Positions 1 through 64,000 of a DNA stretch of 64,000 nt are shown piece by piece; positions within the stretch are counted from its first letter, which is position 1, and every line of letters begins with the position of its first letter. The stretch is from Methylacidiphilum infernorum V4 (GTDB lineage: Bacteria; Verrucomicrobiota; Verrucomicrobiia; Methylacidiphilales; Methylacidiphilaceae). The stretch is taken from NCBI RefSeq assembly GCF_000019665.1, contig NC_010794.1, positions 1,054,001 through 1,118,000 on the forward strand, in the 5' to 3' direction. The translations under genes were made by a program, and so were the position numbers. The notes beneath the pieces were generated by a model. It searched no databases, was not told the origin of the DNA, and saw nothing but the letters and a program-made list of their open reading frames with translations.

Positions 1-32
1 CAGGGATCCTTTTTTTAATTTTTAGTATTGTT

Positions 33-2603
33 ATGGAATCTTTCGGGCGATTCAGAGCCGTAGAAGAGGCCTTAGAGGCTTTCCAGCAGTTTTCTGAATT
101 TGCAAGAACAAAATTTAAAGCTCATCCTGATTGGTTAGAGTGGATCAAAAGCATGGAAATTTCTGATCCCGGCCATTTCCGTGGACCGGGAAGGCTCAAC
201 ATTGATTGGATGGAAAGTCTATCCCGTTATCCTTCAACTTTGCAGGGGCGCATTGAAGCCCTGAAGCAATTAAAACAAAGAGAAATTCTCAGGATAGGTT
301 TTTTCGATTTTTCCTTGGTATGGAACTTGGAGAAAGTTTTGAAAAACCTTTCTCTGGTGGCGGATTTTTGCTTGGAAATCCTTTTAAAACTGGCTAAAGA
401 AGGCCATCCTCCCTTTTGTTCCTTTCCCTTCGCCATTATATCGATGGGAAAATTAGGGGGAAACGAACTCAATTACAGTTCTGATATTGACCTGGTTTTC
501 ATCCATAACGGCTCCGATGACCATCACGACAATGCTAACCGTTTGGGTAAAAAAATAGTACAGCTTTTTTCTTTCGCCCATGGCGGCTTTTACCGAATCG
601 ATCTCCGGCTAAGGCCAGAAGGCCATAGCGGAATTCTCGTTCCTTCTCTCAAGTATTGTGAAAACTATTATTTTTCCTTGGGAGAAAGCTGGGAGAGGAT
701 GGCTTTAATTAAAGCTCGAAGATCGGCTGGAGATAGCTCTCTAGCCTACGAATTTGAAATTTTGCGTTCTCTTTTTTCTTTCCCAAAGCATTTAACCGAA
801 GAAATGTTCGAAGAGGTCATAGAAATCAAGTCCAGGATTGAAAAGGAGATCCTGGCCGAAGATTCCAGGAAGAGAAATATTAAACTTGGAGAAGGAGGCA
901 TACGGGAAATCGAATTTATAGTGCAGGCTTTTCAGGTTGTTTATGGGGCCCGTTTCCCTATTCTCCAAGGCCGGTCGACTCTGGAAACCCTCGATTGTCT
1001 CTATGAGTGCGGACTCATTCCTGGAAAAGAGGTTGAAGAGCTCAAAAGAGCCTACGTTTTTTTCAGGCAACTAGAAAATAGGCTGCAGATGGTAGCCGAT
1101 CTTCAAACGCACCTGATACCCGATAATGAAAAAGCAAAGGAGGCAATCGCTTCTTCTTTGGGTTTGGAACTTGAACAGTTTGAAACCCTAATCGAGAATT
1201 ACAGGGCCACCGTCCGTAGGCTCTTTTCTTCTCTCTTTCCCCTTTCCAATGAAAAAAAAGAGTTTATTTTTAACCTTGAGATCTTTTCTGATCCTCAAAA
1301 AGCAAAGCGGGATTTACAATCTCTTGAAGGTGGACATTCCTTTAGAACGATAAAATCCTTGAGGCGGCTTTTTCCTTTATTGGAGGAAAAACTAAAAAAC
1401 ATGGTTGATCCCAACCTCTGTTTGAGCAGGTTTGTCCAGTTTACCGACAAATATGGTCTAAAATCCATGCTTTTTGAATCTTTAGCTTCGAGTCCAAAGG
1501 CTCTTGAACTGCTATTGCGGCTTTTTGATTCTAGTTCTTTTTTTACCGAAATTCTCTTGTTTCAACCCGAGCTATTCGAGGATGTATGCAGGAGTGACGG
1601 TCTTTACACCAAGAAAACGGTCGATGCTTTTTATAGCGAATTGGCCTTGATTGACAAAGATCATAAGACCCGGTTTCGGATCTATAGAAAAGGGGAACTA
1701 TTTAGAATATTTTTAAGGGATATTTTAGGTCTTGCCAACCTTCTAGAGATAGAAGAAGAATACACAGCCCTTGCCGAGGCGATACTCAAACGAGCCCTCC
1801 AACTTTGCCATGCCAGGTCCAATGCGATCATCGGTATGGGCAGACTAGGGGGAAAAGAGCTTGGATACGGGTCAGATTTGGACTGCCTCTTTATCGGGAA
1901 TAACTTGAGTGGAGCCTTGGAACTGAACCGGTTTCTTTCTGAAATGTCTCCAGTTGGAATACTCTATAATTTTGATTTTCGGCTAAGACCCCATGGGGAA
2001 GGTCCCATTGTTCTCGACGAGAAGGTTTATGAAGATTATTACCGCACTCAAGCCTTGTTCTGGGAAATCCAAGCCTTGCATCGTGCTCGTTTCGTTTGTG
2101 GTGATGAACAAAAGGCCCAAAAGTTCATACGGTTTGTTGATGAACTGTGGTTAGACTGGAGCAATCATATTCCCTGGCAGGAATTCTTTGCCTTGAGGGA
2201 ACGAATCCAAAAGGAAAGAGATAGCCATGTTCCCCCGATTTACCGGTTTAAAACATCTCCAGGAGGTCTTTTAGATATCGAACTGGGTCTCCAGATATGG
2301 CTAATGCTCAGGAAAATCCGAGAACCCAGCCTATGGAAGGGTTTTTTATGGTTGGAAAAAGAAGATCCACAAGCTTCTCATGCAGCCCAAAAAGGTTATC
2401 TTTTTTTGAGAAAGGTTGAGTCTGTCCTTAGAAGGGAAAGAAATAGCCCGGTATCTGTTCTTCCCGTGGAGGAGCAGGGACAAGCAAAACTGGCCAAGTT
2501 GTTGGGATTTAAATCAGCTAAGGATTTCATGGAGTACTATTCTCAAGTCCTGGAGTCGAATCAGAAACTCTTTGAGAGACTAACTTCTCAAAAGCTTCCT
2601 TAG
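33..2603 (+). CDS. glnE: Bifunctional glutamine synthetase adenylyltransferase/adenylyl-removing enzyme
   Basis: This enzyme adds AMP to, and removes it from, glutamine synthetase, tuning ammonia assimilation to nitrogen supply. Two copies of the nucleotidyltransferase signature are visible: SMGKLGGNELNYSSDIDL near residue 136 (N-terminal deadenylylase half) and GMGRLGGKELGYGSDLD near residue 600 (C-terminal adenylylase half). This double arrangement is specific to GlnE. At 856 residues it is somewhat shorter than the ~945-residue enterobacterial enzyme but reaches the usual C-terminal helix. The reading frame stays open from base 3 to the ATG at 33, so a start upstream of the window cannot be excluded, although the early HPDWL motif suggests little is missing. 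Its last 77 bases overlap the convergent rnc gene. Confidence 0.95.
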   Translation: MESFGRFRAVEEALEAFQQFSEFARTKFKAHPDWLEWIKSMEISDPGHFRGPGRLNIDWMESLSRYPSTLQGRIEALKQLKQREILRIGFFDFSLVWNLEKVLKNLSLVADFCLEILLKLAKEGHPPFCSFPFAIISMGKLGGNELNYSSDIDLVFIHNGSDDHHDNANRLGKKIVQLFSFAHGGFYRIDLRLRPEGHSGILVPSLKYCENYYFSLGESWERMALIKARRSAGDSSLAYEFEILRSLFSFPKHLTEEMFEEVIEIKSRIEKEILAEDSRKRNIKLGEGGIREIEFIVQAFQVVYGARFPILQGRSTLETLDCLYECGLIPGKEVEELKRAYVFFRQLENRLQMVADLQTHLIPDNEKAKEAIASSLGLELEQFETLIENYRATVRRLFSSLFPLSNEKKEFIFNLEIFSDPQKAKRDLQSLEGGHSFRTIKSLRRLFPLLEEKLKNMVDPNLCLSRFVQFTDKYGLKSMLFESLASSPKALELLLRLFDSSSFFTEILLFQPELFEDVCRSDGLYTKKTVDAFYSELALIDKDHKTRFRIYRKGELFRIFLRDILGLANLLEIEEEYTALAEAILKRALQLCHARSNAIIGMGRLGGKELGYGSDLDCLFIGNNLSGALELNRFLSEMSPVGILYNFDFRLRPHGEGPIVLDEKVYEDYYRTQALFWEIQALHRARFVCGDEQKAQKFIRFVDELWLDWSNHIPWQEFFALRERIQKERDSHVPPIYRFKTSPGGLLDIELGLQIWLMLRKIREPSLWKGFLWLEKEDPQASHAAQKGYLFLRKVESVLRRERNSPVSVLPVEEQGQAKLAKLLGFKSAKDFMEYYSQVLESNQKLFERLTSQKLP

Positions 2604-3270
2604 CTGCTCGAAGTTCGGCTTCTTTTTTGCTTTTTCCGGATCCTTTACCCAATACTTGGTTTTTCCATGAAACCTCTACTTCATACCATTTATTGTGGGC
2701 TTCTCCACTTTCCAGGACGATACGATAGATGGGCAACTCGGTTCCTTTTTTCTGTAAAAATTCTTGGAGGAGTCCCTTTGAGTTTTCATGCTCAACAAAA
2801 CGCATAGGATCTTTTTCCAGTTCCATAAATAGGGGATTGAATAGCTCAAAGATAAAGCTTTTAGCTCTATCCCATCCTCCATCTAGATATAATGCCCCGA
2901 TAACCGATTCCAATGCATTGGCCAAGTTAGAAGGTTTGGTTCTACCCTGGTTTTTTTCTTCTCCTTTACCTAAGCGCAAGTACTTCCCGATTTCCAGGAG
3001 GGAGGCTAGGGAACACAAGTTCTTACGGCTGACCAGTCGTGCTCTTAATTTGGTCAGTTTACCTTCATCAAAAGAAGGAAAAAGCTGAAAAAGTTTCTCG
3101 GTAACGGCAAGGCCTAGGACGGCATCACCGAGAAATTCTAACCTCTGAAAATCTCCCTTGTTGACTCTGATGGATTCAACAAAAAAGGAAGGATGCGTCA
3201 ACGCTTCTTCAAGCAGCTGCGGATTTTTAAAGGCATAGCCCATTTTTTTTTCTAGTTCTTCAAGCTGCAT
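2527..3270 (-). CDS. rnc: Ribonuclease III
   Basis: This double-strand-specific endoribonuclease processes rRNA precursors and structured mRNAs. The signature RLEFLGDAVLGL lies near residues 43-54, followed by a second acidic stretch (ALYLDGGW). A double-stranded-RNA-binding domain occupies roughly residues 160-235, ending in the typical SGKSKKEAELRAAKEA helix. The length of 247 residues is normal for the family. It is the last gene of a tightly packed leftward run, with only 3 bases between the xerC/D-like stop and its ATG. The tail after the dsRBD is read in the opposite direction as glnE coding sequence. Confidence 0.95.
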   Translation of the reverse strand: MQLEELEKKMGYAFKNPQLLEEALTHPSFFVESIRVNKGDFQRLEFLGDAVLGLAVTEKLFQLFPSFDEGKLTKLRARLVSRKNLCSLASLLEIGKYLRLGKGEEKNQGRTKPSNLANALESVIGALYLDGGWDRAKSFIFELFNPLFMELEKDPMRFVEHENSKGLLQEFLQKKGTELPIYRIVLESGEAHNKWYEVEVSWKNQVLGKGSGKSKKEAELRAAKEAFEKLVSQRVSDSTPGLENSTP

Positions 3271-3273
3271 GGC

Positions 3274-4221
3274 CTAGAGTGAGGTTTTGCAATCGTGGGC
3301 TGGTGTCGGCAGTGACCGAGGATGACATCGACGATGGATTTCTTTGAGATGCTTGAGATTCACATGGGTGTAAATCTGTGTTGTTGCAATATTGGCATGG
3401 CCAAGAAGCTCTTGGATGACCCGTAAATCGGCTCCATTTTCCACCAGATGGCTGGCAAAGGTGTGCCTTAAAAGATGAGGATAGACTTTTTTATCAATCC
3501 CCCCAAGCCGTGCATAATGAATGATCAACTGCCTTATTCGGGATCGAGTTAAAGGCTGACCTCTCTGGTTCAGAAAAACTTCCCCCCGAGTTTTCTTTGC
3601 CAGGAGCTTTGTTCTTCCTTCTGCAATATATTTATCGAGGGCTTCCTTTGCACACTTTCCAATCGGAACCGCTCTTTCTTTGTTTCCTTTTCCCAATACC
3701 TTAATCTGAAAGTGTTCCGGGTAGTAGGACTCCAATTTCAAGGATATCAGCTCGGAGACCCTTAATCCTGAACTATAAAGAAGCTCTAGTATTGCTTTAT
3801 CCCTCCATCCCAATGGGGTATCGGGGAAAGGGGCTTGCAGAAGCTTTTCGATCTCTTTTGTAGTCAAAAACTGGGGCAACCTTGACTGTATAGAGGGTAG
3901 CTCTTTGTGATCCAAGGGATTGGTTTTGATTTTATTTTGCTCTTTAAGATACTCAAAAAGGTGGCGTAAGGCAATAATCGTAATTTTAATCGAACTATCC
4001 GACAATCCTCTTTTTCTTTCTTCATCCAAGAAAAGCTCAATGTGGCTACTGCGCACCGAACCGATAGAAAGCTTGTGGCTAAGAACCCAATCGAGAAATT
4101 TTTCAAGAATTTGGCGGTAAAGAAGCTGGGTATTAATCGCATGGCTTCTTTCTATGGCAAGAAAGGCTAAGGCCTTTTCTATTGTCTTTTGCCAACTCTG
4201 TTCGGATGGTTGTGGTTTCAC
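3274..4221 (-). CDS. xerD: Tyrosine recombinase of the XerC/XerD type
   Basis: This is a site-specific recombinase, most likely for resolving chromosome dimers at dif. An N-terminal SAM-like core-binding domain (about residues 10-95) precedes the catalytic domain. The catalytic set is visible: Arg in SGLRVSEL (~153), Lys in KGNKERAVP, the HLLRHTFASHL box (~252), His in LLGHANI and the nucleophilic Tyr in TQIYTHV (~283). The length of 315 residues is typical of XerC/XerD. It sits between a nucleotidyltransferase and rnc in a compact leftward operon of housekeeping genes, which argues for a chromosomal Xer protein and against a phage or island integrase. XerC and XerD cannot be separated with certainty from sequence reading alone. 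Confidence 0.88.
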   Translation of the reverse strand: MKPQPSEQSWQKTIEKALAFLAIERSHAINTQLLYRQILEKFLDWVLSHKLSIGSVRSSHIELFLDEERKRGLSDSSIKITIIALRHLFEYLKEQNKIKTNPLDHKELPSIQSRLPQFLTTKEIEKLLQAPFPDTPLGWRDKAILELLYSSGLRVSELISLKLESYYPEHFQIKVLGKGNKERAVPIGKCAKEALDKYIAEGRTKLLAKKTRGEVFLNQRGQPLTRSRIRQLIIHYARLGGIDKKVYPHLLRHTFASHLVENGADLRVIQELLGHANIATTQIYTHVNLKHLKEIHRRCHPRSLPTPAHDCKTSL

Positions 4222-4223
4222 TT

Positions 4224-4928
4224 TTAGCCGTTTAACATCCCTAAAGTTTGAGGATCACGCACATCCACGCAACGACCGGAGAGTATAAAACCGAAGAGTT
4301 TGCCTTCTTGAGAAAGTAGCCGCAAGGCATCGGTCAGTTCATATTCACCGCGTGGAGAAAGAGGCAGAGATTCCATGTATCCGAATATCTTGGGACTCAG
4401 GATATATATCCCTGCATTATAAAAAGCTTCTTTCAAGAGTTCGGGTTTTTGAGGCTTTTCTATAATACCCGTAATGCGGCAAAGGGAATCTATAAAGACA
4501 GCTCCTCCCTTGGATAGATCCTCCCCTTGAGTAAGTCCCACCAACCCATCTCCCTTATACCCGCGGGCCATTAGTCCGTACTGCAGGGGATCTTCCAGGA
4601 GAATATCTCCATAAGACAGAAAGAAAGGTTCATCCTGGACTAAATCTCGGGCAAGGAGGGGAGCTTTTCCTGTTCCGTCTTGAATCTTTTGAAAACGGTA
4701 ATCTATTTTTACTCCAAGGGATTGCCCTTCCTGGAAATAATCCATGATTTTTTCAGCCCTATATCCCACGACAACACAAAAATGATCTACCTGGGCTTTT
4801 TCTTGCAACCCCCTTATTATCCATTCCAGGATGGGCTTGTTTTTTACTTTAAGCATGGGTTTGGGCAGCTCTAGAGTCAACTCTTTCATTCGACTGCCTT
4901 TGCCCGCGGCAAGAATGATGGCTTTCAT
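4224..4928 (-). CDS. Sugar-phosphate nucleotidyltransferase
   Basis: The protein opens with the NTP-transferase signature AIILAAGKGSRMKELT, followed by LPKPMLKVKNKPILEWII. These are the nucleotide-binding loop and sugar-binding strand of the RmlA/ManC/GlmU family. Such enzymes join a sugar-1-phosphate to a nucleoside triphosphate to give an activated NDP-sugar for cell-surface polysaccharides. It has 234 residues and only the catalytic domain, without a left-handed beta-helix acyltransferase. Its ATG overlaps the rdgB stop by four bases, so the two are probably translationally coupled. The sugar and base specificity cannot be read from the sequence. Confidence 0.85.
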   Translation of the reverse strand: MKAIILAAGKGSRMKELTLELPKPMLKVKNKPILEWIIRGLQEKAQVDHFCVVVGYRAEKIMDYFQEGQSLGVKIDYRFQKIQDGTGKAPLLARDLVQDEPFFLSYGDILLEDPLQYGLMARGYKGDGLVGLTQGEDLSKGGAVFIDSLCRITGIIEKPQKPELLKEAFYNAGIYILSPKIFGYMESLPLSPRGEYELTDALRLLSQEGKLFGFILSGRCVDVRDPQTLGMLNG

Positions 4929-5527
4929 GAATGCCCTTCCATCCGGTTTTCTAGAAAAAAGGCTTTCAGTTCCTGGCAGGCTTTCCCCCTATGACTGACA
5001 AGATCTTTTTGTTTTTCATCCAGTTCGGCCATGGTTAAAGAATAACCTTCGGGAATGAATATGGGGTCGTAACCAAAACCTCCTCCGCCTTTTTGTCTAT
5101 CTGCTATTATGCCATAACAAAAAGCGGTGGTTTCAAAAAGAATTTTTTTCTTCTTGACCAAGACAAGAGCACAAACGAACCTAGCCCTTCGGTCCGTAAT
5201 ATTTTTACTCTGCAGGTTTTTGAGCAGTTTATCTATGTTTTCTTGGGCACTGCTGCCTTCGCCGGCATACCGGCTTGAAAAAATACCGGGTTCTCCATGA
5301 AGGGAAAAGACCTCTAAGCCCGAATCATCCGCTAAAACAAATCCCTCGTAAATTTCGGATAAAGCCATCCCTTTCAGCTTTGCATTATCCCTGTAACTCT
5401 TTGCAGTTTCATTAGGCAAAAGTCTTTTTAGATCTTCGGGTAAAGCTTCCAGGGTAAGAGGGTAGAGAAGTCTTGAAAATTCAAGGTATTTATGCCGATT
5501 CGAGGTGGCCAAGAGAATTTTTTGCAT
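4925..5527 (-). CDS. rdgB: Non-canonical purine NTP pyrophosphatase (RdgB/HAM1)
   Basis: This house-cleaning enzyme hydrolyses dITP, ITP and XTP to monophosphates and keeps deaminated purines out of DNA and RNA. Visible family motifs are the N-terminal LLATSNRHKYLEF, the catalytic DDSGLEV with GIFSSRYAG, GGGGFGYDPIF, and the C-terminal ELDEKQKDLVSHRGKA. The length of about 200 residues is standard. A TTG two codons upstream is in frame, but the ATG at 5527 fits the family start better. It is the first gene of the leftward run rdgB, nucleotidyltransferase, xer, rnc. Confidence 0.94.
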   Translation of the reverse strand: MQKILLATSNRHKYLEFSRLLYPLTLEALPEDLKRLLPNETAKSYRDNAKLKGMALSEIYEGFVLADDSGLEVFSLHGEPGIFSSRYAGEGSSAQENIDKLLKNLQSKNITDRRARFVCALVLVKKKKILFETTAFCYGIIADRQKGGGGFGYDPIFIPEGYSLTMAELDEKQKDLVSHRGKACQELKAFFLENRMEGHS

Positions 5528-5722
5528 GATCAAAAGAAAACCTTTTTTTTGTAGCCCTCTTGTCGTTCTCTTTTTAGCTTTGGTTTTTGGCTGGATATAA
5601 AGCTATATGGTTGCAAAGATAAAAAAAACGGTTAATATGTCAACCATCAACGCAATGGAGAGCATGATCGAGGGCTCCTTGGGCCGGTGGAGGTCTCTTA
5701 AGGCCTGACTTAATCCACTTAG

Positions 5723-5794
5723 GCGCGGTTAGCTCAGAGGCAGAGCATCACCTTGACACGGTGGGGGTCACAGGTTCAAATCCTGTACCGCGCA
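5723..5794 (+). tRNA. tRNA-Val (anticodon GAC)
   Basis: A complete cloverleaf can be drawn. The acceptor arms GCGCGGT and ACCGCGC pair over 7 bp, the D arm contains AGCTCAGAGGCAGAGC, the anticodon stem TCACC pairs with GGTGG around loop TTGACAC, and the T arm is ACAGG-TTCAAAT-CCTGT. The loop places GAC at positions 34-36, which reads valine codons. The 3' CCA is not encoded. It stands alone between rdgB and the transaldolase gene. Confidence 0.96.
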
Positions 5795-5932
5795 AGAAAA
5801 TGTCACCGTTCGTATTTCTAATCGGATAGTTTTTTCTCTAACACCACCTTTTAGAATGAGTAGGGAACCAAAAGGGTAGATTTTTAAGGAACTGTTTTTT
5901 CTCTTCTTTGTTTATTTAGAAAAAAAGGAACC

Positions 5933-7018
5933 ATGAAGCCGACCCAAAAACTCCGCGAATTAAGACAAAGCCTTTGGTTGGATAACATCTCCAGGGAAAT
6001 GCTTGAAAAGGGGATATTGAAAAGGTATATCGATGAATTTTCCATTTCCGGTTTAACCTCCAACCCGACTATTTTTGATCATGCTATTGCCCACTCCCAT
6101 TTTTACGATAAGAGCATTGTTGAATTGTCTTCTAGGGGATTAGAAGGTGAAGAACTTTTTTTTAAGCTGGCCATAGACGATCTTCAGAGGGCAGCCGATC
6201 TTTTCCTCCCCATTCATGAACAGACTTCCAGGAAAGACGGTTGGGTTTCCTTGGAAATTTCTCCCCTTTTGGCTTATGATGCCGAAAAAACTCTTCTAGA
6301 AGCTAAAAGGCTTCATGAGGCTTTCCAAAGACCGAATCTTTTCATCAAGATCCCGGGAACAAAAGAAGGCTTACCTGCCATTGAAGAAGCCATCTTTGAG
6401 GGAGTTTCGATCAATGTCACTCTTCTCTTTACCCCCGAACATTATAAAGGGGCAGCTGAAGCCTACATGAGGGGGTTGGAAAGGAGACTCTCCAAGGGAC
6501 TTCCCTTGGACACGGTCTTTTCTGTGGCTTCCTTGTTTGTGAGCCGTTGGGATAAAGCGACCATGAATATTGTACCGGGTAGCCTGAAGAACAAGCTTGG
6601 GATTGCTATAGCCAAGAAGACTTACAAGATCTACAGGGATTTGCTTGATTCAGACAGGTGGAATTTGCTTGCACATAAAAAAGCCAATCCCCAGTTGTTG
6701 TTATGGGCGAGCACCGGGACGAAAGATCCCCAAGCTTCCGACATTCTTTATGTTAAGAATCTCATAGCCCCGGATACCATTAACACGATGCCTGAAGAAA
6801 CCCTTTTGGCATTCGCCGATCATGGTCAAATTGGTGAAATTCTGCCTAGAGATGGAGGCGATGCGCAGTACATTTTAGCTCAATATCGCCAGTTGGGAAT
6901 CGATGACCAAGTCCTGGGACAAAGGCTTCAAAAAGAAGGGGCGGAAGCTTTCATAAATTCTTGGAAAGATCTTCTCAGCTCCTTGAAACAAAAGTCATCC
7001 CTCCTTAAGAGCTTCTAG
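5933..7018 (+). CDS. tal: Transaldolase
   Basis: This enzyme of the non-oxidative pentose phosphate pathway transfers a dihydroxyacetone unit from sedoheptulose-7-phosphate to glyceraldehyde-3-phosphate. The substrate loop GLTSNPTIFDHAI is near residue 40. The Schiff-base lysine lies in FIKIPGTKEGLPAIEEA near residue 139, followed by GVSINVTLLF. At 361 residues it belongs to the longer actinobacterial/cyanobacterial-like transaldolase type, longer than the ~317-residue E. coli type. It is a stand-alone gene and is followed by a strong hairpin at 7025-7052. Confidence 0.93.
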   Translation: MKPTQKLRELRQSLWLDNISREMLEKGILKRYIDEFSISGLTSNPTIFDHAIAHSHFYDKSIVELSSRGLEGEELFFKLAIDDLQRAADLFLPIHEQTSRKDGWVSLEISPLLAYDAEKTLLEAKRLHEAFQRPNLFIKIPGTKEGLPAIEEAIFEGVSINVTLLFTPEHYKGAAEAYMRGLERRLSKGLPLDTVFSVASLFVSRWDKATMNIVPGSLKNKLGIAIAKKTYKIYRDLLDSDRWNLLAHKKANPQLLLWASTGTKDPQASDILYVKNLIAPDTINTMPEETLLAFADHGQIGEILPRDGGDAQYILAQYRQLGIDDQVLGQRLQKEGAEAFINSWKDLLSSLKQKSSLLKSF

Positions 7019-7024
7019 CGCTTC

Positions 7025-7052
7025 GGAATGTTCTTGTTAAATTGAACATTCC
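7025..7052 (+). terminator. Hairpin after transaldolase, probable terminator
   Basis: A perfect 9-bp inverted repeat, GGAATGTTC and GAACATTCC, encloses a 10-base loop immediately after the tal stop codon. The downstream stretch is T-rich but interrupted (AAGAATTTCCTTTTT), so intrinsic termination may be imperfect. Confidence 0.6.
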
Positions 7053-7144
7053 AAGAATTTCCTTTTTCGGGCATTAAACAGGAACACAACATTTTTTCCA
7101 GATTGATTGGAATTAAAATGTTATTGTTGATATATTGTATTTTC

Positions 7145-7849
7145 ATGCATCCATCTCTACCTCGACTCTTGAAATTGCAGCAGATGGACCAAAAGATTTT
7201 CGAAAGCCGTCAATTCTTGGTCAAGATTCCTCGCGAGATCGAACAAGTTCAAAAACAACTTAAGGCAGAACAGGAGTTAATCAGCCGTTATAAAAAAGAA
7301 CTTCTGCAAATCGAGCTGTCGATTAAAGAGCTTGAAGAGGAAATTGCCGGCATTAAGTCAAAAATTAACCAGTATAAATTACAGCAGCTTTCAACTAGAA
7401 AAAACGAAGAATACCAAGCCCTTTCGCATCAGATCGTAAGTGCGGAATCTAAAGTATCGGCTATGGAAGATAAAATCCTTGAATTGTTGGATAAAAAAGA
7501 AATGCTTTCAAAAACTTTCAAAGAACAGGAATCCAAATTCCACCGTTGTTCGGCTGAAATAAACGGCAAGATTGAAAACCTATTGATCCAAAAGAAGATG
7601 CTTGAGAAAAACCTCGATCAACTCCTAGAGGAAAGGAAAAACTATGCTTCCGGTCTTGATCAACACTTACTAAAGAACTATCAGAGAATAGCCGCCGCAA
7701 AACCGGGTTCAGCCATAGTGCCTGTAACAGACGAAAGTTGTGGAGGCTGTCATATGAAAATGACAAAACAAACCTATCTCAAAGTAAAGTCTTCAGAAGA
7801 ACTTGTGTTCTGTGAATATTGTGGTAGAATTTTATTTTTTCCCCAATAA
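7145..7849 (+). CDS. Coiled-coil protein with C-terminal C4 zinc ribbon
   Basis: This 234-residue protein is almost entirely a long antiparallel coiled coil (about residues 10-180) ending in a zinc ribbon with paired cysteines CGGCHMKM and FCEYCGRI. That is the architecture of the widespread bacterial C4-type zinc-ribbon family (DUF164-like), whose members have been linked to nucleic acids or membrane traffic without a firm biochemical role. A TTG 14 codons upstream is in frame, but the ATG at 7145 is chosen because family members begin with a short stretch before KLQQMDQKI. It is followed closely by rpoZ and smpB, perhaps in one transcript. Confidence 0.8.
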   Translation: MHPSLPRLLKLQQMDQKIFESRQFLVKIPREIEQVQKQLKAEQELISRYKKELLQIELSIKELEEEIAGIKSKINQYKLQQLSTRKNEEYQALSHQIVSAESKVSAMEDKILELLDKKEMLSKTFKEQESKFHRCSAEINGKIENLLIQKKMLEKNLDQLLEERKNYASGLDQHLLKNYQRIAAAKPGSAIVPVTDESCGGCHMKMTKQTYLKVKSSEELVFCEYCGRILFFPQ

Positions 7850-7860
7850 TTTTTAGACAA

Positions 7861-8112
7861 ATGAACACGACTCAAGAAAATAATATTGCCCAGTTGCTTT
7901 CTGCTGCCCTGGCCAAAGTTGAAATCCCAGAAGTACTTGTCAACATGGTATCGCGGCGCGTAAGGCTTTTGGCTAAAGGAGCAAAACCACTTGTAGAAGT
8001 TCCTCCTCAATGGAATTACATGCAGATTGCTTTGAAAGAAATTGCAGAGGGAAGGCTAAGTTGGGAGCTTGTACCTCAAGAAGAAAAAGAGGAGTCTTCA
8101 CCAGAAGCATAA
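7861..8112 (+). CDS. rpoZ: RNA polymerase omega subunit
   Basis: A small acidic-tailed protein of 83 residues. Its core NMVSRRVRLLAKGAKPLVE followed by ALKEIAEGRLSW aligns by eye with the conserved omega pattern of an arginine-rich helix, a short linker with PLVE, and ALREIAEG. Omega stabilises the beta-prime subunit and assists polymerase assembly. It lies 11 bases after the zinc-ribbon gene and 47 bases before smpB. The N-terminal 25 residues are divergent, so the assignment rests on the central motif. Confidence 0.82.
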   Translation: MNTTQENNIAQLLSAALAKVEIPEVLVNMVSRRVRLLAKGAKPLVEVPPQWNYMQIALKEIAEGRLSWELVPQEEKEESSPEA

Positions 8113-8159
8113 AGGCCGATCGTGCCCAACAGCTTGTCTTAAACAATCGTCCCTAGAAC

Positions 8160-8618
8160 ATGGAAAGAGACCTTGTTGTCAATAGGAGGGCGAGGAAAGA
8201 TTACCAGATTTTAAAGACGCTAGAAGCAGGAATTGTTCTTCTAGGCTCCGAAGTGAAGTCTCTAAAGGCAGGTAAGGGAAGCCTGGAAGGGGCATTTGCA
8301 AGAGTAGAAAACGGAGAGGCCTTTCTTTACCAGATGAACATTTCTCCTTATGAAAAAGCTGCCTCCTATGCCCTTCGGGATCCGAAGGCACCGAGAAAGC
8401 TTTTGCTTCATAAAAAAGAAATTGGAGAGCTTGCCGGCGCCATTTCCAGGCAGGGAAGAACGATAGTCCCTTTAAAACTTTATTTCCGCCGGGGCAAAAT
8501 CAAAGTGCTCCTGGGTATAGCTTCTGGAAGAAGCAAAGTCGATAAGAGAGAGAAAATAAAAGAGCAGGAAACGCAAAGAGAAATAAGTAGAGTTCTTAAA
8601 AGAAGAAGAGAATTTTAA
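8160..8618 (+). CDS. smpB: SsrA-binding protein (trans-translation)
   Basis: SmpB binds tmRNA and delivers it to stalled ribosomes. Family hallmarks are visible in order: VVNRRARKDYQIL, the GIVLLGSEVKSLKAGKGSL segment, FLYQMNISPYEKA, the RKLLLHKKEI helix, and the basic C-terminal tail KVDKREKIKEQETQREISR that mimics mRNA in the decoding site. Its 152 residues match the family. It ends directly at a short hairpin at 8619-8638. No tmRNA gene was found in this window. Confidence 0.96.
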   Translation: MERDLVVNRRARKDYQILKTLEAGIVLLGSEVKSLKAGKGSLEGAFARVENGEAFLYQMNISPYEKAASYALRDPKAPRKLLLHKKEIGELAGAISRQGRTIVPLKLYFRRGKIKVLLGIASGRSKVDKREKIKEQETQREISRVLKRRREF

Positions 8619-8638
8619 CTCCCCTGAGTATAGGGGAG
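8619..8638 (+). terminator. Short hairpin after smpB
   Basis: The arms CTCCCCT and AGGGGAG pair perfectly around a 6-base loop and overlap the end of smpB. No T-run follows, so it may be a weak terminator, an mRNA 3' stabiliser, or the outer edge of the adjacent insertion-sequence remnant. Confidence 0.45.
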
Positions 8639-8686
8639 CTAAACTCTAGTATTGCAAATAGAGCGTAATGGTGTATTATGTAGGGC

Positions 8687-9197
8687 ATGGAAAGCACTAT
8701 GAGCACGGGCCGGGCGGCCAAGCTGCTGGGGGGTCTCGGTCAAGGCCATGCAGCGATGGGAGCGTGAAGGCCGACTAATTCCTGCGGCGCGGACCGACAG
8801 CAACCGAAGGCTTTACACCGAATCACAGCTTCGTGATTTTCTCGGCCTGCGCTATGCGGTGTCCGAGCCGACACGGCTCATCATCGCCGATCGCTGGTAT
8901 CCGAGCAGTCGCCTGTGTTCGGTTTGCGGGTGGAAGAACGAGGCGCTGACGCTCAAGGATCGGAGCTGGACGTGTCCCGAGTGCGGCACGCACCACGACC
9001 GCGACTTCAACGCGGCGCTCAACCTCAAACGGCTGGCAACCGCAACTGCCCTACCCGTGGCGAGTCCGTCTGGTAACAGCGGCACTGCGGCAGAGATGGT
9101 CTCTGCCGTAGTCGGGAAAGTTACGCCTGTCAGAGACGATTCCGTTGAGGAATCGGGGCAGGAAGAGAACAGTGCGCACCTTTGCGCACGTTTTTGA
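8687..9197 (+). pseudogene. Collapsed IS607-type element: TnpA HTH head fused to TnpB zinc-ribbon tail
   Basis: From 8687 the reading frame encodes [15 protein letters not shown], the start of the MerR-like DNA-binding domain of IS607 serine recombinases. A run of six G at 8728-8733 shifts the frame by one base. The domain then continues in the next frame as [11 protein letters not shown] ... [14 protein letters not shown]. Directly after it comes the C-terminal end of a TnpB nuclease: [15 protein letters not shown] and [18 protein letters not shown], a zinc ribbon with the last RuvC aspartate. The serine recombinase catalytic domain and most of TnpB, including the first two RuvC acidic residues, are missing. 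The segment is markedly GC-richer than its surroundings, which suggests transfer. It cannot transpose by itself. Confidence 0.85.
9138..9195 (+). ncRNA. Residual right end of the TnpB element, omega-RNA-like hairpins
   Basis: In the last coding bases of the TnpB remnant, two hairpins follow each other: CGATTCC-GTTGA-GGAATCG, and GTGCGC-ACCTTT-GCGCAC followed by GTTTTT. TnpB genes commonly overlap a guide RNA scaffold that ends at the element's right end with such stem-loops. This may therefore be the relic of that RNA or simply a terminator. Expression cannot be judged from the sequence. Confidence 0.5.
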
Positions 9198-9562
9198 TAG
9201 CAGCATTGCTTAATCCACTTCCTTGGCTTGAAGGATTGGGCCTGCCTGATCAGGGGTTGCCCTTTTACTGAAATTCTTTGTAGTCTTTTTGAGAAGGTGA
9301 CTTCCCGAAAGCAAAAGGAAGTTCTACCGGGGAAGCATAGGATAGAGGGGACTTTATACCGCCCTGCGCCCCAGCTCATCGCGGTTGAATAAAGGAGAAA
9401 GGAGATCCCGGTTGCACTGTCCAATGATCAGGCTTCGGGACTGAAAGTTTCCTTAGCGGAATAAAGAATAAAGTTTTCAAGAACCGAATACTCCGAATAA
9501 GAGTGCTCGAGACATTTTTTCCTGGCTTTCAATGGTATCCTGATTGTTTGTCGGGAACCAGG
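9198..9562. other. Gene-free stretch between IS remnant and purH
   Basis: I see no convincing gene, tRNA or array here. Open frames in this interval are short and overlap the IS remnant or purH in antisense. Mixed base composition suggests it contains further decayed sequence from the neighbouring insertion element. Confidence 0.5.
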
Positions 9563-11095
9563 TTAATGGAGAAAATGGCGCAGGTGGGTGAAAATCATCG
9601 CCATGTTGTGCTTGTTCGCTGCTTCTATAACTTCCTTGTCTCTAACACTGCCTCCGGGTTGAATAACCACGGTGGCTCCGGCTGAGGCTGCTAATTCTAG
9701 GCCGTCCGGAAACGGAAAGAAAGCATCGGAAGCAACGGCGCTTCCTTTTAAAGATAATCCCTCGCGGCCGGCTTTATCGATAGCGATTCTAACGGCATCA
9801 ACCCTTGAAGGCTGTCCAGCTCCTATTCCCAGTGTTCTATCTGCATCGGAAAAAACGATGGCATTAGACCGCACATGTTTTACTACTTTCCAACCAAAGA
9901 GGCATTTATTCATTTCTTCTGGGGTGGGTTTTCGCAAGCTGACAATCTTCATCTTTTCTTGATCTAAAAGCATGTTATCGGGCTCTTGAAGCAAATAAGA
10001 ATTCCCGCAGAGTGAACGGATTATATACCGGGGAGGAGGAAGTTTATTTAAAGAGACTTGAATAAGCCTCAAGTTCTTTTTCTTTTGTAAAAGTTGTAGG
10101 CTTTCTGGTTCATATTCGGGACTCACGATAACTTCTACAAAGATATCGGCGAGGATCTCTGCCAAGGCTGGATCGAGGGGTTTGTTTAGGGCAATGACTC
10201 CTCCAAAAGGAGATTCTTTATCCGTCTTAAAAGCTTTTTCAAAGGCTTCTTTAACCGTCATTCCCATGCCTACCCCGCAGGGAGAACTATGTTTAAAAAT
10301 GGCGGCTATAGCTGAATCGGATCCAAATTCAGATAATATTCTTACGGCTGCATCGATATCTAGAATATTATTGTAAGAGAGATCCTTGCCTTGAAGCTGC
10401 TGGAAGTAATTCCAGAAATCTCCATAAAGGGCGGCATGTTGATGGGGATTTTCTCCGTATCGTAAAGGGGAATAGCCGTATAGGGGAATAGAGGATTCCG
10501 GAGGAAAGAACCGCATGTGGAGTTTTTCTTGGAAGAACCTCGCAATTTGACTATCGTAATAACTGGTCAGGTTGAAGGCCTTAAACGCCAGTTTCTTACG
10601 CAGGGAAGAAGAAGTTGATCCCATTGTTTGTATTTGACTGATCAGCTCTGTATAATCCGCAGGATCAACGACAACGGTCACATGGGGATAATTTTTCGCA
10701 GCGCTTCTTGCTAACGTGCAGCCTCCAATATCGATGTATTCGAGCATTTCTTCGATAGGCAAGTTCTTTTTTACAGCGTCAACAAAAGGATAAAAATTAA
10801 CAATAACGTATTGAATTTGGGGAATGCCCAATTCGGTAATCTCCCTTAGGTGATCCGGCTTCTCTCTTTTATAAAGAATTCCGGCATGAATTTTTGCATG
10901 GAGGGTTTTTACTCTCCCTTCGAGCAGTTCAGGAAATCCCGTTACATCCGATACCTCTTGAACGGGAATATGAGCGTTTTTAAGAAGCCTGGCCGTGCCT
11001 CCTGTTGAAATGATGTCGATTCCAGCTTGGCTTAAAACCCTGGCTACCTCCACGATACCCGTCTTGTCATATACCGAAAGAAATGCTGCACTCAT
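9563..11095 (-). CDS. purH: Bifunctional AICAR formyltransferase/IMP cyclohydrolase
   Basis: PurH catalyses the last two steps of IMP synthesis. The N-terminal IMP cyclohydrolase domain begins with FLSVYDKTGIVEVA and STGGTARLL, and contains GRVKTLHAKIHAGILYKR. The C-terminal formyltransferase domain holds the catalytic KHSSPCGVG motif near residue 268 and ends with SDAFFPFPDGLELAA and QPGGSVRDKEV. The length of 510 residues is standard. The ATG is preceded by AAGGAAG at a suitable distance. A PHP-domain gene lies 44 bases upstream in the same direction, so the two may be co-transcribed. Confidence 0.97.
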   Translation of the reverse strand: MSAAFLSVYDKTGIVEVARVLSQAGIDIISTGGTARLLKNAHIPVQEVSDVTGFPELLEGRVKTLHAKIHAGILYKREKPDHLREITELGIPQIQYVIVNFYPFVDAVKKNLPIEEMLEYIDIGGCTLARSAAKNYPHVTVVVDPADYTELISQIQTMGSTSSSLRKKLAFKAFNLTSYYDSQIARFFQEKLHMRFFPPESSIPLYGYSPLRYGENPHQHAALYGDFWNYFQQLQGKDLSYNNILDIDAAVRILSEFGSDSAIAAIFKHSSPCGVGMGMTVKEAFEKAFKTDKESPFGGVIALNKPLDPALAEILADIFVEVIVSPEYEPESLQLLQKKKNLRLIQVSLNKLPPPRYIIRSLCGNSYLLQEPDNMLLDQEKMKIVSLRKPTPEEMNKCLFGWKVVKHVRSNAIVFSDADRTLGIGAGQPSRVDAVRIAIDKAGREGLSLKGSAVASDAFFPFPDGLELAASAGATVVIQPGGSVRDKEVIEAANKHNMAMIFTHLRHFLH

Positions 11096-11139
11096 GAGCT
11101 TCTTCCTTATTCGAACTCAGCAATGTCGAACAGTACAAA

Positions 11140-11853
11140 TTAGTTGTCTTTCCCTAAAGATCTTATCGCTCCCTGCCTGCTTCTAAAACGAAAAACATTA
11201 TTCCAGGTTTTTTTCAAAGCTTCCTTTGGACTGATGTATTTTTTTTCCAAGATAGTACCACGAGCAATAGCTCGAAGAATACCCTGGAGAGAAAATTCTT
11301 CTGCATCTACAACCGTATAGGCCGTTCCAATCACGTCCGCATCATGGGCATCACTTGCAGAGATCATGGGTAATTTTCTTTCCTTGGCATAGGCTTGGGC
11401 CTTTTGGTTGCATCTTTTGAAGGTTACTGCGGCGTTAAAGACTTCAATCCCGTCCAAAGGTAATTGGTCTAAGACCCGTTTACGGATTCCAGCCCGAAAA
11501 TAATCAAAGGGATGGGGAGCAATAGCCAATCCTCCCATAGAATGGATGAGGGCAATCGCATCCAGGGCGGGAATACCTTTTAGGTCGGGTAATTTTATTC
11601 CCAGGGCAAGGAGGTGGCCTTCTTTAGTCGTAATTTCTTGCCCGGGAATGATAAGAAAGTTGTCGACAGCCAACCCATCTTTCCTAATGAGCCCGATTTG
11701 TTCGAAATAATCTATACCGGCTGAAGTATTATGATCGGTCAATGCAAAGCCATTCAATCCCTTGCGTTTTGCAACGCGAACCATTTCCTCCGGTTCCGAT
11801 ACTCCATCCGCGGAAAATCTGGAATGACAATGGAAATCAATTCGATATTGCAT
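11140..11853 (-). CDS. PHP-domain metal-dependent phosphoesterase
   Basis: The protein begins with the PHP signature DFHCHSRFSADG, giving two metal-ligand histidines at residues 8 and 10. It continues with LTDHNTSAG, a PGQEITT segment and SASDAHD near the C-terminus, all metal-binding motifs of the family. Characterised relatives include RNase AM/YciV-type nucleotide phosphatases and histidinol phosphatase-like proteins, so the substrate is open. The frame extends 31 codons upstream of the chosen ATG, but that extension has no family features and would run into the divergent promoter region. Confidence 0.83.
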   Translation of the reverse strand: MQYRIDFHCHSRFSADGVSEPEEMVRVAKRKGLNGFALTDHNTSAGIDYFEQIGLIRKDGLAVDNFLIIPGQEITTKEGHLLALGIKLPDLKGIPALDAIALIHSMGGLAIAPHPFDYFRAGIRKRVLDQLPLDGIEVFNAAVTFKRCNQKAQAYAKERKLPMISASDAHDADVIGTAYTVVDAEEFSLQGILRAIARGTILEKKYISPKEALKKTWNNVFRFRSRQGAIRSLGKDN

Positions 11854-11949
11854 ACTTATTTTAGCATAGCATATTGATTTTGTTCTGTTTACTTTTTTCT
11901 TTTCTATCCTATTATTCATAGCTCTCTGGAGATGGAGAAAAAACAATAG

Positions 11950-12633
11950 ATGCCCCAGCCGGACAATTTTATAGGAAAATTATTCGATAAGGTTGCCTTC
12001 AAGTATGATTTTTTAAATCATTGGCTAAGCCTAGGTTTTGATTTTTGGTGGAGAAGAAAACTGGCCTTAAAAATAGCGGAACTAAAGCCCTTTGCCCTTC
12101 TCGATGTAGCCACGGGCAGCGGGGATATGTTACTCGCTACGTTACGATGTTGTTCCTCCATTCATACTTACTACGGTGTGGACATTTCAGAAGAAATGCT
12201 CACTTTAGCTAAAAAAAAGGGACTTAACAACGTTCTTGCGGCCGAGGCTTCGGATCTTCCATTTTCTTCTTCAACTTTTGATACGACGACTATCGCTTTT
12301 GGGTTGAGGAATTTCCAGTGTAGACTAGGGGCACTAAAAGAAATTTTTCGGGTCTTGCGTCCAGGAGGAACTTTATTCGTATTAGAATTTTCTATGCCCA
12401 AGGGAGTCATTAAGCCCTTTTATTTATTTTACCTTGTCAAAGTTATTCCCCGTATTGCCGCTCTTGTAGGTGCTCCTAAAGAAGCCTACGATTATCTTGC
12501 CCAGTCTATTCTTGAATTCCCACCTACCGAGGCGGTGGTGGACCTTTTTAAGCTAGCGGGATTTTATCCCTGTGGCTCCATTCCTATGACCCTTGGAATC
12601 GTCACCCTTTATTGGGGGAAAAAACCTTCATGA
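11950..12633 (+). CDS. ubiE: Demethylmenaquinone/demethylubiquinone C-methyltransferase
   Basis: This SAM-dependent methyltransferase acts in respiratory quinone synthesis. UbiE/MenG motifs are visible: FDKVAFKYDFLNHWLSLG near the N-terminus, the SAM-binding LLDVATGSGDML loop, the GVDISEEML acidic strand, and the family-specific IAFGLRNF followed by EIFRVLRPGGTLFVLEFS. The length of 227 residues is typical. Which quinone is methylated cannot be told from the sequence. It is transcribed away from the PHP gene. Confidence 0.93.
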   Translation: MPQPDNFIGKLFDKVAFKYDFLNHWLSLGFDFWWRRKLALKIAELKPFALLDVATGSGDMLLATLRCCSSIHTYYGVDISEEMLTLAKKKGLNNVLAAEASDLPFSSSTFDTTTIAFGLRNFQCRLGALKEIFRVLRPGGTLFVLEFSMPKGVIKPFYLFYLVKVIPRIAALVGAPKEAYDYLAQSILEFPPTEAVVDLFKLAGFYPCGSIPMTLGIVTLYWGKKPS

Positions 12634-13145
12634 GAGCCAGTCCATGAGCTCGAGTGAAAAGAGAGAAAAGCGTTTGAGAAGTGAAGAAACCAAAAAAAAC
12701 CCTTAAAAAAACTTTTCGTCCTTCTCATCTTCCCGGCTTGATTATCTTTCTTGGGTGAAAAAAATTTGACTTGGAATTATTGCCTCTTTGGGGAGGCTTG
12801 CATTGAAAATCACAAGCCAAAAGCCCTGGACTTTCAAGGGAAAATTCCCTTCCCCTGGTCCCGTTGCATGGATTATATCGCAAAGCCCTGCCTTTTGAAG
12901 CAAGCTCAAGGGAGGATCCGGTTACTGGGAAACGGTTTTTATAACGATTCTTTGGATAGAGCCCATCGTTGTTGGGGCCTACCGAGCTGCTCTGGCTAGG
13001 GATTAGCCTTCCAGTGGGCTGGTTCTATTCGCTGCGGGTTTTAAACATTTTTTTTGGGACAATAAAATTCTTTGGTTCATTGAAGCAAACAAACAGAGCC
13101 CGCCTTGATGAAACAAAGCTTTTTCTCCATGAGCTTTGGAAAACG
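12634..13145. other. Gene-free stretch after ubiE
   Basis: This half-kilobase has no open frame with recognisable protein features. Two short frames on the plus strand (82 and 64 codons) lack ribosome-binding sites and family motifs. It contains short inverted repeats such as AAGGGAAAATTCCCTT. I see no tRNA or known RNA family here. Confidence 0.5.
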
Positions 13146-13703
13146 CTAATAAACCTGTTTTAGAAGCTTGATTGATTTGCCGCTAAGAGAGGTGAGCTTT
13201 TCAGCTACTGTAGTATCTTTTCTTATTTCATAAGCTATTACGCTGGAAACACAGCGAAAAAAGGCAAGATGTTTTTCTTCATCAATGGCTACAAGCTGGC
13301 TATAAACAGCCAACGAAGAGCCAACAGCTTCCCGCCAAATGGATTGTAAAAATTCAGGCCGCGAATACCTTTTTCGTTCAACTCTTTTAAACAAAACCTC
13401 AAAAAGGTTTTCTCTTGCTCGGCGTGCTCTTGCCGTGGGGGTCGGTAAGGGCGAGGGTGTAGAATCCGATTTTTCTTTAATCTTTTTTTGGTCTCCGAGA
13501 AAACGATCGTAGAGGAGGGATGGAGCTTTTCTTGCATAATAGGTCGTTAAAGTTTCTTTAGAAAAAGGAACTTTGTTCTGGAGTTGAGATTTGAGGAAAA
13601 AAGCAAGATTTTCGAACCAACCCTCGTTATAAACTTGTCGATCCAGTTTCAAAGCGGGATACTCAGCTCCTGCTGCACGCAGAATCATGTTCTTTTTTTT
13701 CAT
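13146..13703 (-). CDS. DUF721/DciA-like protein
   Basis: The C-terminal ~90 residues fit the DUF721 (DciA) pattern: a helix with a conserved Trp (SIWREAVGSSLAVYSQ), a beta strand, and a segment AYEIRKDTTVAEKLTSLSG leading to a final helix. DciA proteins help load the replicative helicase DnaB. The N-terminal half is basic with a proline-rich linker and has no motif I recognise. The ATG at 13703 lies immediately after AAAGGGG; an in-frame ATG five codons later is an alternative. The assignment is by eye and moderate. Confidence 0.55.
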   Translation of the reverse strand: MKKKNMILRAAGAEYPALKLDRQVYNEGWFENLAFFLKSQLQNKVPFSKETLTTYYARKAPSLLYDRFLGDQKKIKEKSDSTPSPLPTPTARARRARENLFEVLFKRVERKRYSRPEFLQSIWREAVGSSLAVYSQLVAIDEEKHLAFFRCVSSVIAYEIRKDTTVAEKLTSLSGKSIKLLKQVY

Positions 13704-13759
13704 CCCCTTTTGTTGATAGGCTTAGAAAGCATGTTGACTAAAATTAATTCATAAAACAG

Positions 13760-14224
13760 CTAATTGCTGTTTTCGGATAGGCTTTTATTGAGTAATTGCT
13801 TGCAAGCACTCTTCATCCTTCCCAGTACATAGTAAACAGTTTGACTTCTTATCCTAAAAAGCTCTCCGCCTACTATTTTCTTTATAAATGTCGATGGAAT
13901 ATCCACAACCTGTTGAGGATAGGACCCGCTTAGTCCTTGGCAGAGAATAGAAGTCATAGCCTTGGTCAAGGTTTGCACATGAGGACCTAAATGCATCCGA
14001 AAATAGACTTTTCCTTCATCATCGGAAAGGAGATATACGCCCACGGTATCTGTACATTCCTCGTCCCTGCGCACATCGGTTAATACGTACTGTTCATCTT
14101 CTCTAGGGGCAAACTGGGAGTAGGCTTCACTGTAGGCAATCAGCATTTCTCGTCTTTCTTCTTCTCCAAGAACCTCAAATGTAGAAATAATATCTTTTAG
14201 AGATTTGGGTAATTTATCCATCAT
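13760..14224 (-). CDS. sufE: SufE-family sulfur acceptor
   Basis: SufE proteins accept persulfide sulfur from the cysteine desulfurase SufS for iron-sulfur cluster assembly. The 154-residue protein has the conserved cysteine at about residue 57 (VRRDEECTDTV), the GLSGSYPQQVVDIPSTF segment equivalent to the family's GL.G....V..IP..F, and a final helix with GRMKSACKQLL. It lies 21 bases downstream of a rhodanese-type sulfurtransferase, so the pair probably handles sulfur together. Confidence 0.82.
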   Translation of the reverse strand: MMDKLPKSLKDIISTFEVLGEEERREMLIAYSEAYSQFAPREDEQYVLTDVRRDEECTDTVGVYLLSDDEGKVYFRMHLGPHVQTLTKAMTSILCQGLSGSYPQQVVDIPSTFIKKIVGGELFRIRSQTVYYVLGRMKSACKQLLNKSLSENSN

Positions 14225-14245
14225 TAAAAATAAAAAGTTAATATT

Positions 14246-15097
14246 TTATCTTTCAATGGGAGCTCCAACTTTATTGCCCCACTCGGTCCAAGAACCATCA
14301 TAATTCTTCACATTTTTGTGTCCCAGAAGATAAGTCAAGACAAACCAGGTGTGGCTAGAACGTTCTCCAATCCGGCAGTAAACAAGGGTTGGCTTGTCAT
14401 CGGATACGCCGCAGCCCTCTTCATAGATTTTTGAAAGCTCCTCCGCCGATTTAAAAGTGCCATCCTCGTTAACCGCGGTTTTCCAAGGTACGCTTTTAGC
14501 CCCTGGAATATGTCCCCCTCTTAATGCTCCTTCTTGAGGATATTCCGGCATATGAATAAGTTCACCCGTATATTCTCCAGGGGAACGAACATCGATAAGG
14601 GGTCCTCTTTTTTCTTTGCAAAAGCGCAAGACTTCATCATAAAAGGCCCTGATTTCCCCATCATGCCGGACCGTCGGTACTGGATAGGAGGATGGTGGAA
14701 AAGCGACTTTTTCTTTTGTCAGGGGGCGGCCTTCCTTTATCCATTTATCTCTTCCCCCGTTAAGGATTTTTACTGCGGTATGACCAAATAACCTGAATAC
14801 CCAAAGAGAGTAACACGCCCACCAATTGGATTTATCTCCATAAAAGATGCAGGTAGTCTCGGGGCTTATCCCTTTTTGGCTGCAAAGCTGGGCAAATCTT
14901 TCAGCCGAAATATAATCCCTGATCAAGGGATCATTGAGATCAGCCCTCCAATCAATATTCACGGCATTGGGAATATGCCCGGTATCATAGAGCAGGGGGT
15001 CTTCGTTGCTTTCAATGATTCTTATTCCGGGATCGTTCAGGTGCTCTTGTAACCAACTTGTTTCTACTAAGACTTCGGGATGCGCGTAATTTTTCAT
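14246..15097 (-). CDS. Two-domain thiosulfate/3-mercaptopyruvate sulfurtransferase
   Basis: Two rhodanese domains are arranged in tandem over 283 residues. The N-terminal domain carries [19 protein letters not shown] and [11 protein letters not shown], and the C-terminal domain carries [13 protein letters not shown] and [12 protein letters not shown]. The active-site loop is [11 protein letters not shown] near residue 239, which is close to actinobacterial thiosulfate sulfurtransferases. The enzyme moves sulfane sulfur from thiosulfate or mercaptopyruvate to a thiol acceptor. SD-like AAGGAG lies upstream of the ATG. It probably forms an operon with sufE. Confidence 0.9.
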
Positions 15098-15174
15098 AGC
15101 ATGTTTTTCTCCTTATAATATAAAAAGAAAGGGGAAAAGAAAAATAGAATTCCTATAGATTTTATTAATAATTT

Positions 15175-16110
15175 TTAGCGTTCTTCTTTTCTTAAATTCA
15201 ATTTTTTGAGCAAGGCATAATCTTTTTCCAATTGAACATTGCTTTGGGTGAGTAATTTTTCACCGATGAAAATCGAATCTACACCCGCTAAATAGCACAA
15301 AGTGAGAGTTTTTTCATCGAGTAATTTTCTTCCTGCGGCAAGTCTTATTCTAGATAGCGGGAAGAGGATTCTGGTTGTAGCTATCATTCGGATAAGATCC
15401 ATGTAATCCAGGGGAGGCGTCCCATAAAAAGGAGTTCCTTCAATGGGCATGTAAACGTTGATGGGTATGCTCTCCGGGGCTTCGGGCAGGGAATACAGAC
15501 AGAAAAGCATTTCCAGTCTATCTTTTAGCCTCTCTCCCATGCCTATTATTCCACCAGAACAGAGTTTTAAACCTACTTTTTGTACAATTCTAATGGTTTG
15601 CAATCGGTCTTCAAAACGGTGAGTGGAGGCGATCCTTGGATAATAACTAGGACCCGTGTTTAAATTATGGTTATACACCTTAAGTCCAGATTCTTTTAAC
15701 ATTAAGGCGGTTTTTTCCGTTAAAAATCCGGCAGAAAGACACAATTCCATGCCCAGGGAACTGATCTTCGAAATAATTTTGCAAATCTTTTTTGTTTTTG
15801 TTTCTCCTTCGAATAACCCCCTCCAAGCCGCTCCAAGACAAAACCGGCTAGCTCCCTTTTCTTTAGCTTGCAATCCCGCTTGAAGGATCTCTTCTTCATC
15901 AAGTAATGCTCCTTTTTCGATAGGGGTTCGGTAGTGGGCACTCTGAGCACAATATTTGCAATCTTCACTGCAACCTCCGCTTTTGATGTTGAGAAGTTGG
16001 CAAAACTGTACCCCATTTCTGCCCGATAATTTTTTCGCTTGGAGTGCTTCCCCCAACAATTCATCCAGGGGTCGGTGATAGATCTGCTCAATAGCACAAT
16101 AATCCTTCAT
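15175..16110 (-). CDS. bioB: Biotin synthase
   Basis: BioB is a radical-SAM enzyme that inserts sulfur into dethiobiotin. The cluster motif CSEDCKYC lies at about residues 47-54, preceded by LLNIKSGG. Family segments YNHNLNTGPSYYP, GGIIGMGE and INVYMPIEGTPF follow. GGAGAG five bases before the ATG at 16110 selects this start over an in-frame TTG four codons upstream. The partner gene bioD is about 10 kb away at 25879; other biotin genes are not in this window. Confidence 0.95.
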   Translation of the reverse strand: MKDYCAIEQIYHRPLDELLGEALQAKKLSGRNGVQFCQLLNIKSGGCSEDCKYCAQSAHYRTPIEKGALLDEEEILQAGLQAKEKGASRFCLGAAWRGLFEGETKTKKICKIISKISSLGMELCLSAGFLTEKTALMLKESGLKVYNHNLNTGPSYYPRIASTHRFEDRLQTIRIVQKVGLKLCSGGIIGMGERLKDRLEMLFCLYSLPEAPESIPINVYMPIEGTPFYGTPPLDYMDLIRMIATTRILFPLSRIRLAAGRKLLDEKTLTLCYLAGVDSIFIGEKLLTQSNVQLEKDYALLKKLNLRKEER

Positions 16111-16336
16111 GGCTCTCCACAATATTCAATCTTTAGTTCCATAACAATGTTTTACCGATTTCCTTGTGGAAAAATCGGCTCGATTGAAAATATTAAAAAG
16201 TTTCCAACTGAACTTTTATAAAATTTTTCTCCGTCCTTTCGAATTCTTTACTAGGGGGTTTTTTTGATTTTCCATTTTTTTGCCGTTTCCCGGGTTTGCC
16301 CCTCTTTGAGTTGTTCCCTATATTGAAATTCATCCT

Positions 16337-17794
16337 ATGGTGATTCTTCGCCGTTATCCCCTCTGGATAGGCCTTTTTCTTTTATGGATGCTCTTGGCGA
16401 TCCTTAGCGTCGCTTTTGGGGTTTGCGGTCTAATTGCGTTGCTTTGGGGAGTTTCAGCCCGAATAGCTGCCGGGAAAGACAACCTCCATAAAGGAGCTTT
16501 GAGGATTGAAGAAAATCTAAAAAACGGTTTTGAACAAAAAGAGGCGCCGGGAAGCTCAAATTTAAATTTTATCATTGCCAGTTCTCTTTCTTCCTTTAGC
16601 GGAGTAGAAGGGGGGCTGTGGAATATGGAAAAAGGCTATATCGCTTATAGTTATCCTACCTATGAAGGGCCGTTAAAAATGGACGTGCCTTCAGCAGAAA
16701 AAAATCGAATTATTCGTTTATCTCAGCAATCTCTAAAAGAAAAAAGACCTCTTTTTGGTCGGTTTGATGGCACAAGAGAAAGCCTCCTTCTTTATGTTAA
16801 ACCCTTGAATTTGAAGGATAATGATACCGTTATCTGGACTATGACCCGTGTTCCGATTCGGCTGGTTTCCGATTATGAGAAATTAATTTTCTTTTTGTCT
16901 TCAATTTTGATTTTTTCTCTTCTTCTCGGTATTTTTGGATTACGCATACTCCAATCTTGGTCAAGAGAAATTTCGCGGCTCGAAAATATTATAGCAACTA
17001 CCCCCCCTGATCAGATTCCCTCTCTTCCTTTAACAGGTTATCGGGAATTGGATAAACTTGTTGAGACATTGGTTGGAGCAAGAAAAAGCCTTATTGATGA
17101 AAAAAATAGAAAAGAAGAGCTCTTGAAAAAAATTTCAAAAAATGAACGCATCGTCACTTTGGGGAAGGTAGCGGCCACGCTTACCCATGAATTACGCAAC
17201 CCTTTGGCGACCATCCAACTTGAAGTTGAAAATGCTTTGCAGTCCAAGGATAAAGGAAATAAAGAGCCGCTAGAATGCGTTCAAGAACAAGTAGAGCGGA
17301 TGAAAAAACTCTTGGATAGTATCGTCCTCTTGTGCCATGCCGGAGAAATAACTCCGCAAGAGAACGATCTTTATCCTTGGCTTAAGTCGACGGTTAAGCC
17401 CTATGAAGCCGCTGCTTTTAAACATGGAGTCGATTTGAGAGTCGTTCCCTGGAAGGGGAGTTGGTGTTTTGACCCCCAGGGCATGTCGAGGGTTTTAGGC
17501 AATCTTTTACAAAATGCCCTTGAACATACCCCAAAAGGGGGATGGATCGAGGTGAAAGTGGAAAAAAAAGACGATAAACTGTGTATCTCTGTAGAGGATT
17601 CCGGGAAGGGAATCGAGGATGAGATTCGTGAAGAAGTCTTTGAACCTTTTTTCACCAAAAAAAGTCATGGTTTTGGGCTGGGATTATCTATTGTCAAAGA
17701 GATTGTCGAATCGCATAATGCTTGCATAGAATGCAAAGCGGGAAGGGAAGGAGGAGCTCGATTTGAGATTGAACTACCATGGCGAATATCCTGA
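16337..17794 (+). CDS. Sensor histidine kinase (NtrB-like)
   Basis: This is a membrane-bound kinase of a two-component system. Hydrophobic segments near residues 7-33 and 178-200 frame an extracytoplasmic sensor region. A HAMP-like linker follows, then a dimerisation helix with the phosphorylated His in LTHELRNPLATIQ (~283). The ATPase domain has the N box NLLQNALEHTPKGG, the G1 box VEDSGKGI and the G2 box GFGLGLSIVKE. Its 3' end overlaps the response regulator gene by 16 bases. The signal it senses is not apparent. Confidence 0.92.
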   Translation: MVILRRYPLWIGLFLLWMLLAILSVAFGVCGLIALLWGVSARIAAGKDNLHKGALRIEENLKNGFEQKEAPGSSNLNFIIASSLSSFSGVEGGLWNMEKGYIAYSYPTYEGPLKMDVPSAEKNRIIRLSQQSLKEKRPLFGRFDGTRESLLLYVKPLNLKDNDTVIWTMTRVPIRLVSDYEKLIFFLSSILIFSLLLGIFGLRILQSWSREISRLENIIATTPPDQIPSLPLTGYRELDKLVETLVGARKSLIDEKNRKEELLKKISKNERIVTLGKVAATLTHELRNPLATIQLEVENALQSKDKGNKEPLECVQEQVERMKKLLDSIVLLCHAGEITPQENDLYPWLKSTVKPYEAAAFKHGVDLRVVPWKGSWCFDPQGMSRVLGNLLQNALEHTPKGGWIEVKVEKKDDKLCISVEDSGKGIEDEIREEVFEPFFTKKSHGFGLGLSIVKEIVESHNACIECKAGREGGARFEIELPWRIS

Positions 17795-19107
17795 TCGTTG
17801 ACGATGATTACGCATTCCGTCTTGCGTTTTCCAAAACCGTTCGTTCCTTGGGTCACACCGTTTCAGGAACTTCAGAGGTTCCAAAAGCCCTAGAATTGGC
17901 GCAGCAAACCGATCTTATTTTCCTGGACTTAAAACTTAAAGGGGAGGATGGTCTTAGCCTTCTTGAAGAAATGCGCAAGTTAGATAAAAAGCCTCCCGTC
18001 ATCATCCTTACAGCCTTTCCCAATAGTTTTAATACGATAGAAGCGATAAAAAAGGGGGCTTTTGATCATCTGACTAAACCCATCAAAAAACGGGAAATCC
18101 AGGATGTTATCGAACGAGCTTTGAGCAGTACATCTTCTCTATTTTCTTTAAAAGTTCAATCCAAAGGACAGGAGGAGCTCATAGGTGAGAGTGCAGCCAT
18201 GCGAAGAGTTCAAAAATTTATTGGATTTGCCGCTTGCTGTGACTTCCCCGTGCTGATATCCGGGCAGACGGGAACAGGAAAAGAACTTGTTGCCCGTGCT
18301 ATTCATCGGCATAGCGCCAGGGGAAATGGACCTTTTGTTGAGGTCAATTGTGCCGCTTTTCCGGAAGCTCTTTTTGAAACTGAATTCTTTGGCCATACTA
18401 AAGGCTCTTTTACGGGAGCATTTAAAGATCGAAAGGGAAAGTTCATGGAAGCCACCGGGGGTACTCTTTTTTTGGATGAAATAGCCGAAATGCCTTTGAC
18501 GATGCAGGCAAAACTTTTAAAGGCCCTTTCCGAAAATAAGATTCAGCCTGTGGGTTCAGAAACCGATTATCCTATCGATGTCCGAATCATCGCCGCCACC
18601 AATAAGAACCTTCTCGATCTTGTCATGGGTGGAAAGTTTAGGGACGATCTTTTTTATCGTATCCAGGTTTTACAAATTGAACTTCCTCCCTTGCGAGAAA
18701 GAAATTCCGATATTCTTTTACTTGCAGAATATTTTATCGAGAAATACTTTCCCGGCTCATCAAAAAAACTGACTTTAGCCGCCCAGAAAGCCCTTCTGGA
18801 GTATCCCTGGCCCGGGAATGTCAGGCAGCTTGAAAATGTTATTCGCCGTGCAGGTATAACTTCCCGGGGACAGTTGATCGATGTTGGAGACTTGGATATT
18901 AGCCTGCCCACGGACAAAGAGCCCGGATTAAACAAAGAAGATTTCTTGCAATGGGATTTTTTTTCTGCCATTGCCAAGCTTGAAAAAATGTTGATAGAAA
19001 AAGCCCTTAAAGAAAGCCAGGGAAACCGTACCGAAGCTGCTCGTTTATTGAATATCCATCGTAGCCTGCTTTATCTTAAAATGAAAGAGCATGGGATTGA
19101 TCAGTAA
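17779..19107 (+). CDS. Sigma-54-dependent response regulator (NtrC family)
   Basis: An N-terminal receiver domain has the phosphoacceptor Asp in LIFLDLKLKG (~51) and the conserved Lys in LTKPIKK. The AAA+ domain has Walker A GQTGTGKE (~165), the sigma-54 contact loop GSFTGA in place of the more usual GAFTGA, Walker B GGTLFLDEIAE, and an R-finger region. The C-terminus carries a Fis-type helix-turn-helix (GNRTEAARLLNIHRSLLYLK). It would activate sigma-54 promoters when phosphorylated by the overlapping kinase gene. A near-consensus sigma-54 promoter sits 140 bases downstream, pointing to an adjacent target. Confidence 0.95.
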   Translation: MANILIVDDDYAFRLAFSKTVRSLGHTVSGTSEVPKALELAQQTDLIFLDLKLKGEDGLSLLEEMRKLDKKPPVIILTAFPNSFNTIEAIKKGAFDHLTKPIKKREIQDVIERALSSTSSLFSLKVQSKGQEELIGESAAMRRVQKFIGFAACCDFPVLISGQTGTGKELVARAIHRHSARGNGPFVEVNCAAFPEALFETEFFGHTKGSFTGAFKDRKGKFMEATGGTLFLDEIAEMPLTMQAKLLKALSENKIQPVGSETDYPIDVRIIAATNKNLLDLVMGGKFRDDLFYRIQVLQIELPPLRERNSDILLLAEYFIEKYFPGSSKKLTLAAQKALLEYPWPGNVRQLENVIRRAGITSRGQLIDVGDLDISLPTDKEPGLNKEDFLQWDFFSAIAKLEKMLIEKALKESQGNRTEAARLLNIHRSLLYLKMKEHGIDQ

Positions 19108-19136
19108 TTGAAGATAGACCTTGGTCCGTACATTAT

Positions 19137-19169
19137 AAAGACAGTTTTTGATCTCTCTGTCTTTTTTTT
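19137..19169 (+). terminator. Intrinsic terminator after the response regulator
   Basis: The arms AAAGACAG and CTGTCTTT form an 8-bp stem around a 12-base loop, running straight into a T-tract. It lies 29 bases after the regulator stop, separating the two-component operon from the downstream barrel gene. Confidence 0.75.
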
Positions 19170-19248
19170 AGTCAATCCTTCTTTTATTTTTCTTCATTTG
19201 GCCTATCCATTCCAGGTTTGCTCCTAGGACCTTTACTGGTCCGGTTCA

Positions 19249-19264
19249 TGGCACAGGCTTTGCT
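19249..19264 (+). promoter_or_regulatory. Sigma-54 (-24/-12) promoter upstream of outer-membrane barrel gene
   Basis: The sequence TGGCAC-AGGCT-TTGCT matches the sigma-54 consensus TGGCAC-N5-TTGCW completely. It points toward the barrel gene that begins about 100 bases downstream and follows directly after an NtrC-family regulator gene. Two dyads with GACC/GGTC arms (19117-19126 and 19227-19242) could be activator sites, though their spacing is not typical for both. Confidence 0.75.
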
Positions 19265-19365
19265 CGACGAAAAGCCCATGAATAAATGGAAAGCTTATGC
19301 GCTGGATTTTCTTTAACCTCTTTTTTTTAGCAAAGCGGTTTTATGGGCTGGGCCCAAAGACAGAA

Positions 19366-20070
19366 ATGAAGGTATTCTATTTTCCCTGGCTTTTGTTTGT
19401 ATTGGTCCTGTTTTTAACGATGAGGGGTTTTGCGCTGACCATTGGAGAGGACGCAGGCACATTGATTGAAGAAACTCAAGCTGTATCCTTGGAAAAAAAG
19501 AACAAAGAAAAACTGAGTGGTTTTTTTGTTGCGGGATTCGTTGGTCCCCAGTGGATTCGTTCAGAAGGCGGCCACTTGGACCCTGGGAATAAACCCGTTT
19601 CCATCAATAATGATTTTAGTGTCATTTTTTCTCCGACCTTTGGCTACTATTGGTTTGATCCCAAGCGATTAGGCCATTTTAGTTTTACCCTGGAATTGAC
19701 GTCCGCATACAATGGTTCGAGTATTTCACTCAACCAGGGATCTCGTATTCAAACCCTTTCTACAAATACAGGGCTCGTTTTCCTGTTCGGCACGGTAGGC
19801 TACCGGCTGACAAGGTGGGAGCCGATTGTAGGTATAGGGACTGGAATAGGAATTCTGGCTTTGCACGGGGAAGGAGTGCAGATTGTACAAACCGCACTTG
19901 CCGACATAGGTTTTCGTTACCACTGGAATGACAAGTGGTCCCTGCGCATCGAGTCTTTCATGGGTTGGCTTGGTCCATCAAAGCTAAACGTGGGAAATCA
20001 AGAAGTTCATTCTATACAATATTTTTCAAATAACTTTGTCGTGGGTATTGGTTATGCCTTGGGAAAATGA
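19366..20070 (+). CDS. Predicted outer-membrane beta-barrel protein
   Basis: The 234-residue protein starts with a signal peptide (MKVFYFPWLLFVLVLFL, cleavage probably after FA) and continues as alternating hydrophobic/polar strands rich in aromatic residues and glycine. Examples are GFVGPQWIRSEGG, FGYYWFDPKR, VGYRLTRWEPIVGIG, and the final strand FSNNFVVGIGYAL, a classic barrel C-terminus. A start 23 codons upstream is possible but would put a second hydrophobic segment before the signal. It is a candidate target of the neighbouring sigma-54 two-component system. Its transported substrate is unknown. Confidence 0.7.
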   Translation: MKVFYFPWLLFVLVLFLTMRGFALTIGEDAGTLIEETQAVSLEKKNKEKLSGFFVAGFVGPQWIRSEGGHLDPGNKPVSINNDFSVIFSPTFGYYWFDPKRLGHFSFTLELTSAYNGSSISLNQGSRIQTLSTNTGLVFLFGTVGYRLTRWEPIVGIGTGIGILALHGEGVQIVQTALADIGFRYHWNDKWSLRIESFMGWLGPSKLNVGNQEVHSIQYFSNNFVVGIGYALGK

Positions 20071-20191
20071 TCTTTTAGATTAGAGATATATAAGAATTTA
20101 TGCCTCCCTATCTTCCCCCTTTTGTGAACGGAAAAGATTCCTGGAATAGCTTTAGGATGAACTTCAAAGAGTAGAATTGAAAAAAGAAAAT

Positions 20192-20265
<74 letters not shown>

Positions 20266-20323
20266 ATCTCTATAAAGAAGTAAAGCAAAGAAAACCAGAA
20301 AATCAAGGCTATTTTAGTGGCTC

Positions 20324-20659
20324 TTAGGAAATTTCCACCTCTTTGATTTTATTGAGAATATGGCTTTTTGAAGTTACTCCAATCTGTTTTCCTTTAACCT
20401 GGCCTCCTTTAAAGATTAATAGTGTAGGAATAGATTGGATGGAAAATTGATAAGCCAAATTAGGTTCTTGATCGACATTGACTTTTACAAACTTAACCTT
20501 GCCGTCAAGCTCCTTGGCTAATTCATCTAAGACAGGGCTAAGCATATGGCAGGGGCCACACCATTCAGCCCAAAAATCAACCACTACAACCTGTGGAGAT
20601 TTTAAGACCTCGTTGTCGAAATCTTTGGATGTTACATTTTGTATCAATTGAGAAGCCAT
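20324..20659 (-). CDS. trxA: Thioredoxin
   Basis: A cytoplasmic disulfide reductase of 111 residues with the active site WCGPC at residues 33-37 in the context VVDFWAEWCGPCHML. The cis-proline segment SIQSIPTLLIF and the C-terminal GGQVKGKQIGV complete the fold. AGGAG precedes the ATG at a normal distance. Thioredoxin supplies electrons to reductases and repairs oxidised thiols. Confidence 0.95.
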   Translation of the reverse strand: MASQLIQNVTSKDFDNEVLKSPQVVVVDFWAEWCGPCHMLSPVLDELAKELDGKVKFVKVNVDQEPNLAYQFSIQSIPTLLIFKGGQVKGKQIGVTSKSHILNKIKEVEIS

Positions 20660-20686
20660 TCTTTTTCTCCTATTCCACTCGTTTAT

Positions 20687-21505
20687 TTAAAATATATCAT
20701 AGTAGACTAATACAAAATAGGTAGCTGTCAAAATACTTACAAGAGCGGTTAACCCTAAAAGGAGCCTATTAGAGCGCGGGGTTGGCTCTATTTTATCGTC
20801 CTCTTTTTGATCAGAAGCGCTTAAGGAAGAAGACCGGGATGAGGGTTGTTTTTTTTCTTTTTTTCTATCGAGACTGGACTGGCCTTTCTCTTGCGGGGGT
20901 CGACCGACCGATTCCTCCTGATTTTTAAGATCCCCTCCTGGAGGAGCAAAAGCTGAATTCATGGGTATTGCCGAGTCCTTATTTTTGCCTTGAGGAACAG
21001 GGGTAGGAGGGAAAGTAAAAGGGTTCTTGGGGATGCTCGAAGGATTGGTCTGCGATTGTAAGAAAGGAGGATTTTCTTCCTTTTGTTTAGGTTCAGGCTT
21101 CTGGAAGCTGAAGGCCAAGTTTGTTTTCTGAAAGGGCTGTTGAGAAAGGGGATTAAGAGGCAGATTTCCCACTTTGAATGATGATGGAGCTTGATTCTGA
21201 TGTTGAGAACCATTCTTCCCTTCCTCAGGAACAACAGGAGAAGGTGATTGATGGGGAAGAGAAAAGCTTTGAGGATAAGATAAAGGGCTGTGGAGAGAGG
21301 ATTTCGGAATAAAAGGGGTATGGATGTACATCAATGAACTTGAACTTGTCTGGATTGCTTCAGAAGAAAGATGCGAGGGATTTTTTGAAGTAAAAGGAGA
21401 AGGGGAATGAGGGATAGAGCCTGAATTCTGGGGAAAAGGTTGCCTTGATTTTAGCTCGTTCAAGTTGCCGGCTAATGGCTTACGAAAGGGAAAGTTTTGA
21501 GCCAT
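20687..21505 (-). CDS. Proline/serine-rich protein with one C-terminal membrane anchor
   Basis: A 272-residue low-complexity protein rich in Pro, Ser, Gln and Phe, with repeated FxxP and PSSF-like patches. It ends in a single hydrophobic helix (LLLGLTALVSILTATYFVLVYY) with almost nothing beyond it. The topology suggests a tail-anchored protein with a long disordered cytoplasmic region. I recognise no family. It lies between trxA and ftsH on the same strand and could belong to either transcript. Confidence 0.6.
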   Translation of the reverse strand: MAQNFPFRKPLAGNLNELKSRQPFPQNSGSIPHSPSPFTSKNPSHLSSEAIQTSSSSLMYIHTPFIPKSSLHSPLSYPQSFSLPHQSPSPVVPEEGKNGSQHQNQAPSSFKVGNLPLNPLSQQPFQKTNLAFSFQKPEPKQKEENPPFLQSQTNPSSIPKNPFTFPPTPVPQGKNKDSAIPMNSAFAPPGGDLKNQEESVGRPPQEKGQSSLDRKKEKKQPSSRSSSLSASDQKEDDKIEPTPRSNRLLLGLTALVSILTATYFVLVYYDIF

Positions 21506-21588
21506 AGCCTTAGAATGGCATTTCTGACAATCCAGGTCAAATGGAAAAATTTCCAGCTTTTATTTTGTTTCAGCTCCAGGAAGGGGTT

Positions 21589-23499
21589 TCAAAGGGTAGA
21601 AGAATAGCTAGGAGCTTCTTTTCTTTGCTCTTTTAGGTTTTCTAGAATGCTTTTGAACTCCTCAGCATTTAAAGTTTCTTTTTGTAACAGATACTTGGTC
21701 ACTTCTTTAAGCTCGACATGATGATGGCGTAGGATGGATAAGGCTCTTTGGTAATTTTCCTCAAGGATTTTTTCAATTTCAAGATCTATTATTCGTGCCG
21801 TTTCATCGCTACATTCCTTTAAATAGGAAGTATCCAGTCCGCCAAGCAAGGGTTGAGGAGGAACATAGTGAGCTAAGCCGGATTTTTCTCCCATTCCGTA
21901 TAAACAAACCATCTGTCGGGCGATGGTGGTAGCCACTTCCAGGTCATTTTCTGCACCCGTTGTAATATCTCCATAGATCAGTTCCTCGGCAGCCCTTCCT
22001 CCCATGGCTACACATATCCGATCTAATAGTTCGGACTTGCTCAGCAGGTATTTTTGGGCGGTAGGAAGCTGTAAAGTATATCCTAAAGCCGACTTTCCAC
22101 GGGGAACGATACTGATTTTTCTTACAGGTTCAGCGTGTTCAGAATAGAAGGCCACAAGGGCATGCCCCACTTCGTGATAAGCCACTCGTTCCCTTTCTTT
22201 TTCAGATAAAACACGACTTTTCCTTTCGGGCCCCGCTATAACCTTTTCCATCGCTTCTAGAAGATCAACTTGTTCAATCCTTGAAGATTTTCTGCGTGCA
22301 GCCAAAAGGGCTGCTTCGTTTAGCAGGTTGGCTAGGTCGGCTCCTGAAAACCCCATGGTGGCTTGGGCAATTTCTTTAAAATCGATATTCTCAGACAAAG
22401 GTTTTCCTCGAGCATGAACTCTTAGGATAGCTTCTCGCCCATTGGCGTCTGGTAGATCGACGACAACTTGCCTATCAAATCGACCGGGACGAAGTAAGGC
22501 TCGATCAAGGATTTCTGGCCGATTCGTTGCCGCAAGCACGATAATTCCTTCGTTGGGGTCAAAACCGTCCATCTCCACCAGAAGCTGGTTTAATGTCTGT
22601 TCATGTTCATCGGAACCTACTTGAATCCTTACCCCCCGCTGCCTTCCAATCGCATCGAGCTCATCTATAAATACAATGCAGGGTGCTTTAGACTTGGCTT
22701 GTCCAAAAAGATCTCTCACCCGGGCAGCTCCAACCCCCACGAACATCTCCACAAATTCGCTACCGCTGATGGAGAAAAAAGGGACTTTGGCTTCTCCGGC
22801 AACCGCTTTAGCCAACAACGTCTTCCCTGTGCCTGGGGGTCCCACGAGTAACACTCCCTTGGGAATTTTTGCCCCTAGAGCCCTATAACGGGATGGATTT
22901 TTTAAGAAATCAACGACTTCTTGCAGTTCATACTTGGCTTCATCACAACCCGCCACATCGGCAAAAGTTACCCCGGTACTTTCATCGACGAGAAGCCTTG
23001 CCCTACTTTTGCCTATGTTGAGTAATGAATATCCAGCTCCACCTCCTCCCATAAATCTTGCCAGGGCAAACCAGACTAAAAAGAAAATGAGAATGGGAAC
23101 GACCCAAGAAAAAAGGATTTGGGATAGCAAACTAGGCTTAACACTTCCATAAACGACCCCTGCAGATTGCAATCGTTTAACCAGATCGGGGTCATCGACC
23201 CTCACGGTTGAAAAGAGAGCGATTTTAGGAGGTTGTCCCTTTTCTTCGGGTTTGCTCACAAGCATCTTCCCATAAATTTCATCGGGAGTAATCTTACATT
23301 CTATGATCTCCTTTTGATTGATTTTATTAAGAAATTCACTATAGGGAATCGTGGAAACGGTGGCTTTATGTAGACTCTCTTGCCATATCCAAACAAGGAA
23401 AAGGGCAATGCCGACCTGGACCAAAAGCCTTAAATAAGGAAATGGAGGTTCATTATTTTTTTGTGGGGGTAAATTTTTTTTAGGGGGAGAAAGTTTCAT
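21589..23499 (-). CDS. ftsH: ATP-dependent zinc metalloprotease FtsH
   Basis: This membrane-anchored AAA+ protease degrades damaged membrane proteins and selected regulators. Two transmembrane helices (about residues 25-43 and 125-148) flank a periplasmic domain. The AAA+ domain has Walker A GPPGTGKT (~221), Walker [12 protein letters not shown], and the second-region-of-homology arginines in LLRPGRFDR. The protease domain has the zinc motif HEVGH (~440) with a downstream Asp ligand in [10 protein letters not shown]. The length of 636 residues is normal. Confidence 0.97.
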
Positions 23500-23594
23500 T
23501 TTTAAGAGTGAATATAAGAAGCGGAACGAGAACTTTGTTTTTTATAAAATATAAAATTTTACGGGAAACTTATAAAGCAGTAATTTTCTAGACT

Positions 23595-24425
23595 TCAAGA
23601 AAGAAAATAATTTCTCTGTTTTTCTGAGATCGGCATTCCTAATTTTCCCATGGCGGTGAGTAGATCTTCCCAGACTTTTCTTTTATTTGTTAAGGAAGGG
23701 TTGTGAAGAAGGAAAGAAGGATGGTAGGTGGGTATAAGAGTCGCCCCATTAAAACTGAAGCACCGGCCTCTGACCTCGCTTATTTTTATTCCGACTTTCC
23801 CTGTAAGCCCTTCATAAGCTGTAGCTCCAAGGGCAACAATGACCTTAGGGTTAATTAATTTTAGCTGAGAAAGAAGATAGGGTAAACAGGTAGACATCTC
23901 TTCAGTTGTAGGCTTTCTATTCCCTTTTTGTCCTTTGGGTATATCCGGTCTGCATTTCAAGACGTTAGCGATGTAAACTTGTTCTCGGCTTAGCCCCATA
24001 GCTCTAATCATTTTCGTCAAGAGCTGGCCTGCTGGTCCAACAAAAGGTTCGCCTTGCAAGTCTTCTTCCGCGCCTGGAGCTTCCCCTACAAACATCAGCT
24101 CGGCATAAGGATTTCCCGTACCAAAAACGGTCTGGGTTCTAAAAGAAACCAGGTGAGGACAATTTCTACATGCCTCTACCTTCTCTTTTAATAGCGATAA
24201 TTCCTTGGTTACTTTCCCCTTGGCTAGAACTAGCTGGCTTGAATTATCCTCTTTGGACAAAAAGTGTTTCCCGGTTTTGGCCTCTTTATTTTCCAAGGAA
24301 GCCTGTTTTCTTGCATCAAAAGAGGATAATCGCGGGAGAAAAAGAGAGGAATAACCTAAAAACCTGAGTATTTCAAGATACTTATAGAGAAAGAGCGTTC
24401 TCTTCCCATGAGAAATTTCTTCCAT
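23595..24425 (-). CDS. udg: Family 4 (iron-sulfur) uracil-DNA glycosylase
   Basis: This enzyme removes uracil from DNA in base excision repair. The family 4 pattern is visible: CRNC followed by further cysteines for a 4Fe-4S cluster, the water-activating motif [28 protein letters not shown], and the C-terminal TYHPSFLL motif. The frame is open further upstream to 24566, inside the pseudouridine synthase gene. The ATG at 24425 is preferred because family members have only a short region before the cysteine cluster. It still overlaps the upstream gene by 44 bases. Confidence 0.88.
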
Positions 24426-25359
24426 AAAAAAAATCCAGCGCTTCTTTAAAATCTTGGGGCAGGGGAGCCATAAATTCAATTTTTTTTCCACTCCGCGGAT
24501 GTTCAATCTTGAGAGCATAAGCATGCAACAATAAAGGGAAGGGATATTTTCTGACGCCCTTTCCATAAAGGGGATCCCCGATTATTGGAAAACCGAGATG
24601 AGAGAGATGGACCCGGATTTGATGAGTTCTGCCTGAAACGGGTTCGCACTTAAGGAAAGAAGCTTGAGAAGAAGCAAAAAGCAGAGTAAAACGGGTTTCA
24701 GCGGTTTTCCCTTTTAGCCGGTGAACGGCCATTTTTTTTCTATCCGATGCATGCCTATGGATATTCGCTTCGAAGGAATAACGAAGATAAGGGAACCGGT
24801 TTTTACATAAGCAGAGATAAACTTTTTGAACGGTTCTTTGTGAAAATTGTAAAAGTAGAGACTTTAAGGACCGCTCGGTTTTAGCGATAACCATTACACC
24901 GGAAGTATCTTTGTCTAATCTATGGACAATCCCTGGACGTAAGAGGGAAGAACCGGGAAGAGATTCTCCATAATGGAAGAGAAGGCTGTTTACAAGTGTC
25001 CCGCTCCAATGTCCACAAGAGGGGTGGACGACCATGCCCCTTTGTTTGTTAACGATGAGGATTTCTTCATCTTCATAAAGGATTTCCAAGGCGATTTCTT
25101 CAGCCTTGGGCAAGGATGGAATCTCTTCGGTAAGCCCTCCACGGATCTCGATCTCTTCGATCCCTCGAATTCTATGCGAGGGTTCCAAAACCGCACCGTT
25201 TTTTAAACGGAGATCACCGCTTAAAATCTTTTTTTTAATCTTGTTTCTCGATACATTGAGGAGTGAGGAAAGAAACAGATCCAATCTCTGTCCTACTCCT
25301 TTTTCCATTTCAGTCTTGGGAATGGACAAACTGTCGGCCTCATCCATGAAGCTAGGCAA
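24382..25359 (-). CDS. RluA/RluD-family pseudouridine synthase
   Basis: An N-terminal S4 RNA-binding domain (QRLDLFLSSLLNVSRNKIKKKI, about residues 24-80) precedes the catalytic domain. The motif IVHRLDKDTSGVMVIAKTE near residue 146 contains the catalytic aspartate. GRTHQIRVHLSHLGFPIIGDPLYG follows. The enzyme converts uridine to pseudouridine, probably in 23S rRNA as RluD does. The exact target cannot be read here. The downstream uracil-DNA glycosylase overlaps its end. Confidence 0.93.
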   Translation of the reverse strand: MPSFMDEADSLSIPKTEMEKGVGQRLDLFLSSLLNVSRNKIKKKILSGDLRLKNGAVLEPSHRIRGIEEIEIRGGLTEEIPSLPKAEEIALEILYEDEEILIVNKQRGMVVHPSCGHWSGTLVNSLLFHYGESLPGSSLLRPGIVHRLDKDTSGVMVIAKTERSLKSLLLQFSQRTVQKVYLCLCKNRFPYLRYSFEANIHRHASDRKKMAVHRLKGKTAETRFTLLFASSQASFLKCEPVSGRTHQIRVHLSHLGFPIIGDPLYGKGVRKYPFPLLLHAYALKIEHPRSGKKIEFMAPLPQDFKEALDFFYGRNFSWEENALSL

Positions 25360-25382
25360 AAAAACATCGAAAAAGAACAGGG

Positions 25383-25658
25383 TTAAGATTCGGTAGATCT
25401 TTGCGCTTCCAATTCCATGACATCCAGATCACCATCATCTCCGATCGCTTCCACAGGACAACCTTCTTTTGCTTCCCTGCATTGTTCTTCTTCTTCTGGA
25501 GTCTCGGGTTGTTTGTAAACGAAAGAGTGCCCCCCGTCGTCATTTCTTTTGAAATTCGCAGGAGCTGTCTCTCTGCAGAGATCGCAGTCTATGCACTGCG
25601 AATCCACGTAATATTTTCCAAAGACATTGTCTGGATACTTATTAATTCTATCAGCCAT
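25383..25658 (-). CDS. Ferredoxin with single iron-sulfur cluster
   Basis: A 91-residue acidic protein with CIDCDLC, a long intervening segment, and a final CREAKEGCP. This pattern fits one 4Fe-4S (or 3Fe-4S) cluster, the second cluster of classical two-cluster ferredoxins being lost. The acidic surface suits an electron carrier for cytoplasmic redox enzymes. It lies just upstream of the pseudouridine synthase gene on the same strand. The redox partner is unknown. Confidence 0.85.
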   Translation of the reverse strand: MADRINKYPDNVFGKYYVDSQCIDCDLCRETAPANFKRNDDGGHSFVYKQPETPEEEEQCREAKEGCPVEAIGDDGDLDVMELEAQRSTES

Positions 25659-25878
25659 CTTAACCTCAATTTTATTCTCTACTTTCTATTTGTATTTAGT
25701 AGATAATTCTTTTCTTTGCAAACAAAAACCTTTTCCAGTTTCAAAAATTAATTAAATAAATGCAACGAATATGCAATCAGAAAAACAAAATGGCGGTAAG
25801 TTTACTTGTTGATTTTTAATATAACTGGGTAGGACAAGAAAGAAAAAAGTAATTTTTTTTAGAAAAGGATTCAATAAA

Positions 25879-26511
25879 ATGGTTATCTTTGTGACGGGAA
25901 CCGACACAGGAGTAGGGAAAACAACCTTCAGTACCGCACTGGTAAGGTTCTGGAGATCAAAGGGATATAATGCGATTGGTTTAAAACCTATTTCTACCGG
26001 GCAAAGAGAAGATGCCCTAAGACTTTGGGAAGCTTCAGCTAAAACCATTGCCCTGGATGCGATCAATCCTTTTCATTTTTCGCAGCCTTTGGCACCCGCT
26101 ATCGCTTCATGGCTTGAAGGCAAAGAGATAAAACTTGAAGAAATTAAAAAAGCGATTTCTTCCGCTATTGATTCCTACAGCCATGTGGTCATTGAAGGAA
26201 TCGGGGGGTGGTTGACTCCCCTTTCGAGAAAATGGCTTCTTAAAGATCTTGTCCAGGTATTGCACTGTCCGGTATTGTTAATTGCCCATACTCGGCTGGG
26301 ATTTCTGAATCATTCCTTTCTTAGCATAGAAAGCATATTAAAGGCGGGAGTCACCCTGAAAGGAATCATATTAAATCGCTACCCTGGACTAGAGATCGAT
26401 CCAATGGCTGTAGAACTTTTAAAAGAACGTTATGATCTGCCTATAGCTTTTATGGACAACCTGGATAAAACCCCATTTAATTACCCTCAATGGCTGGATG
26501 AGACCTCTTGA
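25879..26511 (+). CDS. bioD: Dethiobiotin synthetase
   Basis: BioD closes the ureido ring of dethiobiotin from DAPA, CO2 and ATP, one step before BioB. The N-terminal P-loop FVTGTDTGVGKTTFS (residues 4-18) and GLKPISTGQREDA are diagnostic, and VVIEGIGGWLTPL follows. The 210-residue length is typical. It overlaps the convergent gene at 26487 by 25 bases. It is separated from bioB, so biotin genes are scattered in this genome. Confidence 0.93.
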   Translation: MVIFVTGTDTGVGKTTFSTALVRFWRSKGYNAIGLKPISTGQREDALRLWEASAKTIALDAINPFHFSQPLAPAIASWLEGKEIKLEEIKKAISSAIDSYSHVVIEGIGGWLTPLSRKWLLKDLVQVLHCPVLLIAHTRLGFLNHSFLSIESILKAGVTLKGIILNRYPGLEIDPMAVELLKERYDLPIAFMDNLDKTPFNYPQWLDETS

Positions 26512-27908
26512 GAATAACCGAAATACTTTTTTTCTTGGATAATTTCGATCGCCCGTACCGGGACGAATTCCTTCCACTTGGGATTACCTTTTTTTATATA
26601 TTCAGCGACTTCTTTTGGCGAAAAAGACTTGGGGGGGGGCCGCAAGGGATGAAGAGGAACGACTTGATTCGTTTCTAAAAGATAATTGTAAATATGCTTA
26701 ATCGGTCCTTTGATCTGGAGATTGTCTGCCGTGATCAGTTGATTCGTCTGTACGTCAAAAGTAGGATAAACGTAAAGCTTAATTTTCTTTTTAAAAAGTC
26801 TTCCCATCGCTTCTAATATTCCTCCTTCGACATAGGAATAATATTTTTCATTAAAAAGTTCTTCCAACAGGGGAATACCCAGAACCAAACCGATCAGGTT
26901 TTTTGTAAAGCGGTTTAAATAAGTAGAAATCTCATAAAATTCAGCGTAATTGGATATCAACACGTGTTGTTTTAAAGCACAGAGTAGATCTATTCTCTGA
27001 ATGAAATTTTCCTTATCGATTGTCCCGACATCACTTAAAAGGTTGCGTGTGGTAATTTCCATAAGCTCTATTTTGGGTACTTCAGCAATTTCGGGTTCTT
27101 GCAAAAACTTGGCCCTGGCTACTTCCATCATTTCCATGTTGAGATTGGTCACCGGTTCAAATCTGCCCCTTTCGATCAAAATGGCTTTCTTATAAAGAAG
27201 ATCCGAAGGTTGGGCCGTTTTGCCTGCTGGAGTAAAAAGGATGACTTGACTCAGTCCTGAAACGATGAGCTGTAAATTGAGCAACCTTAAGTCAAAACCG
27301 TTAAAAAGCGGTCCTGTAGCATCAATTAAATCCACTTCTATTTTCCCGGGAGCGATATTATCCATGAGCGACTCAATGAGAAGGGCTGGATCCTGGTTAT
27401 AGTAGAAGGCTGCGTAGATTAAATTAACTCCGAGAATTCCCAGGGTTTCTTGTTGTTGTAACCGATCTTGTTCTAAAAATCGAACATGAATAATGATATC
27501 GTTACATTTCGCCATGGGTTCGTTTTGAAATCGTACCCCCAGCCAACCGTGACAATCTATACGCTGCTGGTAGCCTTGAATAGTCACCGTATCGGCAAAG
27601 ACAAAAAAATGGGTGCTTTTGCCTCTTTTAACCTGTAATCTATCTATTAAGAGGTCGTATTCATGGTCCAACATTTTCAATAATCTTTCCTGACAAACGT
27701 ATCGTTCGGTTGGACCATAAATAGCATCGCTAACCGTCATATCATAAGCGGAAATGCTTTTGGCAACGGTTCCCGCCGCCCCTCCAACTTTAAAAAACCA
27801 CCGGACGACTTCCTGCCCTCCACCGATTTCTGCAAAGGTACCATATTTTTGAGAATCGAGATTTATCTGTAGAGCCTTATGATGGGTGGTCGGATTTGAT
27901 TTGTCCAT
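26487..27908 (-). CDS. Conserved protein of unknown function (473 aa)
   Basis: A soluble-looking 473-residue protein without signal peptide or membrane segment. It begins with ALQINLDSQKYGTFAEIGGGQEVVRWFF and GGAAGTVAKSISAYDM. From memory, similar proteins are widespread in bacteria under inconsistent names, and I do not assign a function. A glycine-rich stretch near residues 26-45 and a VEGGILEAMGRLF segment are the most distinctive parts. It stands alone, convergent with bioD and divergent from pdxH. Confidence 0.75.
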   Translation of the reverse strand: MDKSNPTTHHKALQINLDSQKYGTFAEIGGGQEVVRWFFKVGGAAGTVAKSISAYDMTVSDAIYGPTERYVCQERLLKMLDHEYDLLIDRLQVKRGKSTHFFVFADTVTIQGYQQRIDCHGWLGVRFQNEPMAKCNDIIIHVRFLEQDRLQQQETLGILGVNLIYAAFYYNQDPALLIESLMDNIAPGKIEVDLIDATGPLFNGFDLRLLNLQLIVSGLSQVILFTPAGKTAQPSDLLYKKAILIERGRFEPVTNLNMEMMEVARAKFLQEPEIAEVPKIELMEITTRNLLSDVGTIDKENFIQRIDLLCALKQHVLISNYAEFYEISTYLNRFTKNLIGLVLGIPLLEELFNEKYYSYVEGGILEAMGRLFKKKIKLYVYPTFDVQTNQLITADNLQIKGPIKHIYNYLLETNQVVPLHPLRPPPKSFSPKEVAEYIKKGNPKWKEFVPVRAIEIIQEKKYFGYSQEVSSSH

Positions 27909-28018
27909 GGTTAACCATAATTTACTTAGGCAAAGTAAAATTCAAAAATTATTGCTAATATTAGCTTTTAATTGTCTTTCAGGGTATAAAATCGATAATT
28001 TTTAACCTACGACTCACT

Positions 28019-28660
28019 ATGAACCTCGAAGAAAAAAAAAGAGAGTATTTTGGTACCCCTTTAAGTTTCGAAGAATTAGATCCCAATCCCCTCCAACAAT
28101 TTGCCAAATGGTATGAAGCCGCCCTGCAAGCAGAACCTTTAGAACCCAATGCTGTGGCTCTTGCTACTTCTAATCTTCGTGGGGAAAGCCGGGTCCGCTA
28201 TGTCCTTCTTAAGGGGATTGATGAAAGGGGGTTTCTTTTTTTTACCAACTATTCGAGTATTAAAGGAAAACACCTTGAAGAAAATCCCAAGGCCTCTTTT
28301 GCTTGTTATTGGCCGACCCTGTACAGGCAGGTCTGTGTAAGCGGCCGCTGCGAAAAATCAAGCCCTGAAACATCCTTTTATTATTTTCAATCTCGACCCT
28401 TTTTGAGTCGGGTTGCCGCCTATACTTCACCTCAAAGTCAGCCTGTGCCCAAGGAAAGAGCCTACCTTGAAAATCTCTTTAATCAGAATCGACTGCTGTT
28501 TGAATCCGGGGATGTCCCTATGCCCGAAAACTGGGGGGGATATTGGTTGATCCCCGATACTATAGAATTTTGGCAAGGAAGAGAAAATCGCTTCCATGAC
28601 CGGTTTGTTTATTTTAAAGAGGCCGGTGGCCAATGGAAAATTGAACGGCTGGCTCCTTAA
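28019..28660 (+). CDS. pdxH: Pyridoxamine/pyridoxine 5'-phosphate oxidase
   Basis: This FMN-dependent oxidase produces pyridoxal 5'-phosphate. The family features are LQQFAKWYEAALQ near residue 25, ALATSNLRGESRVRYVLLKG, FFTNYSSIKGKHLEENP (FMN-binding), and the C-terminal signature EFWQGRENRFHDRF ending with the family-typical RLAP. Length of 213 residues is standard. No SD is visible before the ATG. Confidence 0.95.
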   Translation: MNLEEKKREYFGTPLSFEELDPNPLQQFAKWYEAALQAEPLEPNAVALATSNLRGESRVRYVLLKGIDERGFLFFTNYSSIKGKHLEENPKASFACYWPTLYRQVCVSGRCEKSSPETSFYYFQSRPFLSRVAAYTSPQSQPVPKERAYLENLFNQNRLLFESGDVPMPENWGGYWLIPDTIEFWQGRENRFHDRFVYFKEAGGQWKIERLAP

Positions 28661-28783
28661 CAGGATAAAAGAAATTTGATTTTATGATTGACAAAAATTT
28701 TCCCGTTAAGTTCTTCTATTATAAACAATTCTTGGGTATTCATTAGAAGATTATTAATATTAAACAATTAAGATACAATCATT

Positions 28784-29257
28784 ATGAAAAAGAACTTCTA
28801 TAAAGTGCTTGCAGCCGGCATGTTTTCTCTTTGTTTAAATTCTTCTCTCTTTTCTCAAGATGTAATGAAAGATGGGAAAAAGTTTTATGATATGAATTGT
28901 GCGGCTTGCCATCAGCCGACGGGAACGGGTGTCCCCGGAGTATATCCTCCTTTATCCGGGGTGAAAATTGTGAATGGAGGTTCTAAAAGGGTTGTGGCGA
29001 TCATTCTTAATGGTCTTCAAGGGCCTTGTAAAGTGGACGGCACCCAATATAATGGAGTGATGCAACCCTGGAAGGCGATACTGTCGGATGACCGGATAGC
29101 CGCCGTAGCGACCTATATAAGACAATCATGGGGCAACAAGGGCACGCCGGTAACCGTCGAACAGGTTAAGGCGGCAAGGGAAGAGTATAAATCGAGAACC
29201 GCTCCCTTAAGCGAAGCGGATCTCAATGCTATTCCCGACGAGGATATTAAGCCTTAA
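28784..29257 (+). CDS. Secreted mono-haem cytochrome c
   Basis: A signal peptide (KVLAAGMFSLCLNSSLFS) is followed by one haem-binding motif CAACH at residues 38-42 in the context FYDMNCAACHQPTGTGVPG. Downstream GVMQPWKAILSDDRIAAVATYIRQSWGN provides the likely axial methionine and the conserved final helix of small class I cytochromes. It acts in the periplasm as an electron carrier. It marks the last clear core gene before the island. Confidence 0.88.
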   Translation: MKKNFYKVLAAGMFSLCLNSSLFSQDVMKDGKKFYDMNCAACHQPTGTGVPGVYPPLSGVKIVNGGSKRVVAIILNGLQGPCKVDGTQYNGVMQPWKAILSDDRIAAVATYIRQSWGNKGTPVTVEQVKAAREEYKSRTAPLSEADLNAIPDEDIKP

Positions 29258-29484
29258 GACCGGGTAGAACTTGAGTGATTAATTACTAAGCAAAAAAGGA
29301 GACAAAGCTCTTTGCGGGTTATTTACCCTTTTTGGGAAATCTTTTTTTGATTTTTGAAAAAAGCTCCGGGTTGTGGATTCCCATGTCCCAAAGGAGAGTT
29401 TTCTTCTTCGTTTTCGAGGAATACCTGGTTTAGAAAAAATATTGAAATCATCAATCAATGAACTTTCCTTTGCATTGAGAAAAG

Positions 29485-30231
29485 TTATTCTCTATACCAA
29501 GCATACCATTCCACTCTAAATTTTTCGTCGAGCTTCCAAACTTTTTCAAAGCTCCACCTTACCTTTCCATTTTTTATCCTATAGCCCCTTGGATGAATCA
29601 AAAAGAAGCTATCGCAGAGCCACCACCAGAATAGGGACGAATCTATCTTTCCGATTCCCGGTATCGATTGGGCTATAGCTGAAAGATCAAAGGTAAACGA
29701 AATCTCCTCGTAGGGAGCAGACCCCGAACCGGCAACTCCTACATTGTCGATGTATTCGAAAGAATCTTTTTTGCCGGGATGGGATGGAACCAAAAACTCC
29801 CCTTGCAATACGACCTGGACGCGCTTGTTTCTAGGCCATGGGATGTCCGCAGCCCAAAAAAAGGAGCAGGGATATTTTGTTTTGACATAACTCCAATCCC
29901 ATTCACTTACAGGTTTGCGGATAATTGGGACATTCTGCCCATCAACCCAGCACTTCATCCATAGGGCTGGGTAGCGAGGGTCTTCTTCAAACAGCGGTCC
30001 GCCTCGCTCCAGATGCTCATAGTTTTGGGTTTGCACTTCATAACAGCGGCTAAAGAGCACATGGGTTTGCCGACTCCCCGGTTTCTCTTGGGGGGAATAA
30101 AGAACAGGTTGGGCATAATCATCAAGGCGCACTTTATGGAAGGAACTTTCTATAGGTTGAGTCAGAGGTTGAAAACAGGAATAGAAAAATAAAAAAAGGG
30201 AAGAAAAATCATACTTTCCCCGGAACCTCAT
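29485..30231 (-). CDS. Hypothetical envelope protein, last gene of the pilus-like cluster
   Basis: A 248-residue protein with a hydrophobic N-terminus (FSSLFLFFYSCF) that could be a signal or anchor, and an aromatic-rich body with many Trp (SFFWAADIPWPRN, SLFWWWLCDSFFLIHPRG). I recognise no family. It follows the secretin-domain gene by 7 bases and ends the leftward run 33205-29485, so its role is probably linked to that envelope assembly. Confidence 0.6.
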   Translation of the reverse strand: MRFRGKYDFSSLFLFFYSCFQPLTQPIESSFHKVRLDDYAQPVLYSPQEKPGSRQTHVLFSRCYEVQTQNYEHLERGGPLFEEDPRYPALWMKCWVDGQNVPIIRKPVSEWDWSYVKTKYPCSFFWAADIPWPRNKRVQVVLQGEFLVPSHPGKKDSFEYIDNVGVAGSGSAPYEEISFTFDLSAIAQSIPGIGKIDSSLFWWWLCDSFFLIHPRGYRIKNGKVRWSFEKVWKLDEKFRVEWYAWYRE

Positions 30232-30238
30232 GAATAGT

Positions 30239-30886
30239 TTAGGGCTTTTTTTTCAGTTCTTTTTTAACTTTGGATTTTGTTTGAACGGATTTCAATTTTT
30301 TATCTGATTTTTTCATCTTCTTCTTTGCCTCTCCGTGAACGCTCTTTGACCTAGAAGATTGGAGCCTAAGGCTGGAATGATAAGCCGCCGGATTGAGCTT
30401 GGCTCTAAACATACCCTTACCGAGGGATTCTTTAGGGACTGAAAGTTTTGTCGGTTCTTTTCCATGAAAAGAAAAGAAATCCTGGGGTCGTTTTTCTTCC
30501 TTTCTCACGACGAACATCTTATCCTTGGCCAGGAGTTGATACCCATTGGCCTTTGTTGCCGTTTTGGCCATTATAATTGGATCTGTCGCATAAAAAACGG
30601 CGCTTACCTTTCCTGCCACGGATTTATGGGGGATGTAATTGACTTTTGCCCTTTGAGCCATGGCCAAAAGAAAATCATTAAGAGGCATTTCGAATATCAC
30701 ATAAGGTTTATCCTCTTCTAATAAAGAGCCGTTCGGTAAGGATTCCCTTTGAGTGATCTCATTTTTTTTAAACTCGATACCTATATCCCAATCTGAAGGA
30801 AAAAGAGAGTTTTCAGGAGGAGTTTGGCCTAGGCACAATCCAAGGAAGCAAGGAAAACTCAAAAAGAAAAAAAACTTTTTTTTCAT
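30239..30886 (-). CDS. Secreted protein with short secretin N-terminal-like (STN) domain
   Basis: A signal peptide (KFFFFLSFPCFLGLCLG) leads to a region resembling the STN/N0 fold of secretins: EMPLNDFLLAMAQRAKVNYIPHKSV, then AKTATKANGYQLLAKDKMFVVRKEE, the pattern of a residue-block before the pore domain. The pore itself is absent, and the last 60 residues are a lysine-rich tail. The start overlaps the upstream stop (TAAATG). It could be a secretin-associated adaptor or a stand-alone N0-like domain. The link is by eye. Confidence 0.55.
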   Translation of the reverse strand: MKKKFFFFLSFPCFLGLCLGQTPPENSLFPSDWDIGIEFKKNEITQRESLPNGSLLEEDKPYVIFEMPLNDFLLAMAQRAKVNYIPHKSVAGKVSAVFYATDPIIMAKTATKANGYQLLAKDKMFVVRKEEKRPQDFFSFHGKEPTKLSVPKESLGKGMFRAKLNPAAYHSSLRLQSSRSKSVHGEAKKKMKKSDKKLKSVQTKSKVKKELKKKP

Positions 30887-31585
30887 TTACCGGTTTGAAG
30901 TTTTCTCTTCCCCCGTTCCCAAGGGTTTGTTTATCTGGATTTCTCCGTAAAGCCCACTTTCCTCCACTAACACCCTTGGCCAAGGAATCCTCACTTCGGT
31001 TCCTGTTTGATCTTGGAGAATGAGGCCGTTACATTCAATGGCCAAGACTTTGATCTTTTCTAATTGGTTGGGAGTTCTTAACAGAAATACATCTCCTGGA
31101 TGAAAAACCCTGTTTGCGATAATGACTTCTTTGCCTTCCCAGTATCCATGGATAGGGAGAGAGGAAGCCAAATCCGGAAGAAAGTTCTTTGTAGCTTCTG
31201 CCGATGATCCGGTCAAAAAAGTTCCCTGCACGGGCAATCCAAAGGCGTCAATACCGTTTGCAGGCAGGGGGACGGGTTTTTGAACCGGCAAAGTTTCTCT
31301 TTTACTTGAGATCGCTTCAGGAGGAAGGTTGTCTTCCTGGGCAAGGCATTGTGGAATTTCCCTGTTTTTCAAATCCTTTGTCTGTTGAAAGTTGAAGCTC
31401 CACGATGGCTCCTCCGCCATTTTGAGGAGAAAAAGGAGACAACCGGCCAGACATACCAGGATGATGCGAGGATGAGATAGGAAAAAACGAAACAGGATTT
31501 TATCCCCTCTTTTAAGGTCGTCCCGATTTTCTTGAGAATCATTTTTGGAGAGAAGGGCGGGGAGACAAAAGTTGGATTTTTTCAT
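30887..31585 (-). CDS. Bitopic membrane protein, PilP/GspC-like position
   Basis: One transmembrane helix (RIILVCLAGCLLFLLKM) lies near residue 45, followed by a disordered periplasmic stretch and a C-terminal beta-rich domain (ANRVFHPGDVFLLRTPNQLEKIKVLAI...VRIPWPRVLVE). This domain order, and its place between a PilO-like and a secretin-domain gene, resembles PilP or GspC, which link the inner-membrane platform to the secretin. Sequence similarity is not strong. The ATG at 31585 is preferred; the frame is open further upstream. Confidence 0.5.
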   Translation of the reverse strand: MKKSNFCLPALLSKNDSQENRDDLKRGDKILFRFFLSHPRIILVCLAGCLLFLLKMAEEPSWSFNFQQTKDLKNREIPQCLAQEDNLPPEAISSKRETLPVQKPVPLPANGIDAFGLPVQGTFLTGSSAEATKNFLPDLASSLPIHGYWEGKEVIIANRVFHPGDVFLLRTPNQLEKIKVLAIECNGLILQDQTGTEVRIPWPRVLVEESGLYGEIQINKPLGTGEEKTSNR

Positions 31586-32117
31586 CGTCTTTTTCCTTTG
31601 GTGTTGAAGATGTTGGGGAAGAAGGTAAAACTTGTTCATGGCCGTTTCGTTTAAAGACCATTTCACAGAAAAGAGCTCCAGTCCGCCTATCTACGGCAGG
31701 AGCGGTTAACGCAATCGACTGAAAACCAAAATCGGGCATTTCCTCTGCAAAGAACTCCAGGAAATCGACGATTGCCGCCGACCTGGCTTCTGCCTTTAAT
31801 CCAATACCAAGTGGGGTTTGAAAAATACTAAGCAGCCTAAAATCGCATCTCCGCCTTTGAAAACGGCTAAGAACGTCGATGAGAAGGATTTCTGTACTTT
31901 TTTGTTTTCGTGACTCATAGACTACCTTTAATGCACGGATTGATTCAAGTCGTGGAGAGAGTTGCTGGACGTATCGCTTGGAGTCGGCATACTCCTTTTC
32001 CATTATGAGTCTTTCGTTCAGGATGGACTTGGCATGATCGATGAACTTTCCGGAAAAAATCCAGGTTCCCACAAGCACCAAACCAAAAAATACTCCATGG
32101 AGAATCCTTTTTTTCAT
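31539..32117 (-). CDS. PilO/GspM-like inner-membrane protein
   Basis: An N-terminal transmembrane helix (GVFFGLVLVGTWIFSG) is followed by a coiled coil (about residues 30-70) and a small alpha/beta domain, with a disordered proline/serine-rich tail. This is the architecture of PilO and GspM platform proteins. The ATG at 32117 overlaps the stop of the upstream gene (ATGA), implying translational coupling. The 3' end overlaps the next gene. Assignment is by architecture and context only. Confidence 0.5.
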   Translation of the reverse strand: MKKRILHGVFFGLVLVGTWIFSGKFIDHAKSILNERLIMEKEYADSKRYVQQLSPRLESIRALKVVYESRKQKSTEILLIDVLSRFQRRRCDFRLLSIFQTPLGIGLKAEARSAAIVDFLEFFAEEMPDFGFQSIALTAPAVDRRTGALFCEMVFKRNGHEQVLPSSPTSSTPKEKDDEKIQLLSPRPSLQK

Positions 32118-32755
32118 TGCAGATCCTCTTTGAGTGGAGAACAACTGATCACAGCCTGAAGCGGGCTTTCTTTTTCTTTAGGCAAACTGATGTCGGCGTA
32201 TTCGAATTTTAATTTTTTTCCCGTGCTTTTTTCGAAGGCCAGGGAAGCAAAAGCGCAATAAAAGCCCAATGTTTCTATACCGGCCGGCTCTTCGGCAATA
32301 ACTCTTAGGGTACAGCTCGCCCTAGGATTGTTTTCCGGGAATTCAATGTTTAACTGTTCGATTTGAAGACCCGGTACGGAAGAAAAACAGAGAGCGGCGA
32401 TAAAGTTTTGAGGATGGATTTTATTGAGGATAACCTTCTGGTAATGATCATTCCATCGAATCAGTTCTTTTATCTGTTTTGTTTCCCTCCTCATTTTTTC
32501 GATCTCCTTAAAATCCCTGTTCCAAGGATAATGTTGTAAAATGACAAGGAGCTGAAGGAGACGAAAAAAGAGGGCCGGGACTAAGAGAAAAAGAAATATC
32601 TTGAAACTCAATGGATCCATCCCACTTGGACAAATCTTGGCTTCGTCTCCGGCCTTGTTTATCCTGTTATTGGGATAAAAGGAGTGCATGAAAACCGAGG
32701 ATAACTGGGAGAGGTAGTTCCGTATAGGAGGGAGAGAATTTTCTTTAGACTTCAT
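32114..32755 (-). CDS. PilN/GspL-like inner-membrane protein
   Basis: A 213-residue protein with a short cytoplasmic N-terminus, one transmembrane helix near residues 52-73 (FKIFLFLLVPALFFRLLQLLVI), a short coiled coil and a compact C-terminal domain. PilN and the periplasmic half of GspL share this layout, and the next gene looks like PilO. I find no family-specific sequence motif, so the call rests on architecture and gene order. Confidence 0.45.
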   Translation of the reverse strand: MKSKENSLPPIRNYLSQLSSVFMHSFYPNNRINKAGDEAKICPSGMDPLSFKIFLFLLVPALFFRLLQLLVILQHYPWNRDFKEIEKMRRETKQIKELIRWNDHYQKVILNKIHPQNFIAALCFSSVPGLQIEQLNIEFPENNPRASCTLRVIAEEPAGIETLGFYCAFASLAFEKSTGKKLKFEYADISLPKEKESPLQAVISCSPLKEDLQ

Positions 32756-32800
32756 AATCTTTTTTTACTTCTCATGTAAGTCGATCGGCTCTTCAGCCGC

Positions 32801-33205
32801 TCAACGGTTTTTGGGTACATAAAGACTACTTAACGTAAGCCAATATTTTCCTTCGGAATAAAAGACCACTCCCGTAGCGGGAACAAAGGGCGATTGGGGA
32901 TTGATCCTTAGGCCGTCTACGGTATATCTTGGGGGCAAGGCTTGAGGAAATGCCCGTTGGGCCCTGAATTCTGTTCCGATCGGTAAAAGTTTTTTGTTTG
33001 CATAAACGAGGGGGGTGGAGAGCACAAAGCCTTCTTTTGAAGGCATGACTCGAAGTTGGGAGGCAGAAATAAGATAATCGATCTTTTGGCATTCAAGGTT
33101 TACTGGAAAACGGGAAGGAAAAGAAGAATGAAGGGAACAGCCGGCTAAGAAGAAAAAAGAGAGAAAAAAGCCGCTCCTTATTTTTCCTGAATCCATGTTT
33201 CCCAT
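32801..33205 (-). CDS. Small lipoprotein heading the pilus-like cluster
   Basis: The protein carries a lipoprotein signal with lipobox FFLAGCS, so it should be lipid-anchored after Cys. The mature ~110 residues form a predicted beta-rich domain (LISASQLRVMPSKEGFVLSTPL ... ATGVVFYSEGKYWLTLS). Pilotins and TraV/PilP-type lipoproteins are of similar size, but no motif identifies one of them. An AT-rich element CCTAATAATAAA lies just upstream of the ATG, similar in placement to the island motif. Confidence 0.6.
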   Translation of the reverse strand: MGNMDSGKIRSGFFLSFFFLAGCSLHSSFPSRFPVNLECQKIDYLISASQLRVMPSKEGFVLSTPLVYANKKLLPIGTEFRAQRAFPQALPPRYTVDGLRINPQSPFVPATGVVFYSEGKYWLTLSSLYVPKNR

Positions 33206-33272
33206 CAATTTATTATTAGGAAAGGACGCAAAAAAAACGCGGTGAGCTAATAGTAAAAGCAGGGAGGCATTG

Positions 33273-33746
33273 GTGAATAAAAGCTTGCCGTCTTCTCAAA
33301 GAGAAAAGGATAAGAACCCCCCCTTGCTTATTGAAAGATGGTTGATCAGTAGTTTTGAAATGGCTTTTCTTTTTAGCCTTTGTGCAAAAATCTTCAACAG
33401 GTGGCTCCTCTTGATCATTTTCCCGGTAATCTATTTTTTTTGGTGTGTCTTTTGGGAATGGAAAACGCAAAGTCGGCCCTTTCACCGGGTCATGGGATTG
33501 AAGATCGGCCGTGAAAAATTAAATCTCCGGTGCGTCCTGTGGAGAGGAATATTACGGATTGTTTTTCCTTTTGTTTGCTTGGGGCTTTTCAGGGTAAGCC
33601 TCTTAGATTGGTTAAGCCGATGCCGCTGGGAAAAAGTCGATTCTGAAAATAGAGCCTCTTGGGGCAATTATTCCTTTAGGATGTATAAAAAGATCAATGG
33701 TTTTCTTCTCCGCTGGATCGCCTCACGAAAAGAATTTGATCGATGA
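33273..33746 (+). CDS. RDD-like membrane protein
   Basis: About 157 residues with at least two hydrophobic helices (LLIIFPVIYFFWCVFWEW and GILRIVFPFVCLGLF). Between them is SRPFHRVMGLKIGREKLNLRCVLWRG, which resembles the RDD family pattern of a Gly-Lys-like turn followed by an arginine-rich helix. RDD proteins are small membrane proteins of uncertain, sometimes transport-related role. GGGAGG precedes the GTG at 33273. The gene overlaps the convergent gene at 33694 by 53 bases. Confidence 0.5.
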   Translation: MNKSLPSSQREKDKNPPLLIERWLISSFEMAFLFSLCAKIFNRWLLLIIFPVIYFFWCVFWEWKTQSRPFHRVMGLKIGREKLNLRCVLWRGILRIVFPFVCLGLFRVSLLDWLSRCRWEKVDSENRASWGNYSFRMYKKINGFLLRWIASRKEFDR

Positions 33747-34566
33747 TCTTGACTTCTTGGATCTTATTTTCTTTCATCTTTTCCAGCTCTTCACTGGTCA
33801 GCCTATATAAATCGGATACTTGATGAAGCCGGCTTTCCGATCGCATTTTTTGAATGTCTTTAAGGAGCTGGTTCCTTGTTTTTTCCAATTCTGAACATTG
33901 GAGTTGGAGTTTTTCGATTGCTTGGACCGCCTGGTTGTTTTCTTCCGCAAGGGTTAAAAGCTTGCTTTGAGTAGTCCTAAGTTCGTGTTGGAGACTTTTC
34001 AAGTAATCTTCGATGATTTTCGATTCTTTATACCATGGGCACCATTTTTCAATGTTTTGCGGATTCAAAGAAAAAAAAGACTCTTTGGGAATGACGTAGA
34101 CCTTTTTTTGTAGGTTTCTGACTGAACGAACGGAGGTCGCGGGAATGGATAAAAATCCCGGATCATTTTTCAAGACGATCAACACTTCCTCATAAGGGCT
34201 CTCGTCCTCTTTTCTTTCCTCTTTTTGGGGTGGCGGAGGAGAAAAGAAAAGCCCGAGGTAAAGAACGTAGAGTAAAAGAGAAGAATTAGACAAAATAAAA
34301 CTAAAAGTTTCCAGGTAATAAGCGTAGGGAAGATGGGGAAAAAAATGACCAAATTGACTCAGCCATAAAACGATCGTGACCCACAAAAAAGCATAAAGAG
34401 ATTTCCTTTTTTTATTCAGGGCCAAAAGGCTATGAAGCCAGAGGGGCAGAAATATAAAGCCATGCAGGATGTTCCTGGGAAAGGCGAAAGTTTGTGAACT
34501 CTTTTGGTGAACTTTAAAAAAATACAGAAGAAGCCCGTAAACAAGGAGAGAATAAAGAGGGTCCAT
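33694..34566 (-). CDS. Membrane protein with cytoplasmic coiled coil
   Basis: Four hydrophobic segments lie in the first ~110 residues (for example LLVYGLLLYFF, YAFLWVTIVLWLSQF). A proline-rich linker and a small globular part follow, then a long coiled coil (about residues 190-265, EELEKTRNQLLKDIQKM). The layout suggests a membrane-anchored scaffold or a chemosensory-like cytoplasmic rod. No family is recognised. A CCTATTTTAG sequence lies about 60 bases upstream. Confidence 0.55.
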   Translation of the reverse strand: MDPLYSLLVYGLLLYFFKVHQKSSQTFAFPRNILHGFIFLPLWLHSLLALNKKRKSLYAFLWVTIVLWLSQFGHFFPHLPYAYYLETFSFILSNSSLLLYVLYLGLFFSPPPPQKEERKEDESPYEEVLIVLKNDPGFLSIPATSVRSVRNLQKKVYVIPKESFFSLNPQNIEKWCPWYKESKIIEDYLKSLQHELRTTQSKLLTLAEENNQAVQAIEKLQLQCSELEKTRNQLLKDIQKMRSESRLHQVSDLYRLTSEELEKMKENKIQEVKIIDQILFVRRSSGEENH

Positions 34567-34686
34567 CTTGATTTTTTATTGAATTTTTTCTTTAAAAAAG
34601 CTTTTATATGCTCTTTCCCAGCTAAAATAGGCTTTAAAACGCCAAGAATTCATCAGGGACAATATTGAAGAAAGTGTAAATAATGC

Positions 34687-34860
34687 ATGAGAGGAAAAAT
34701 CGGACAGTTTCTCTTTGATGGAATGATGACGTTACTTGCCGCGATCGCCATAGATCGGTTTTGTCCCGAACCCCTTAGAGGGTGGTGCAGAAACGGATGG
34801 CAGATCATTGGAAATGCCATGGAGGAAGTCGTTCATTGGATTGGTCGGTTATTTCATTGA
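34687..34860 (+). CDS. Possible small protein (57 aa)
   Basis: A short frame encodes a compact, tryptophan-containing peptide with a hydrophobic N-terminal half (FLFDGMMTLLAAIAIDRF) and an amphipathic C-terminal half (ITGNAMEEVVHWIGRLF-like). The sequence GTAAATAAT sits just before the ATG, and no SD is visible. It fills an otherwise empty gap and overlaps the convergent sigma-like gene by 7 bases. Coding status is uncertain. Confidence 0.4.
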   Translation: MRGKIGQFLFDGMMTLLAAIAIDRFCPEPLRGWCRNGWQIIGNAMEEVVHWIGRLFH

Positions 34861-35846
34861 CCGGGCGGATCGCTGGCCTTTTGCCCGCCTTTATTTATCC
34901 CTATGAGAATTCTTCTTAGAGAAAGAGACTTGCGGCATTGAAAGGCTTCTGCGCCCAAAAAATACCGATCGATTTTTACCTCCCATACCGGGTAAGGGTA
35001 TTTTAACATCAAAACAGCCTTAAAATCCCTTGGCGCTTTCTCTATAATTTGAATCCATTCTTTTTTAAGCTCTTCGTCATCGGAAGGTAAAAAAAAGCCT
35101 TTTTGAGCGGGAATAACTTCATGAAGAGGATCTCCATCGCTGTTTATTGAAGAGTCTAGGCTTACAACGGTAGGATTTTGTATCGCATCGTCACCGCAAG
35201 AGGAAAAATCCTGGCTTTGGCGGGAATTCTTTTTCTTTTGATAAGAGCTTATCTGGACGGTTTTAGACCTCAAGGCTTCGGTAGCCACTTCGTTTTTGAT
35301 CCAATATTGGGCGTAAGGAGGGAAGGGAGTGGACAAAGAAGGATTGTATTTTTCAAGAGCCTTGTAAAATCCAATAATTCCATCGCTCAATACCGCTTCT
35401 TTTATATTGGGATTGTTTGTCTTGACCACTCTTTTGATTAATTCTACTCCCTTAACGATCAAAGGTTCGCTGAGCTTAGCAAGGATCGCTCTTTTCTTTT
35501 TCCACGCGGCCAGTTCTTTGCCCTCTTTTTTTTCAGCCTCTTCCCTTAGGCTATTCCACCACAAGATATTCAAGTGGAGTTTATCCAAGGCTAACAAAAC
35601 TTTTCCAACGTTATCCTCCTTTTTAGAACGAATTAAAGAAACCAGTAAAATGACTTCCTTGGCGCTGATCCTTTTTTGTTTTGAAGGTTCATGAAGTTGA
35701 ATGATCCTATCGACAAGGCTCTTTTTTATCGTTGGAATTTTTAGCAAAGAAAGTTTTTCTTCATGAAGGGCTTCCTGGAACTTTTTTATCGATTCGTTCC
35801 ACCAATCTATTTCGCTTTTTTCTTGAAGGCTATTTTTCATGTCCAT
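34854..35846 (-). CDS. Divergent sigma-70-like factor
   Basis: The middle of this 330-residue protein reads as sigma region 2: IKEAVLSDGIIGFYKALEKY, NPSLSTPFPPYAQYWIKNEV and TEALRSKTVQIS. This parallels the canonical DLIQEGNIGL..AVEKFDP..G..FSTYA.WWIR..I..R...R.P. After it, VVSLDSSINSDGDPLHEVIP resembles the region 3.2 linker, and a shortened region 4-like part follows (KAVLMLKYPYPVWEVKIDRY). The N-terminal 100 residues are unusual. It may direct RNA polymerase to island promoters. It overlaps the upstream gene by 17 bases and is the last gene of an operon starting at 37230. Confidence 0.7.
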   Translation of the reverse strand: MDMKNSLQEKSEIDWWNESIKKFQEALHEEKLSLLKIPTIKKSLVDRIIQLHEPSKQKRISAKEVILLVSLIRSKKEDNVGKVLLALDKLHLNILWWNSLREEAEKKEGKELAAWKKKRAILAKLSEPLIVKGVELIKRVVKTNNPNIKEAVLSDGIIGFYKALEKYNPSLSTPFPPYAQYWIKNEVATEALRSKTVQISSYQKKKNSRQSQDFSSCGDDAIQNPTVVSLDSSINSDGDPLHEVIPAQKGFFLPSDDEELKKEWIQIIEKAPRDFKAVLMLKYPYPVWEVKIDRYFLGAEAFQCRKSLSLRRILIGINKGGQKASDPPGQ

Positions 35847-36999
35847 GTTGCTTGTCCTTGTTAAGTGCTTGAAAAGAAAGACCTTTGGAAGGAGAAAAGG
35901 AAGCCCAACTGAATTCTTTTATGGAGGGGACTTTTCGAGATAGTTCTTCTATCTTTTCTTTCTCTATTGTTTCTATATTTTTTATTTCCGCTTCAATCGC
36001 AGTAATCTTTTCTTTTAGGAAAAGCTCCTGCATTACTTTTTTTAATCGGTAATCGAAGACTAAGCCTTTTGATGTATAATTGCCTGTTCGAGATTCTAGA
36101 AAATCCTTTAAAGACCAATAAAACAAAGCAAAAGCCTTGGCATAAGGATCCCGGATTTCTTTGTGGGATACCGCTGTAAAGTAGTTTTCAAAAAAATTCT
36201 GCATTCCCGCCGCAATCTCGCCACAGAATTGATCCAGCCCACGAAAGAAGTTTTGGGTGGCAAACGAAAATTGCTCTTTTTTTCTTTTTGGACTGATGAT
36301 CTTGAAAAAAAAGTCGCTTACGGGAATGGGTTTTACTGGCTGAATGTATTCGAGAAGGATTTCTCCTTTCCAATTAGCGATAATCCTGCCCCGAGAGTCG
36401 GTTTTAACTCTATAGAAAGCTTTTGTAGTCCATGGGTTATCTTTATTCAAAAAGCCAGGGCGGGAGGAAAAAGACAAGATATTGAAGCTATCTAGTTTTT
36501 TTTCGTACTTTGCATAGTAAAGCTCGGAAAGGGATTGGAAAAGAGCACCGAGCTGCTTTCTTTGATGAGCATTAAAAGAGGCCTTTAGTTCCTTTGAAAA
36601 TCCTTTTATCCAGTCCAGTTTTTCCTTGTCTAAGAAAAGCTTTTCTTGGAGATTGTCTTCAGACTGAACCCCTTGTAATGGGGCATTGCGATTCTGACCA
36701 GGGGAAAGAAAAACCAGGTTTTTTTCCCACTTTTCGTTCGTGCATACATCGGCAAGCATTGAAGCCAGGAGGGCTTTTTGTTGCAACTCCAAAAGGCCGT
36801 CAATCCTTGCCTTGTTTTTTAAAGCTTGGTAGCATTTGTCACCCAAAGACCTATTTTTCCGAACGAGTTGTTGAAGCTTTACAATCTCTTCGTAATTAAG
36901 GGAACGTAAGGGAAGCCAAAAATACTTTTCTATATCATTGCCCGTGATGAGTTCGCTCTCTTTTTTGCCCAAAAGGGCAAATCCATTAAGTTCAATCAT
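35830..36999 (-). CDS. Hypothetical island protein (389 aa)
   Basis: A soluble, mostly helical, lysine- and glutamate-rich protein without signal peptide. Recognisable features are limited to a heptad-like stretch near residues 330-365 (KITAIEAEIKNIETIEKEKIEELSRK cut across a coiled coil) and several Phe/Leu-rich helices. No family is recognised. It is co-transcribed with the sigma-like gene, which it overlaps, so it could be a partner or regulator of that factor. Confidence 0.6.
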   Translation of the reverse strand: MIELNGFALLGKKESELITGNDIEKYFWLPLRSLNYEEIVKLQQLVRKNRSLGDKCYQALKNKARIDGLLELQQKALLASMLADVCTNEKWEKNLVFLSPGQNRNAPLQGVQSEDNLQEKLFLDKEKLDWIKGFSKELKASFNAHQRKQLGALFQSLSELYYAKYEKKLDSFNILSFSSRPGFLNKDNPWTTKAFYRVKTDSRGRIIANWKGEILLEYIQPVKPIPVSDFFFKIISPKRKKEQFSFATQNFFRGLDQFCGEIAAGMQNFFENYFTAVSHKEIRDPYAKAFALFYWSLKDFLESRTGNYTSKGLVFDYRLKKVMQELFLKEKITAIEAEIKNIETIEKEKIEELSRKVPSIKEFSWASFSPSKGLSFQALNKDKQHGHEK

Positions 37000-37020
37000 A
37001 AGCTTGCAGGGAGGAGTTCC

Positions 37021-37230
37021 TTATCTTTGCTTTTCTTTCAAAATTTTTGTTGGCAAAGCAATCTTTCGAGTTTCTTCAGCGAGCAGATGAGTTTTAAATG
37101 ACGACCGGGAGCCGTAAGGAGAGCTGAGAGAATTTTCAAGCTGTTTTAAAAACCAACGATCCGCTTGAAATAAAGGCAGGCTTTCCTGGACAGCCTTCAA
37201 TAAAATAAAATCGAGCTTTACTGGTCTCAC
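37021..37230 (-). CDS. Small hypothetical protein (69 aa) heading the sigma operon
   Basis: A basic 69-residue protein starting with GTG two bases after the palindromic AT-rich motif at 37233-37245. It lies 21 bases before the next gene in the same direction. Composition and context support coding, though no domain is visible. If the motif is the promoter, the mRNA would have practically no leader. Confidence 0.5.
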   Translation of the reverse strand: MRPVKLDFILLKAVQESLPLFQADRWFLKQLENSLSSPYGSRSSFKTHLLAEETRKIALPTKILKEKQR

Positions 37231-37232
37231 TA

Positions 37233-37245
37233 CCTATTTAATAGG
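37233..37245. promoter_or_regulatory. Palindromic island promoter motif between divergent genes
   Basis: CCTATTTAATAGG reads almost identically on both strands (6-bp arms around one base). It lies in the 20-base gap between GTG 37230 on the minus strand and ATG 37251 on the plus strand, with 2 and 5 bases left to the respective starts. There is room for neither a separate -35 plus leader nor an SD on either side. Confidence 0.6.
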
Positions 37246-37250
37246 TCGAG

Positions 37251-38180
37251 ATGAAAAAAAGGATAGGTTTTGTTCCTCCCTCGGCTAAAGGGGCTACAGC
37301 CACCCACCTGCCCCTGCCTGAAGATTACATTGTTACCGATTCGGCGGCCGTTCGAGTCATAGAATGTGCCGTTGATGCGATGGGCGAAGGGATAGCCCTT
37401 TCCGCGGTCTTGCTGGATGGACCGCCGGGAGTCGGCAAAACGTTTTTGGCTAAATCGGTAGCTAAAGCCATTGGAGCCAAGTTACTGCTCTTTCAATTTT
37501 TCCCGGGTTGTGGGAAAGAAGAGCTTCTTCGAGATAAGACAATCGATGGGGCTCTTGTAGCGGGAATTATTCCCTTAGCCATCGCCTCTTCCTTGGAAAA
37601 GAAAACGGTCCTTATTCTCAATGAGCTGGACAAGGCCGAGGTAGCCGTCGATAGCTTCCTGCTCGATTTCATTAATGAAGCCCAAGTTTTTATTCCCCAA
37701 TTGGGTGGAGAGTTGAAAGCCGATAATTCAAATCTGTTGATCGTCATCACCAAAAACGACCAGAGAGATGCAACTGAAGCCTTGCTGAGAAGATGCCGTG
37801 TGGTTTACATGAATTGGCCTTCAATCGAAACAGAAACAAGATTCATCATGAACTATAATCCATGGGCGACAAAAAAACTCTGCGAGATCTTTATCGAAGC
37901 GGCTAACCAATTGCGCAGGCATCCCGGGGTAAAGAAAAAACCTTCGACTCCAGAAATCGTTCGACTCGTAGGCGATTGTTGGCACATTCGAAACCAGGGA
38001 ATGACTCTTTTAGAATGGAGCCAATTCATCATTACCGGCCTTGTTCCTTTGCCTCAAGACAGGAAGTATCTTGATCAAAACCCAATGGCCATAGCCGCAG
38101 AAGTCAGGAGCGAGTTGGATGATATTCATAATGCAAAGATTCTCTCTACAGGAATAGAACTCTCTTTCCCAGCACCCTAA
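37251..38180 (+). CDS. MoxR/CbbQ-like AAA+ ATPase
   Basis: A 309-residue AAA+ protein with Walker A LLDGPPGVGKTFLAKSVAKA (near residue 56), Walker B TVLILNELDKAE (~123), and a sensor-like NLLIVITKND. An arginine-rich segment EALLRRCRVVYMNWPS follows, where MoxR-family proteins place the Arg finger. Such ATPases act as chaperones that remodel specific partner complexes, often with a VWA-domain protein, none of which is seen nearby. It is divergent from the sigma operon and shares its palindromic promoter motif. Confidence 0.82.
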   Translation: MKKRIGFVPPSAKGATATHLPLPEDYIVTDSAAVRVIECAVDAMGEGIALSAVLLDGPPGVGKTFLAKSVAKAIGAKLLLFQFFPGCGKEELLRDKTIDGALVAGIIPLAIASSLEKKTVLILNELDKAEVAVDSFLLDFINEAQVFIPQLGGELKADNSNLLIVITKNDQRDATEALLRRCRVVYMNWPSIETETRFIMNYNPWATKKLCEIFIEAANQLRRHPGVKKKPSTPEIVRLVGDCWHIRNQGMTLLEWSQFIITGLVPLPQDRKYLDQNPMAIAAEVRSELDDIHNAKILSTGIELSFPAP

Positions 38181-38467
38181 AGGAGAAGCTTCTTTAAAGC
38201 AGTTATTCAAAAAGCAAAAATATGGGGAAAAGCAACACGCACCGTTTTCTCTCCGAATAAAGAGAGTTAAATTTTATACTCCGGTTTTTTGAAACCGGTG
38301 GAAAAATTTTTTGTGCGCCAACAAACGCATCGCCTCTAACAAAAGAGCATTATTCGGCGTGGAATGTCTCTAAAACCTCCAGGATTAAAAAGAGGTAATC
38401 CTTTGGGCTCGATCAAAGCTTAGCAGAATGACTTATGGATTTCGCTCCCCTTTTTCTAGCATGATTT
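38181..38467. other. Intergenic stretch between convergent genes with a strong hairpin
   Basis: No gene is apparent. A 7-bp hairpin (CCGGTTT-TTTG-AAACCGG, 38281-38298) is followed by T-rich sequence, and a shorter CTCTC/GAGAG hairpin precedes it. The position between two converging genes suits a bidirectional terminator. Confidence 0.5.
38281..38298 (+). terminator. Probable terminator of the AAA+ gene
   Basis: A perfect 7-bp stem CCGGTTT/AAACCGG with a TTTG loop, followed within 10 bases by a run of T. It lies about 100 bases after the AAA+ stop and could also serve the converging transcript. Confidence 0.5.
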
Positions 38468-40330
38468 CTAGAACTCCATTGCTGATGGACTTTGTTGCGA
38501 TAGGGGGATTTGGCTTTGTATTTGGTTTAAATAATGGGATGCGGCCTGTCCGGCTTCTAATGCCGCTTTTTCTCTCATCATGTCAACAATGTGAAGCCTT
38601 TCGAGCAGTGATTGATAACGGGTCTGCCTATAATTTTCTATGTTATTTTTTAACCTTTCCAAGTATTGTTGTTGATTTCTTATTTGATTCGTAACCATGA
38701 CTTCCATCTGGGAGATTTGGGGTATAGCCAAGAGATAATTTTGCTGGCACTGTTCCCTCAAGGTTTTAAGGTCGGCCTGAAGCTGGTTTAATTGCTTAAT
38801 AACATTTTGGGTATCTTGGTAGAGCTGTACATCAAGCCTTTCTATGGCGACGTTCTGCTCTATCCGCAGGGTGTTAGCCTGTATCAGGAGCATATAAGAT
38901 TGATAGGATTGGGGGCTTATCCCTGTAACTAGAGTTCCTGAGCCCCAACCGGGATTAGAAAGTTGGACAGGGATAATTTCAATTTGATGATCTCCTTCAT
39001 TTTCTGCTTCAACGGAACAAACCCTCCCTCCTTTTAGGGATCGTTCCTCGTCCTTTAGGGATGAAAGCAGGGAGGAATAGGGGAAAACATTCTTGTCCGA
39101 TCCTGGCCGGGCTATAGGAATAAGAGGTTCAGCCGGCTTGGCCGCCAAGGAAACATGCAGGATATCTTGGAGGTGCTTTTTTGCAAACGAATACAAGAAA
39201 TTGGGTTGCTTCCTTTGGTTGGACCTGATCAAATAATCTTCTACGGCTCCAAAAGCCCCGGCCGTATAAATATCGGAAAGATTGGGGCTCAAGCCATAAA
39301 TGTTTGAGGAATGGACCCCGTTAAGGGGACTATAAAGACCACCCGTTAAGGAAGTTGAATTTATCCAAAACAGGAGCTGCTGTAGAGCACTTCCAGACCA
39401 CATGATAGACTGGTAGGTGGGATCCATCGAATTGGAGGGCCTAATTAAGGCATTGGATCCAAGGACCATGGCCTGTCCCAAAATAGAGGGAAGTAAAGAT
39501 CCCAAGGGGATCTGCAAATTGGGATTACTGGATTGAGAAGAAAAGTTTTGGGCTCCAAAAATTCCCCAACTGATAGGACCGGCCAGGTTGGCAAGCCCCC
39601 CGATGTTACCCAACAGGGGATTGGATCCTAAGTAGAAAGGAAATAAATTCATCGCCATGTATCCTAAACCTCCGGCTAGCGGCCCTAAGTTTGAAGCCCC
39701 ACCCATAAATTGGTTAGCCAGTGAGCTTCCAACAGCTAACTGTTGAGGGGAAAGGGAGGTCAACATAAAAGGAGGGAACGAATCTAAACCGATGGGCAGG
39801 CCGGACAAGCCCATGATGTTTCCGACGTACCCGATGCCCTGCCCAGTAAAACTGTTGCCATCGAACCTGAGACCGTAAGGCAGTTGGGTGAGCATGCTGC
39901 TCATGGATTGAGCTTGGCTCAATGGAGAGGAGCCGAGAGTGGAATTATCGTAGGGACTTTGAGGAACATGGACCTGGGAAACGGCATTTTCGTAACTGGC
40001 GATGGAGCCAAGAGAAGCGATCTGTTGGCTCATCTGTTTTGTTCCGGAAATCATCTGGTCGATGTGTTGAATGTGCTCATCGTTATCGCGAACGATATCT
40101 TGGATGTCCTGAAGCCGTCCCACGATGTAGTTCATGGCTTCAGCTGCACTGCCCGAAAAGCCGGTGACGTCTACGGGCCATCCTCCTCCGGAAGTCACCG
40201 GGGGAGCTTGGGGAGCTTGAGGAAAGGTTTGGGTAGGAGGAATTTCACTCAGGCTTCCCGGAAGTAACCCGTTGAGAAAAAAGAGGATAAAAAACAACAC
40301 CCTGCTTTTTAAATGATCTTTTTTATTCAT
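38468..40330 (-). CDS. Large secreted protein with C-terminal coiled coil, VirB5/TrbJ-like candidate
   Basis: A signal peptide (RVLFFILFFLNGLLPGSLS) is followed by an N-terminal helical segment (MNYIVGRLQDIQDIVRDNDEHI cut into heptads). The long middle part is rich in Gly, Ser, Asn and Leu with repeated GGLxxxxG-like phrases. The C-terminal coiled coil covers about residues 480-600. Helical secreted proteins of this kind occur as VirB5/TrbJ pilus-associated subunits, but it is much longer than they are and no specific motif confirms it. It is the last gene of the coupling-protein operon. An in-frame ATG exists six codons upstream. Confidence 0.5.
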   Translation of the reverse strand: MNKKDHLKSRVLFFILFFLNGLLPGSLSEIPPTQTFPQAPQAPPVTSGGGWPVDVTGFSGSAAEAMNYIVGRLQDIQDIVRDNDEHIQHIDQMISGTKQMSQQIASLGSIASYENAVSQVHVPQSPYDNSTLGSSPLSQAQSMSSMLTQLPYGLRFDGNSFTGQGIGYVGNIMGLSGLPIGLDSFPPFMLTSLSPQQLAVGSSLANQFMGGASNLGPLAGGLGYMAMNLFPFYLGSNPLLGNIGGLANLAGPISWGIFGAQNFSSQSSNPNLQIPLGSLLPSILGQAMVLGSNALIRPSNSMDPTYQSIMWSGSALQQLLFWINSTSLTGGLYSPLNGVHSSNIYGLSPNLSDIYTAGAFGAVEDYLIRSNQRKQPNFLYSFAKKHLQDILHVSLAAKPAEPLIPIARPGSDKNVFPYSSLLSSLKDEERSLKGGRVCSVEAENEGDHQIEIIPVQLSNPGWGSGTLVTGISPQSYQSYMLLIQANTLRIEQNVAIERLDVQLYQDTQNVIKQLNQLQADLKTLREQCQQNYLLAIPQISQMEVMVTNQIRNQQQYLERLKNNIENYRQTRYQSLLERLHIVDMMREKAALEAGQAASHYLNQIQSQIPLSQQSPSAMEF

Positions 40331-40946
40331 AATTTTCATAGGGAACAAAAACCTTTTCTCTTCTTGTAGCTTGTTGCAACCTATGCCGCCGATTTACGAA
40401 ACCTTTGGGTAATCTCTCAAAGGAAACGAACCGAAATTTTCTTTTTTCCCAAAGAGAATAAAGAGCGTTGCAGCTTTCTTTTAATTTTTTACAACATTCT
40501 AACAACTCCTCTTTCATAGGATGATGACAGCGTTGGATAAAATCCAGTGAATGGATTCCCACCCCCTTTTGATCGATAGGCATGGAGAGAATGACCGAGC
40601 CTGGCTTCTTTGGGTTATCGATAATAAACCACTCTTCCCAAGCCTCCGGGGCTTCATCATACATCTGGGCCCACAGGGGATATTCTCCTTCCAAAAGGCT
40701 GAGGAAAAAGCTTCTTTCCACGATAATAGCGGGGAAAACCGGTTCGTTGTCCCTATTTTTGGGGATCTCTTTACCTAATCTTTGAAAAAAATAGGCTTCG
40801 AAAAGCAAAGCTTTCAAGGAAAGAGAAGATGACCGGTCTTCGGAGTAATCTGGAAAAGGGGTTCCTAAGTCTTCGGGATAAACGATCTTGGATAAATCGC
40901 TTTCTTCTTTTTCTTCGGGTTCATGGGCAATCCTAGAGTTGTTCAT
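40323..40946 (-). CDS. Hypothetical island protein (207 aa)
   Basis: A soluble acidic N-terminus (HEPEEKEESDLSKIVYPEDLG) is followed by a helical body containing AWEEWFIIDNPKKPGSVILSMP and a basic tail (FVNRRHRLQQATRREK). No family is recognised. Its start overlaps the stop of the small membrane protein gene upstream (ATGA), and its end overlaps the start region of the secreted protein gene, so it belongs to the same operon. Confidence 0.6.
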   Translation of the reverse strand: MNNSRIAHEPEEKEESDLSKIVYPEDLGTPFPDYSEDRSSSLSLKALLFEAYFFQRLGKEIPKNRDNEPVFPAIIVERSFFLSLLEGEYPLWAQMYDEAPEAWEEWFIIDNPKKPGSVILSMPIDQKGVGIHSLDFIQRCHHPMKEELLECCKKLKESCNALYSLWEKRKFRFVSFERLPKGFVNRRHRLQQATRREKVFVPYENYE

Positions 40947-41182
40947 TTTGTATGTCCTCCAAATTCTCTGATCCCCCTTTCGAGCATTGTGGAAAAATCC
41001 TGTAAAAGGAAATCCAAGTAACCTCCCAGCTGGTCCAAGCTTTTAGTGGCTATAAAGAAAAGTCCATGGGTTAGAAAATAAACGACATCCGAAGTCGTTT
41101 TCCCCCTCAAGGAAAGAAAGGAAAGGAAAAGGGGAAAGGAAACATAGCCGAAGAGAAGGGAAGAAGAAGCTTTTGCATTCAT
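40943..41182 (-). CDS. Small membrane-associated protein (79-81 aa)
   Basis: Two hydrophobic segments (LLFGYVSFPLFLSFLSL and VVYFLTHGLFFIATKSL) and an amphipathic C-terminus. A GTG start two codons upstream of the chosen ATG is equally possible. It sits in the coupling-protein operon directly after another small membrane protein, and could provide membrane anchoring to the soluble coupling ATPase. No family is recognised. Confidence 0.5.
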   Translation of the reverse strand: MNAKASSSLLFGYVSFPLFLSFLSLRGKTTSDVVYFLTHGLFFIATKSLDQLGGYLDFLLQDFSTMLERGIREFGGHTK

Positions 41183-41226
41183 AATCACACGGTGGGGCGA
41201 AGCCTGCGAATAAAAGAATTTTTTTC

Positions 41227-41619
41227 TTACATCCCTTTTTTTGCTCTTATAAAATCGGTAAATCGCTGTTTTAATTCTGCTTGGAATTCACCTTCCTTGA
41301 CCATTGTCCATATTCTTTTAGGTGTGCCGATGTAGCGGGAATAAAAGTGGGATAAACCAAGAAAAAGAAAGGAAAAGAGGGCGACTTCAATAAGAAAAAC
41401 GATCAGGTCGGCCTCTTTGCGAGAATGAACAAAAAGATAAAAAAGGGCGATAGGAAAAGCCTCGAGAAGCTCGAAAAAGTCGAGTTTATCGGTTGAAAAA
41501 AGAAGGTGATCACCTCTAACGGTAAGCACTCCACAGATTAAACAAAGCATAAGCAGTCCGATGATGTGAAGATTATTGTTGTGTACGGGCGGTTGGGGAT
41601 TGGTTACATGATCGAGCAT
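41227..41619 (-). CDS. Polytopic membrane protein (130 aa) next to coupling ATPase
   Basis: About three hydrophobic helices (IIGLLMLCLICGVLTV, FPIALFYLFV, LIVFLIEVALFSFLFLGL) and a soluble helical tail. SD-like AAGGAGAG precedes the ATG. It lies 12 bases after the coupling-protein stop. VirD4 proteins usually have an N-terminal membrane domain, which the neighbouring ATPase lacks, so this protein is a candidate for the separate membrane part. That is inference from gene order. Confidence 0.55.
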   Translation of the reverse strand: MLDHVTNPQPPVHNNNLHIIGLLMLCLICGVLTVRGDHLLFSTDKLDFFELLEAFPIALFYLFVHSRKEADLIVFLIEVALFSFLFLGLSHFYSRYIGTPKRIWTMVKEGEFQAELKQRFTDFIRAKKGM

Positions 41620-41631
41620 AACTCTCCTTCG

Positions 41632-43761
41632 TTACCTGGGTATGAGATGAAGTAAAAATTGAACTCTTTTGATACTCTTTTTCCCAAATCGGGGATGAAG
41701 CTTAACAATCGCTTCTCCGTCTTTTAACCGGGAAAAAACATAGGGAGGATAGATAGGCTCCTTGCGAAATTGAATTTGGAAGTCTTGATGGGCGATCGGC
41801 TTGGACAGATCAAAGAGCAATTCTTGGGTTCCCCGGTAAAGATAACCGTCGCTTCTTTCGATCTCTCCAAACAGCCGCGAGGCATACTCGTTGGTTTCGA
41901 AGTGAGGATTTCTTAAAAATATGACTGTTGCGGTATTCGTTAAGATCGCTTCGATTTCCGATCTAATCATCCGAGATTCCAACAAGGCCAGGGATTGGAA
42001 GGCGATAATACATCCGCATTGGTATTCTCTGGCCTTGTCAAAAAACCCTCTTTCTCCAGTCCAATCTCCTGTAGTAGCAACGGTGGCAAATTCATCACAA
42101 AGATAAATAACAGGTCTTTTCTGGTTGATGCTCCTGGCCCCTATCTTTAGTTGTTTTCTAGAAAGCACGGAACGAAAAAACTCGAGTTTTAAAAGTATGC
42201 TGGCTACTTTAGCCGAATTCCTCCACCGTGAAAAGTTCATGTCGAGAACGAGAATCTTGCCTTCATCGATGAGATCCCTGAAATTGAGGTTTCCTTGCGA
42301 ACTGACCATCCGATCGAAGGGCGGCTGAGTCATAAGGGAAGTAAGAACAGAAACGGTCATGCCTATAGAACCCGAAGTTCTTTCATTGGCCAGGTTAAGA
42401 TATTCGCCTTTAAAATAGAGATAGACTTCATCCGAGTAGGGGTCTTTTCCATAATGGCGAAGGACCTTTTCATACATGCCCAACCATTTCTGGAGAGGTC
42501 CATATTCGGGGGCGGGGATTTCCAAGTTCTTTACCACGTGGGATAGGACCAAGATATTGTCTATTTCATCGATCAGACTAAGGGAGCTTTCCCAAAGTTC
42601 CAACTGGGGAAGAACCCCGACTTTAAAAGATTTTAGGAGCTTTTTTAGTCTTGCGGTGACTTCCGAGCAAACGGCAAGGAAATTCTCATAAAACTGGTCA
42701 TTTTCAGAGTAGGAGTAGAAAGCACCGTGAAAGGAACGCAAACCTTCAAGAAGGGAAGATAAGCTGGATGCTCCAAATTGGGCCTTAGAAGTCGGCTCTC
42801 CACTCAGGCATTTTAAAATTTTTTCCGCTTCCATTTTCTTTAAAAGCCTCTGTTCTTTTTCTTCCTCGCTCTCAGCTTCGGCTGCATTTTTGGCGGTAAT
42901 GTAGATATCTTTGACTTTCTTTTTCCAACCTTGAATTAAGGAATCTATCCTGTTGACCAGCCGATTTATTCTTTCTAATCCTTGAACGATTTTTTCTCTA
43001 TTTTCCTTGATCGTGGTTTCGACCGAATTGATCTGGTTTTGGTTTGCAGGTAATCCCCTGTCCATGACAAGGAGATTGAGCAGGGGAAACGACAGGGGAG
43101 GTGGGGGCTCAGCTATGATTTTTTTTTGAGCCGCTGCGACTAACTCCCGGTGAAGTTGGAAAATGGAATTAAAAAGTTTCCTGCCCGCAGCATCCCAAAA
43201 CGGATCTTGACTTGTTCTTCCATCGTCGATCGCCTGCTTGAGGGTGATCATTAAGTCGGCAAGCTCTGAAGGAAGAGAATCGGGATTGTTGAACGGATCG
43301 ATCGAAAGATCGTGGTCGGGTCCAAAATACAAAATATCTTTTTCCCTGTCATACTTTTTGGCCAGCCATTTGACCATTTCGGTCAGTTCACATTTTCCAT
43401 CCATTATAAACCCGGCAAATTTTAGCTCTTCTCTTTGCTGATCATTTCTAAGGTCGGTTGCCCTGAAGAGACTTTCCAAAAATTGGGTCAGCACGTACCT
43501 CGTTTTTCCTGCTCCCGATCCTCCCAAAATGCAGACATGAGAGAAAAGATCCTTTATCATCAAAGGCTTTCCCGATTCATCCGCCAGTTCTTGAGGTTCG
43601 GTTTGCACCCTGAAATACAATTTTCCAAAATCGGCTAAACTAATAGGTTCACGAGGCCAATAGGATCCGGTCGTCCTTGCAGCAATAGAAAGTTTGGGTT
43701 TTACGTGTTGTGGACTAAAGCTTCCTACCAAGGTATCCTTTAATTTTTCAAGGATTTTCAT
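41632..43761 (-). CDS. Type IV secretion coupling ATPase (VirD4/TraG/TrwB-like)
   Basis: Coupling proteins recruit substrates to type IV secretion channels. Walker A VCILGGSGAGKTRYVL is near residue 80. GFIMDGKCELTEMVKWLA and DILYFGPDHDLSIDPFNNPDS follow, as in VirD4 proteins that hand over a DPKGE-like block. Walker B VIYLCDEFATVATTG is near residue 555, then GCIIAFQSLALLESR, the TraG-type sensor region. The central part (residues ~190-420) is a long helical insertion. No transmembrane helix precedes Walker A, unlike typical VirD4. It starts 4 bases after the island promoter motif at 43766-43778 and heads a leftward operon ending at 38468. Confidence 0.85.
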   Translation of the reverse strand: MKILEKLKDTLVGSFSPQHVKPKLSIAARTTGSYWPREPISLADFGKLYFRVQTEPQELADESGKPLMIKDLFSHVCILGGSGAGKTRYVLTQFLESLFRATDLRNDQQREELKFAGFIMDGKCELTEMVKWLAKKYDREKDILYFGPDHDLSIDPFNNPDSLPSELADLMITLKQAIDDGRTSQDPFWDAAGRKLFNSIFQLHRELVAAAQKKIIAEPPPPLSFPLLNLLVMDRGLPANQNQINSVETTIKENREKIVQGLERINRLVNRIDSLIQGWKKKVKDIYITAKNAAEAESEEEKEQRLLKKMEAEKILKCLSGEPTSKAQFGASSLSSLLEGLRSFHGAFYSYSENDQFYENFLAVCSEVTARLKKLLKSFKVGVLPQLELWESSLSLIDEIDNILVLSHVVKNLEIPAPEYGPLQKWLGMYEKVLRHYGKDPYSDEVYLYFKGEYLNLANERTSGSIGMTVSVLTSLMTQPPFDRMVSSQGNLNFRDLIDEGKILVLDMNFSRWRNSAKVASILLKLEFFRSVLSRKQLKIGARSINQKRPVIYLCDEFATVATTGDWTGERGFFDKAREYQCGCIIAFQSLALLESRMIRSEIEAILTNTATVIFLRNPHFETNEYASRLFGEIERSDGYLYRGTQELLFDLSKPIAHQDFQIQFRKEPIYPPYVFSRLKDGEAIVKLHPRFGKKSIKRVQFLLHLIPR

Positions 43762-43765
43762 TCCG

Positions 43766-43778
43766 TTATATAAATAGG
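43766..43778 (-). promoter_or_regulatory. Island promoter motif for the coupling-protein operon
   Basis: On the minus strand the sequence CCTATTTATATAA ends four bases before the ATG of the coupling ATPase gene. It shares the CCTATTTAWA core with the other island motifs. Confidence 0.5.
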
Positions 43779-43791
43779 CTTTTTTATAAAA

Positions 43792-43802
43792 CCTATTTTG
43801 AG
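43792..43802 (+). promoter_or_regulatory. Island promoter motif for the plus-strand gene at 43806
   Basis: CCTATTTTGAG lies three bases before the ATG at 43806. It is a weaker match (CCTATTT core only), but has the same distance to the start as the other copies. Confidence 0.4.
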
Positions 43803-43805
43803 ATT

Positions 43806-44465
43806 ATGGACTTAGGAGGAGATTGGCCTGGATACCTGGAGAATTGGGCAAAAGCTGTGGGTAGGGAACTTATCGATGGTTTTTGGCTAAAGGCAAACGA
43901 AGAGTTTTGGCCGCAGAGGTGGCCAGATGGTTCTCTTGTATACAGCCAAGAAGCTTGCCCGGGTGAATGGTTTCTTATGCGTGAAAATTCCTGGACCAAT
44001 TATGGCTTTGAAAATTTCGAAAAATTTACCGAAGCCCTTTTTTCCAAGAAGCTAACGGCGGATTCCCCTTCGGCAATTCTCCTGCTTGGTTTATACCGTC
44101 ATCTGGCAGGAGTCGGATTGGGAATCGCCAGCCGGGGAGCGATTTTTGTCGATCAAAAATTGATCATGCATTTTATTGTGATCCGTGAAGAAGAATTTCA
44201 AAAAGTTCGTTCGTTGGCGCATCAAATCGATCCCTCCTGCCAGGTTCAAAGAGACATTTTTTTCCCCGAGTTTTTTGATGCGCTTAAAAGGGTTCTTTTT
44301 AAAAGCGACAATACAAGGGTCAAGCTTCTACGACTCGGAGTCTTCTTTGGGTTTCTTTGCCTTTTTTTATCCGTTGTCGCCTTGTTTTGGAAAAAGGGAA
44401 TTTTTTTAGCTATCCTCTTTCAGATGGCTTCCTTGTGGATCTTTGGAAGGGTAAGAAAAGAATAG
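43806..44465 (+). CDS. Hypothetical protein with C-terminal membrane hairpin
   Basis: A soluble domain of about 165 residues, rich in Trp in its first part (MDLGGDWPGYLENWAKAVG, EEFWPQRWPDGSLVY), is followed by two closely spaced hydrophobic helices (LGVFFGFLCLFLSVVALFW and IFLAILFQMASLWIFG) and a short charged end. No family is recognised. It is divergent from the coupling-protein operon, with which it shares a 44-base promoter gap. Confidence 0.55.
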   Translation: MDLGGDWPGYLENWAKAVGRELIDGFWLKANEEFWPQRWPDGSLVYSQEACPGEWFLMRENSWTNYGFENFEKFTEALFSKKLTADSPSAILLLGLYRHLAGVGLGIASRGAIFVDQKLIMHFIVIREEEFQKVRSLAHQIDPSCQVQRDIFFPEFFDALKRVLFKSDNTRVKLLRLGVFFGFLCLFLSVVALFWKKGIFLAILFQMASLWIFGRVRKE

Positions 44466-44545
44466 AAGAGTCGAAAGAAGATTGGAATGATCCTGGAAGG
44501 GGGGGAAATAACCCGGTTTAAAAACGGGATGGAAAAGAAACCGTT

Positions 44546-45241
44546 CTATTTCATTCTCAAACTTAAAGAAACGGGAAGAAAGGATCCTTCTTCTTCTATT
44601 TTAGTCAATGATTCGATCAATTCCAACGTGGATTGATGATCGCTGATCAAGAAGTAAGGGTTTTCTTCCTCGTTAAACAAAGAGTGATAGGGAAGAAAAA
44701 ATTCTTGGATCTTTTTTACCTGCTGACTGAACAGGGTTGAATTATCCACAAAGGCATTTTTTTTACCTACCAGCGGCGAGTAATCTTCAAACCAATAGAG
44801 GGTCGTTTCATAGTAGCACCAACCGAGAAGGGGAGAGAAGGGATGACCCATGAACGATTGTTCGGGACAATTTTGTTTAAAGTAGGAATAATTTTGAATA
44901 AAATGGGAACAGGATTCGATTACTGCCAGGTTTATTATCGCGCAAGCTACAAAAGAATAATGCCAGGAGTTTGTAAGACTTTCATAAAAGGGCAGGTTCT
45001 TTTCACTTAATCGGTCTACCGTTGCACTCATTCCAAAATAACTGGGCAAGGAAGGATAAATCGAAGCATAAGAGCAGAAAAAGGGTATGAGCTCTTGGGG
45101 AATACGAATGATGTCCGCTTTAAAGAGCCTGGGTTCGGTTAAAAAAAAATGCAAAAATTTTCCCGGATCAAAGTAAGCGGGGAAAACGACTTTAAATCGA
45201 AAGGAGTCTAGAAAAGAAAGCGAATCTTCCGAGGGTTTCAT
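44546..45241 (-). CDS. Hypothetical island protein (231 aa)
   Basis: A soluble, aromatic-rich helical protein (FFLTEPRLFKADIIRIPQEL, GWCYYETTLYWFEDYS) with no recognised family. The ATG at 45241 is chosen because it lies directly after the palindromic motif at 45243-45254. The frame stays open seven codons further, across the motif, which is unlikely to be coding. A CCCG/CGGG hairpin just downstream could terminate both converging transcripts. Confidence 0.55.
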   Translation of the reverse strand: MKPSEDSLSFLDSFRFKVVFPAYFDPGKFLHFFLTEPRLFKADIIRIPQELIPFFCSYASIYPSLPSYFGMSATVDRLSEKNLPFYESLTNSWHYSFVACAIINLAVIESCSHFIQNYSYFKQNCPEQSFMGHPFSPLLGWCYYETTLYWFEDYSPLVGKKNAFVDNSTLFSQQVKKIQEFFLPYHSLFNEEENPYFLISDHQSTLELIESLTKIEEEGSFLPVSLSLRMK

Positions 45242-45242
45242 A

Positions 45243-45254
45243 CTATATAAATAG
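45243..45254. promoter_or_regulatory. Palindromic island promoter motif filling a 20-base divergent gap
   Basis: CTATATAAATAG reads CTATTTATATAG on the other strand. The whole space between ATG 45241 (minus) and ATG 45262 (plus) is 20 bases, and the motif takes 12 of them. One base separates it from the minus start and seven from the plus start. The core TATAAATA resembles the -10 element of phage T4 late promoters, which are read by an unusual sigma-like factor. Confidence 0.6.
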
Positions 45255-45261
45255 AAAAACA

Positions 45262-45870
45262 ATGAGAAAGGATATGGATATCTTTAAGTTGCTTGCCTCA
45301 TCGAACTGGCCCCGAACTTGCGCTGAAGAAGTCTTGTGGGAAATCCTTTGGGAAAATACCGAAAGCGAACTGGAAAAGACTCTTCCCCCGATTCCTCAAA
45401 ATCTGCTCAGTGTTGAAGCTTGTCCGAATCCTTCTGCCCTTGAATCTATTTTTTTCGAAGGCAAATGGCTGAATTTGCTCGTTCACCCTCAAAGTTGGCC
45501 TAAAGAACTTTTTGAAACTTATTACGAAGACCTCTTGGTTTTATTTTCCTGCCTAAAATCCATGGGGATTCCCGAGAGCGATTTACAACCCGTTGCCCTT
45601 TGCCAATTTGTTCGAAATTGCAAAAAAAAGAGAAGGGTTTTGGAGAACAGGAAATGTTCTTTTTACTGCTTGGGAATATGCGTCTTGGGAACTTTCCAAG
45701 ATAAAACGATGGAAAAAGAATCTCTCAGCCCCGCTTCCATTGCTTACTATCTAGGACTAACGAAACGTCAAGTGATGGATCGGCTCAAAAAGGCAAACCA
45801 CTATCTGCGTAGAGAACTTCAAAAAAAGCATGCCTTTAGCGAACTGATCAGGGAGAAGGATGGCTTTTGA
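45262..45870 (+). CDS. Protein with C-terminal sigma region 4-like helix-turn-helix
   Basis: In this 202-residue protein the last 50 residues read KESLSPASIAYYLGLTKRQVMDRLKKANHYLRREL, the layout of a sigma-factor region 4 or LuxR-type HTH (eIA..LG.S...V..RL..A...L). The rest is helical with a Cys-containing segment (KKRRVLENRKCSFYCLGICVLG cut). No sigma region 2 is evident. It could be a transcription regulator of the island. A second ATG four codons in is an alternative start. Confidence 0.55.
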   Translation: MRKDMDIFKLLASSNWPRTCAEEVLWEILWENTESELEKTLPPIPQNLLSVEACPNPSALESIFFEGKWLNLLVHPQSWPKELFETYYEDLLVLFSCLKSMGIPESDLQPVALCQFVRNCKKKRRVLENRKCSFYCLGICVLGTFQDKTMEKESLSPASIAYYLGLTKRQVMDRLKKANHYLRRELQKKHAFSELIREKDGF

Positions 45871-45881
45871 GGACCTTTTTC

Positions 45882-47681
45882 TTACCGGATTTTCTCCCGT
45901 ATCTTCTTTTGTTCGAGTTCTGGGGTAGGGGAATGGTACAGGCCGGGGAAGGGATTTGGGGTTAGCCCTTCAGCCTTAAAAAGGGGAGCTTCTTCCCTTT
46001 GTTTTTTCAGCTCTTCAACCCTCTTTTTTGCCTCGCAGGCCTTCTGCCAAAAGGACTCAGGGAAAAGCGGTCCTTTTCCTTTTCCTATCCCGGGCAGCTT
46101 CCAGTAAGCCGGTATGTCCTCGGCTTTCTTTTGCTCCACCACCTCTTCTATCCTTTGGGCCAGCCCCGTCCAGTCTTTATCCCTTATCCTCTTGTTGTTT
46201 TTTTCCAGGAAAACCTTTAGTTTTTCATGGTCCATTTTCTCTGGGTCCGAGGCGGAAAAGACCGCCTGTTCAAGCCCTTGCTTGGCCACCGCCTTGGTCT
46301 TTTCGATCGTTTTTAGATCGGCTAGCTTCCTTCCCTCCGCCTGGAGAAGACCACAGCCATCCAACCGATCCAGCTCAAGTCTTTTCCCTTCCTTTCTTCT
46401 TCCCCCCAACTCTTCCTTTAACCTCATCACCGCCTGGAGAGGAGTCACAGCCGTGGGAAACCCCAGGCTTACTCCAAGCTCCGCACTTTTCCCTGTAGCC
46501 CTTTTAACAAAGCCAAAAGTAGGATCTTCTTGCCCGCCTTCCTTTTCCGGTTGCTCGATTTTCTTTTCCACCCCTTTGGCTTCTTCTGCAAGGAGATTGT
46601 CCGCCGGTTTTTCTCTTTCCCAGGCTGTCTTTTCGATCTTTTCTTGACTTGGGCTCTTGAATCTTTCCTGGATCCCTTGGGCATGGGCTTCTTCCCCAAG
46701 ACCTCGGGGATGAAAAGGGGACGAAAGAGTAACCTTTTCCATCCCTTCAGATAGCAGCTCCGAAAGCCGTTGGCCGGCATAACCCCCGAAGAGGCCACCT
46801 ACGATACCCCCGGCCACCGTTCCTATCCCCGGCAAGAACAGCGATCCTACGGCCGCTCCTCCTATCCCTCCGAGCATGCTCGCCCCGTAAGAAAAGCCTA
46901 TCCTTCCCCCCGCTTTGCCCAAGGCCAAACCCCACCTGCCCGTCTCCTTGCCTTCCTTCACCGCCGCCTGTACCTCTTGGCCAATACCCCAAATGCCTAG
47001 CAGGCCTCCAAGCCAACCCATCAAGCCCTTCCATCCCGATCTTGTCAATTCATGGAGAAAGCGTTTCTTTATTAAGTGTTTCTTTATTTCTTCTCCTTCT
47101 ATCTTCTTGGCTATCTTCTGAACGTCGTTCTCTAATTTTCCCAGAGTGGGTTTAACAATTTCTCTGTAAGGATATCTGGAAAGATCCTCACCGATGTTCT
47201 TTATTTTGCTAAGATCCTTGGAGGAAAAAGTTACAGAGGGATAGTCTAACTCTATGCCTTCACCATTTTTGGGAAATCCGTAGGATCCATACTTTCCTGC
47301 TAGCTTATTTAGTACCCGATCAATCTTACTGTCGATGAGCTTTGTTTTGAGATCGTGAAGCGGGTTAGGAAACAAATCGAGGTTGTCAAAGCTGTTGGGG
47401 TTCTCAAGGTTACCCGAAAGGAAAAGGGGGATCCTATGGTCTACGCTCCAACGGCACCCTTTCGGAAGCTTGCCGTTGAGAAAATATTTTTTAATTTGTT
47501 TTTCCGTGAACCCCCACTGAAGCAGGCTCTCCCGCTTGTTTTCTGCCAAGTACTTAAGGTATTTCTTTTTAACATCCTCAAATTCTTTCTCGAGCCTTTC
47601 TCTTTCCTTGGGATCAATGCGCTTTACTTTTACAATTTTATAAAAGAAATAAGTCAGTTTTTTTTCATCCGGCTCGCTCAC
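45882..47681 (-). CDS. Full-length effector: HNH nuclease head, glycine-rich middle, shared C-terminal module
   Basis: A 599-residue multi-domain protein starting with GTG, with GGAGGA upstream. Residues 1-150 contain an HNH/beta-beta-alpha-Me nuclease core: WSVDHRIPLFLSGNLENPNSF, then NLDLFPNPLHDLKTK, with the DH pair, the Asn and a later His. Residues ~210-330 form a hydrophobic glycine-zipper region (MLGGIGGAAVGSLFLPG, GGIVGGLFGGYAGQ) that may insert into membranes. Residues ~330-450 are a charged linker. The last ~145 residues recur in the gene at 52333. A double-SUKH gene lies immediately upstream in transcription order, the classic immunity for such nucleases. A toxin head at the N-terminus with a conserved C-terminal module is the order seen in type IV secretion effectors of the XVIPCD kind. 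Delivery by the island's T4SS is inference. Confidence 0.75.
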   Translation of the reverse strand: MSEPDEKKLTYFFYKIVKVKRIDPKERERLEKEFEDVKKKYLKYLAENKRESLLQWGFTEKQIKKYFLNGKLPKGCRWSVDHRIPLFLSGNLENPNSFDNLDLFPNPLHDLKTKLIDSKIDRVLNKLAGKYGSYGFPKNGEGIELDYPSVTFSSKDLSKIKNIGEDLSRYPYREIVKPTLGKLENDVQKIAKKIEGEEIKKHLIKKRFLHELTRSGWKGLMGWLGGLLGIWGIGQEVQAAVKEGKETGRWGLALGKAGGRIGFSYGASMLGGIGGAAVGSLFLPGIGTVAGGIVGGLFGGYAGQRLSELLSEGMEKVTLSSPFHPRGLGEEAHAQGIQERFKSPSQEKIEKTAWEREKPADNLLAEEAKGVEKKIEQPEKEGGQEDPTFGFVKRATGKSAELGVSLGFPTAVTPLQAVMRLKEELGGRRKEGKRLELDRLDGCGLLQAEGRKLADLKTIEKTKAVAKQGLEQAVFSASDPEKMDHEKLKVFLEKNNKRIRDKDWTGLAQRIEEVVEQKKAEDIPAYWKLPGIGKGKGPLFPESFWQKACEAKKRVEELKKQREEAPLFKAEGLTPNPFPGLYHSPTPELEQKKIREKIR

Positions 47682-47683
47682 TT

Positions 47684-47718
47684 GGCTTGTCCTCCTTATT
47701 CTTTAAATAGGACAAGTC
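47684..47718 (-). promoter_or_regulatory. Inverted repeat enclosing promoter motif and SD of the full-length effector
   Basis: Arms GGCTTGTCC and GGACAAGTC (one mismatch) flank a 17-base core that on the minus strand holds TATTTAAAGA and AAGGA. The right arm ends two bases before the GTG start. The same arrangement occurs before both orphan nuclease heads. Confidence 0.55.
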
Positions 47719-47747
47719 CTTTTTATTTTTTTCCCCTTCCGCCCCGC

Positions 47748-48863
47748 TCATAACACCTCTTCCATCACACCAAACACTTTGTGTTTCAAAAAAGAATAAA
47801 AGTCCGGGTAAACAAATTCTCCCCCTACCGGAATAAGAGCTTCGCACCAGTGGAAAAGGCCGGTTTGAAGATCGTACATGTAGGTATCAGAAAAAAGATC
47901 TCTGTGCCTCCCGAAGAAAAAATAAGAAGGGTGCATCCACTCCTTCCTTTCTTCCTCGCTTTCCCAAGACTCAAGACTCCTGTAGTCGTAGTTATAGGGG
48001 AAAAGATAGTCGATGTTGTACTTTTCAGCTTCTTGTTCTTTTCTTAACGCGACCACGGGAGAGTCTTCGTCCGGGATGGAAAAAAGGGTCGCTATTGCAG
48101 TCTCAAACCCGTTGCTAAAGGCTAAGAATGCCTTGTAAAAATCGGGTAGGGGAATTCCCAGCTCCTCCCTGAAACGCCGGTCGGCTTCTTCGATCGCCCG
48201 TGGACTTGCCGGGGGAAGAAACGACCCTTCTTCTGTAAATCGGCTTTTCCTTACCGTTTGCAATAAGTGGATCACTTTCGGTTCAAGCAGCCTTGGAGCG
48301 GGCTCTAACACCTCAAAAAAATAGGCCAGCTCCCCCTCAAGCATCGAGTAGAAATCCTCGTACAGCCTTTCTTCCCCAGTATCAAATGGAATGCGGCAGT
48401 ATTGGGTCTCCATATAAACCCGCCGGTAGCACTTCAGCCGCACGTCATAGACATATTCGCGACTGCCGTCTTGAGTCTGTCCTAAAAAAAGAAAGTTCGG
48501 GTTGTTCCATTTCGATTTGCTTCCTTTATAAAATTCTCTATTTCCTTCGTTTTCCTCCAACAGGTCCCGGTAAATATCAGACCGCAGGAAAAAAATGGCA
48601 TTCGAGGACTGATTTTGCCACCAAGAGGTGCAGTGATCGGCAACGAAATAAAAGTAACCGTAGCCAAAGCTAAACCCGTTAGCGTAGCCAAGAAGTTCCT
48701 TGTAATCCCGGGGTAAAGCAATGCCGAATTTTTCCTGGCATTTTCTGTCCGCCTCCTCTATGGCCTGCGGGGAAGCCGGTGGGTTAAATTCAATGTAGGG
48801 ATGCTCTGCCTGGTAAGACCTCAAGGTCTCCAGTAGGTTTTTTAGCTTGGATTCTTTGTTCAT
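47748..48863 (-). CDS. Double-SUKH (SMI1/KNR4) immunity protein, copy 1
   Basis: The 371-residue protein contains two SUKH domains. The first has FNPPASPQAIEEADRKCQEKFG, then IALPRDYKELLGYANGFSFG. The second, from about residue 215, has FLPPASPRAIEEADRRFREELG, then IPLPDFYKAFLAFSNGFE, and ends with VYPDFYSFLKH. SUKH proteins are established immunity factors against nuclease toxins of polymorphic systems. The ATG at 48863 is chosen because copy 3 lacks any upstream extension and its start aligns with this position. A TTG at 48917 overlapping the upstream stop is an alternative. Copy 1 differs from the others mainly in the ETAIATLFSIPDED region and the C-terminus. Confidence 0.85.
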   Translation of the reverse strand: MNKESKLKNLLETLRSYQAEHPYIEFNPPASPQAIEEADRKCQEKFGIALPRDYKELLGYANGFSFGYGYFYFVADHCTSWWQNQSSNAIFFLRSDIYRDLLEENEGNREFYKGSKSKWNNPNFLFLGQTQDGSREYVYDVRLKCYRRVYMETQYCRIPFDTGEERLYEDFYSMLEGELAYFFEVLEPAPRLLEPKVIHLLQTVRKSRFTEEGSFLPPASPRAIEEADRRFREELGIPLPDFYKAFLAFSNGFETAIATLFSIPDEDSPVVALRKEQEAEKYNIDYLFPYNYDYRSLESWESEEERKEWMHPSYFFFGRHRDLFSDTYMYDLQTGLFHWCEALIPVGGEFVYPDFYSFLKHKVFGVMEEVL

Positions 48864-48913
48864 CCTATACCTCTTTTTTGCTTCACTTAAGCTCTGTCCT
48901 TTTCCAAGACCAG

Positions 48914-49411
48914 TCAACGGTTGTCTTTATCCTCAAGGTTTGCGGTTCGCGAATAATGCGAAAAAGGAGAGTGAGCCAATTCTACGGCTTTCCCATTTTT
49001 GGGAAATCCGTAGGATCCATACTTTCCTGCTAGCTTATTTAGTACCCGATCAATCTTACTGTCGATGAGCTTTGTTTTGAGATCGTGAAGGGGGTTCGGA
49101 AGCAAATCGAGGTTGTCAAAGCTGTTGGGGTCCTCGAGGTTACCCGAAAGGAATAGGGGGATCCGGTGGTCTACGCTCCAACCGCAATTTTCTGGAAGCT
49201 TGCCGTGTTTTAAATATGTATCTATGTCTTTGTCCGTAAACCCCCACTGAAGCAGGCTCTCCCGCTTGTTTTCTGCCAAGTACTTAAGGTATTTCTTTTG
49301 AACTCCCTTAAATTCTTTCTTGAGTCTTTTAGTTTCCTCGGGATCAATGCGCTTTACTTTTACAATTTTATAAAAGAAATAAGTCAGTTTTTTTTCATCC
49401 GGCTCGCTCAC
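48914..49411 (-). CDS. Orphan HNH nuclease head, copy 2
   Basis: A 165-residue protein nearly identical to the first ~145 residues of the full-length effector, including WSVDHRIPLFLSGNLEDPN and NLDLLPNPLHDLKTK. It ends in its own short tail (KAVELAHSPFSHYSRT...), shared with copy 3 and absent from the full-length protein. All putative catalytic residues are intact. The most changed segment is FTDKDIDTYLKHGKLPENC, just before the HNH core. It lacks the middle and C-terminal modules, so it may be a recombination donor or an intracellular toxin. It has the same upstream inverted repeat. Confidence 0.8.
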   Translation of the reverse strand: MSEPDEKKLTYFFYKIVKVKRIDPEETKRLKKEFKGVQKKYLKYLAENKRESLLQWGFTDKDIDTYLKHGKLPENCGWSVDHRIPLFLSGNLEDPNSFDNLDLLPNPLHDLKTKLIDSKIDRVLNKLAGKYGSYGFPKNGKAVELAHSPFSHYSRTANLEDKDNR

Positions 49412-49413
49412 TT

Positions 49414-49448
49414 GGCTTGTCCTCCTTATTCTTTAAATAGGACAAGCC
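49414..49448 (-). promoter_or_regulatory. Perfect inverted repeat enclosing promoter motif and SD, copy 2
   Basis: GGCTTGTCC and GGACAAGCC are perfect 9-bp arms around a 17-base core with TATTTAAAGA and AAGGA on the minus strand. They end two bases before the GTG of the orphan head. Confidence 0.6.
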
Positions 49449-49477
49449 CTTTTTATTTTTTTCCCCTTCTTCCCCGC

Positions 49478-50569
49478 TCATAACACCTCTTCCATCTCAT
49501 CGAACACAAAATCTTTCAAAAAAGAGTAAAAGTCCGGATAAACAAATTCTCCCCCTACCGGGATACGAGCTTCGCACCAGTGGAAAAGGCCGGTTTGAAG
49601 ATCGTACATGAAGATATCAGAAATAGAATCCCTCTCCCTCCCGAAGAAAAAATAAGAGGGGTGCATCCACTCCTTCCTTTCTTCCTCGCTTTCCCAAGAC
49701 TCAAGACTCCTGTAGTCGTAGTTATAGGGGAAAAGATATTCTATGTGGTACTTTTCAGCTTCTTGTTCTTTTCTTAACGCGACCACTGGAGAGTCTTCGT
49801 CCGGGATGGAAAAAAGGATAACATGTTCAGTCCAAAACCCGTTGCTAAAGGCTAAGAATGCCTTGTAAAAATCGGGTAGGGGAATTCCCAGCTCCTCCCT
49901 GAAACGCCGGTCGGCTTCCTCGATCGCCCGTGGGCTTGCCGGGGGAAGAAACGACCGTTCGTTTGTAAACTGACTTCTCCTTACCGTTTGCAATAAGTGG
50001 ATCACTTTCGGTTCAAGCAGCCTTGGAGCGGGCACTAACACCTCAAAAAAATAGGCCAGCTCCCCCTCAAGCATCGAGTAGAAATCCTCGTACAGCCTTT
50101 CTTCTTTCGTATCAAAAGGAGTAAAATTGTATCCTTGATCTTCAAGACATCCACGCCGGTAGCACTTCAGCCGCACGTCATAGACATATTGGCGACTGCC
50201 GCCTTGAGTCTGTCCTAAAAAAAGAGAGTTAGGATCCCACTTCACTTTTATTTCATTTTCCTTGAACAGATCCCAATAGCTGTCAGACCGCAGGAAAAAA
50301 ACGGCATTCGAAGACCGATTTTGCCACCAAGAGGTGCGGTGATCGGCAGCGAAATAAAAGTAACCGTAGCCAAAGCTAAACCCGTTGGCGTAGCCAAGAA
50401 GTTCCTTGTAATCCCGGGGTAAAGCAATGCCGAATTTTTCCTGGCATTTTCTGTCCGCCTCCTCTATGGCCTGCGGGGAAGCCGGTGGGTTAAATTCAAT
50501 GTAGGGATGCTCTGCTTGGTAAGACCTCAAGGTCTCCAGTAGGTTTTTTAGCTTGGATTCTTTGTTCAT
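49478..50569 (-). CDS. Double-SUKH (SMI1/KNR4) immunity protein, copy 2
   Basis: A 363-residue tandem SUKH protein, highly similar to copies 1 and 3. The first domain has FNPPASPQAIEEADRKCQ. The second has FLPPASPRAIEEADRRFRE and NGFWTEHVILFSIPDED. It has a short deletion relative to copies 1 and 3 around LRSDSYWDLFKENEIKVKWDP, in the region after the first SUKH core. A TTG at 50623 overlapping the upstream stop is an alternative start. Pairs with the nuclease head downstream at 48914. Confidence 0.85.
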   Translation of the reverse strand: MNKESKLKNLLETLRSYQAEHPYIEFNPPASPQAIEEADRKCQEKFGIALPRDYKELLGYANGFSFGYGYFYFAADHRTSWWQNRSSNAVFFLRSDSYWDLFKENEIKVKWDPNSLFLGQTQGGSRQYVYDVRLKCYRRGCLEDQGYNFTPFDTKEERLYEDFYSMLEGELAYFFEVLVPAPRLLEPKVIHLLQTVRRSQFTNERSFLPPASPRAIEEADRRFREELGIPLPDFYKAFLAFSNGFWTEHVILFSIPDEDSPVVALRKEQEAEKYHIEYLFPYNYDYRSLESWESEEERKEWMHPSYFFFGRERDSISDIFMYDLQTGLFHWCEARIPVGGEFVYPDFYSFLKDFVFDEMEEVL

Positions 50570-50619
50570 CCTATACCTCTTTTTTGCTTCATTTAAGCTT
50601 TGTCCTTTTCCAAGACCAG

Positions 50620-51117
50620 TCAACGGTTGTCTTTATCCTCAAGGTTTGCGGTTCGCGAATAATGCGAAAAAGGAGAGTGAGCCAACTCTACGGCTTTCCC
50701 ATTTTTGGGAAAGCCGTAGGATCCATACTTTCCTGCTAGCTTATTTAGTACCCGATCAATCTTACTGTCGATGAGCTTTGTTTTGAGATCGTGAAGCGGG
50801 TTCGGAAGAAAATCGAGGTTCTCAAAGCTGTTGGGGTCTTCGAGGTTGCCCGAAAGGAATAGGGGGATCCGGTGGTCTACGCTCCAATCGCAATTTTCTG
50901 GAAGCTCGCCGTTTAGAAAATATTTTTTAATTTGATCTTCCGTAAACCCCCACTGAAGCAGGCTCTCCCGCTTGTTTTCTGCCAAGTACTTAAGGTATTT
51001 CTTTTGAACTCCCTTAAATTCTTTCTTGAGTCTTTTAGTTTCCTCGGGATCAATGCGCTTTACTTTTACAATTTTATAAAAGAAATAAGTCAGTTTTTTT
51101 TCATCCGGCTCGCTCAC
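50620..51117 (-). CDS. Orphan HNH nuclease head, copy 3
   Basis: A 165-residue copy of the effector head with the intact HNH core (WSVDHRIPLFLSGNLEDPN, FLPNPLHDLKTK) and the orphan-specific tail. Variation concentrates before the core, here FTEDQIKKYFLNGELPENCD, and at SFENLDFLP. These are likely positions for immunity recognition. GTG start with the conserved upstream inverted repeat. The adjacent SUKH copy 3 is transcribed just before it. Confidence 0.8.
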   Translation of the reverse strand: MSEPDEKKLTYFFYKIVKVKRIDPEETKRLKKEFKGVQKKYLKYLAENKRESLLQWGFTEDQIKKYFLNGELPENCDWSVDHRIPLFLSGNLEDPNSFENLDFLPNPLHDLKTKLIDSKIDRVLNKLAGKYGSYGFPKNGKAVELAHSPFSHYSRTANLEDKDNR

Positions 51118-51119
51118 TT

Positions 51120-51154
51120 GGCTTGTCCTCCTTATTCTTTAAATAGGACAAGCC
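51120..51154 (-). promoter_or_regulatory. Perfect inverted repeat enclosing promoter motif and SD, copy 3
   Basis: The same perfect 9-bp arms (GGCTTGTCC/GGACAAGCC) and 17-base core as copy 2, ending two bases before the GTG of the third nuclease head. Confidence 0.6.
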
Positions 51155-51178
51155 CTTTTATGTCTCCTTCCTCCCCGC

Positions 51179-52297
51179 TCATAACACCTCTTCCATCACA
51201 TCGAACACAAAATCTTTCAAAAGAGAGTAAAAGTCCGGATAAGCAAATTTTCCCCCTACCGGGATACGAGCTTCGCACCAGTGGAAAAGGCCGGTTTGAA
51301 GATCGTACATGTAGGTATTAATAGAAAGATCTCTGTCCCTCCCGAAGAAAAAATAAGAGGGGTGCATCCGCTCCTTCCTTTCTTCCTCGCTTTCCCAAGA
51401 CTCAAGACTCCTGTAGTCGTAGTTATAGGGGAAAAGATAGTCGATGTGGTACTTTTCAGCTTCTTGTTCTTTTCTTAACGCGACCACGGGAGAGTCTTCG
51501 TCCGGAATGGAAAAAAGGATAACATGTTCAGTCCAAAACCCGTTGCTAAAGGCTAAGAATGCCTTGTAAAAATCGGGTAGGGGAATTCCCAGCTCCTCCC
51601 TGAAACGCCGGTCGGCTTCCTCGATCGCCCGTGGACTTGCCGGGGGAAGAAACGACCCTTCTTCTGTAAACCGGCTTCTCCTTACCGTTTGCAATAAGTG
51701 GATCACTTTCGGTTCAAGCAGCCTTGGAGCGGGCACTAACACCTCAAAAAAATAGGCCAGCTCCCCCTCAAGCATCGAGTAGAAATCCTCGTACAGCCTT
51801 TCTTCTTTCGTATCAAATGGAGTAAAATTGTATTCTTGATCTTCAAGACATCCACGCCGGTAGCACTTCAGCCGCACGTCATAGATATATTCGCGACTGC
51901 CGCCTCGAGTCCTTCCCAAAAAAAGAAAGTTCGGGTTGTTCCATTTCGATTTGCTTCCTTTATAAAATTCTCTATTTCCTTCGTTTTCCTCCAACAGGTC
52001 CCGGTAAATATCAGACCGCAGGAAAAAAATGGCATTCGAAGACCGATTTTGCCACCAAGAGGTGCAGTGATCGGCAACGAAATAAAAGTAACCGTAGCCA
52101 AAGCTAAACCCATTGGCGTAGCCAAGAAGTTCCTTGTAATCCCGGGGTAAAGCAATGCCGAATTTTTCCTGGCATTTTCTGTCCGCCTCCTCTATGGCCT
52201 GAGGGGAAGCCGGTGGGTTAAATTCAATGTAGGGATGCTCTGCTTGGTAAGACCTCAAGGTCTCCAGTAGGTTTTTTAGCTTGGATTCTTTGTTCAC
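51179..52297 (-). CDS. Double-SUKH (SMI1/KNR4) immunity protein, copy 3
   Basis: A 372-residue tandem SUKH protein starting with GTG at the position equivalent to the ATG of copies 1 and 2. Upstream of that codon the sequence no longer resembles the other units, so this marks the outer end of the tandem array and fixes the start for all three. Its first half matches copy 1 (including LLEENEGNREFYKGSKSKW), while parts of its second half match copy 2 (FWTEHVILFS), as if formed by recombination between them. Confidence 0.85.
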   Translation of the reverse strand: MNKESKLKNLLETLRSYQAEHPYIEFNPPASPQAIEEADRKCQEKFGIALPRDYKELLGYANGFSFGYGYFYFVADHCTSWWQNRSSNAIFFLRSDIYRDLLEENEGNREFYKGSKSKWNNPNFLFLGRTRGGSREYIYDVRLKCYRRGCLEDQEYNFTPFDTKEERLYEDFYSMLEGELAYFFEVLVPAPRLLEPKVIHLLQTVRRSRFTEEGSFLPPASPRAIEEADRRFREELGIPLPDFYKAFLAFSNGFWTEHVILFSIPDEDSPVVALRKEQEAEKYHIDYLFPYNYDYRSLESWESEEERKERMHPSYFFFGRDRDLSINTYMYDLQTGLFHWCEARIPVGGKFAYPDFYSLLKDFVFDVMEEVL

Positions 52298-52332
52298 CAA
52301 CTTTTTTTAAATTATTTCAAAGGTGGACTCTT

Positions 52333-52775
52333 TTACCTCTGTTTTTCTCTTATCTTCTTTTGTTCGAGTTCTGGGGTAGGGGAATGGTACACGCCGGGGA
52401 AGGGATTTGGGGTCAATCCTTCAGCCTTAAAAAGGGGAGCTTCTTCCCTTTGTTTTTCAAGCTCTTCAACCCTCTTTTTTGCCTCACAGGCCTTCTGCCA
52501 AAAGGACCCAGGGAAAAGCGGTCCTTTTCCTTTTCCTATCCCGGGCAGCTTCCAGTAAGCCGGTATGTCCTCGGCTTTCTTTTGCTCCACCACCTCTTCT
52601 ATCCTTTGGGCCAACCCCGTCCAGTCTTTATCCCTTATCCTCTTGTTGTTTTTTTCCACGAAAGCCTTTAGTTTTTCATGGTCCATTTTCTCTGGGTCCG
52701 AGGCGGAAAGGACCGCCTGCTCAAGCCTTTGCTTGGCTGCCGCCTTTGTCTCCCCGATCGTTTTTAGATCGGGCA
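52333..52775. repeat. Second copy of the effector C-terminal module (other copy 45882-46330)
   Basis: The two segments are nearly identical at the nucleotide level, for example through the bases encoding PAYWKLPGIGKGKGPLFP. They sit at the two ends of the effector/immunity array in the same orientation. Homologous recombination between them could delete or expand the whole array. Confidence 0.85.
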
Positions 52776-53013
52776 GTGCCCGCACGTTTAAAAATTCATA
52801 TTTGTGAGCGAAGACATTTTGCTGGGTAAAAGTCATTTTTTCTTTTTGTTGAGAAGGAGCCCCTTTTGCTCCATCATCCTTGGTTCTTGGAGAAGTCAAC
52901 TCTTCTGAGTGGGCCAAATTTAAGGGAACATGATCAAAAGAATGGACATCGGCTGAAAGTTTTTCCTCTTTTCCTTGATGGGCCGTTAATTCAATCCGTT
53001 TTTTTTCGTTCAT
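52333..53013 (-). CDS. Headless effector: C-terminal module with a different N-terminus
   Basis: A 226-residue protein whose last ~146 residues nearly match the C-terminus of the full-length effector: DPEKMDHEKLKAFVEKNNKR, DWTGLAQRIEEVVEQKKAED, IPAYWKLPGIGKGKGPLFPG, and the end EGLTPNPFPGVYHSPTPELE. The first 80 residues are unrelated and polar. AAGGAG precedes the ATG. It follows the gene at 53029 by 15 bases. It could be a secretion-signal adaptor for another protein or the remnant of a second effector. Confidence 0.7.
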   Translation of the reverse strand: MNEKKRIELTAHQGKEEKLSADVHSFDHVPLNLAHSEELTSPRTKDDGAKGAPSQQKEKMTFTQQNVFAHKYEFLNVRALPDLKTIGETKAAAKQRLEQAVLSASDPEKMDHEKLKAFVEKNNKRIRDKDWTGLAQRIEEVVEQKKAEDIPAYWKLPGIGKGKGPLFPGSFWQKACEAKKRVEELEKQREEAPLFKAEGLTPNPFPGVYHSPTPELEQKKIREKQR

Positions 53014-53028
53014 TTTTACTCCTTTTGT

Positions 53029-53946
53029 TTATCGCGCAAGTTCCTCTTTTTTATAATAGGATTGAAGAGGGAAAGGAGAGGCTTTTAAATAGGATCGGTC
53101 TTGATTCTCCCTGTTGAAATAGGCAACTTGGGGCTCTTTGTATTGAAAATTCTGCATTTGGGTAAGGAAAGATTCAGTGTTTTTTAAATTTTCCATGTTT
53201 TCAGGAGGAGCTTTGAGCCGATCTAAAATGGCTTCAAGTTTTCCTCCTATTCTCTCTCCCATGGAAGAACCGATCACCCAGCCGATCCATCTTCCCGTGG
53301 GCTTACCGATTAAAGGAATGCCCCCAAAAATATGTTCACCCAATTTTTCACTTATTTTTCCCACTCCGATAGCCAACGATCCTTTTAAAGCCCCTTCGGT
53401 TAAATCTACGAGAGCTTCGCCCGTTTTTCCCTGGGCTAAGGATTGCATAGAGGCATAAACGGAGGGTCCTGCAATTTCCATGCCTAGTAATCCAGAATAG
53501 CGAGAACCGCCGAACCGGGTTATTGTTTTTAAAGCCCGTAATAGGAAAGGATCGGGTTTTGAAATCATCTCTTTATTTTGAACTCTTCCAGTTGCCTCTG
53601 TCCGCTGTCTTTTCCCTTCTTCGGTTGTGGGAAGGATAATACCCTGGGAGTAAAGCTTTTCCCTTTCTGGAGATAAAAAGGAATGCGGACCACCTTTGAA
53701 TTCCTCGACGACATCCAATGGATTTTTTGCTTTAGACTTTGAAAGGAGGGCATGAGCGCCGTAACCGGCTCCCAGCCCCAAGATCACCGGTAGAGCTTTT
53801 GAAATTCCACGAAAAGAACTTGGAAAAGGAAGAGAAGCGGGTTGGGGGAGGTTTAGGCTATGGAAGTGTGGGCTTAGAAAATGGGCATAAATAAGGGAAG
53901 GGGGCATGCCTTTTGTCGCCTCGAGATGAATTTGGGGATTGTTCAT
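53029..53946 (-). CDS. Glycine-rich hydrophobic protein resembling the effector middle region
   Basis: A 305-residue protein. Its part from about residue 140 (GLLGMEIAGPSVYASMQSLAQG, GKTGEALVDLTEGALKGSLAIG, GRWIGWVIGSSMGERIGGKLE) has the same kind and order of glycine-spaced hydrophobic helices as the middle of the full-length effector. The N-terminal part has a further hydrophobic patch (ALPVILGLGAGYGAHALL) and no nuclease motif. Together with the next gene (52333) it looks like a split, headless version of the effector body. The function is not known. Confidence 0.6.
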   Translation of the reverse strand: MNNPQIHLEATKGMPPSLIYAHFLSPHFHSLNLPQPASLPFPSSFRGISKALPVILGLGAGYGAHALLSKSKAKNPLDVVEEFKGGPHSFLSPEREKLYSQGIILPTTEEGKRQRTEATGRVQNKEMISKPDPFLLRALKTITRFGGSRYSGLLGMEIAGPSVYASMQSLAQGKTGEALVDLTEGALKGSLAIGVGKISEKLGEHIFGGIPLIGKPTGRWIGWVIGSSMGERIGGKLEAILDRLKAPPENMENLKNTESFLTQMQNFQYKEPQVAYFNRENQDRSYLKASPFPLQSYYKKEELAR

Positions 53947-53991
53947 GATTATTGGGTAGGGCGAAACCGAAGAAAAAGGACTTAAAAATTT

Positions 53992-56088
53992 TCAAAAAAG
54001 GGAGGAGTAAGAACGAGAGGAAAGCAAAAGGAGAGCCTCTTCTTTGGATATTGTCCCTGTGAAAAAAAGTTCTGCTGCCTGGACGGAGAGGGGCTTAAAA
54101 CCTCTATTTTCGTTATGGGCTCGCAAACGGTTGGGACTAGCCCCATTTTCAATGAGGGATATGATTTCGCTGTCAAAAGGGAGCAGTTCAAGTATAGGCA
54201 TTCTTCCCGCAGTTCCCGTTCCTCGGCAGGCTTGACAACCCGGGGCTTCTGCAACGGTTGGTTCGGCAACCTGGCAATGGGGGAAATACCGGAGATCCTC
54301 TGCAGTCGCTTTTCTTAACTTTTTACAATAAGGACACAATTTTGAAACGAGTCTTTGAGATACAGCTAGCTTTAGGGCGTAGGATACAGCTAGCCTGTCT
54401 ATTCCAAAACTCTGGACCATTCGTTCCATAACCCCGACAGGATCGGTGGCATGAATGGAGCTAAAGACAAGATGGCCAGTTAAGGCCGCATCGATGGCGA
54501 TCTGCGCACTTTCTCTATCCCGGATTTCTCCGATCATGATGATATCAGGATCCTGGCGAACGATTCCTCGAAGAGCAGAAGCAAAAGTGATCGCCGCTTT
54601 CTCTCGCACTTCAATCTGGACGGCATCGGGAAAATATTTTTCCACGGGATTTTCTATAGTGATAATCTTTTTTCTAGTGGAGCTTATGTAATTGAGCATG
54701 GCATAAAGAGTGGTCGTTTTGCCGCTTCCCGTTGGTCCTGTGGAGACAAACATCCCTTGGCCATTTTGAAGAAACCATAAAAGAAAAGAATATTCTAAGG
54801 GAGGCAGGTTGAGATCATCCAGGATAGGGATGCGAGAAGAGAAAATGCGAATCGCCGTGTACTCTTCCATTCCCTGGCCTACGACGATGCTGTAGCGTTG
54901 GTCATAGCGGATTCCTTTGTAGAGATAGCTACTGCTTCCATCCTGAAAGATACCTTTTTGATCGGGGGCCATGTTGCCAAAAAGTTTTATTCTATCCAAT
55001 AAAATTTGGTATTGAATCCGACTTAAAGGAGCTTGCTCGTAGTAGTCGCCATCGATGCGGAAACGAACCCGCACTTTTTCTTCTTTGGGTTCTAAGGAAA
55101 TATCACTCGCTCCCCTATCGATTGCACTGCTCATAAGGGCATGGTAGAGGGAAATCCCTGTTTTATTAAAGTTGTTGGGATCGATTTGAGGCCATTCTCG
55201 GATATGGAGGGGATCTCCGGATAAAATTCCCTTTGCTTTTGTTCCTTTTTTTGCTCTTTCAGATAACTTTTGAAAATGGGAGGGAGAACAGATGACCAGT
55301 TGGATTTTCGTTTTTAAGGCTTCGATTAACCTGTCCTCCAACTTTGAATTAAAAGCTTCCGGGGTAATAACCCATGACCAAGTTTGGGATTTTCTCCATA
55401 ATAGGGCATTTTCAAAACTTTCTATGACCGCACAACTTTGAACCGCTCCTTCGGGTATTACCATTTTGGGCTCTTTACCCAAAAGAATCTCTTCCAGGAT
55501 ATCTGCAACACGAGGATAAAAGGAAGGTTCAAGCCTTAACAACTTGAGCCACTCTTCCTTGTTGGCTTCTTCCCAATCCGGGAAACCCTCTATCCCTCTT
55601 TCTCTTTTTAGAATAAGATTGGCTAAGTCTGCCGGATACAAGAGATAAAAAATACGCAATTTATCCGGGAAAGCGGTTGCAACGTAAAATTCAACTTCGT
55701 TGAGGCGAAAGGGATTGAGAAGGCCGATTATATAAATAGGGTTATCCCACAAGATCATCGCATTGAATTCCTTTTCTAATTTCTTGGCCGAAGGATGAAA
55801 AGCTGAAGGAGGAAGGGGATGATCTCTATCGGTAGGATACAACGGGGGCCAACCGTTACGATGATTAAAGGATTCAGCCCATTTTTCCCATGAAAAAAGG
55901 GAGGAATGCCGCAATAAGGCCTTTTCTAGATCAAAAAACCCGTCCGTTTTTTTCCATTCTTTAAGATTTTCAGCGATAACCAGCCGTTCTTTGAGGAGAA
56001 ATTCTTCTAATTGATTTTGTGCCTCTAAAAAGGTTTTCCTTTGTTCATTTTCTGCATCCGGTGGCGCACAAAGCCTTTTTTCTTTCAT
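53992..56088 (-). CDS. GspE/PilB-type secretion ATPase
   Basis: A 698-residue hexameric ATPase of type II secretion, type IV pilus or related systems. An N-terminal divergent region of ~330 residues is followed by the core. Walker A is GPTGSGKTTTLYAML (~452), with the Asp box ENPVEKYFPDAVQIEV, Walker B RQDPDIIMIGEIRDRESA and the His box TGHLVFSSIHATD. A zinc-binding tetracysteine (CPYCKK ... CQACRGTG) typical of GspE/PilB is present. The ATG at 56088 is chosen because it lies 4 bases after the palindromic motif; the frame is open further upstream through that motif. It would power assembly of the pilus-like apparatus encoded at 29.5-33.2 kb. Confidence 0.88.
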   Translation of the reverse strand: MKEKRLCAPPDAENEQRKTFLEAQNQLEEFLLKERLVIAENLKEWKKTDGFFDLEKALLRHSSLFSWEKWAESFNHRNGWPPLYPTDRDHPLPPSAFHPSAKKLEKEFNAMILWDNPIYIIGLLNPFRLNEVEFYVATAFPDKLRIFYLLYPADLANLILKRERGIEGFPDWEEANKEEWLKLLRLEPSFYPRVADILEEILLGKEPKMVIPEGAVQSCAVIESFENALLWRKSQTWSWVITPEAFNSKLEDRLIEALKTKIQLVICSPSHFQKLSERAKKGTKAKGILSGDPLHIREWPQIDPNNFNKTGISLYHALMSSAIDRGASDISLEPKEEKVRVRFRIDGDYYEQAPLSRIQYQILLDRIKLFGNMAPDQKGIFQDGSSSYLYKGIRYDQRYSIVVGQGMEEYTAIRIFSSRIPILDDLNLPPLEYSFLLWFLQNGQGMFVSTGPTGSGKTTTLYAMLNYISSTRKKIITIENPVEKYFPDAVQIEVREKAAITFASALRGIVRQDPDIIMIGEIRDRESAQIAIDAALTGHLVFSSIHATDPVGVMERMVQSFGIDRLAVSYALKLAVSQRLVSKLCPYCKKLRKATAEDLRYFPHCQVAEPTVAEAPGCQACRGTGTAGRMPILELLPFDSEIISLIENGASPNRLRAHNENRGFKPLSVQAAELFFTGTISKEEALLLLSSRSYSSLF

Positions 56089-56092
56089 CTTG

Positions 56093-56104
56093 CCTATTAA
56101 ATAG
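56093..56104. promoter_or_regulatory. Palindromic island promoter motif between secretion ATPase and T4SS core operon
   Basis: CCTATTAAATAG on the plus strand, CTATTTAATAGG on the minus strand. Four bases separate it from the minus-strand ATG at 56088 and 17 bases from the plus-strand ATG at 56122. It would drive the GspE-like ATPase and the TraE/K/B operon together. Confidence 0.6.
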
Positions 56105-56121
56105 ATGTTTGGTGATTCGGT

Positions 56122-56904
56122 ATGAAGTTTGTGAACCCCCATGAAGTCAATCCTCCGGAGAGGTATAGGGATGGGTTGTATAAGGCTCAAAAGATCAGGT
56201 TACCCGCCTTTTTAAGAACGGTATGGGAATGGAAAGAAGATATCGCCGTAGTCAATAGCTGGCTATTGATCCTGTGCTGTTTACAAGCCCTTGGCCTCAT
56301 TTTTTTGGGGTGTGCTCTTTTTTACAAGATTCACGAACCAACGCGGATGATCGTCGATCTACCCGGTTATGTCATATGGCCAAAGACGGAGATGTTCAAG
56401 CTCAGTGAAGACATGATTTTTTCTTTCCTTCACGAAATTGGGAAAGCCCTCTATGAAGTGAGTCCCGGTACTTATAGCCTTTCTAGGGTTGCGGATAGGG
56501 TTTCTCCAAGGGTATTAACTGCTTTCAAAGAAGTCTATGTTCCGATGGCGATGAATGCTGCCAGTGGAGAAAGAATCGTATGGAACTTAAGAGAAATACG
56601 CCGGTACAACTCTCCAAAGCTTCCCGGCTACTTGATTATCGCGGCGAAATGTGACCGTGCCCGCTATAAAATTCAAAATGGCATGCCCGATGTCACAAGC
56701 GAGTCGGTTATCCACCTTTTTTATATTTCTGAAGGGCGAAATACCCCGATGAACCCCCTTGGGTTAATTCTTGAGGGGGTTGAGGAATACCAGGGAGCGG
56801 AAGCCGAAAAGATCTGGTCCTTTACCACTCCAATAGTCGGCTCACCCGAGATATTCAAAAAAGAAAACAGCCTTCCTTCTAAGAAAAAACCCGGAGAAAA
56901 ATGA
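56122..56904 (+). CDS. TraE/VirB8-like T4SS inner-membrane protein
   Basis: A 260-residue protein with a cytoplasmic N-terminus, one transmembrane helix (SWLLILCCLQALGLIFLGCALFY, near residues 47-70) and a periplasmic domain. That domain begins HEPTRMIVDLPGYVIWPKTEMFKLSEDMI, the TraE pattern of R-x-I/V-P after the helix. TraE is the VirB8 equivalent in F-type conjugation systems and links the inner-membrane channel to the outer complex. It overlaps the next gene by 4 bases. The identification is by architecture, motif and gene order E-K-B. Confidence 0.65.
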   Translation: MKFVNPHEVNPPERYRDGLYKAQKIRLPAFLRTVWEWKEDIAVVNSWLLILCCLQALGLIFLGCALFYKIHEPTRMIVDLPGYVIWPKTEMFKLSEDMIFSFLHEIGKALYEVSPGTYSLSRVADRVSPRVLTAFKEVYVPMAMNAASGERIVWNLREIRRYNSPKLPGYLIIAAKCDRARYKIQNGMPDVTSESVIHLFYISEGRNTPMNPLGLILEGVEEYQGAEAEKIWSFTTPIVGSPEIFKKENSLPSKKKPGEK

Positions 56905-57866
56905 AAAAAAAAGGATTTCTTCTTTTTCTTCTTTGTTTTCCCTTGGTCCTTTTTAGCCAGCAGGTCGATCCCCTGGATTCGAGAAATGCCCTCAATTCCT
57001 CATTCCAAAATGGGAGTTCTAATACTACGGCCCAAGTGACCGAAGAAGATGCCCCCCCAGTGATCATCAATGGGAAAAAGGCTGAAGAACTAACCGATGA
57101 TGAACTCATCCAATTTCTCCAGCAAAAAGTAAAACAAATTCACCAAGAAGACGGTCAAGTCGAAATCCTGAGGACTTCTCCCGGCTACCCCTTAGCCATT
57201 GAATTTTCCGAGCCCATCACGGGTTGGGAACTGGGAGATGGAAAATTAATCCACGTTACAAAACACGGATCTGCCCTCATTTTAAGATCGCTAGATTCCA
57301 CGGGGGATACTTCCCTTTTGGTTTTTTTCCCGGCCGGCCGGACAAGGATCTATCACATCTTTGTGGAATCCGATTTTCAAAAGGCTTTGAGCCTTATCCG
57401 GGTCAGTCCCTTTAGCAAAAATGGTTCTTCTTTTTCATCGCAACTGGTTTCTTTTGCTTCCCAAAACGACGAGGACTTGTCAGCCGTAGGCTATGTCGCC
57501 CAGATCATAGCCAACTACGATCTTTTACTCAGAGAAGGTTCGATTAAGCCCATGGATGTTCAAAGGACAGGAATCTTTAGACGATCTAAACTGACGGGAT
57601 TTGATTATTATTATTTGTACAAGTTTGCTTCCGGCCTTTTAGCCATTTCTTTTGCATGGAAAAATCTTTACCCCTACAAGGTTCGGTTGGATGAATCGAC
57701 CTTGAGGGTCTCAATTGGACAGAGCCGGTTTATTCCCGACTATGTTTCGTTAAACAAGGTGATACTCGCCCCCGGGGAAATGACAAGTGGGTTTTTGATT
57801 ATCACCAATCCCCCTTTTTCAGCTGATCAATCCTTTTCCCTTACCTGGAAAGAGCCAAAAAAATGA
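56901..57866 (+). CDS. TraK/VirB9-like T4SS outer-complex protein
   Basis: A signal peptide (GFLLFLLCFPLVLFS) leads a 321-residue periplasmic beta-rich protein. Recognisable segments include GYPLAIEFSEPITGWELGDG and LIHVTKHGSALILRSLDSTGDTSLLVFFPAGR, the pattern of TraK/VirB9 N-terminal domains in which a sheet is built from G-x-L-x-I-x-P strands. A second beta domain follows (VSLNKVILAPGEMTSGFLIITNP). It is translationally coupled to its neighbours on both sides (4-base overlaps). Confidence 0.6.
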   Translation: MKKKGFLLFLLCFPLVLFSQQVDPLDSRNALNSSFQNGSSNTTAQVTEEDAPPVIINGKKAEELTDDELIQFLQQKVKQIHQEDGQVEILRTSPGYPLAIEFSEPITGWELGDGKLIHVTKHGSALILRSLDSTGDTSLLVFFPAGRTRIYHIFVESDFQKALSLIRVSPFSKNGSSFSSQLVSFASQNDEDLSAVGYVAQIIANYDLLLREGSIKPMDVQRTGIFRRSKLTGFDYYYLYKFASGLLAISFAWKNLYPYKVRLDESTLRVSIGQSRFIPDYVSLNKVILAPGEMTSGFLIITNPPFSADQSFSLTWKEPKK

Positions 57867-59065
57867 AGAGATTGTTTAAAAACAAAATCATCCTTCTTCT
57901 TTTGTTTCTCTCCTTTGGAGTATTCGTGTATTACCTCAATCCCTTTATTCTCCTTTCAAAAATGATGAGTGCGGTTGTCGGCAGTGCAAGAATTTCCTAT
58001 TTTAAGGATCGGATCTCTACGCTCGATTTGAGAAAGCAACCGACCAAAAAGCCGACTGTTGATAAAAATGGGGTTGTTGTTCAAAAAGAGGACAAATCTT
58101 CCCTCAAAGCCGTCGTTCCCAAGGAAGTTGCCCTGTCCAAAGAAAGGATTTCGGAACCTTCTCTTCCTCCGGCACAAGTGAAAGCCCCTCCTCAATACAA
58201 GGAAAAAGAAACCCTCGGTTTCCTTGAACAACCCCCTCCCGATAGAACCGCTCCTGTTCCTAGGGGAATAGTGGACCAGAAAGCCTTGGCAAAAGACTCC
58301 CAGTCCGGTGATCAACCGATCATCATAAAATGGGCAAAAAAGAGGTACCTGTTTCGCAACCTTTCCCTTTCGGCCACCGAAACGGCCGGGACAGAAGATA
58401 AAGGGGGCTCGGAAGGTCCACTGGCTAATATCGATGTAAATTCTTTTGCACCACAAGGAGAGATGATCGAAGCGGCCTTGGTCAATTCCGCTTTTAGCTC
58501 AAATACCGATGTGGACGTGGTTGGGGCGGTATGGCTACCCTTTTATTTTCAAGGAAATCTCTTGCTTGAACCTGGAGATCGGTTGATTGGAACCTCTGGG
58601 GGAGGTTCGGCCCTTAGAGATAGGATGATGGTTCACATCGATAAAATTATTTTTAAAGACGGCCGTTCCTTGCCGATTCAAGGCGTAGCCCTCCATACCG
58701 ATGGGACGGAGGGAATTAAAGGTTATAGGGTTAGCGAATATGGGAAGCAACTTTTGGGCCCAATATTGGCAGCAATGGGACAGGCCTTCCTTTATGCAAT
58801 GGAATACCAATCCTTTAACTATTACATGTCTCCCTATGGATTAACGCCCTGGGGACTTTACGGACAGCCCGCTTATAATGGCGCCAAGCAAGCCCTTATG
58901 TTGGGGGGGATGTATGCAGGGACCAATGCGATGCAACAAGTCATGAATATTCTAGCTCAAGATATCGACCAGTATAAACCTTATGTGTTTGTCCCGGCGG
59001 GAACGAGATTCAGGGTTTTTTTGAAAAGCTATATGGATATTTCAAAAGCCGATTATGGAAGATAA
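57863..59065 (+). CDS. TraB/VirB10-like T4SS scaffold protein
   Basis: A 400-residue protein with one N-terminal membrane helix (IILLLLFLSFGVFVYYL), a proline-rich periplasmic stretch (~60-190) and a C-terminal VirB10/TrbI domain. That domain shows GNLLLEPGDRLIGTSGGGSA, DRMMVHIDKIIFKDGRSLPIQGVALHTDGT and a final PYVFVPAGTRFRVFLK strand. Between them a helical hairpin region (QAFLYAMEYQSFNYYM) may form the outer-membrane antenna. VirB10 proteins span both membranes and sense energy from the ATPases. Confidence 0.8.
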   Translation: MKRLFKNKIILLLLFLSFGVFVYYLNPFILLSKMMSAVVGSARISYFKDRISTLDLRKQPTKKPTVDKNGVVVQKEDKSSLKAVVPKEVALSKERISEPSLPPAQVKAPPQYKEKETLGFLEQPPPDRTAPVPRGIVDQKALAKDSQSGDQPIIIKWAKKRYLFRNLSLSATETAGTEDKGGSEGPLANIDVNSFAPQGEMIEAALVNSAFSSNTDVDVVGAVWLPFYFQGNLLLEPGDRLIGTSGGGSALRDRMMVHIDKIIFKDGRSLPIQGVALHTDGTEGIKGYRVSEYGKQLLGPILAAMGQAFLYAMEYQSFNYYMSPYGLTPWGLYGQPAYNGAKQALMLGGMYAGTNAMQQVMNILAQDIDQYKPYVFVPAGTRFRVFLKSYMDISKADYGR

Positions 59066-59094
59066 AAAATTTCTCAAAACCTTGTAGGCCTTTT

Positions 59095-59970
59095 ATGCAA
59101 ACAACAAAATTAAAATTTCTTGTTGTCCTGCCTGTTGTTTTTCTCTTTGGTTGCGTTGCCCAGAAGAAAACGGCTTTACCTATTGATCCTGCCCTTATTC
59201 AAAACAGCTACGATTATACCAAGCCTTACGATGTATATAACAAGGATAAGCCGGCCTACATCCTTCCCATTGTCAATACAGGTTGGACCAAGGCGAGGGT
59301 TGATCCCAAGACCGGACAATGGATTGGAGGGCATTACGTCGGAACGGTGATCGATCCCGGACACTGGGCTACTCTAGAAGAAGCCGAGCTTTCAGGAAAA
59401 CCTTACCTAAGAGCCGATAATGGGAAAATGGTTGTGCCGAATCCTGCCGAAGATAATCCTCCAAGCCAAGATAAAGGAGTAGAAATTGACCTGGTGAATA
59501 TGAAAAATAGGCTAGAAAAAGTAGAATCGACTCTTTCCGATTCACTGCCCCCTTCCTCGTACCGAGAAGCGGCCATGGTGAATGCGCTAGAAAAAAAATC
59601 GCAAAGTAAAAAAAATACCGTTGTCAGTTTCCCTTCAATGGTCGTCGGCGATCCCGATACGCAAACGATTGTCGCTCCCTCGACGTTTAACGAAGCAAAA
59701 ACCACTTCTTTTATCACTGTTGGAGAAGAAGAACCCTTTGTCAAAAAAGATAAAGGATCTGAATTTCGGAAAAGCGGTTCTTCTTCGACGACGATCGAAG
59801 TCCCCCTAGGTAAACCGGGACAAAATTTTGTCGTTAAAACTCCTAATGGAAATTTTGTGGTCTTGGAATTTTTAGCCAATAGGAAAGTGAAGGTATTATA
59901 CAAGGGGCATGTTGTGGAAAAGACGGCTCCCCCAGATCAAGATGTCGTGGTGATTTCCGTGCCCCAATAA
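59095..59970 (+). CDS. T4SS-associated lipoprotein, TraV/VirB7-like position
   Basis: Lipobox LFGCVAQ gives a lipid-anchored protein of 291 residues. The mature N-terminal part contains WTKARVDPKTGQWIGGHYVG and HWATLEEAELSGKPYLR, followed by a polar linker and a beta-rich C-terminus (NFVVKTPNGNFVVLEFLANRK). It is the fourth gene of the T4SS core operon, where F-type systems place TraV. It is longer than classical VirB7/TraV, so equivalence is positional. Confidence 0.6.
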   Translation: MQTTKLKFLVVLPVVFLFGCVAQKKTALPIDPALIQNSYDYTKPYDVYNKDKPAYILPIVNTGWTKARVDPKTGQWIGGHYVGTVIDPGHWATLEEAELSGKPYLRADNGKMVVPNPAEDNPPSQDKGVEIDLVNMKNRLEKVESTLSDSLPPSSYREAAMVNALEKKSQSKKNTVVSFPSMVVGDPDTQTIVAPSTFNEAKTTSFITVGEEEPFVKKDKGSEFRKSGSSSTTIEVPLGKPGQNFVVKTPNGNFVVLEFLANRKVKVLYKGHVVEKTAPPDQDVVVISVPQ

Positions 59971-59977
59971 CTTTCTG

Positions 59978-61555
59978 TCATTTTCTTTTTCTCTTTGGAG
60001 AAAGTATGTTGGACAAAGAGGTCGATTGGTTTACCGAATTGATCTCTTCTATAACTTTTGAAGTATCGATTTCTAAAACTTGGCACAGCTGAATGAGAAG
60101 GGGAGGAATGTTGGTATAGCTGTTTAAATACAAATCGACAGAAAAGAATAGGTCTAGAAGGATGGCTAATGAATCTTTCTCATCCATGTTTTCAATCATG
60201 GTTTGGGATTCTTCCTGCGTTCCTAGTTTGTAATGATGCCGTTGGAAAACAAAAGTTGAAACCTCTCTGGGAACTATACGAAGAGCTAGGGACAATAAGA
60301 TATTGGAAAAGTGGCTGCCATTTCCTCTTTTTATCTTTTCGCATACCTTTTGGAGGAGAGAAGAACAACTGAGATTTAAAAACTCTTCTTTCTTTTTTCT
60401 TTCCTTGCGATTGTTTTCCTTTTCCGTCCAATCCTTGATGGCTTTTGTTGCGAAGACTATACCGTGTCTTTGTAAGGCCAAGAGTGCGTCTTCTTTTTTA
60501 ATTAAAGTATGGATAGATCCCACCGGGCTTCTTGCCAAGTAAGTTCTCAAAAGAGCTTTGCCGTTCATTGGCTTCAATTCCTCTATCAAAAGAGAAGACC
60601 ACTTTCTTTCTTTTTTATCCCATTCGCAGACTTCCTCCATGTCCACAAAAGGAGAATCGGATTTGATCCGGGATGTACCCGGAACAAAATGTTTAATTGA
60701 TTCTTCTGCAAATAGGATTTCTTTATTCTCACTTTGTGCTTTGTAGCATTGGAAATGCCATTCCGCTTCCCTTTTTTGAGCAAAGCATTCGGGATCCGTG
60801 CAGATCATTGGATCTTTGATATCATTGAACAACTCTTTGGCATTACCCGTTCTTTTAGGGCAGTCGATGCAGCTGGGAACACCAGGGAGTAAATCCGGTT
60901 TAGAAATAGCAAAATAGGCCTTTCTTAAGTCCAACAGATAATTTTCAAGAACAATTTGGGCAACTTGATTAACGGTTAAAGACTTGGCTATAGCTTCAGA
61001 GGCAACAATGGCTCTTAGCTTGGGCACAGGAATCCTAGATATGTACCATCCCGCCCTTCTTGACAATTTTCCGGCAATGATCGCTTCTTTGGCCGCTTCG
61101 GGGAGAGATAAAAGCATGGTCATCCGGCTGATATAGTCGCGTCCCTTGCCGATAACAGAGGCCAGTTCGATAATGCTCATTCCCTCGTCTAATAGCTTCT
61201 TGTAACCTTGAGCTTCTTCTATGGGGTTCAGATTTTGTCTCTGAATGTTTTCAATAATCCGCACTTGAAGAGCCAGTTTGTCATCCATCGGATGAATGAA
61301 ACATTCGATGAACTCTCTATTTAATTTCTTGCAGGCTCTCCACCGTCTTTCTCCACAAATGATTTCATAGGAGTTGTTGACGGTTGGTCGAACAAGGATT
61401 GGATGAAGCAATCCTATTTCCTTAATACTCGTAGCCAGTTCTTCGATATGTTCTTCTTTAATTTCTTTCCTGGGATTGCTGTCAGATAAAACGATTTTGT
61501 CAATGGGTATTAAAGAAAAAGAAGAAGCTTGCTTTTGAGATCTTATATTATCCAT
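59978..61555 (-). CDS. ParB-like partition/nucleoid protein
   Basis: A 525-residue protein with the ParB N-domain: LIPIDKIVLSDSNPRKEI, a HPILVRP strand, GERRWRACKKLN (CTP-binding box, ~71) and ENIQRQNLNPIEEAQGY (~104). An HTH region follows (IELASVIGKGRDYISRMTMLL). A cysteine-rich insertion (CIDCPKRTG, ICTDPECFAQKREAEW) near residues 230-265 is found in plasmid-type ParB relatives. The last 200 residues have no motif I know. It suggests the island is, or was, plasmid-like. No ParA is in the window. It is convergent with the T4SS operon, 7 bases apart. Confidence 0.82.
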   Translation of the reverse strand: MDNIRSQKQASSFSLIPIDKIVLSDSNPRKEIKEEHIEELATSIKEIGLLHPILVRPTVNNSYEIICGERRWRACKKLNREFIECFIHPMDDKLALQVRIIENIQRQNLNPIEEAQGYKKLLDEGMSIIELASVIGKGRDYISRMTMLLSLPEAAKEAIIAGKLSRRAGWYISRIPVPKLRAIVASEAIAKSLTVNQVAQIVLENYLLDLRKAYFAISKPDLLPGVPSCIDCPKRTGNAKELFNDIKDPMICTDPECFAQKREAEWHFQCYKAQSENKEILFAEESIKHFVPGTSRIKSDSPFVDMEEVCEWDKKERKWSSLLIEELKPMNGKALLRTYLARSPVGSIHTLIKKEDALLALQRHGIVFATKAIKDWTEKENNRKERKKKEEFLNLSCSSLLQKVCEKIKRGNGSHFSNILLSLALRIVPREVSTFVFQRHHYKLGTQEESQTMIENMDEKDSLAILLDLFFSVDLYLNSYTNIPPLLIQLCQVLEIDTSKVIEEINSVNQSTSLSNILSPKRKRK

Positions 61556-61560
61556 ACTTT

Positions 61561-62454
61561 TTATTCTTCATCTTCTAGAGCATTGGCCAGCTCCATTGTA
61601 ACCATCGAGGAGGATATACCCGTGGGGAGGGGATGCTGAATATTAAAAATGTCCAAAAGGAAAAGGTCCCTTTTAAGCTGTTTCAAAGCCTCTTCCAACA
61701 TTTGCATGACTTTTTGTCGGGGAATTTTTAGCTTATGGGCAATCCAGGCCGTTGGCTTTCCCTTAGCTCCTGTTCCTTCCTCGATACCGAAAAAAAAGAA
61801 TACTATTTTTCTAGAAATTTCATCGAGATGGGATAACACCGTAAACAGCTTGCGTAGTCTTTCCTCTCTTTCTAAAGAATCGTCAGGATTCTCAGGATAA
61901 ACCAACAAGTCAAGAAAACACGTTTCGGATTCTTCATCAAAAGCGGTGAAATGGAGGCTGATATCCAGAGAATAAACCTGGAGAATTTTTTCTAGCTGAT
62001 AGGGGGAATACCCATAAAGAGCTGTGATCTCTTCCAAGGTCAATCCCTGTTCTAAAAATTTTTCTATTTTCCGGTATTCTCTATATACAGAATTAGGTCT
62101 TCGTACTGTTGTCCTACACGCATTGGCATAATTTCGAACCCTATTTTTCACATGATGAATAGCATAATCGAAAAACCGTATTTGCATCTGCTCGTCCCAT
62201 TTTTCGAGAGCATCAAGAATGCCAAACCATCCTACATTTTCCGCATCAGGCCACTGATCGGCTAAATAAGGTAAATAAAATCGTGCTACCTGTTGTCTCA
62301 TGGGCAAGGAATGGATGGCCAACCATTCCAAGGCTTTCTTTTCAGCCGCTTTTGCCGACTGAATAATCGGTAATTCTTCTTTAAACATTTTTTCATAATC
62401 CAATCCCTTATTTTGAAGGTCAGAAGAAAAAGCTGCTTGGCGAGTCTTCATCAT
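61561..62454 (-). CDS. Sigma-70-family factor encoded in the island
   Basis: A 297-residue protein with sigma regions in the canonical order. Region 2: ENVGWFGILDALEKWDEQMQ, RFFDYAIHHVKNRVRNY, TTVRRP. Region 3: REYRKIEKFLEQGLTLEEIT. The 3.2 linker: SLHFTAFDEESETCFLDLL. Region 4: LSHLDEISRKIVFFFFGIEEG and KPTAWIAHKLKIPRQKVMQM, then LEEALKQLKRDL. The ATG at 62454 (or 62451) is chosen; the open frame upstream runs through a GC-rich structured non-coding segment and is not credible as protein. It is co-directional with parB, 5 bases apart. It is a candidate reader of the island's palindromic promoters. Confidence 0.82.
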   Translation of the reverse strand: MMKTRQAAFSSDLQNKGLDYEKMFKEELPIIQSAKAAEKKALEWLAIHSLPMRQQVARFYLPYLADQWPDAENVGWFGILDALEKWDEQMQIRFFDYAIHHVKNRVRNYANACRTTVRRPNSVYREYRKIEKFLEQGLTLEEITALYGYSPYQLEKILQVYSLDISLHFTAFDEESETCFLDLLVYPENPDDSLEREERLRKLFTVLSHLDEISRKIVFFFFGIEEGTGAKGKPTAWIAHKLKIPRQKVMQMLEEALKQLKRDLFLLDIFNIQHPLPTGISSSMVTMELANALEDEE

Positions 62455-62820
62455 CGTCCTTCCGCGTTTGAAACACCAGCATTCAGCCGGGGGAAAAAAG
62501 CGCGGCCTCCGTTGGTTGGGGCTTCCCTCAGCAGACCTGAGGAAGCCGTTTTTTTTGCCCTTACGGGCCTTGTTTCGCACCCCTTGCGGGGCGTATCCTC
62601 TCGGGAATGTTGCATGATAGCCGTATGCCGGAGTCCGCCAGCGTCCTTGCCCTCGCGCCTGGCTACAGCTCCGGCTTCGAGAGGTTGGGACTTTAGGAAG
62701 CATCCCAACGCCTGTCTTTTGCTCTCCATGCAAGGTAGCGGACTTGTTACCGCTTTCCCTGGTCAACCTGAGCCTGCGCTTACCCGCAAGCTCCGCCTTT
62801 TAGGGCGGGGTGGTTGACAT
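62455..62820 (+). ncRNA. GC-rich structured segment resembling an IS605/TnpB right end
   Basis: This 366-base block is much GC-richer than its flanks and dense in stem-loops on the plus strand: GTTGGGA/TCCCAAC (62684-62709), CCCC-TTGC-GGGG, GCCC-TTAC-GGGC, and a final CTCCGCC/GGCGGGG hairpin (62791-62810). It ends TGGTTGAC, the form typical of right ends of IS200/IS605-type TnpB elements, where the omega RNA scaffold ends. GTCAACC at 62762 is complementary to GGTTGAC at 62812, a possible long-range pairing. No tnpA or tnpB coding sequence remains. Whether the RNA is made is unknown. Confidence 0.5.
62521..62556 (+). terminator. Strong intrinsic terminator inside the structured segment
   Basis: GCTTCCCTCAG pairs with CTGAGGAAGC (10 bp with one bulged C) around loop CAGAC. 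CG and eight T follow. It would stop plus-strand transcription, although no plus-strand gene ends here, which suggests it arrived with the mobile sequence or terminates a small RNA. Confidence 0.7.
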
Positions 62821-62884
62821 TGAGAAGTAATTACAAAACGAATTGTAAAGAAAACATTAAAACCAGCAAGAATAAAATAATAAT

Positions 62885-62928
62885 GTAACATAATTGTAAC
62901 AATATATTAACATATATTTAACATACTA
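62885..62928. repeat. Four tandem 11-bp repeats (consensus KTAACATATAT)
   Basis: GTAACATAATT, GTAACAATATA, TTAACATATAT and TTAACATACTA follow one another without gaps. The 11-base period keeps each copy on about the same face of the helix. They lie in very AT-rich DNA between the sigma/parB operon and the gene at 63006. Candidate roles are ParB or replication-initiator iterons, or operator sites. Confidence 0.6.
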
Positions 62929-63005
62929 TCTTGTATGTAATATGTATTAATCATGTTTATTATTGTTATGTATTTAGATTGCGGTTCGGATCACTTTCTT
63001 TGATT

Positions 63006-64000
63006 ATGAAAGTATGTCGATATGTTAGCTCTCTACTCTTTCTTTTTTCTTTATTTTTCCTCTCTAATCTAAGAGCGGATGACTCGATAAATTATTTCCA
63101 TCTTGTCGGGGATAACGTCACGGAGAATGGAGTAGATGTAGAAACTAAAATTTTTTATCAATTATACGAAAATAGTGTTCAATTCTTTTATCAGTTTTTA
63201 GCTTTTCCCATTGCATTATCCTTGATTGCCTTGGGATTGGGCATAATAAAAAGAAAAAAATTACGGTCTTTAGTAGTTGATTGCCTGATCAGTATTTTGC
63301 TCTTTGTCCTGATTTTCTCAGGCATACTTCAAAAAGTTTTTAATCCCACTCGAGGTATTTTCTTTATGGGAATAGAGAGCTTTATTGGGCAGATAAAAAT
63401 GGGTGGAAATAAAATCAGGGGTAAATACCCCAAAGAATGGTGGGATAATTGGCTTTTTGATGGAGAGGGAACAAAGCGATCAAAACTTTCTATCGAGTAT
63501 AGCCAAAGGAAAAGCCAAGTTCTTGGAAAAAACTACGGCTGCTATGAAGAACTCGAATCTCAGCTTAAGGAGAAAATGGAAAAGTTCGTACCCTTTGCTT
63601 TCCCTCCTGAAAAAATAAAAAATCTATTGCTTTCTTTAATGATCGTTACGGGGAGGGGCATTTTTCATTCTCTCCTTTTTTTTTCTTATCTCATCTCTCA
63701 ACTTTCCCTTTTTTTCTACTTTTTGATCCCTCTTGTTCTTAATTTTCTCGAGCAATGCCTTTTTTATCTTTCTTTCCTGGGATTGTTTTGTTTTGCCCTG
63801 CTGTTACCCTCCAAACCCTGTTTACGGCTCCTAGGAAAATCTTTTTATCTGTTCCTTGGATCGGTTATCCCCATGGTTATCTGGATGGTTCTTTCTTATT
63901 TGAGTTTTATTTTTTTCACGACTCTCTATGACACCGTATTTGAAAATAGATCCAGTTTTTTAACCTTGTACCATTCGGCAAGTCAAGAGATCCACCATGC
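63006..64000 (+). CDS. Polytopic membrane protein, VirB6/TrbL-like candidate (3' end outside window)
   Basis: The frame is open from ATG 63006 to the end of the window (331 codons so far). It starts with a signal-like segment (VSSLLFLFSLFFLSNLRA). A short extracytoplasmic part and helices FLAFPIALSLIALGLGII and LISILLFVLIFSGIL follow. After an ~80-residue soluble loop come at least three more helices (for example SLLFFSYLISQLSLFFYFLI, LGLFCFALLL, IPMVIWMVLSYLSFIFF). VirB6/TrbL/TraG-N proteins of T4SS have this polytopic form with a large loop, and the neighbouring genes are T4SS genes. No specific motif confirms it. Confidence 0.6.
   Translation, partial: MKVCRYVSSLLFLFSLFFLSNLRADDSINYFHLVGDNVTENGVDVETKIFYQLYENSVQFFYQFLAFPIALSLIALGLGIIKRKKLRSLVVDCLISILLFVLIFSGILQKVFNPTRGIFFMGIESFIGQIKMGGNKIRGKYPKEWWDNWLFDGEGTKRSKLSIEYSQRKSQVLGKNYGCYEELESQLKEKMEKFVPFAFPPEKIKNLLLSLMIVTGRGIFHSLLFFSYLISQLSLFFYFLIPLVLNFLEQCLFYLSFLGLFCFALLLPSKPCLRLLGKSFYLFLGSVIPMVIWMVLSYLSFIFFTTLYDTVFENRSSFLTLYHSASQEIHH

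Follow-up and report, generated by a model that had tools for sequence, protein, structure and literature searches.

A conserved sigma-54 promoter between an NtrC-type regulator gene and a predicted outer-membrane barrel gene in Methylacidiphilum, and its probable activation by the adjacent kinase-regulator pair

Introduction

Sigma-54 (RpoN) promoters are recognized by their -24 and -12 elements, and the mechanism by which bEBPs act upon them is likewise well established. The described systems closest to the locus reported here are those of the ZraSR, AtoSC and NtrBC type. It has in common with them the -24/-12 spacing, the presence of rpoN, and a REC-AAA+-Fis-type HTH regulator partnered by a membrane kinase; it differs from them in its target, a lineage-specific outer-membrane barrel, and in that NtrC, AtoC and ZraR, the NCBIfam models nearest to the regulator, are all matched below their cut-offs. 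A second point of comparison is the Desulfovibrio vulgaris regulome, for which the accessible part of the description (PMC4641369) gives the consensus tGGcacg / tTGCt and two-component regulators with a GSFTGA loop, as found here; unlike in that regulome, the -24 element in Methylacidiphilum is mostly TGGCAT, and the targets are different ones.

In Methylacidiphilum strain SolV, the parts of two studies available to us (PMC3404531, PMC5623727) indicate that NtrC-family genes change little across nitrogen and oxygen conditions, and in those same parts no mention of the barrel was found. One of these genes, ntrC1 (Mfumv2_1349), may be the ortholog of the regulator described below, judging by rough position only. 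No description of this promoter or of the barrel was found in the portions accessible to us of the literature on Methylacidiphilum sigma-54, rpoN and its regulon, GSFTGA/GAFTGA, OmpW regulation and leaderless promoters, including PMC5623727, PMC12316311, PMC4641369, PMC9543262, PMC6688271, PMC10992012, PMC3404531 and PMC3162934. The promoter type and the two-component activator are standard; the novelty lies in the target and in the comparison across the genus.

Results

The window, by which we mean the whole 64,000-nucleotide stretch of Methylacidiphilum infernorum V4 DNA that was analyzed, belongs to a genome (G000) made up of a single contig of 2,287,145 bases. It carries, on the forward strand, the gene of a 485-aa sensor histidine kinase (16337-17794), which contains HisKA and HATPase_c domains and two hydrophobic segments about 135 aa apart. 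The catalytic half of the kinase is nearest to the AtoS/ZraS models; its sensor part had no Pfam match reaching the cut-off, only one below it, and the structural model of this domain, built from two sequences, was too poor for use (pLDDT 49.5). The kinase gene is overlapped by 16 nt by that of a 442-aa regulator (17779-19107, forward strand), in which Response_reg, Sigma54_activat, AAA lid and HTH_8 domains are combined with a GxFTGA loop, here GSFTGA, placing it among the response-regulator-type bEBPs of the NtrC family. Elsewhere in the window, a HEARO RNA (Rfam RF02033, 98.7 bits) was noted at 62593-62818 on the reverse strand.

The presence of GSFTGA in place of GAFTGA had been singled out in the initial annotation. 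The sequence is indeed there, and is common to the regulator orthologs of three further Methylacidiphilum genomes (G001, G003 and G004), but the G002 ortholog has GAFTGA; among 38 loci from two bEBP searches (one gene counted twice), GSFTGA was found in 10 and GAFTGA in 24. GSFTGA is also, in the accessible part of PMC4641369, among the variants expected to keep activation in D. vulgaris. The loop was thus rejected as a special feature and is regarded as an ordinary variant.

Downstream of the regulator gene lies that of a predicted small outer-membrane beta-barrel of 234 aa (19366-20070, forward strand), followed on its 3' side by a tRNA-Met gene on the opposite strand. The barrel's open reading frame as listed is longer and has an ATG further upstream, at 19297; translation probably starts at 19366 instead, because in the alignment with G002 the start of the signal peptide falls there. 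No family in Pfam or NCBIfam matched the protein from the window, and one barrel ortholog from the sister genus had a weak, below-cut-off match to OMP_b-brl. The N-terminus resembles a signal peptide by eye, and a model based on six sequences shows eight long strands, at modest confidence (pLDDT 63.7, pTM 0.57), as expected of the OmpA/OmpW class of barrels. The Foldseek hits were outer-membrane barrels, whose TM-scores over the query were around 0.5. In structural alignments the model scored Z 18.6 against NspA (2.1 A over 148), 17.1 against short OmpA (2.6 A over 160), 16.7 against OprG (2.4 A over 176) and 16.6 against OmpW (2.4 A over 164), with identities of 10-17% in the top eight alignments to known eight-strand barrels of this class. 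The modeled likeness to barrels of the OmpA/NspA/OmpW kind is compatible with a channel as well as with none, and the proposal made at the outset that outer-membrane permeability is controlled from this locus finds no support beyond that likeness. Relatives of the barrel occur in 12 of 40 genomes, all from the family of the window genome. In G004 the barrel gene is split over two reading frames, by sequencing error or as a pseudogene.

Between the two genes, at 19249-19264 on the forward strand, lies the sequence TGGCACAGGCTTTGCT, an exact match to the TGGCAC-N5-TTGCT consensus, with TGGCAC at -24, TTGCT at -12 and a five-base spacer, just as the initial annotation had it; GG and GC are ten bases apart within TGGCAY-N5-TTGCW, as in sigma-54 promoters. 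It is located 141 nt 3' of the regulator gene and about 100 nt 5' of the barrel gene. The exact form TGGCAC-N5-TTGCW occurs once in the window, compared to a mean of 0.04 in shuffled sequence, where at least one copy appeared in 4 of 100 shuffles; the looser TGGYAY-N5-TTGCW also occurs once, compared to 0.15. Absence of rpoN had been named as an observation that would speak against a promoter here; the gene was looked for in the genome and found (Sigma54_DBD match, E 2.4e-59).

The site was then compared across the genus. In all five Methylacidiphilum genomes, regulator and barrel genes are adjacent and the site is kept in the same place, 138 to 144 nt past the end of the regulator match, as TGGCACAGGCTTTGCT in G000, TGGCATAGTCTTTGCT in G002, TGGTATACAACTTGCT in both G001 and G003, and TGGTATAAAACTTGCT in G004. 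Compared with G000, 9-10 of the 11 core bases match, whereas identity falls to 38-49% in the aligned intergenic DNA on the upstream side. By their coordinates, the orthologs of regulator and barrel are separated in 6/6 genomes of the sister genus (on different contigs in three drafts), and no 11/11 match was found upstream of the six barrel orthologs there, three of which have a 10/11 match inside an open frame. The link between promoter, regulator and barrel is thus specific to Methylacidiphilum.

A genome search for the same promoter form, as had been proposed, yielded 18 matches to TGGCAY-N5-TTGCW in G000, compared to 2 for the reversed pattern; TGGCAT is the usual -24 element, present in 16 of the 18, and TGGCAC occurs in only two. 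Over the five genomes, TGGYAY-N5-TTGCW was found 116 times (18, 19, 28, 27 and 24), against 14 for the reversed pattern and 36 and 40 for spacers of four and six bases, respectively. These off-spacing controls imply that about one third of the 116 matches may be background, and a single match alone is therefore no proof. The motif at 19249 is nevertheless more than chance, since the window should contain only 0.04 copies, the genome has rpoN, and in the five genomes the correct spacing is about three times as frequent as spacings one base shorter or longer. As the site is moreover kept in every genome of the genus examined, we consider it very highly probable that 19249-19264 is a genuine sigma-54 promoter.

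The surroundings of all 116 matches were fetched and the downstream proteins grouped, using only the longest frame per site, so that groups may be split. NifQ, NifW, TonB receptor plug, TonB_C, glyoxalase and YkuD were named by Pfam; the names amtB, PII/glnB, nifA, nifB, dnaK and pmoC were given by eye. Six groups recurred in every genome: a TonB-dependent receptor, nifB, a gene of the nif cluster, amtB, a PII-like protein and the barrel, whose promoter therefore belongs to the sigma-54 core of the genus; glnB, TonB and nifA followed in 4/5. When seven proteins were rechecked against the 116 downstream stretches, the barrel was recovered in 5/5 genomes, the glyoxalase-family and YkuD genes in 4/5, dnaK in 3/5, NifQ and a small protein in 2/5, and NifW in 1/5. 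Groups confined to G001, G003 and G004 include, by eye, sites within coding sequence, and can be explained by the close relatedness of these genomes.

Several of the other sites drew attention in their own right. The amtB ATG lies 12 nt past its sigma-54 site in 5/5 genomes, near the predicted transcription start, and that of the TonB-receptor gene lies 15-16 nt past the site in 5/5, again only a few bases from the predicted start; the receptor's start codon is uncertain, because in G000 its frame is open through the site and holds an earlier ATG. In 3/5 genomes (G000, G003, G004), only 11 nt separate the end of a TGGCAY-N5-TTGCT site from the ATG of dnaK, so that a sigma-54 transcript from this site would be nearly leaderless. 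A TonB-like gene has a conserved site in 4/5 genomes, with a GACC/GGTC dyad upstream in G002, and a TGGCACGCATTTTGCT site lies 65 nt 5' of a pmoC-like gene (named by eye) in G002 only. We suggest, tentatively, that sigma-54 in Methylacidiphilum could serve an envelope branch beyond nitrogen (TonB-dependent receptor 5/5, TonB 4/5, barrel 5/5), and that several promoters (TonB receptor, amtB, dnaK) could give leaderless or near-leaderless transcripts.

The barrel is probably a transcription unit of its own, because the kinase-regulator operon is followed by a terminator-like hairpin (AAAGACAG-12-CTGTCTTT, then a T run; 19137-19169, forward strand; fold -7.6 kcal/mol). This likely terminator escaped the terminator scan, in which loops end at 8. 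The hairpin and T run also make it less likely that barrel transcripts arise solely by read-through out of that operon. From the promoter geometry, transcription is predicted to start at about 19275 (19274-19275, forward strand; 12 nt past the C of the -12 GC, +/-1), and with translation beginning at 19366 the leader would be about 91 nt long. A promoter for the kinase-regulator pair itself was also sought: none of the five stretches has a sigma-54-like site ahead of the kinase gene on the forward strand, the stretch from G001 ending after 176 nt at a contig end, and autoregulation of the pair was rejected on this account.

The upstream region was then searched for enhancers. The two GACC/GGTC dyads named in the initial annotation are present in G000, GACC-TT-GGTC at 19117-19126 and GACC-TTTACT-GGTC at 19228-19241, the latter just upstream of the -24 element; the former is not conserved in this form. 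Strict dyads are found upstream of the barrel in three of the five genomes (G000, G003 and G004) and are absent in G001 and G002, and their layouts differ (GACC-N2-GGTC and GACC-N6-GGTC in G000, GGTC-N12-GACC in G003 and G004). For these reasons the dyads remain candidate enhancers. Their counts exceed expectation (2 against 0.03 in G000, 1 against 0.02 in G003 and 1 against 0.01 in G004, the last two being close relatives), but the improbability in G000 is post hoc, as the motif was chosen from that genome. Among 65 sigma-54 sites of three genomes, only three have such dyads: the barrel in G000 and G003, and the TonB promoter in G002. Over the upstream 170 nt, generic dyads did not exceed shuffles in G001, G002 and G004, where 34/40, 13/40 and 35/40 shuffles, respectively, were as good; the figures were 3/40 in G000 and 1/40 in G003. 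Generic dyads were rejected as the enhancer, the G000 dyad being the terminator-like hairpin and that of G003 lying inside the end of the regulator gene.

Discussion

The best explanation of these data is that the sigma-54 promoter drives the barrel gene and is directly activated by the adjacent kinase-regulator pair, which we regard as quite probable. Through a signal at the membrane kinase (16337-17794), the NtrC-type regulator (17779-19107) would become phosphorylated; its AAA+ ring would bind upstream of 19249, touch sigma-54 via the GSFTGA loop and open the promoter; transcription from about 19275 would then lead to production of the small eight-stranded outer-membrane barrel. The observed part of this scheme comprises the promoter sequence, the presence of rpoN, the conservation in five genomes, the gene order and the domain content. 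We infer the transcription start and the nature of the signal, as well as the choice of the adjacent regulator over the other strong bEBPs: of the 12 Sigma54_activat matches in G000, seven are strong (weakest 141 bits) and five score 20-32 bits. Simple arithmetic gives a chance expectation of about 0.03 for one of 18 sites and one of 7 activators lying within 500 nt of each other. One further bEBP (a 674-aa frame, with GTFTGS for GAFTGA) adjoins a distant paralog of the barrel, at G000:C1:1483568 and 1484675.

Another bEBP, such as NtrC responding to nitrogen status, might activate this promoter while the adjacent regulator works elsewhere. Nitrogen genes account for many of the remaining conserved sigma-54 targets, the upstream dyad searches brought up no enhancer that is conserved and could serve the adjacent regulator, and sister-genus genomes keep the kinase-regulator pair with no barrel adjoining it (read in G006 and G007, otherwise from coordinates). 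Against this stands the adjacency of regulator and barrel genes in 5/5 genomes of the genus. The NifA pattern TGT-N10-ACA lies at 7 of the 65 sites of three genomes, all of them at nif-cluster genes, and does not precede the barrel in any of the three (G000, G002 and G003), and NifA control of the barrel was rejected accordingly. The NtrC-type pattern is also missing at the barrel, which says little, since none of the 65 sites has it. Activation by a bEBP other than the neighbor thus appears rather unlikely. Of the initial annotation's reading, the sigma-54 promoter of the barrel gene is supported, through rpoN and the 5/5 conservation; as to the direct target of the two-component system that it predicted, the neighbor is the likely activator, given adjacency in every genome and the lack of NifA-type sites, with dyads in 3/5 and in differing layouts.

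The conserved element could also serve a leader product, a short open frame or small RNA near 19278, instead of the barrel or besides it. A AAAGCCCATGAA block at the predicted transcription start is kept in 4/5 genomes, and in G000 a 12-codon open frame (19278-19316, forward strand) begins 3-4 nt past that start. The same ATG, 14 nt past the site, enters the barrel frame in G001, G003 and G004, however, and G002 has CTG in its place, so that a leader product is very improbable. Hardly credible, finally, is a chance match, with barrel transcription due to a promoter of sigma-70 type or to read-through: the looser pattern is expected to give 7-8 background matches per genome, as judged from the off-spacing counts, but shuffles, spacing controls, conservation in 5/5 genomes amid diverged intergenic DNA and the 5/5 grouping led us to reject a chance motif, and of the 9 sigma-70-like matches in 16000-20400, where 6.1 are expected, not one falls between 19108 and 19366.

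Taken together with activation by the adjacent pair, which we favor, the promoter provides a conserved and concrete target for an uncharacterized two-component system of acidophilic verrucomicrobial methanotrophs. The genome comparison suggests that the sigma-54 regulon of Methylacidiphilum reaches the outer membrane besides nitrogen metabolism, and this fits the proposal, as set out in the accessible part of PMC3162934, that sigma-54 controls the bacterial exterior.
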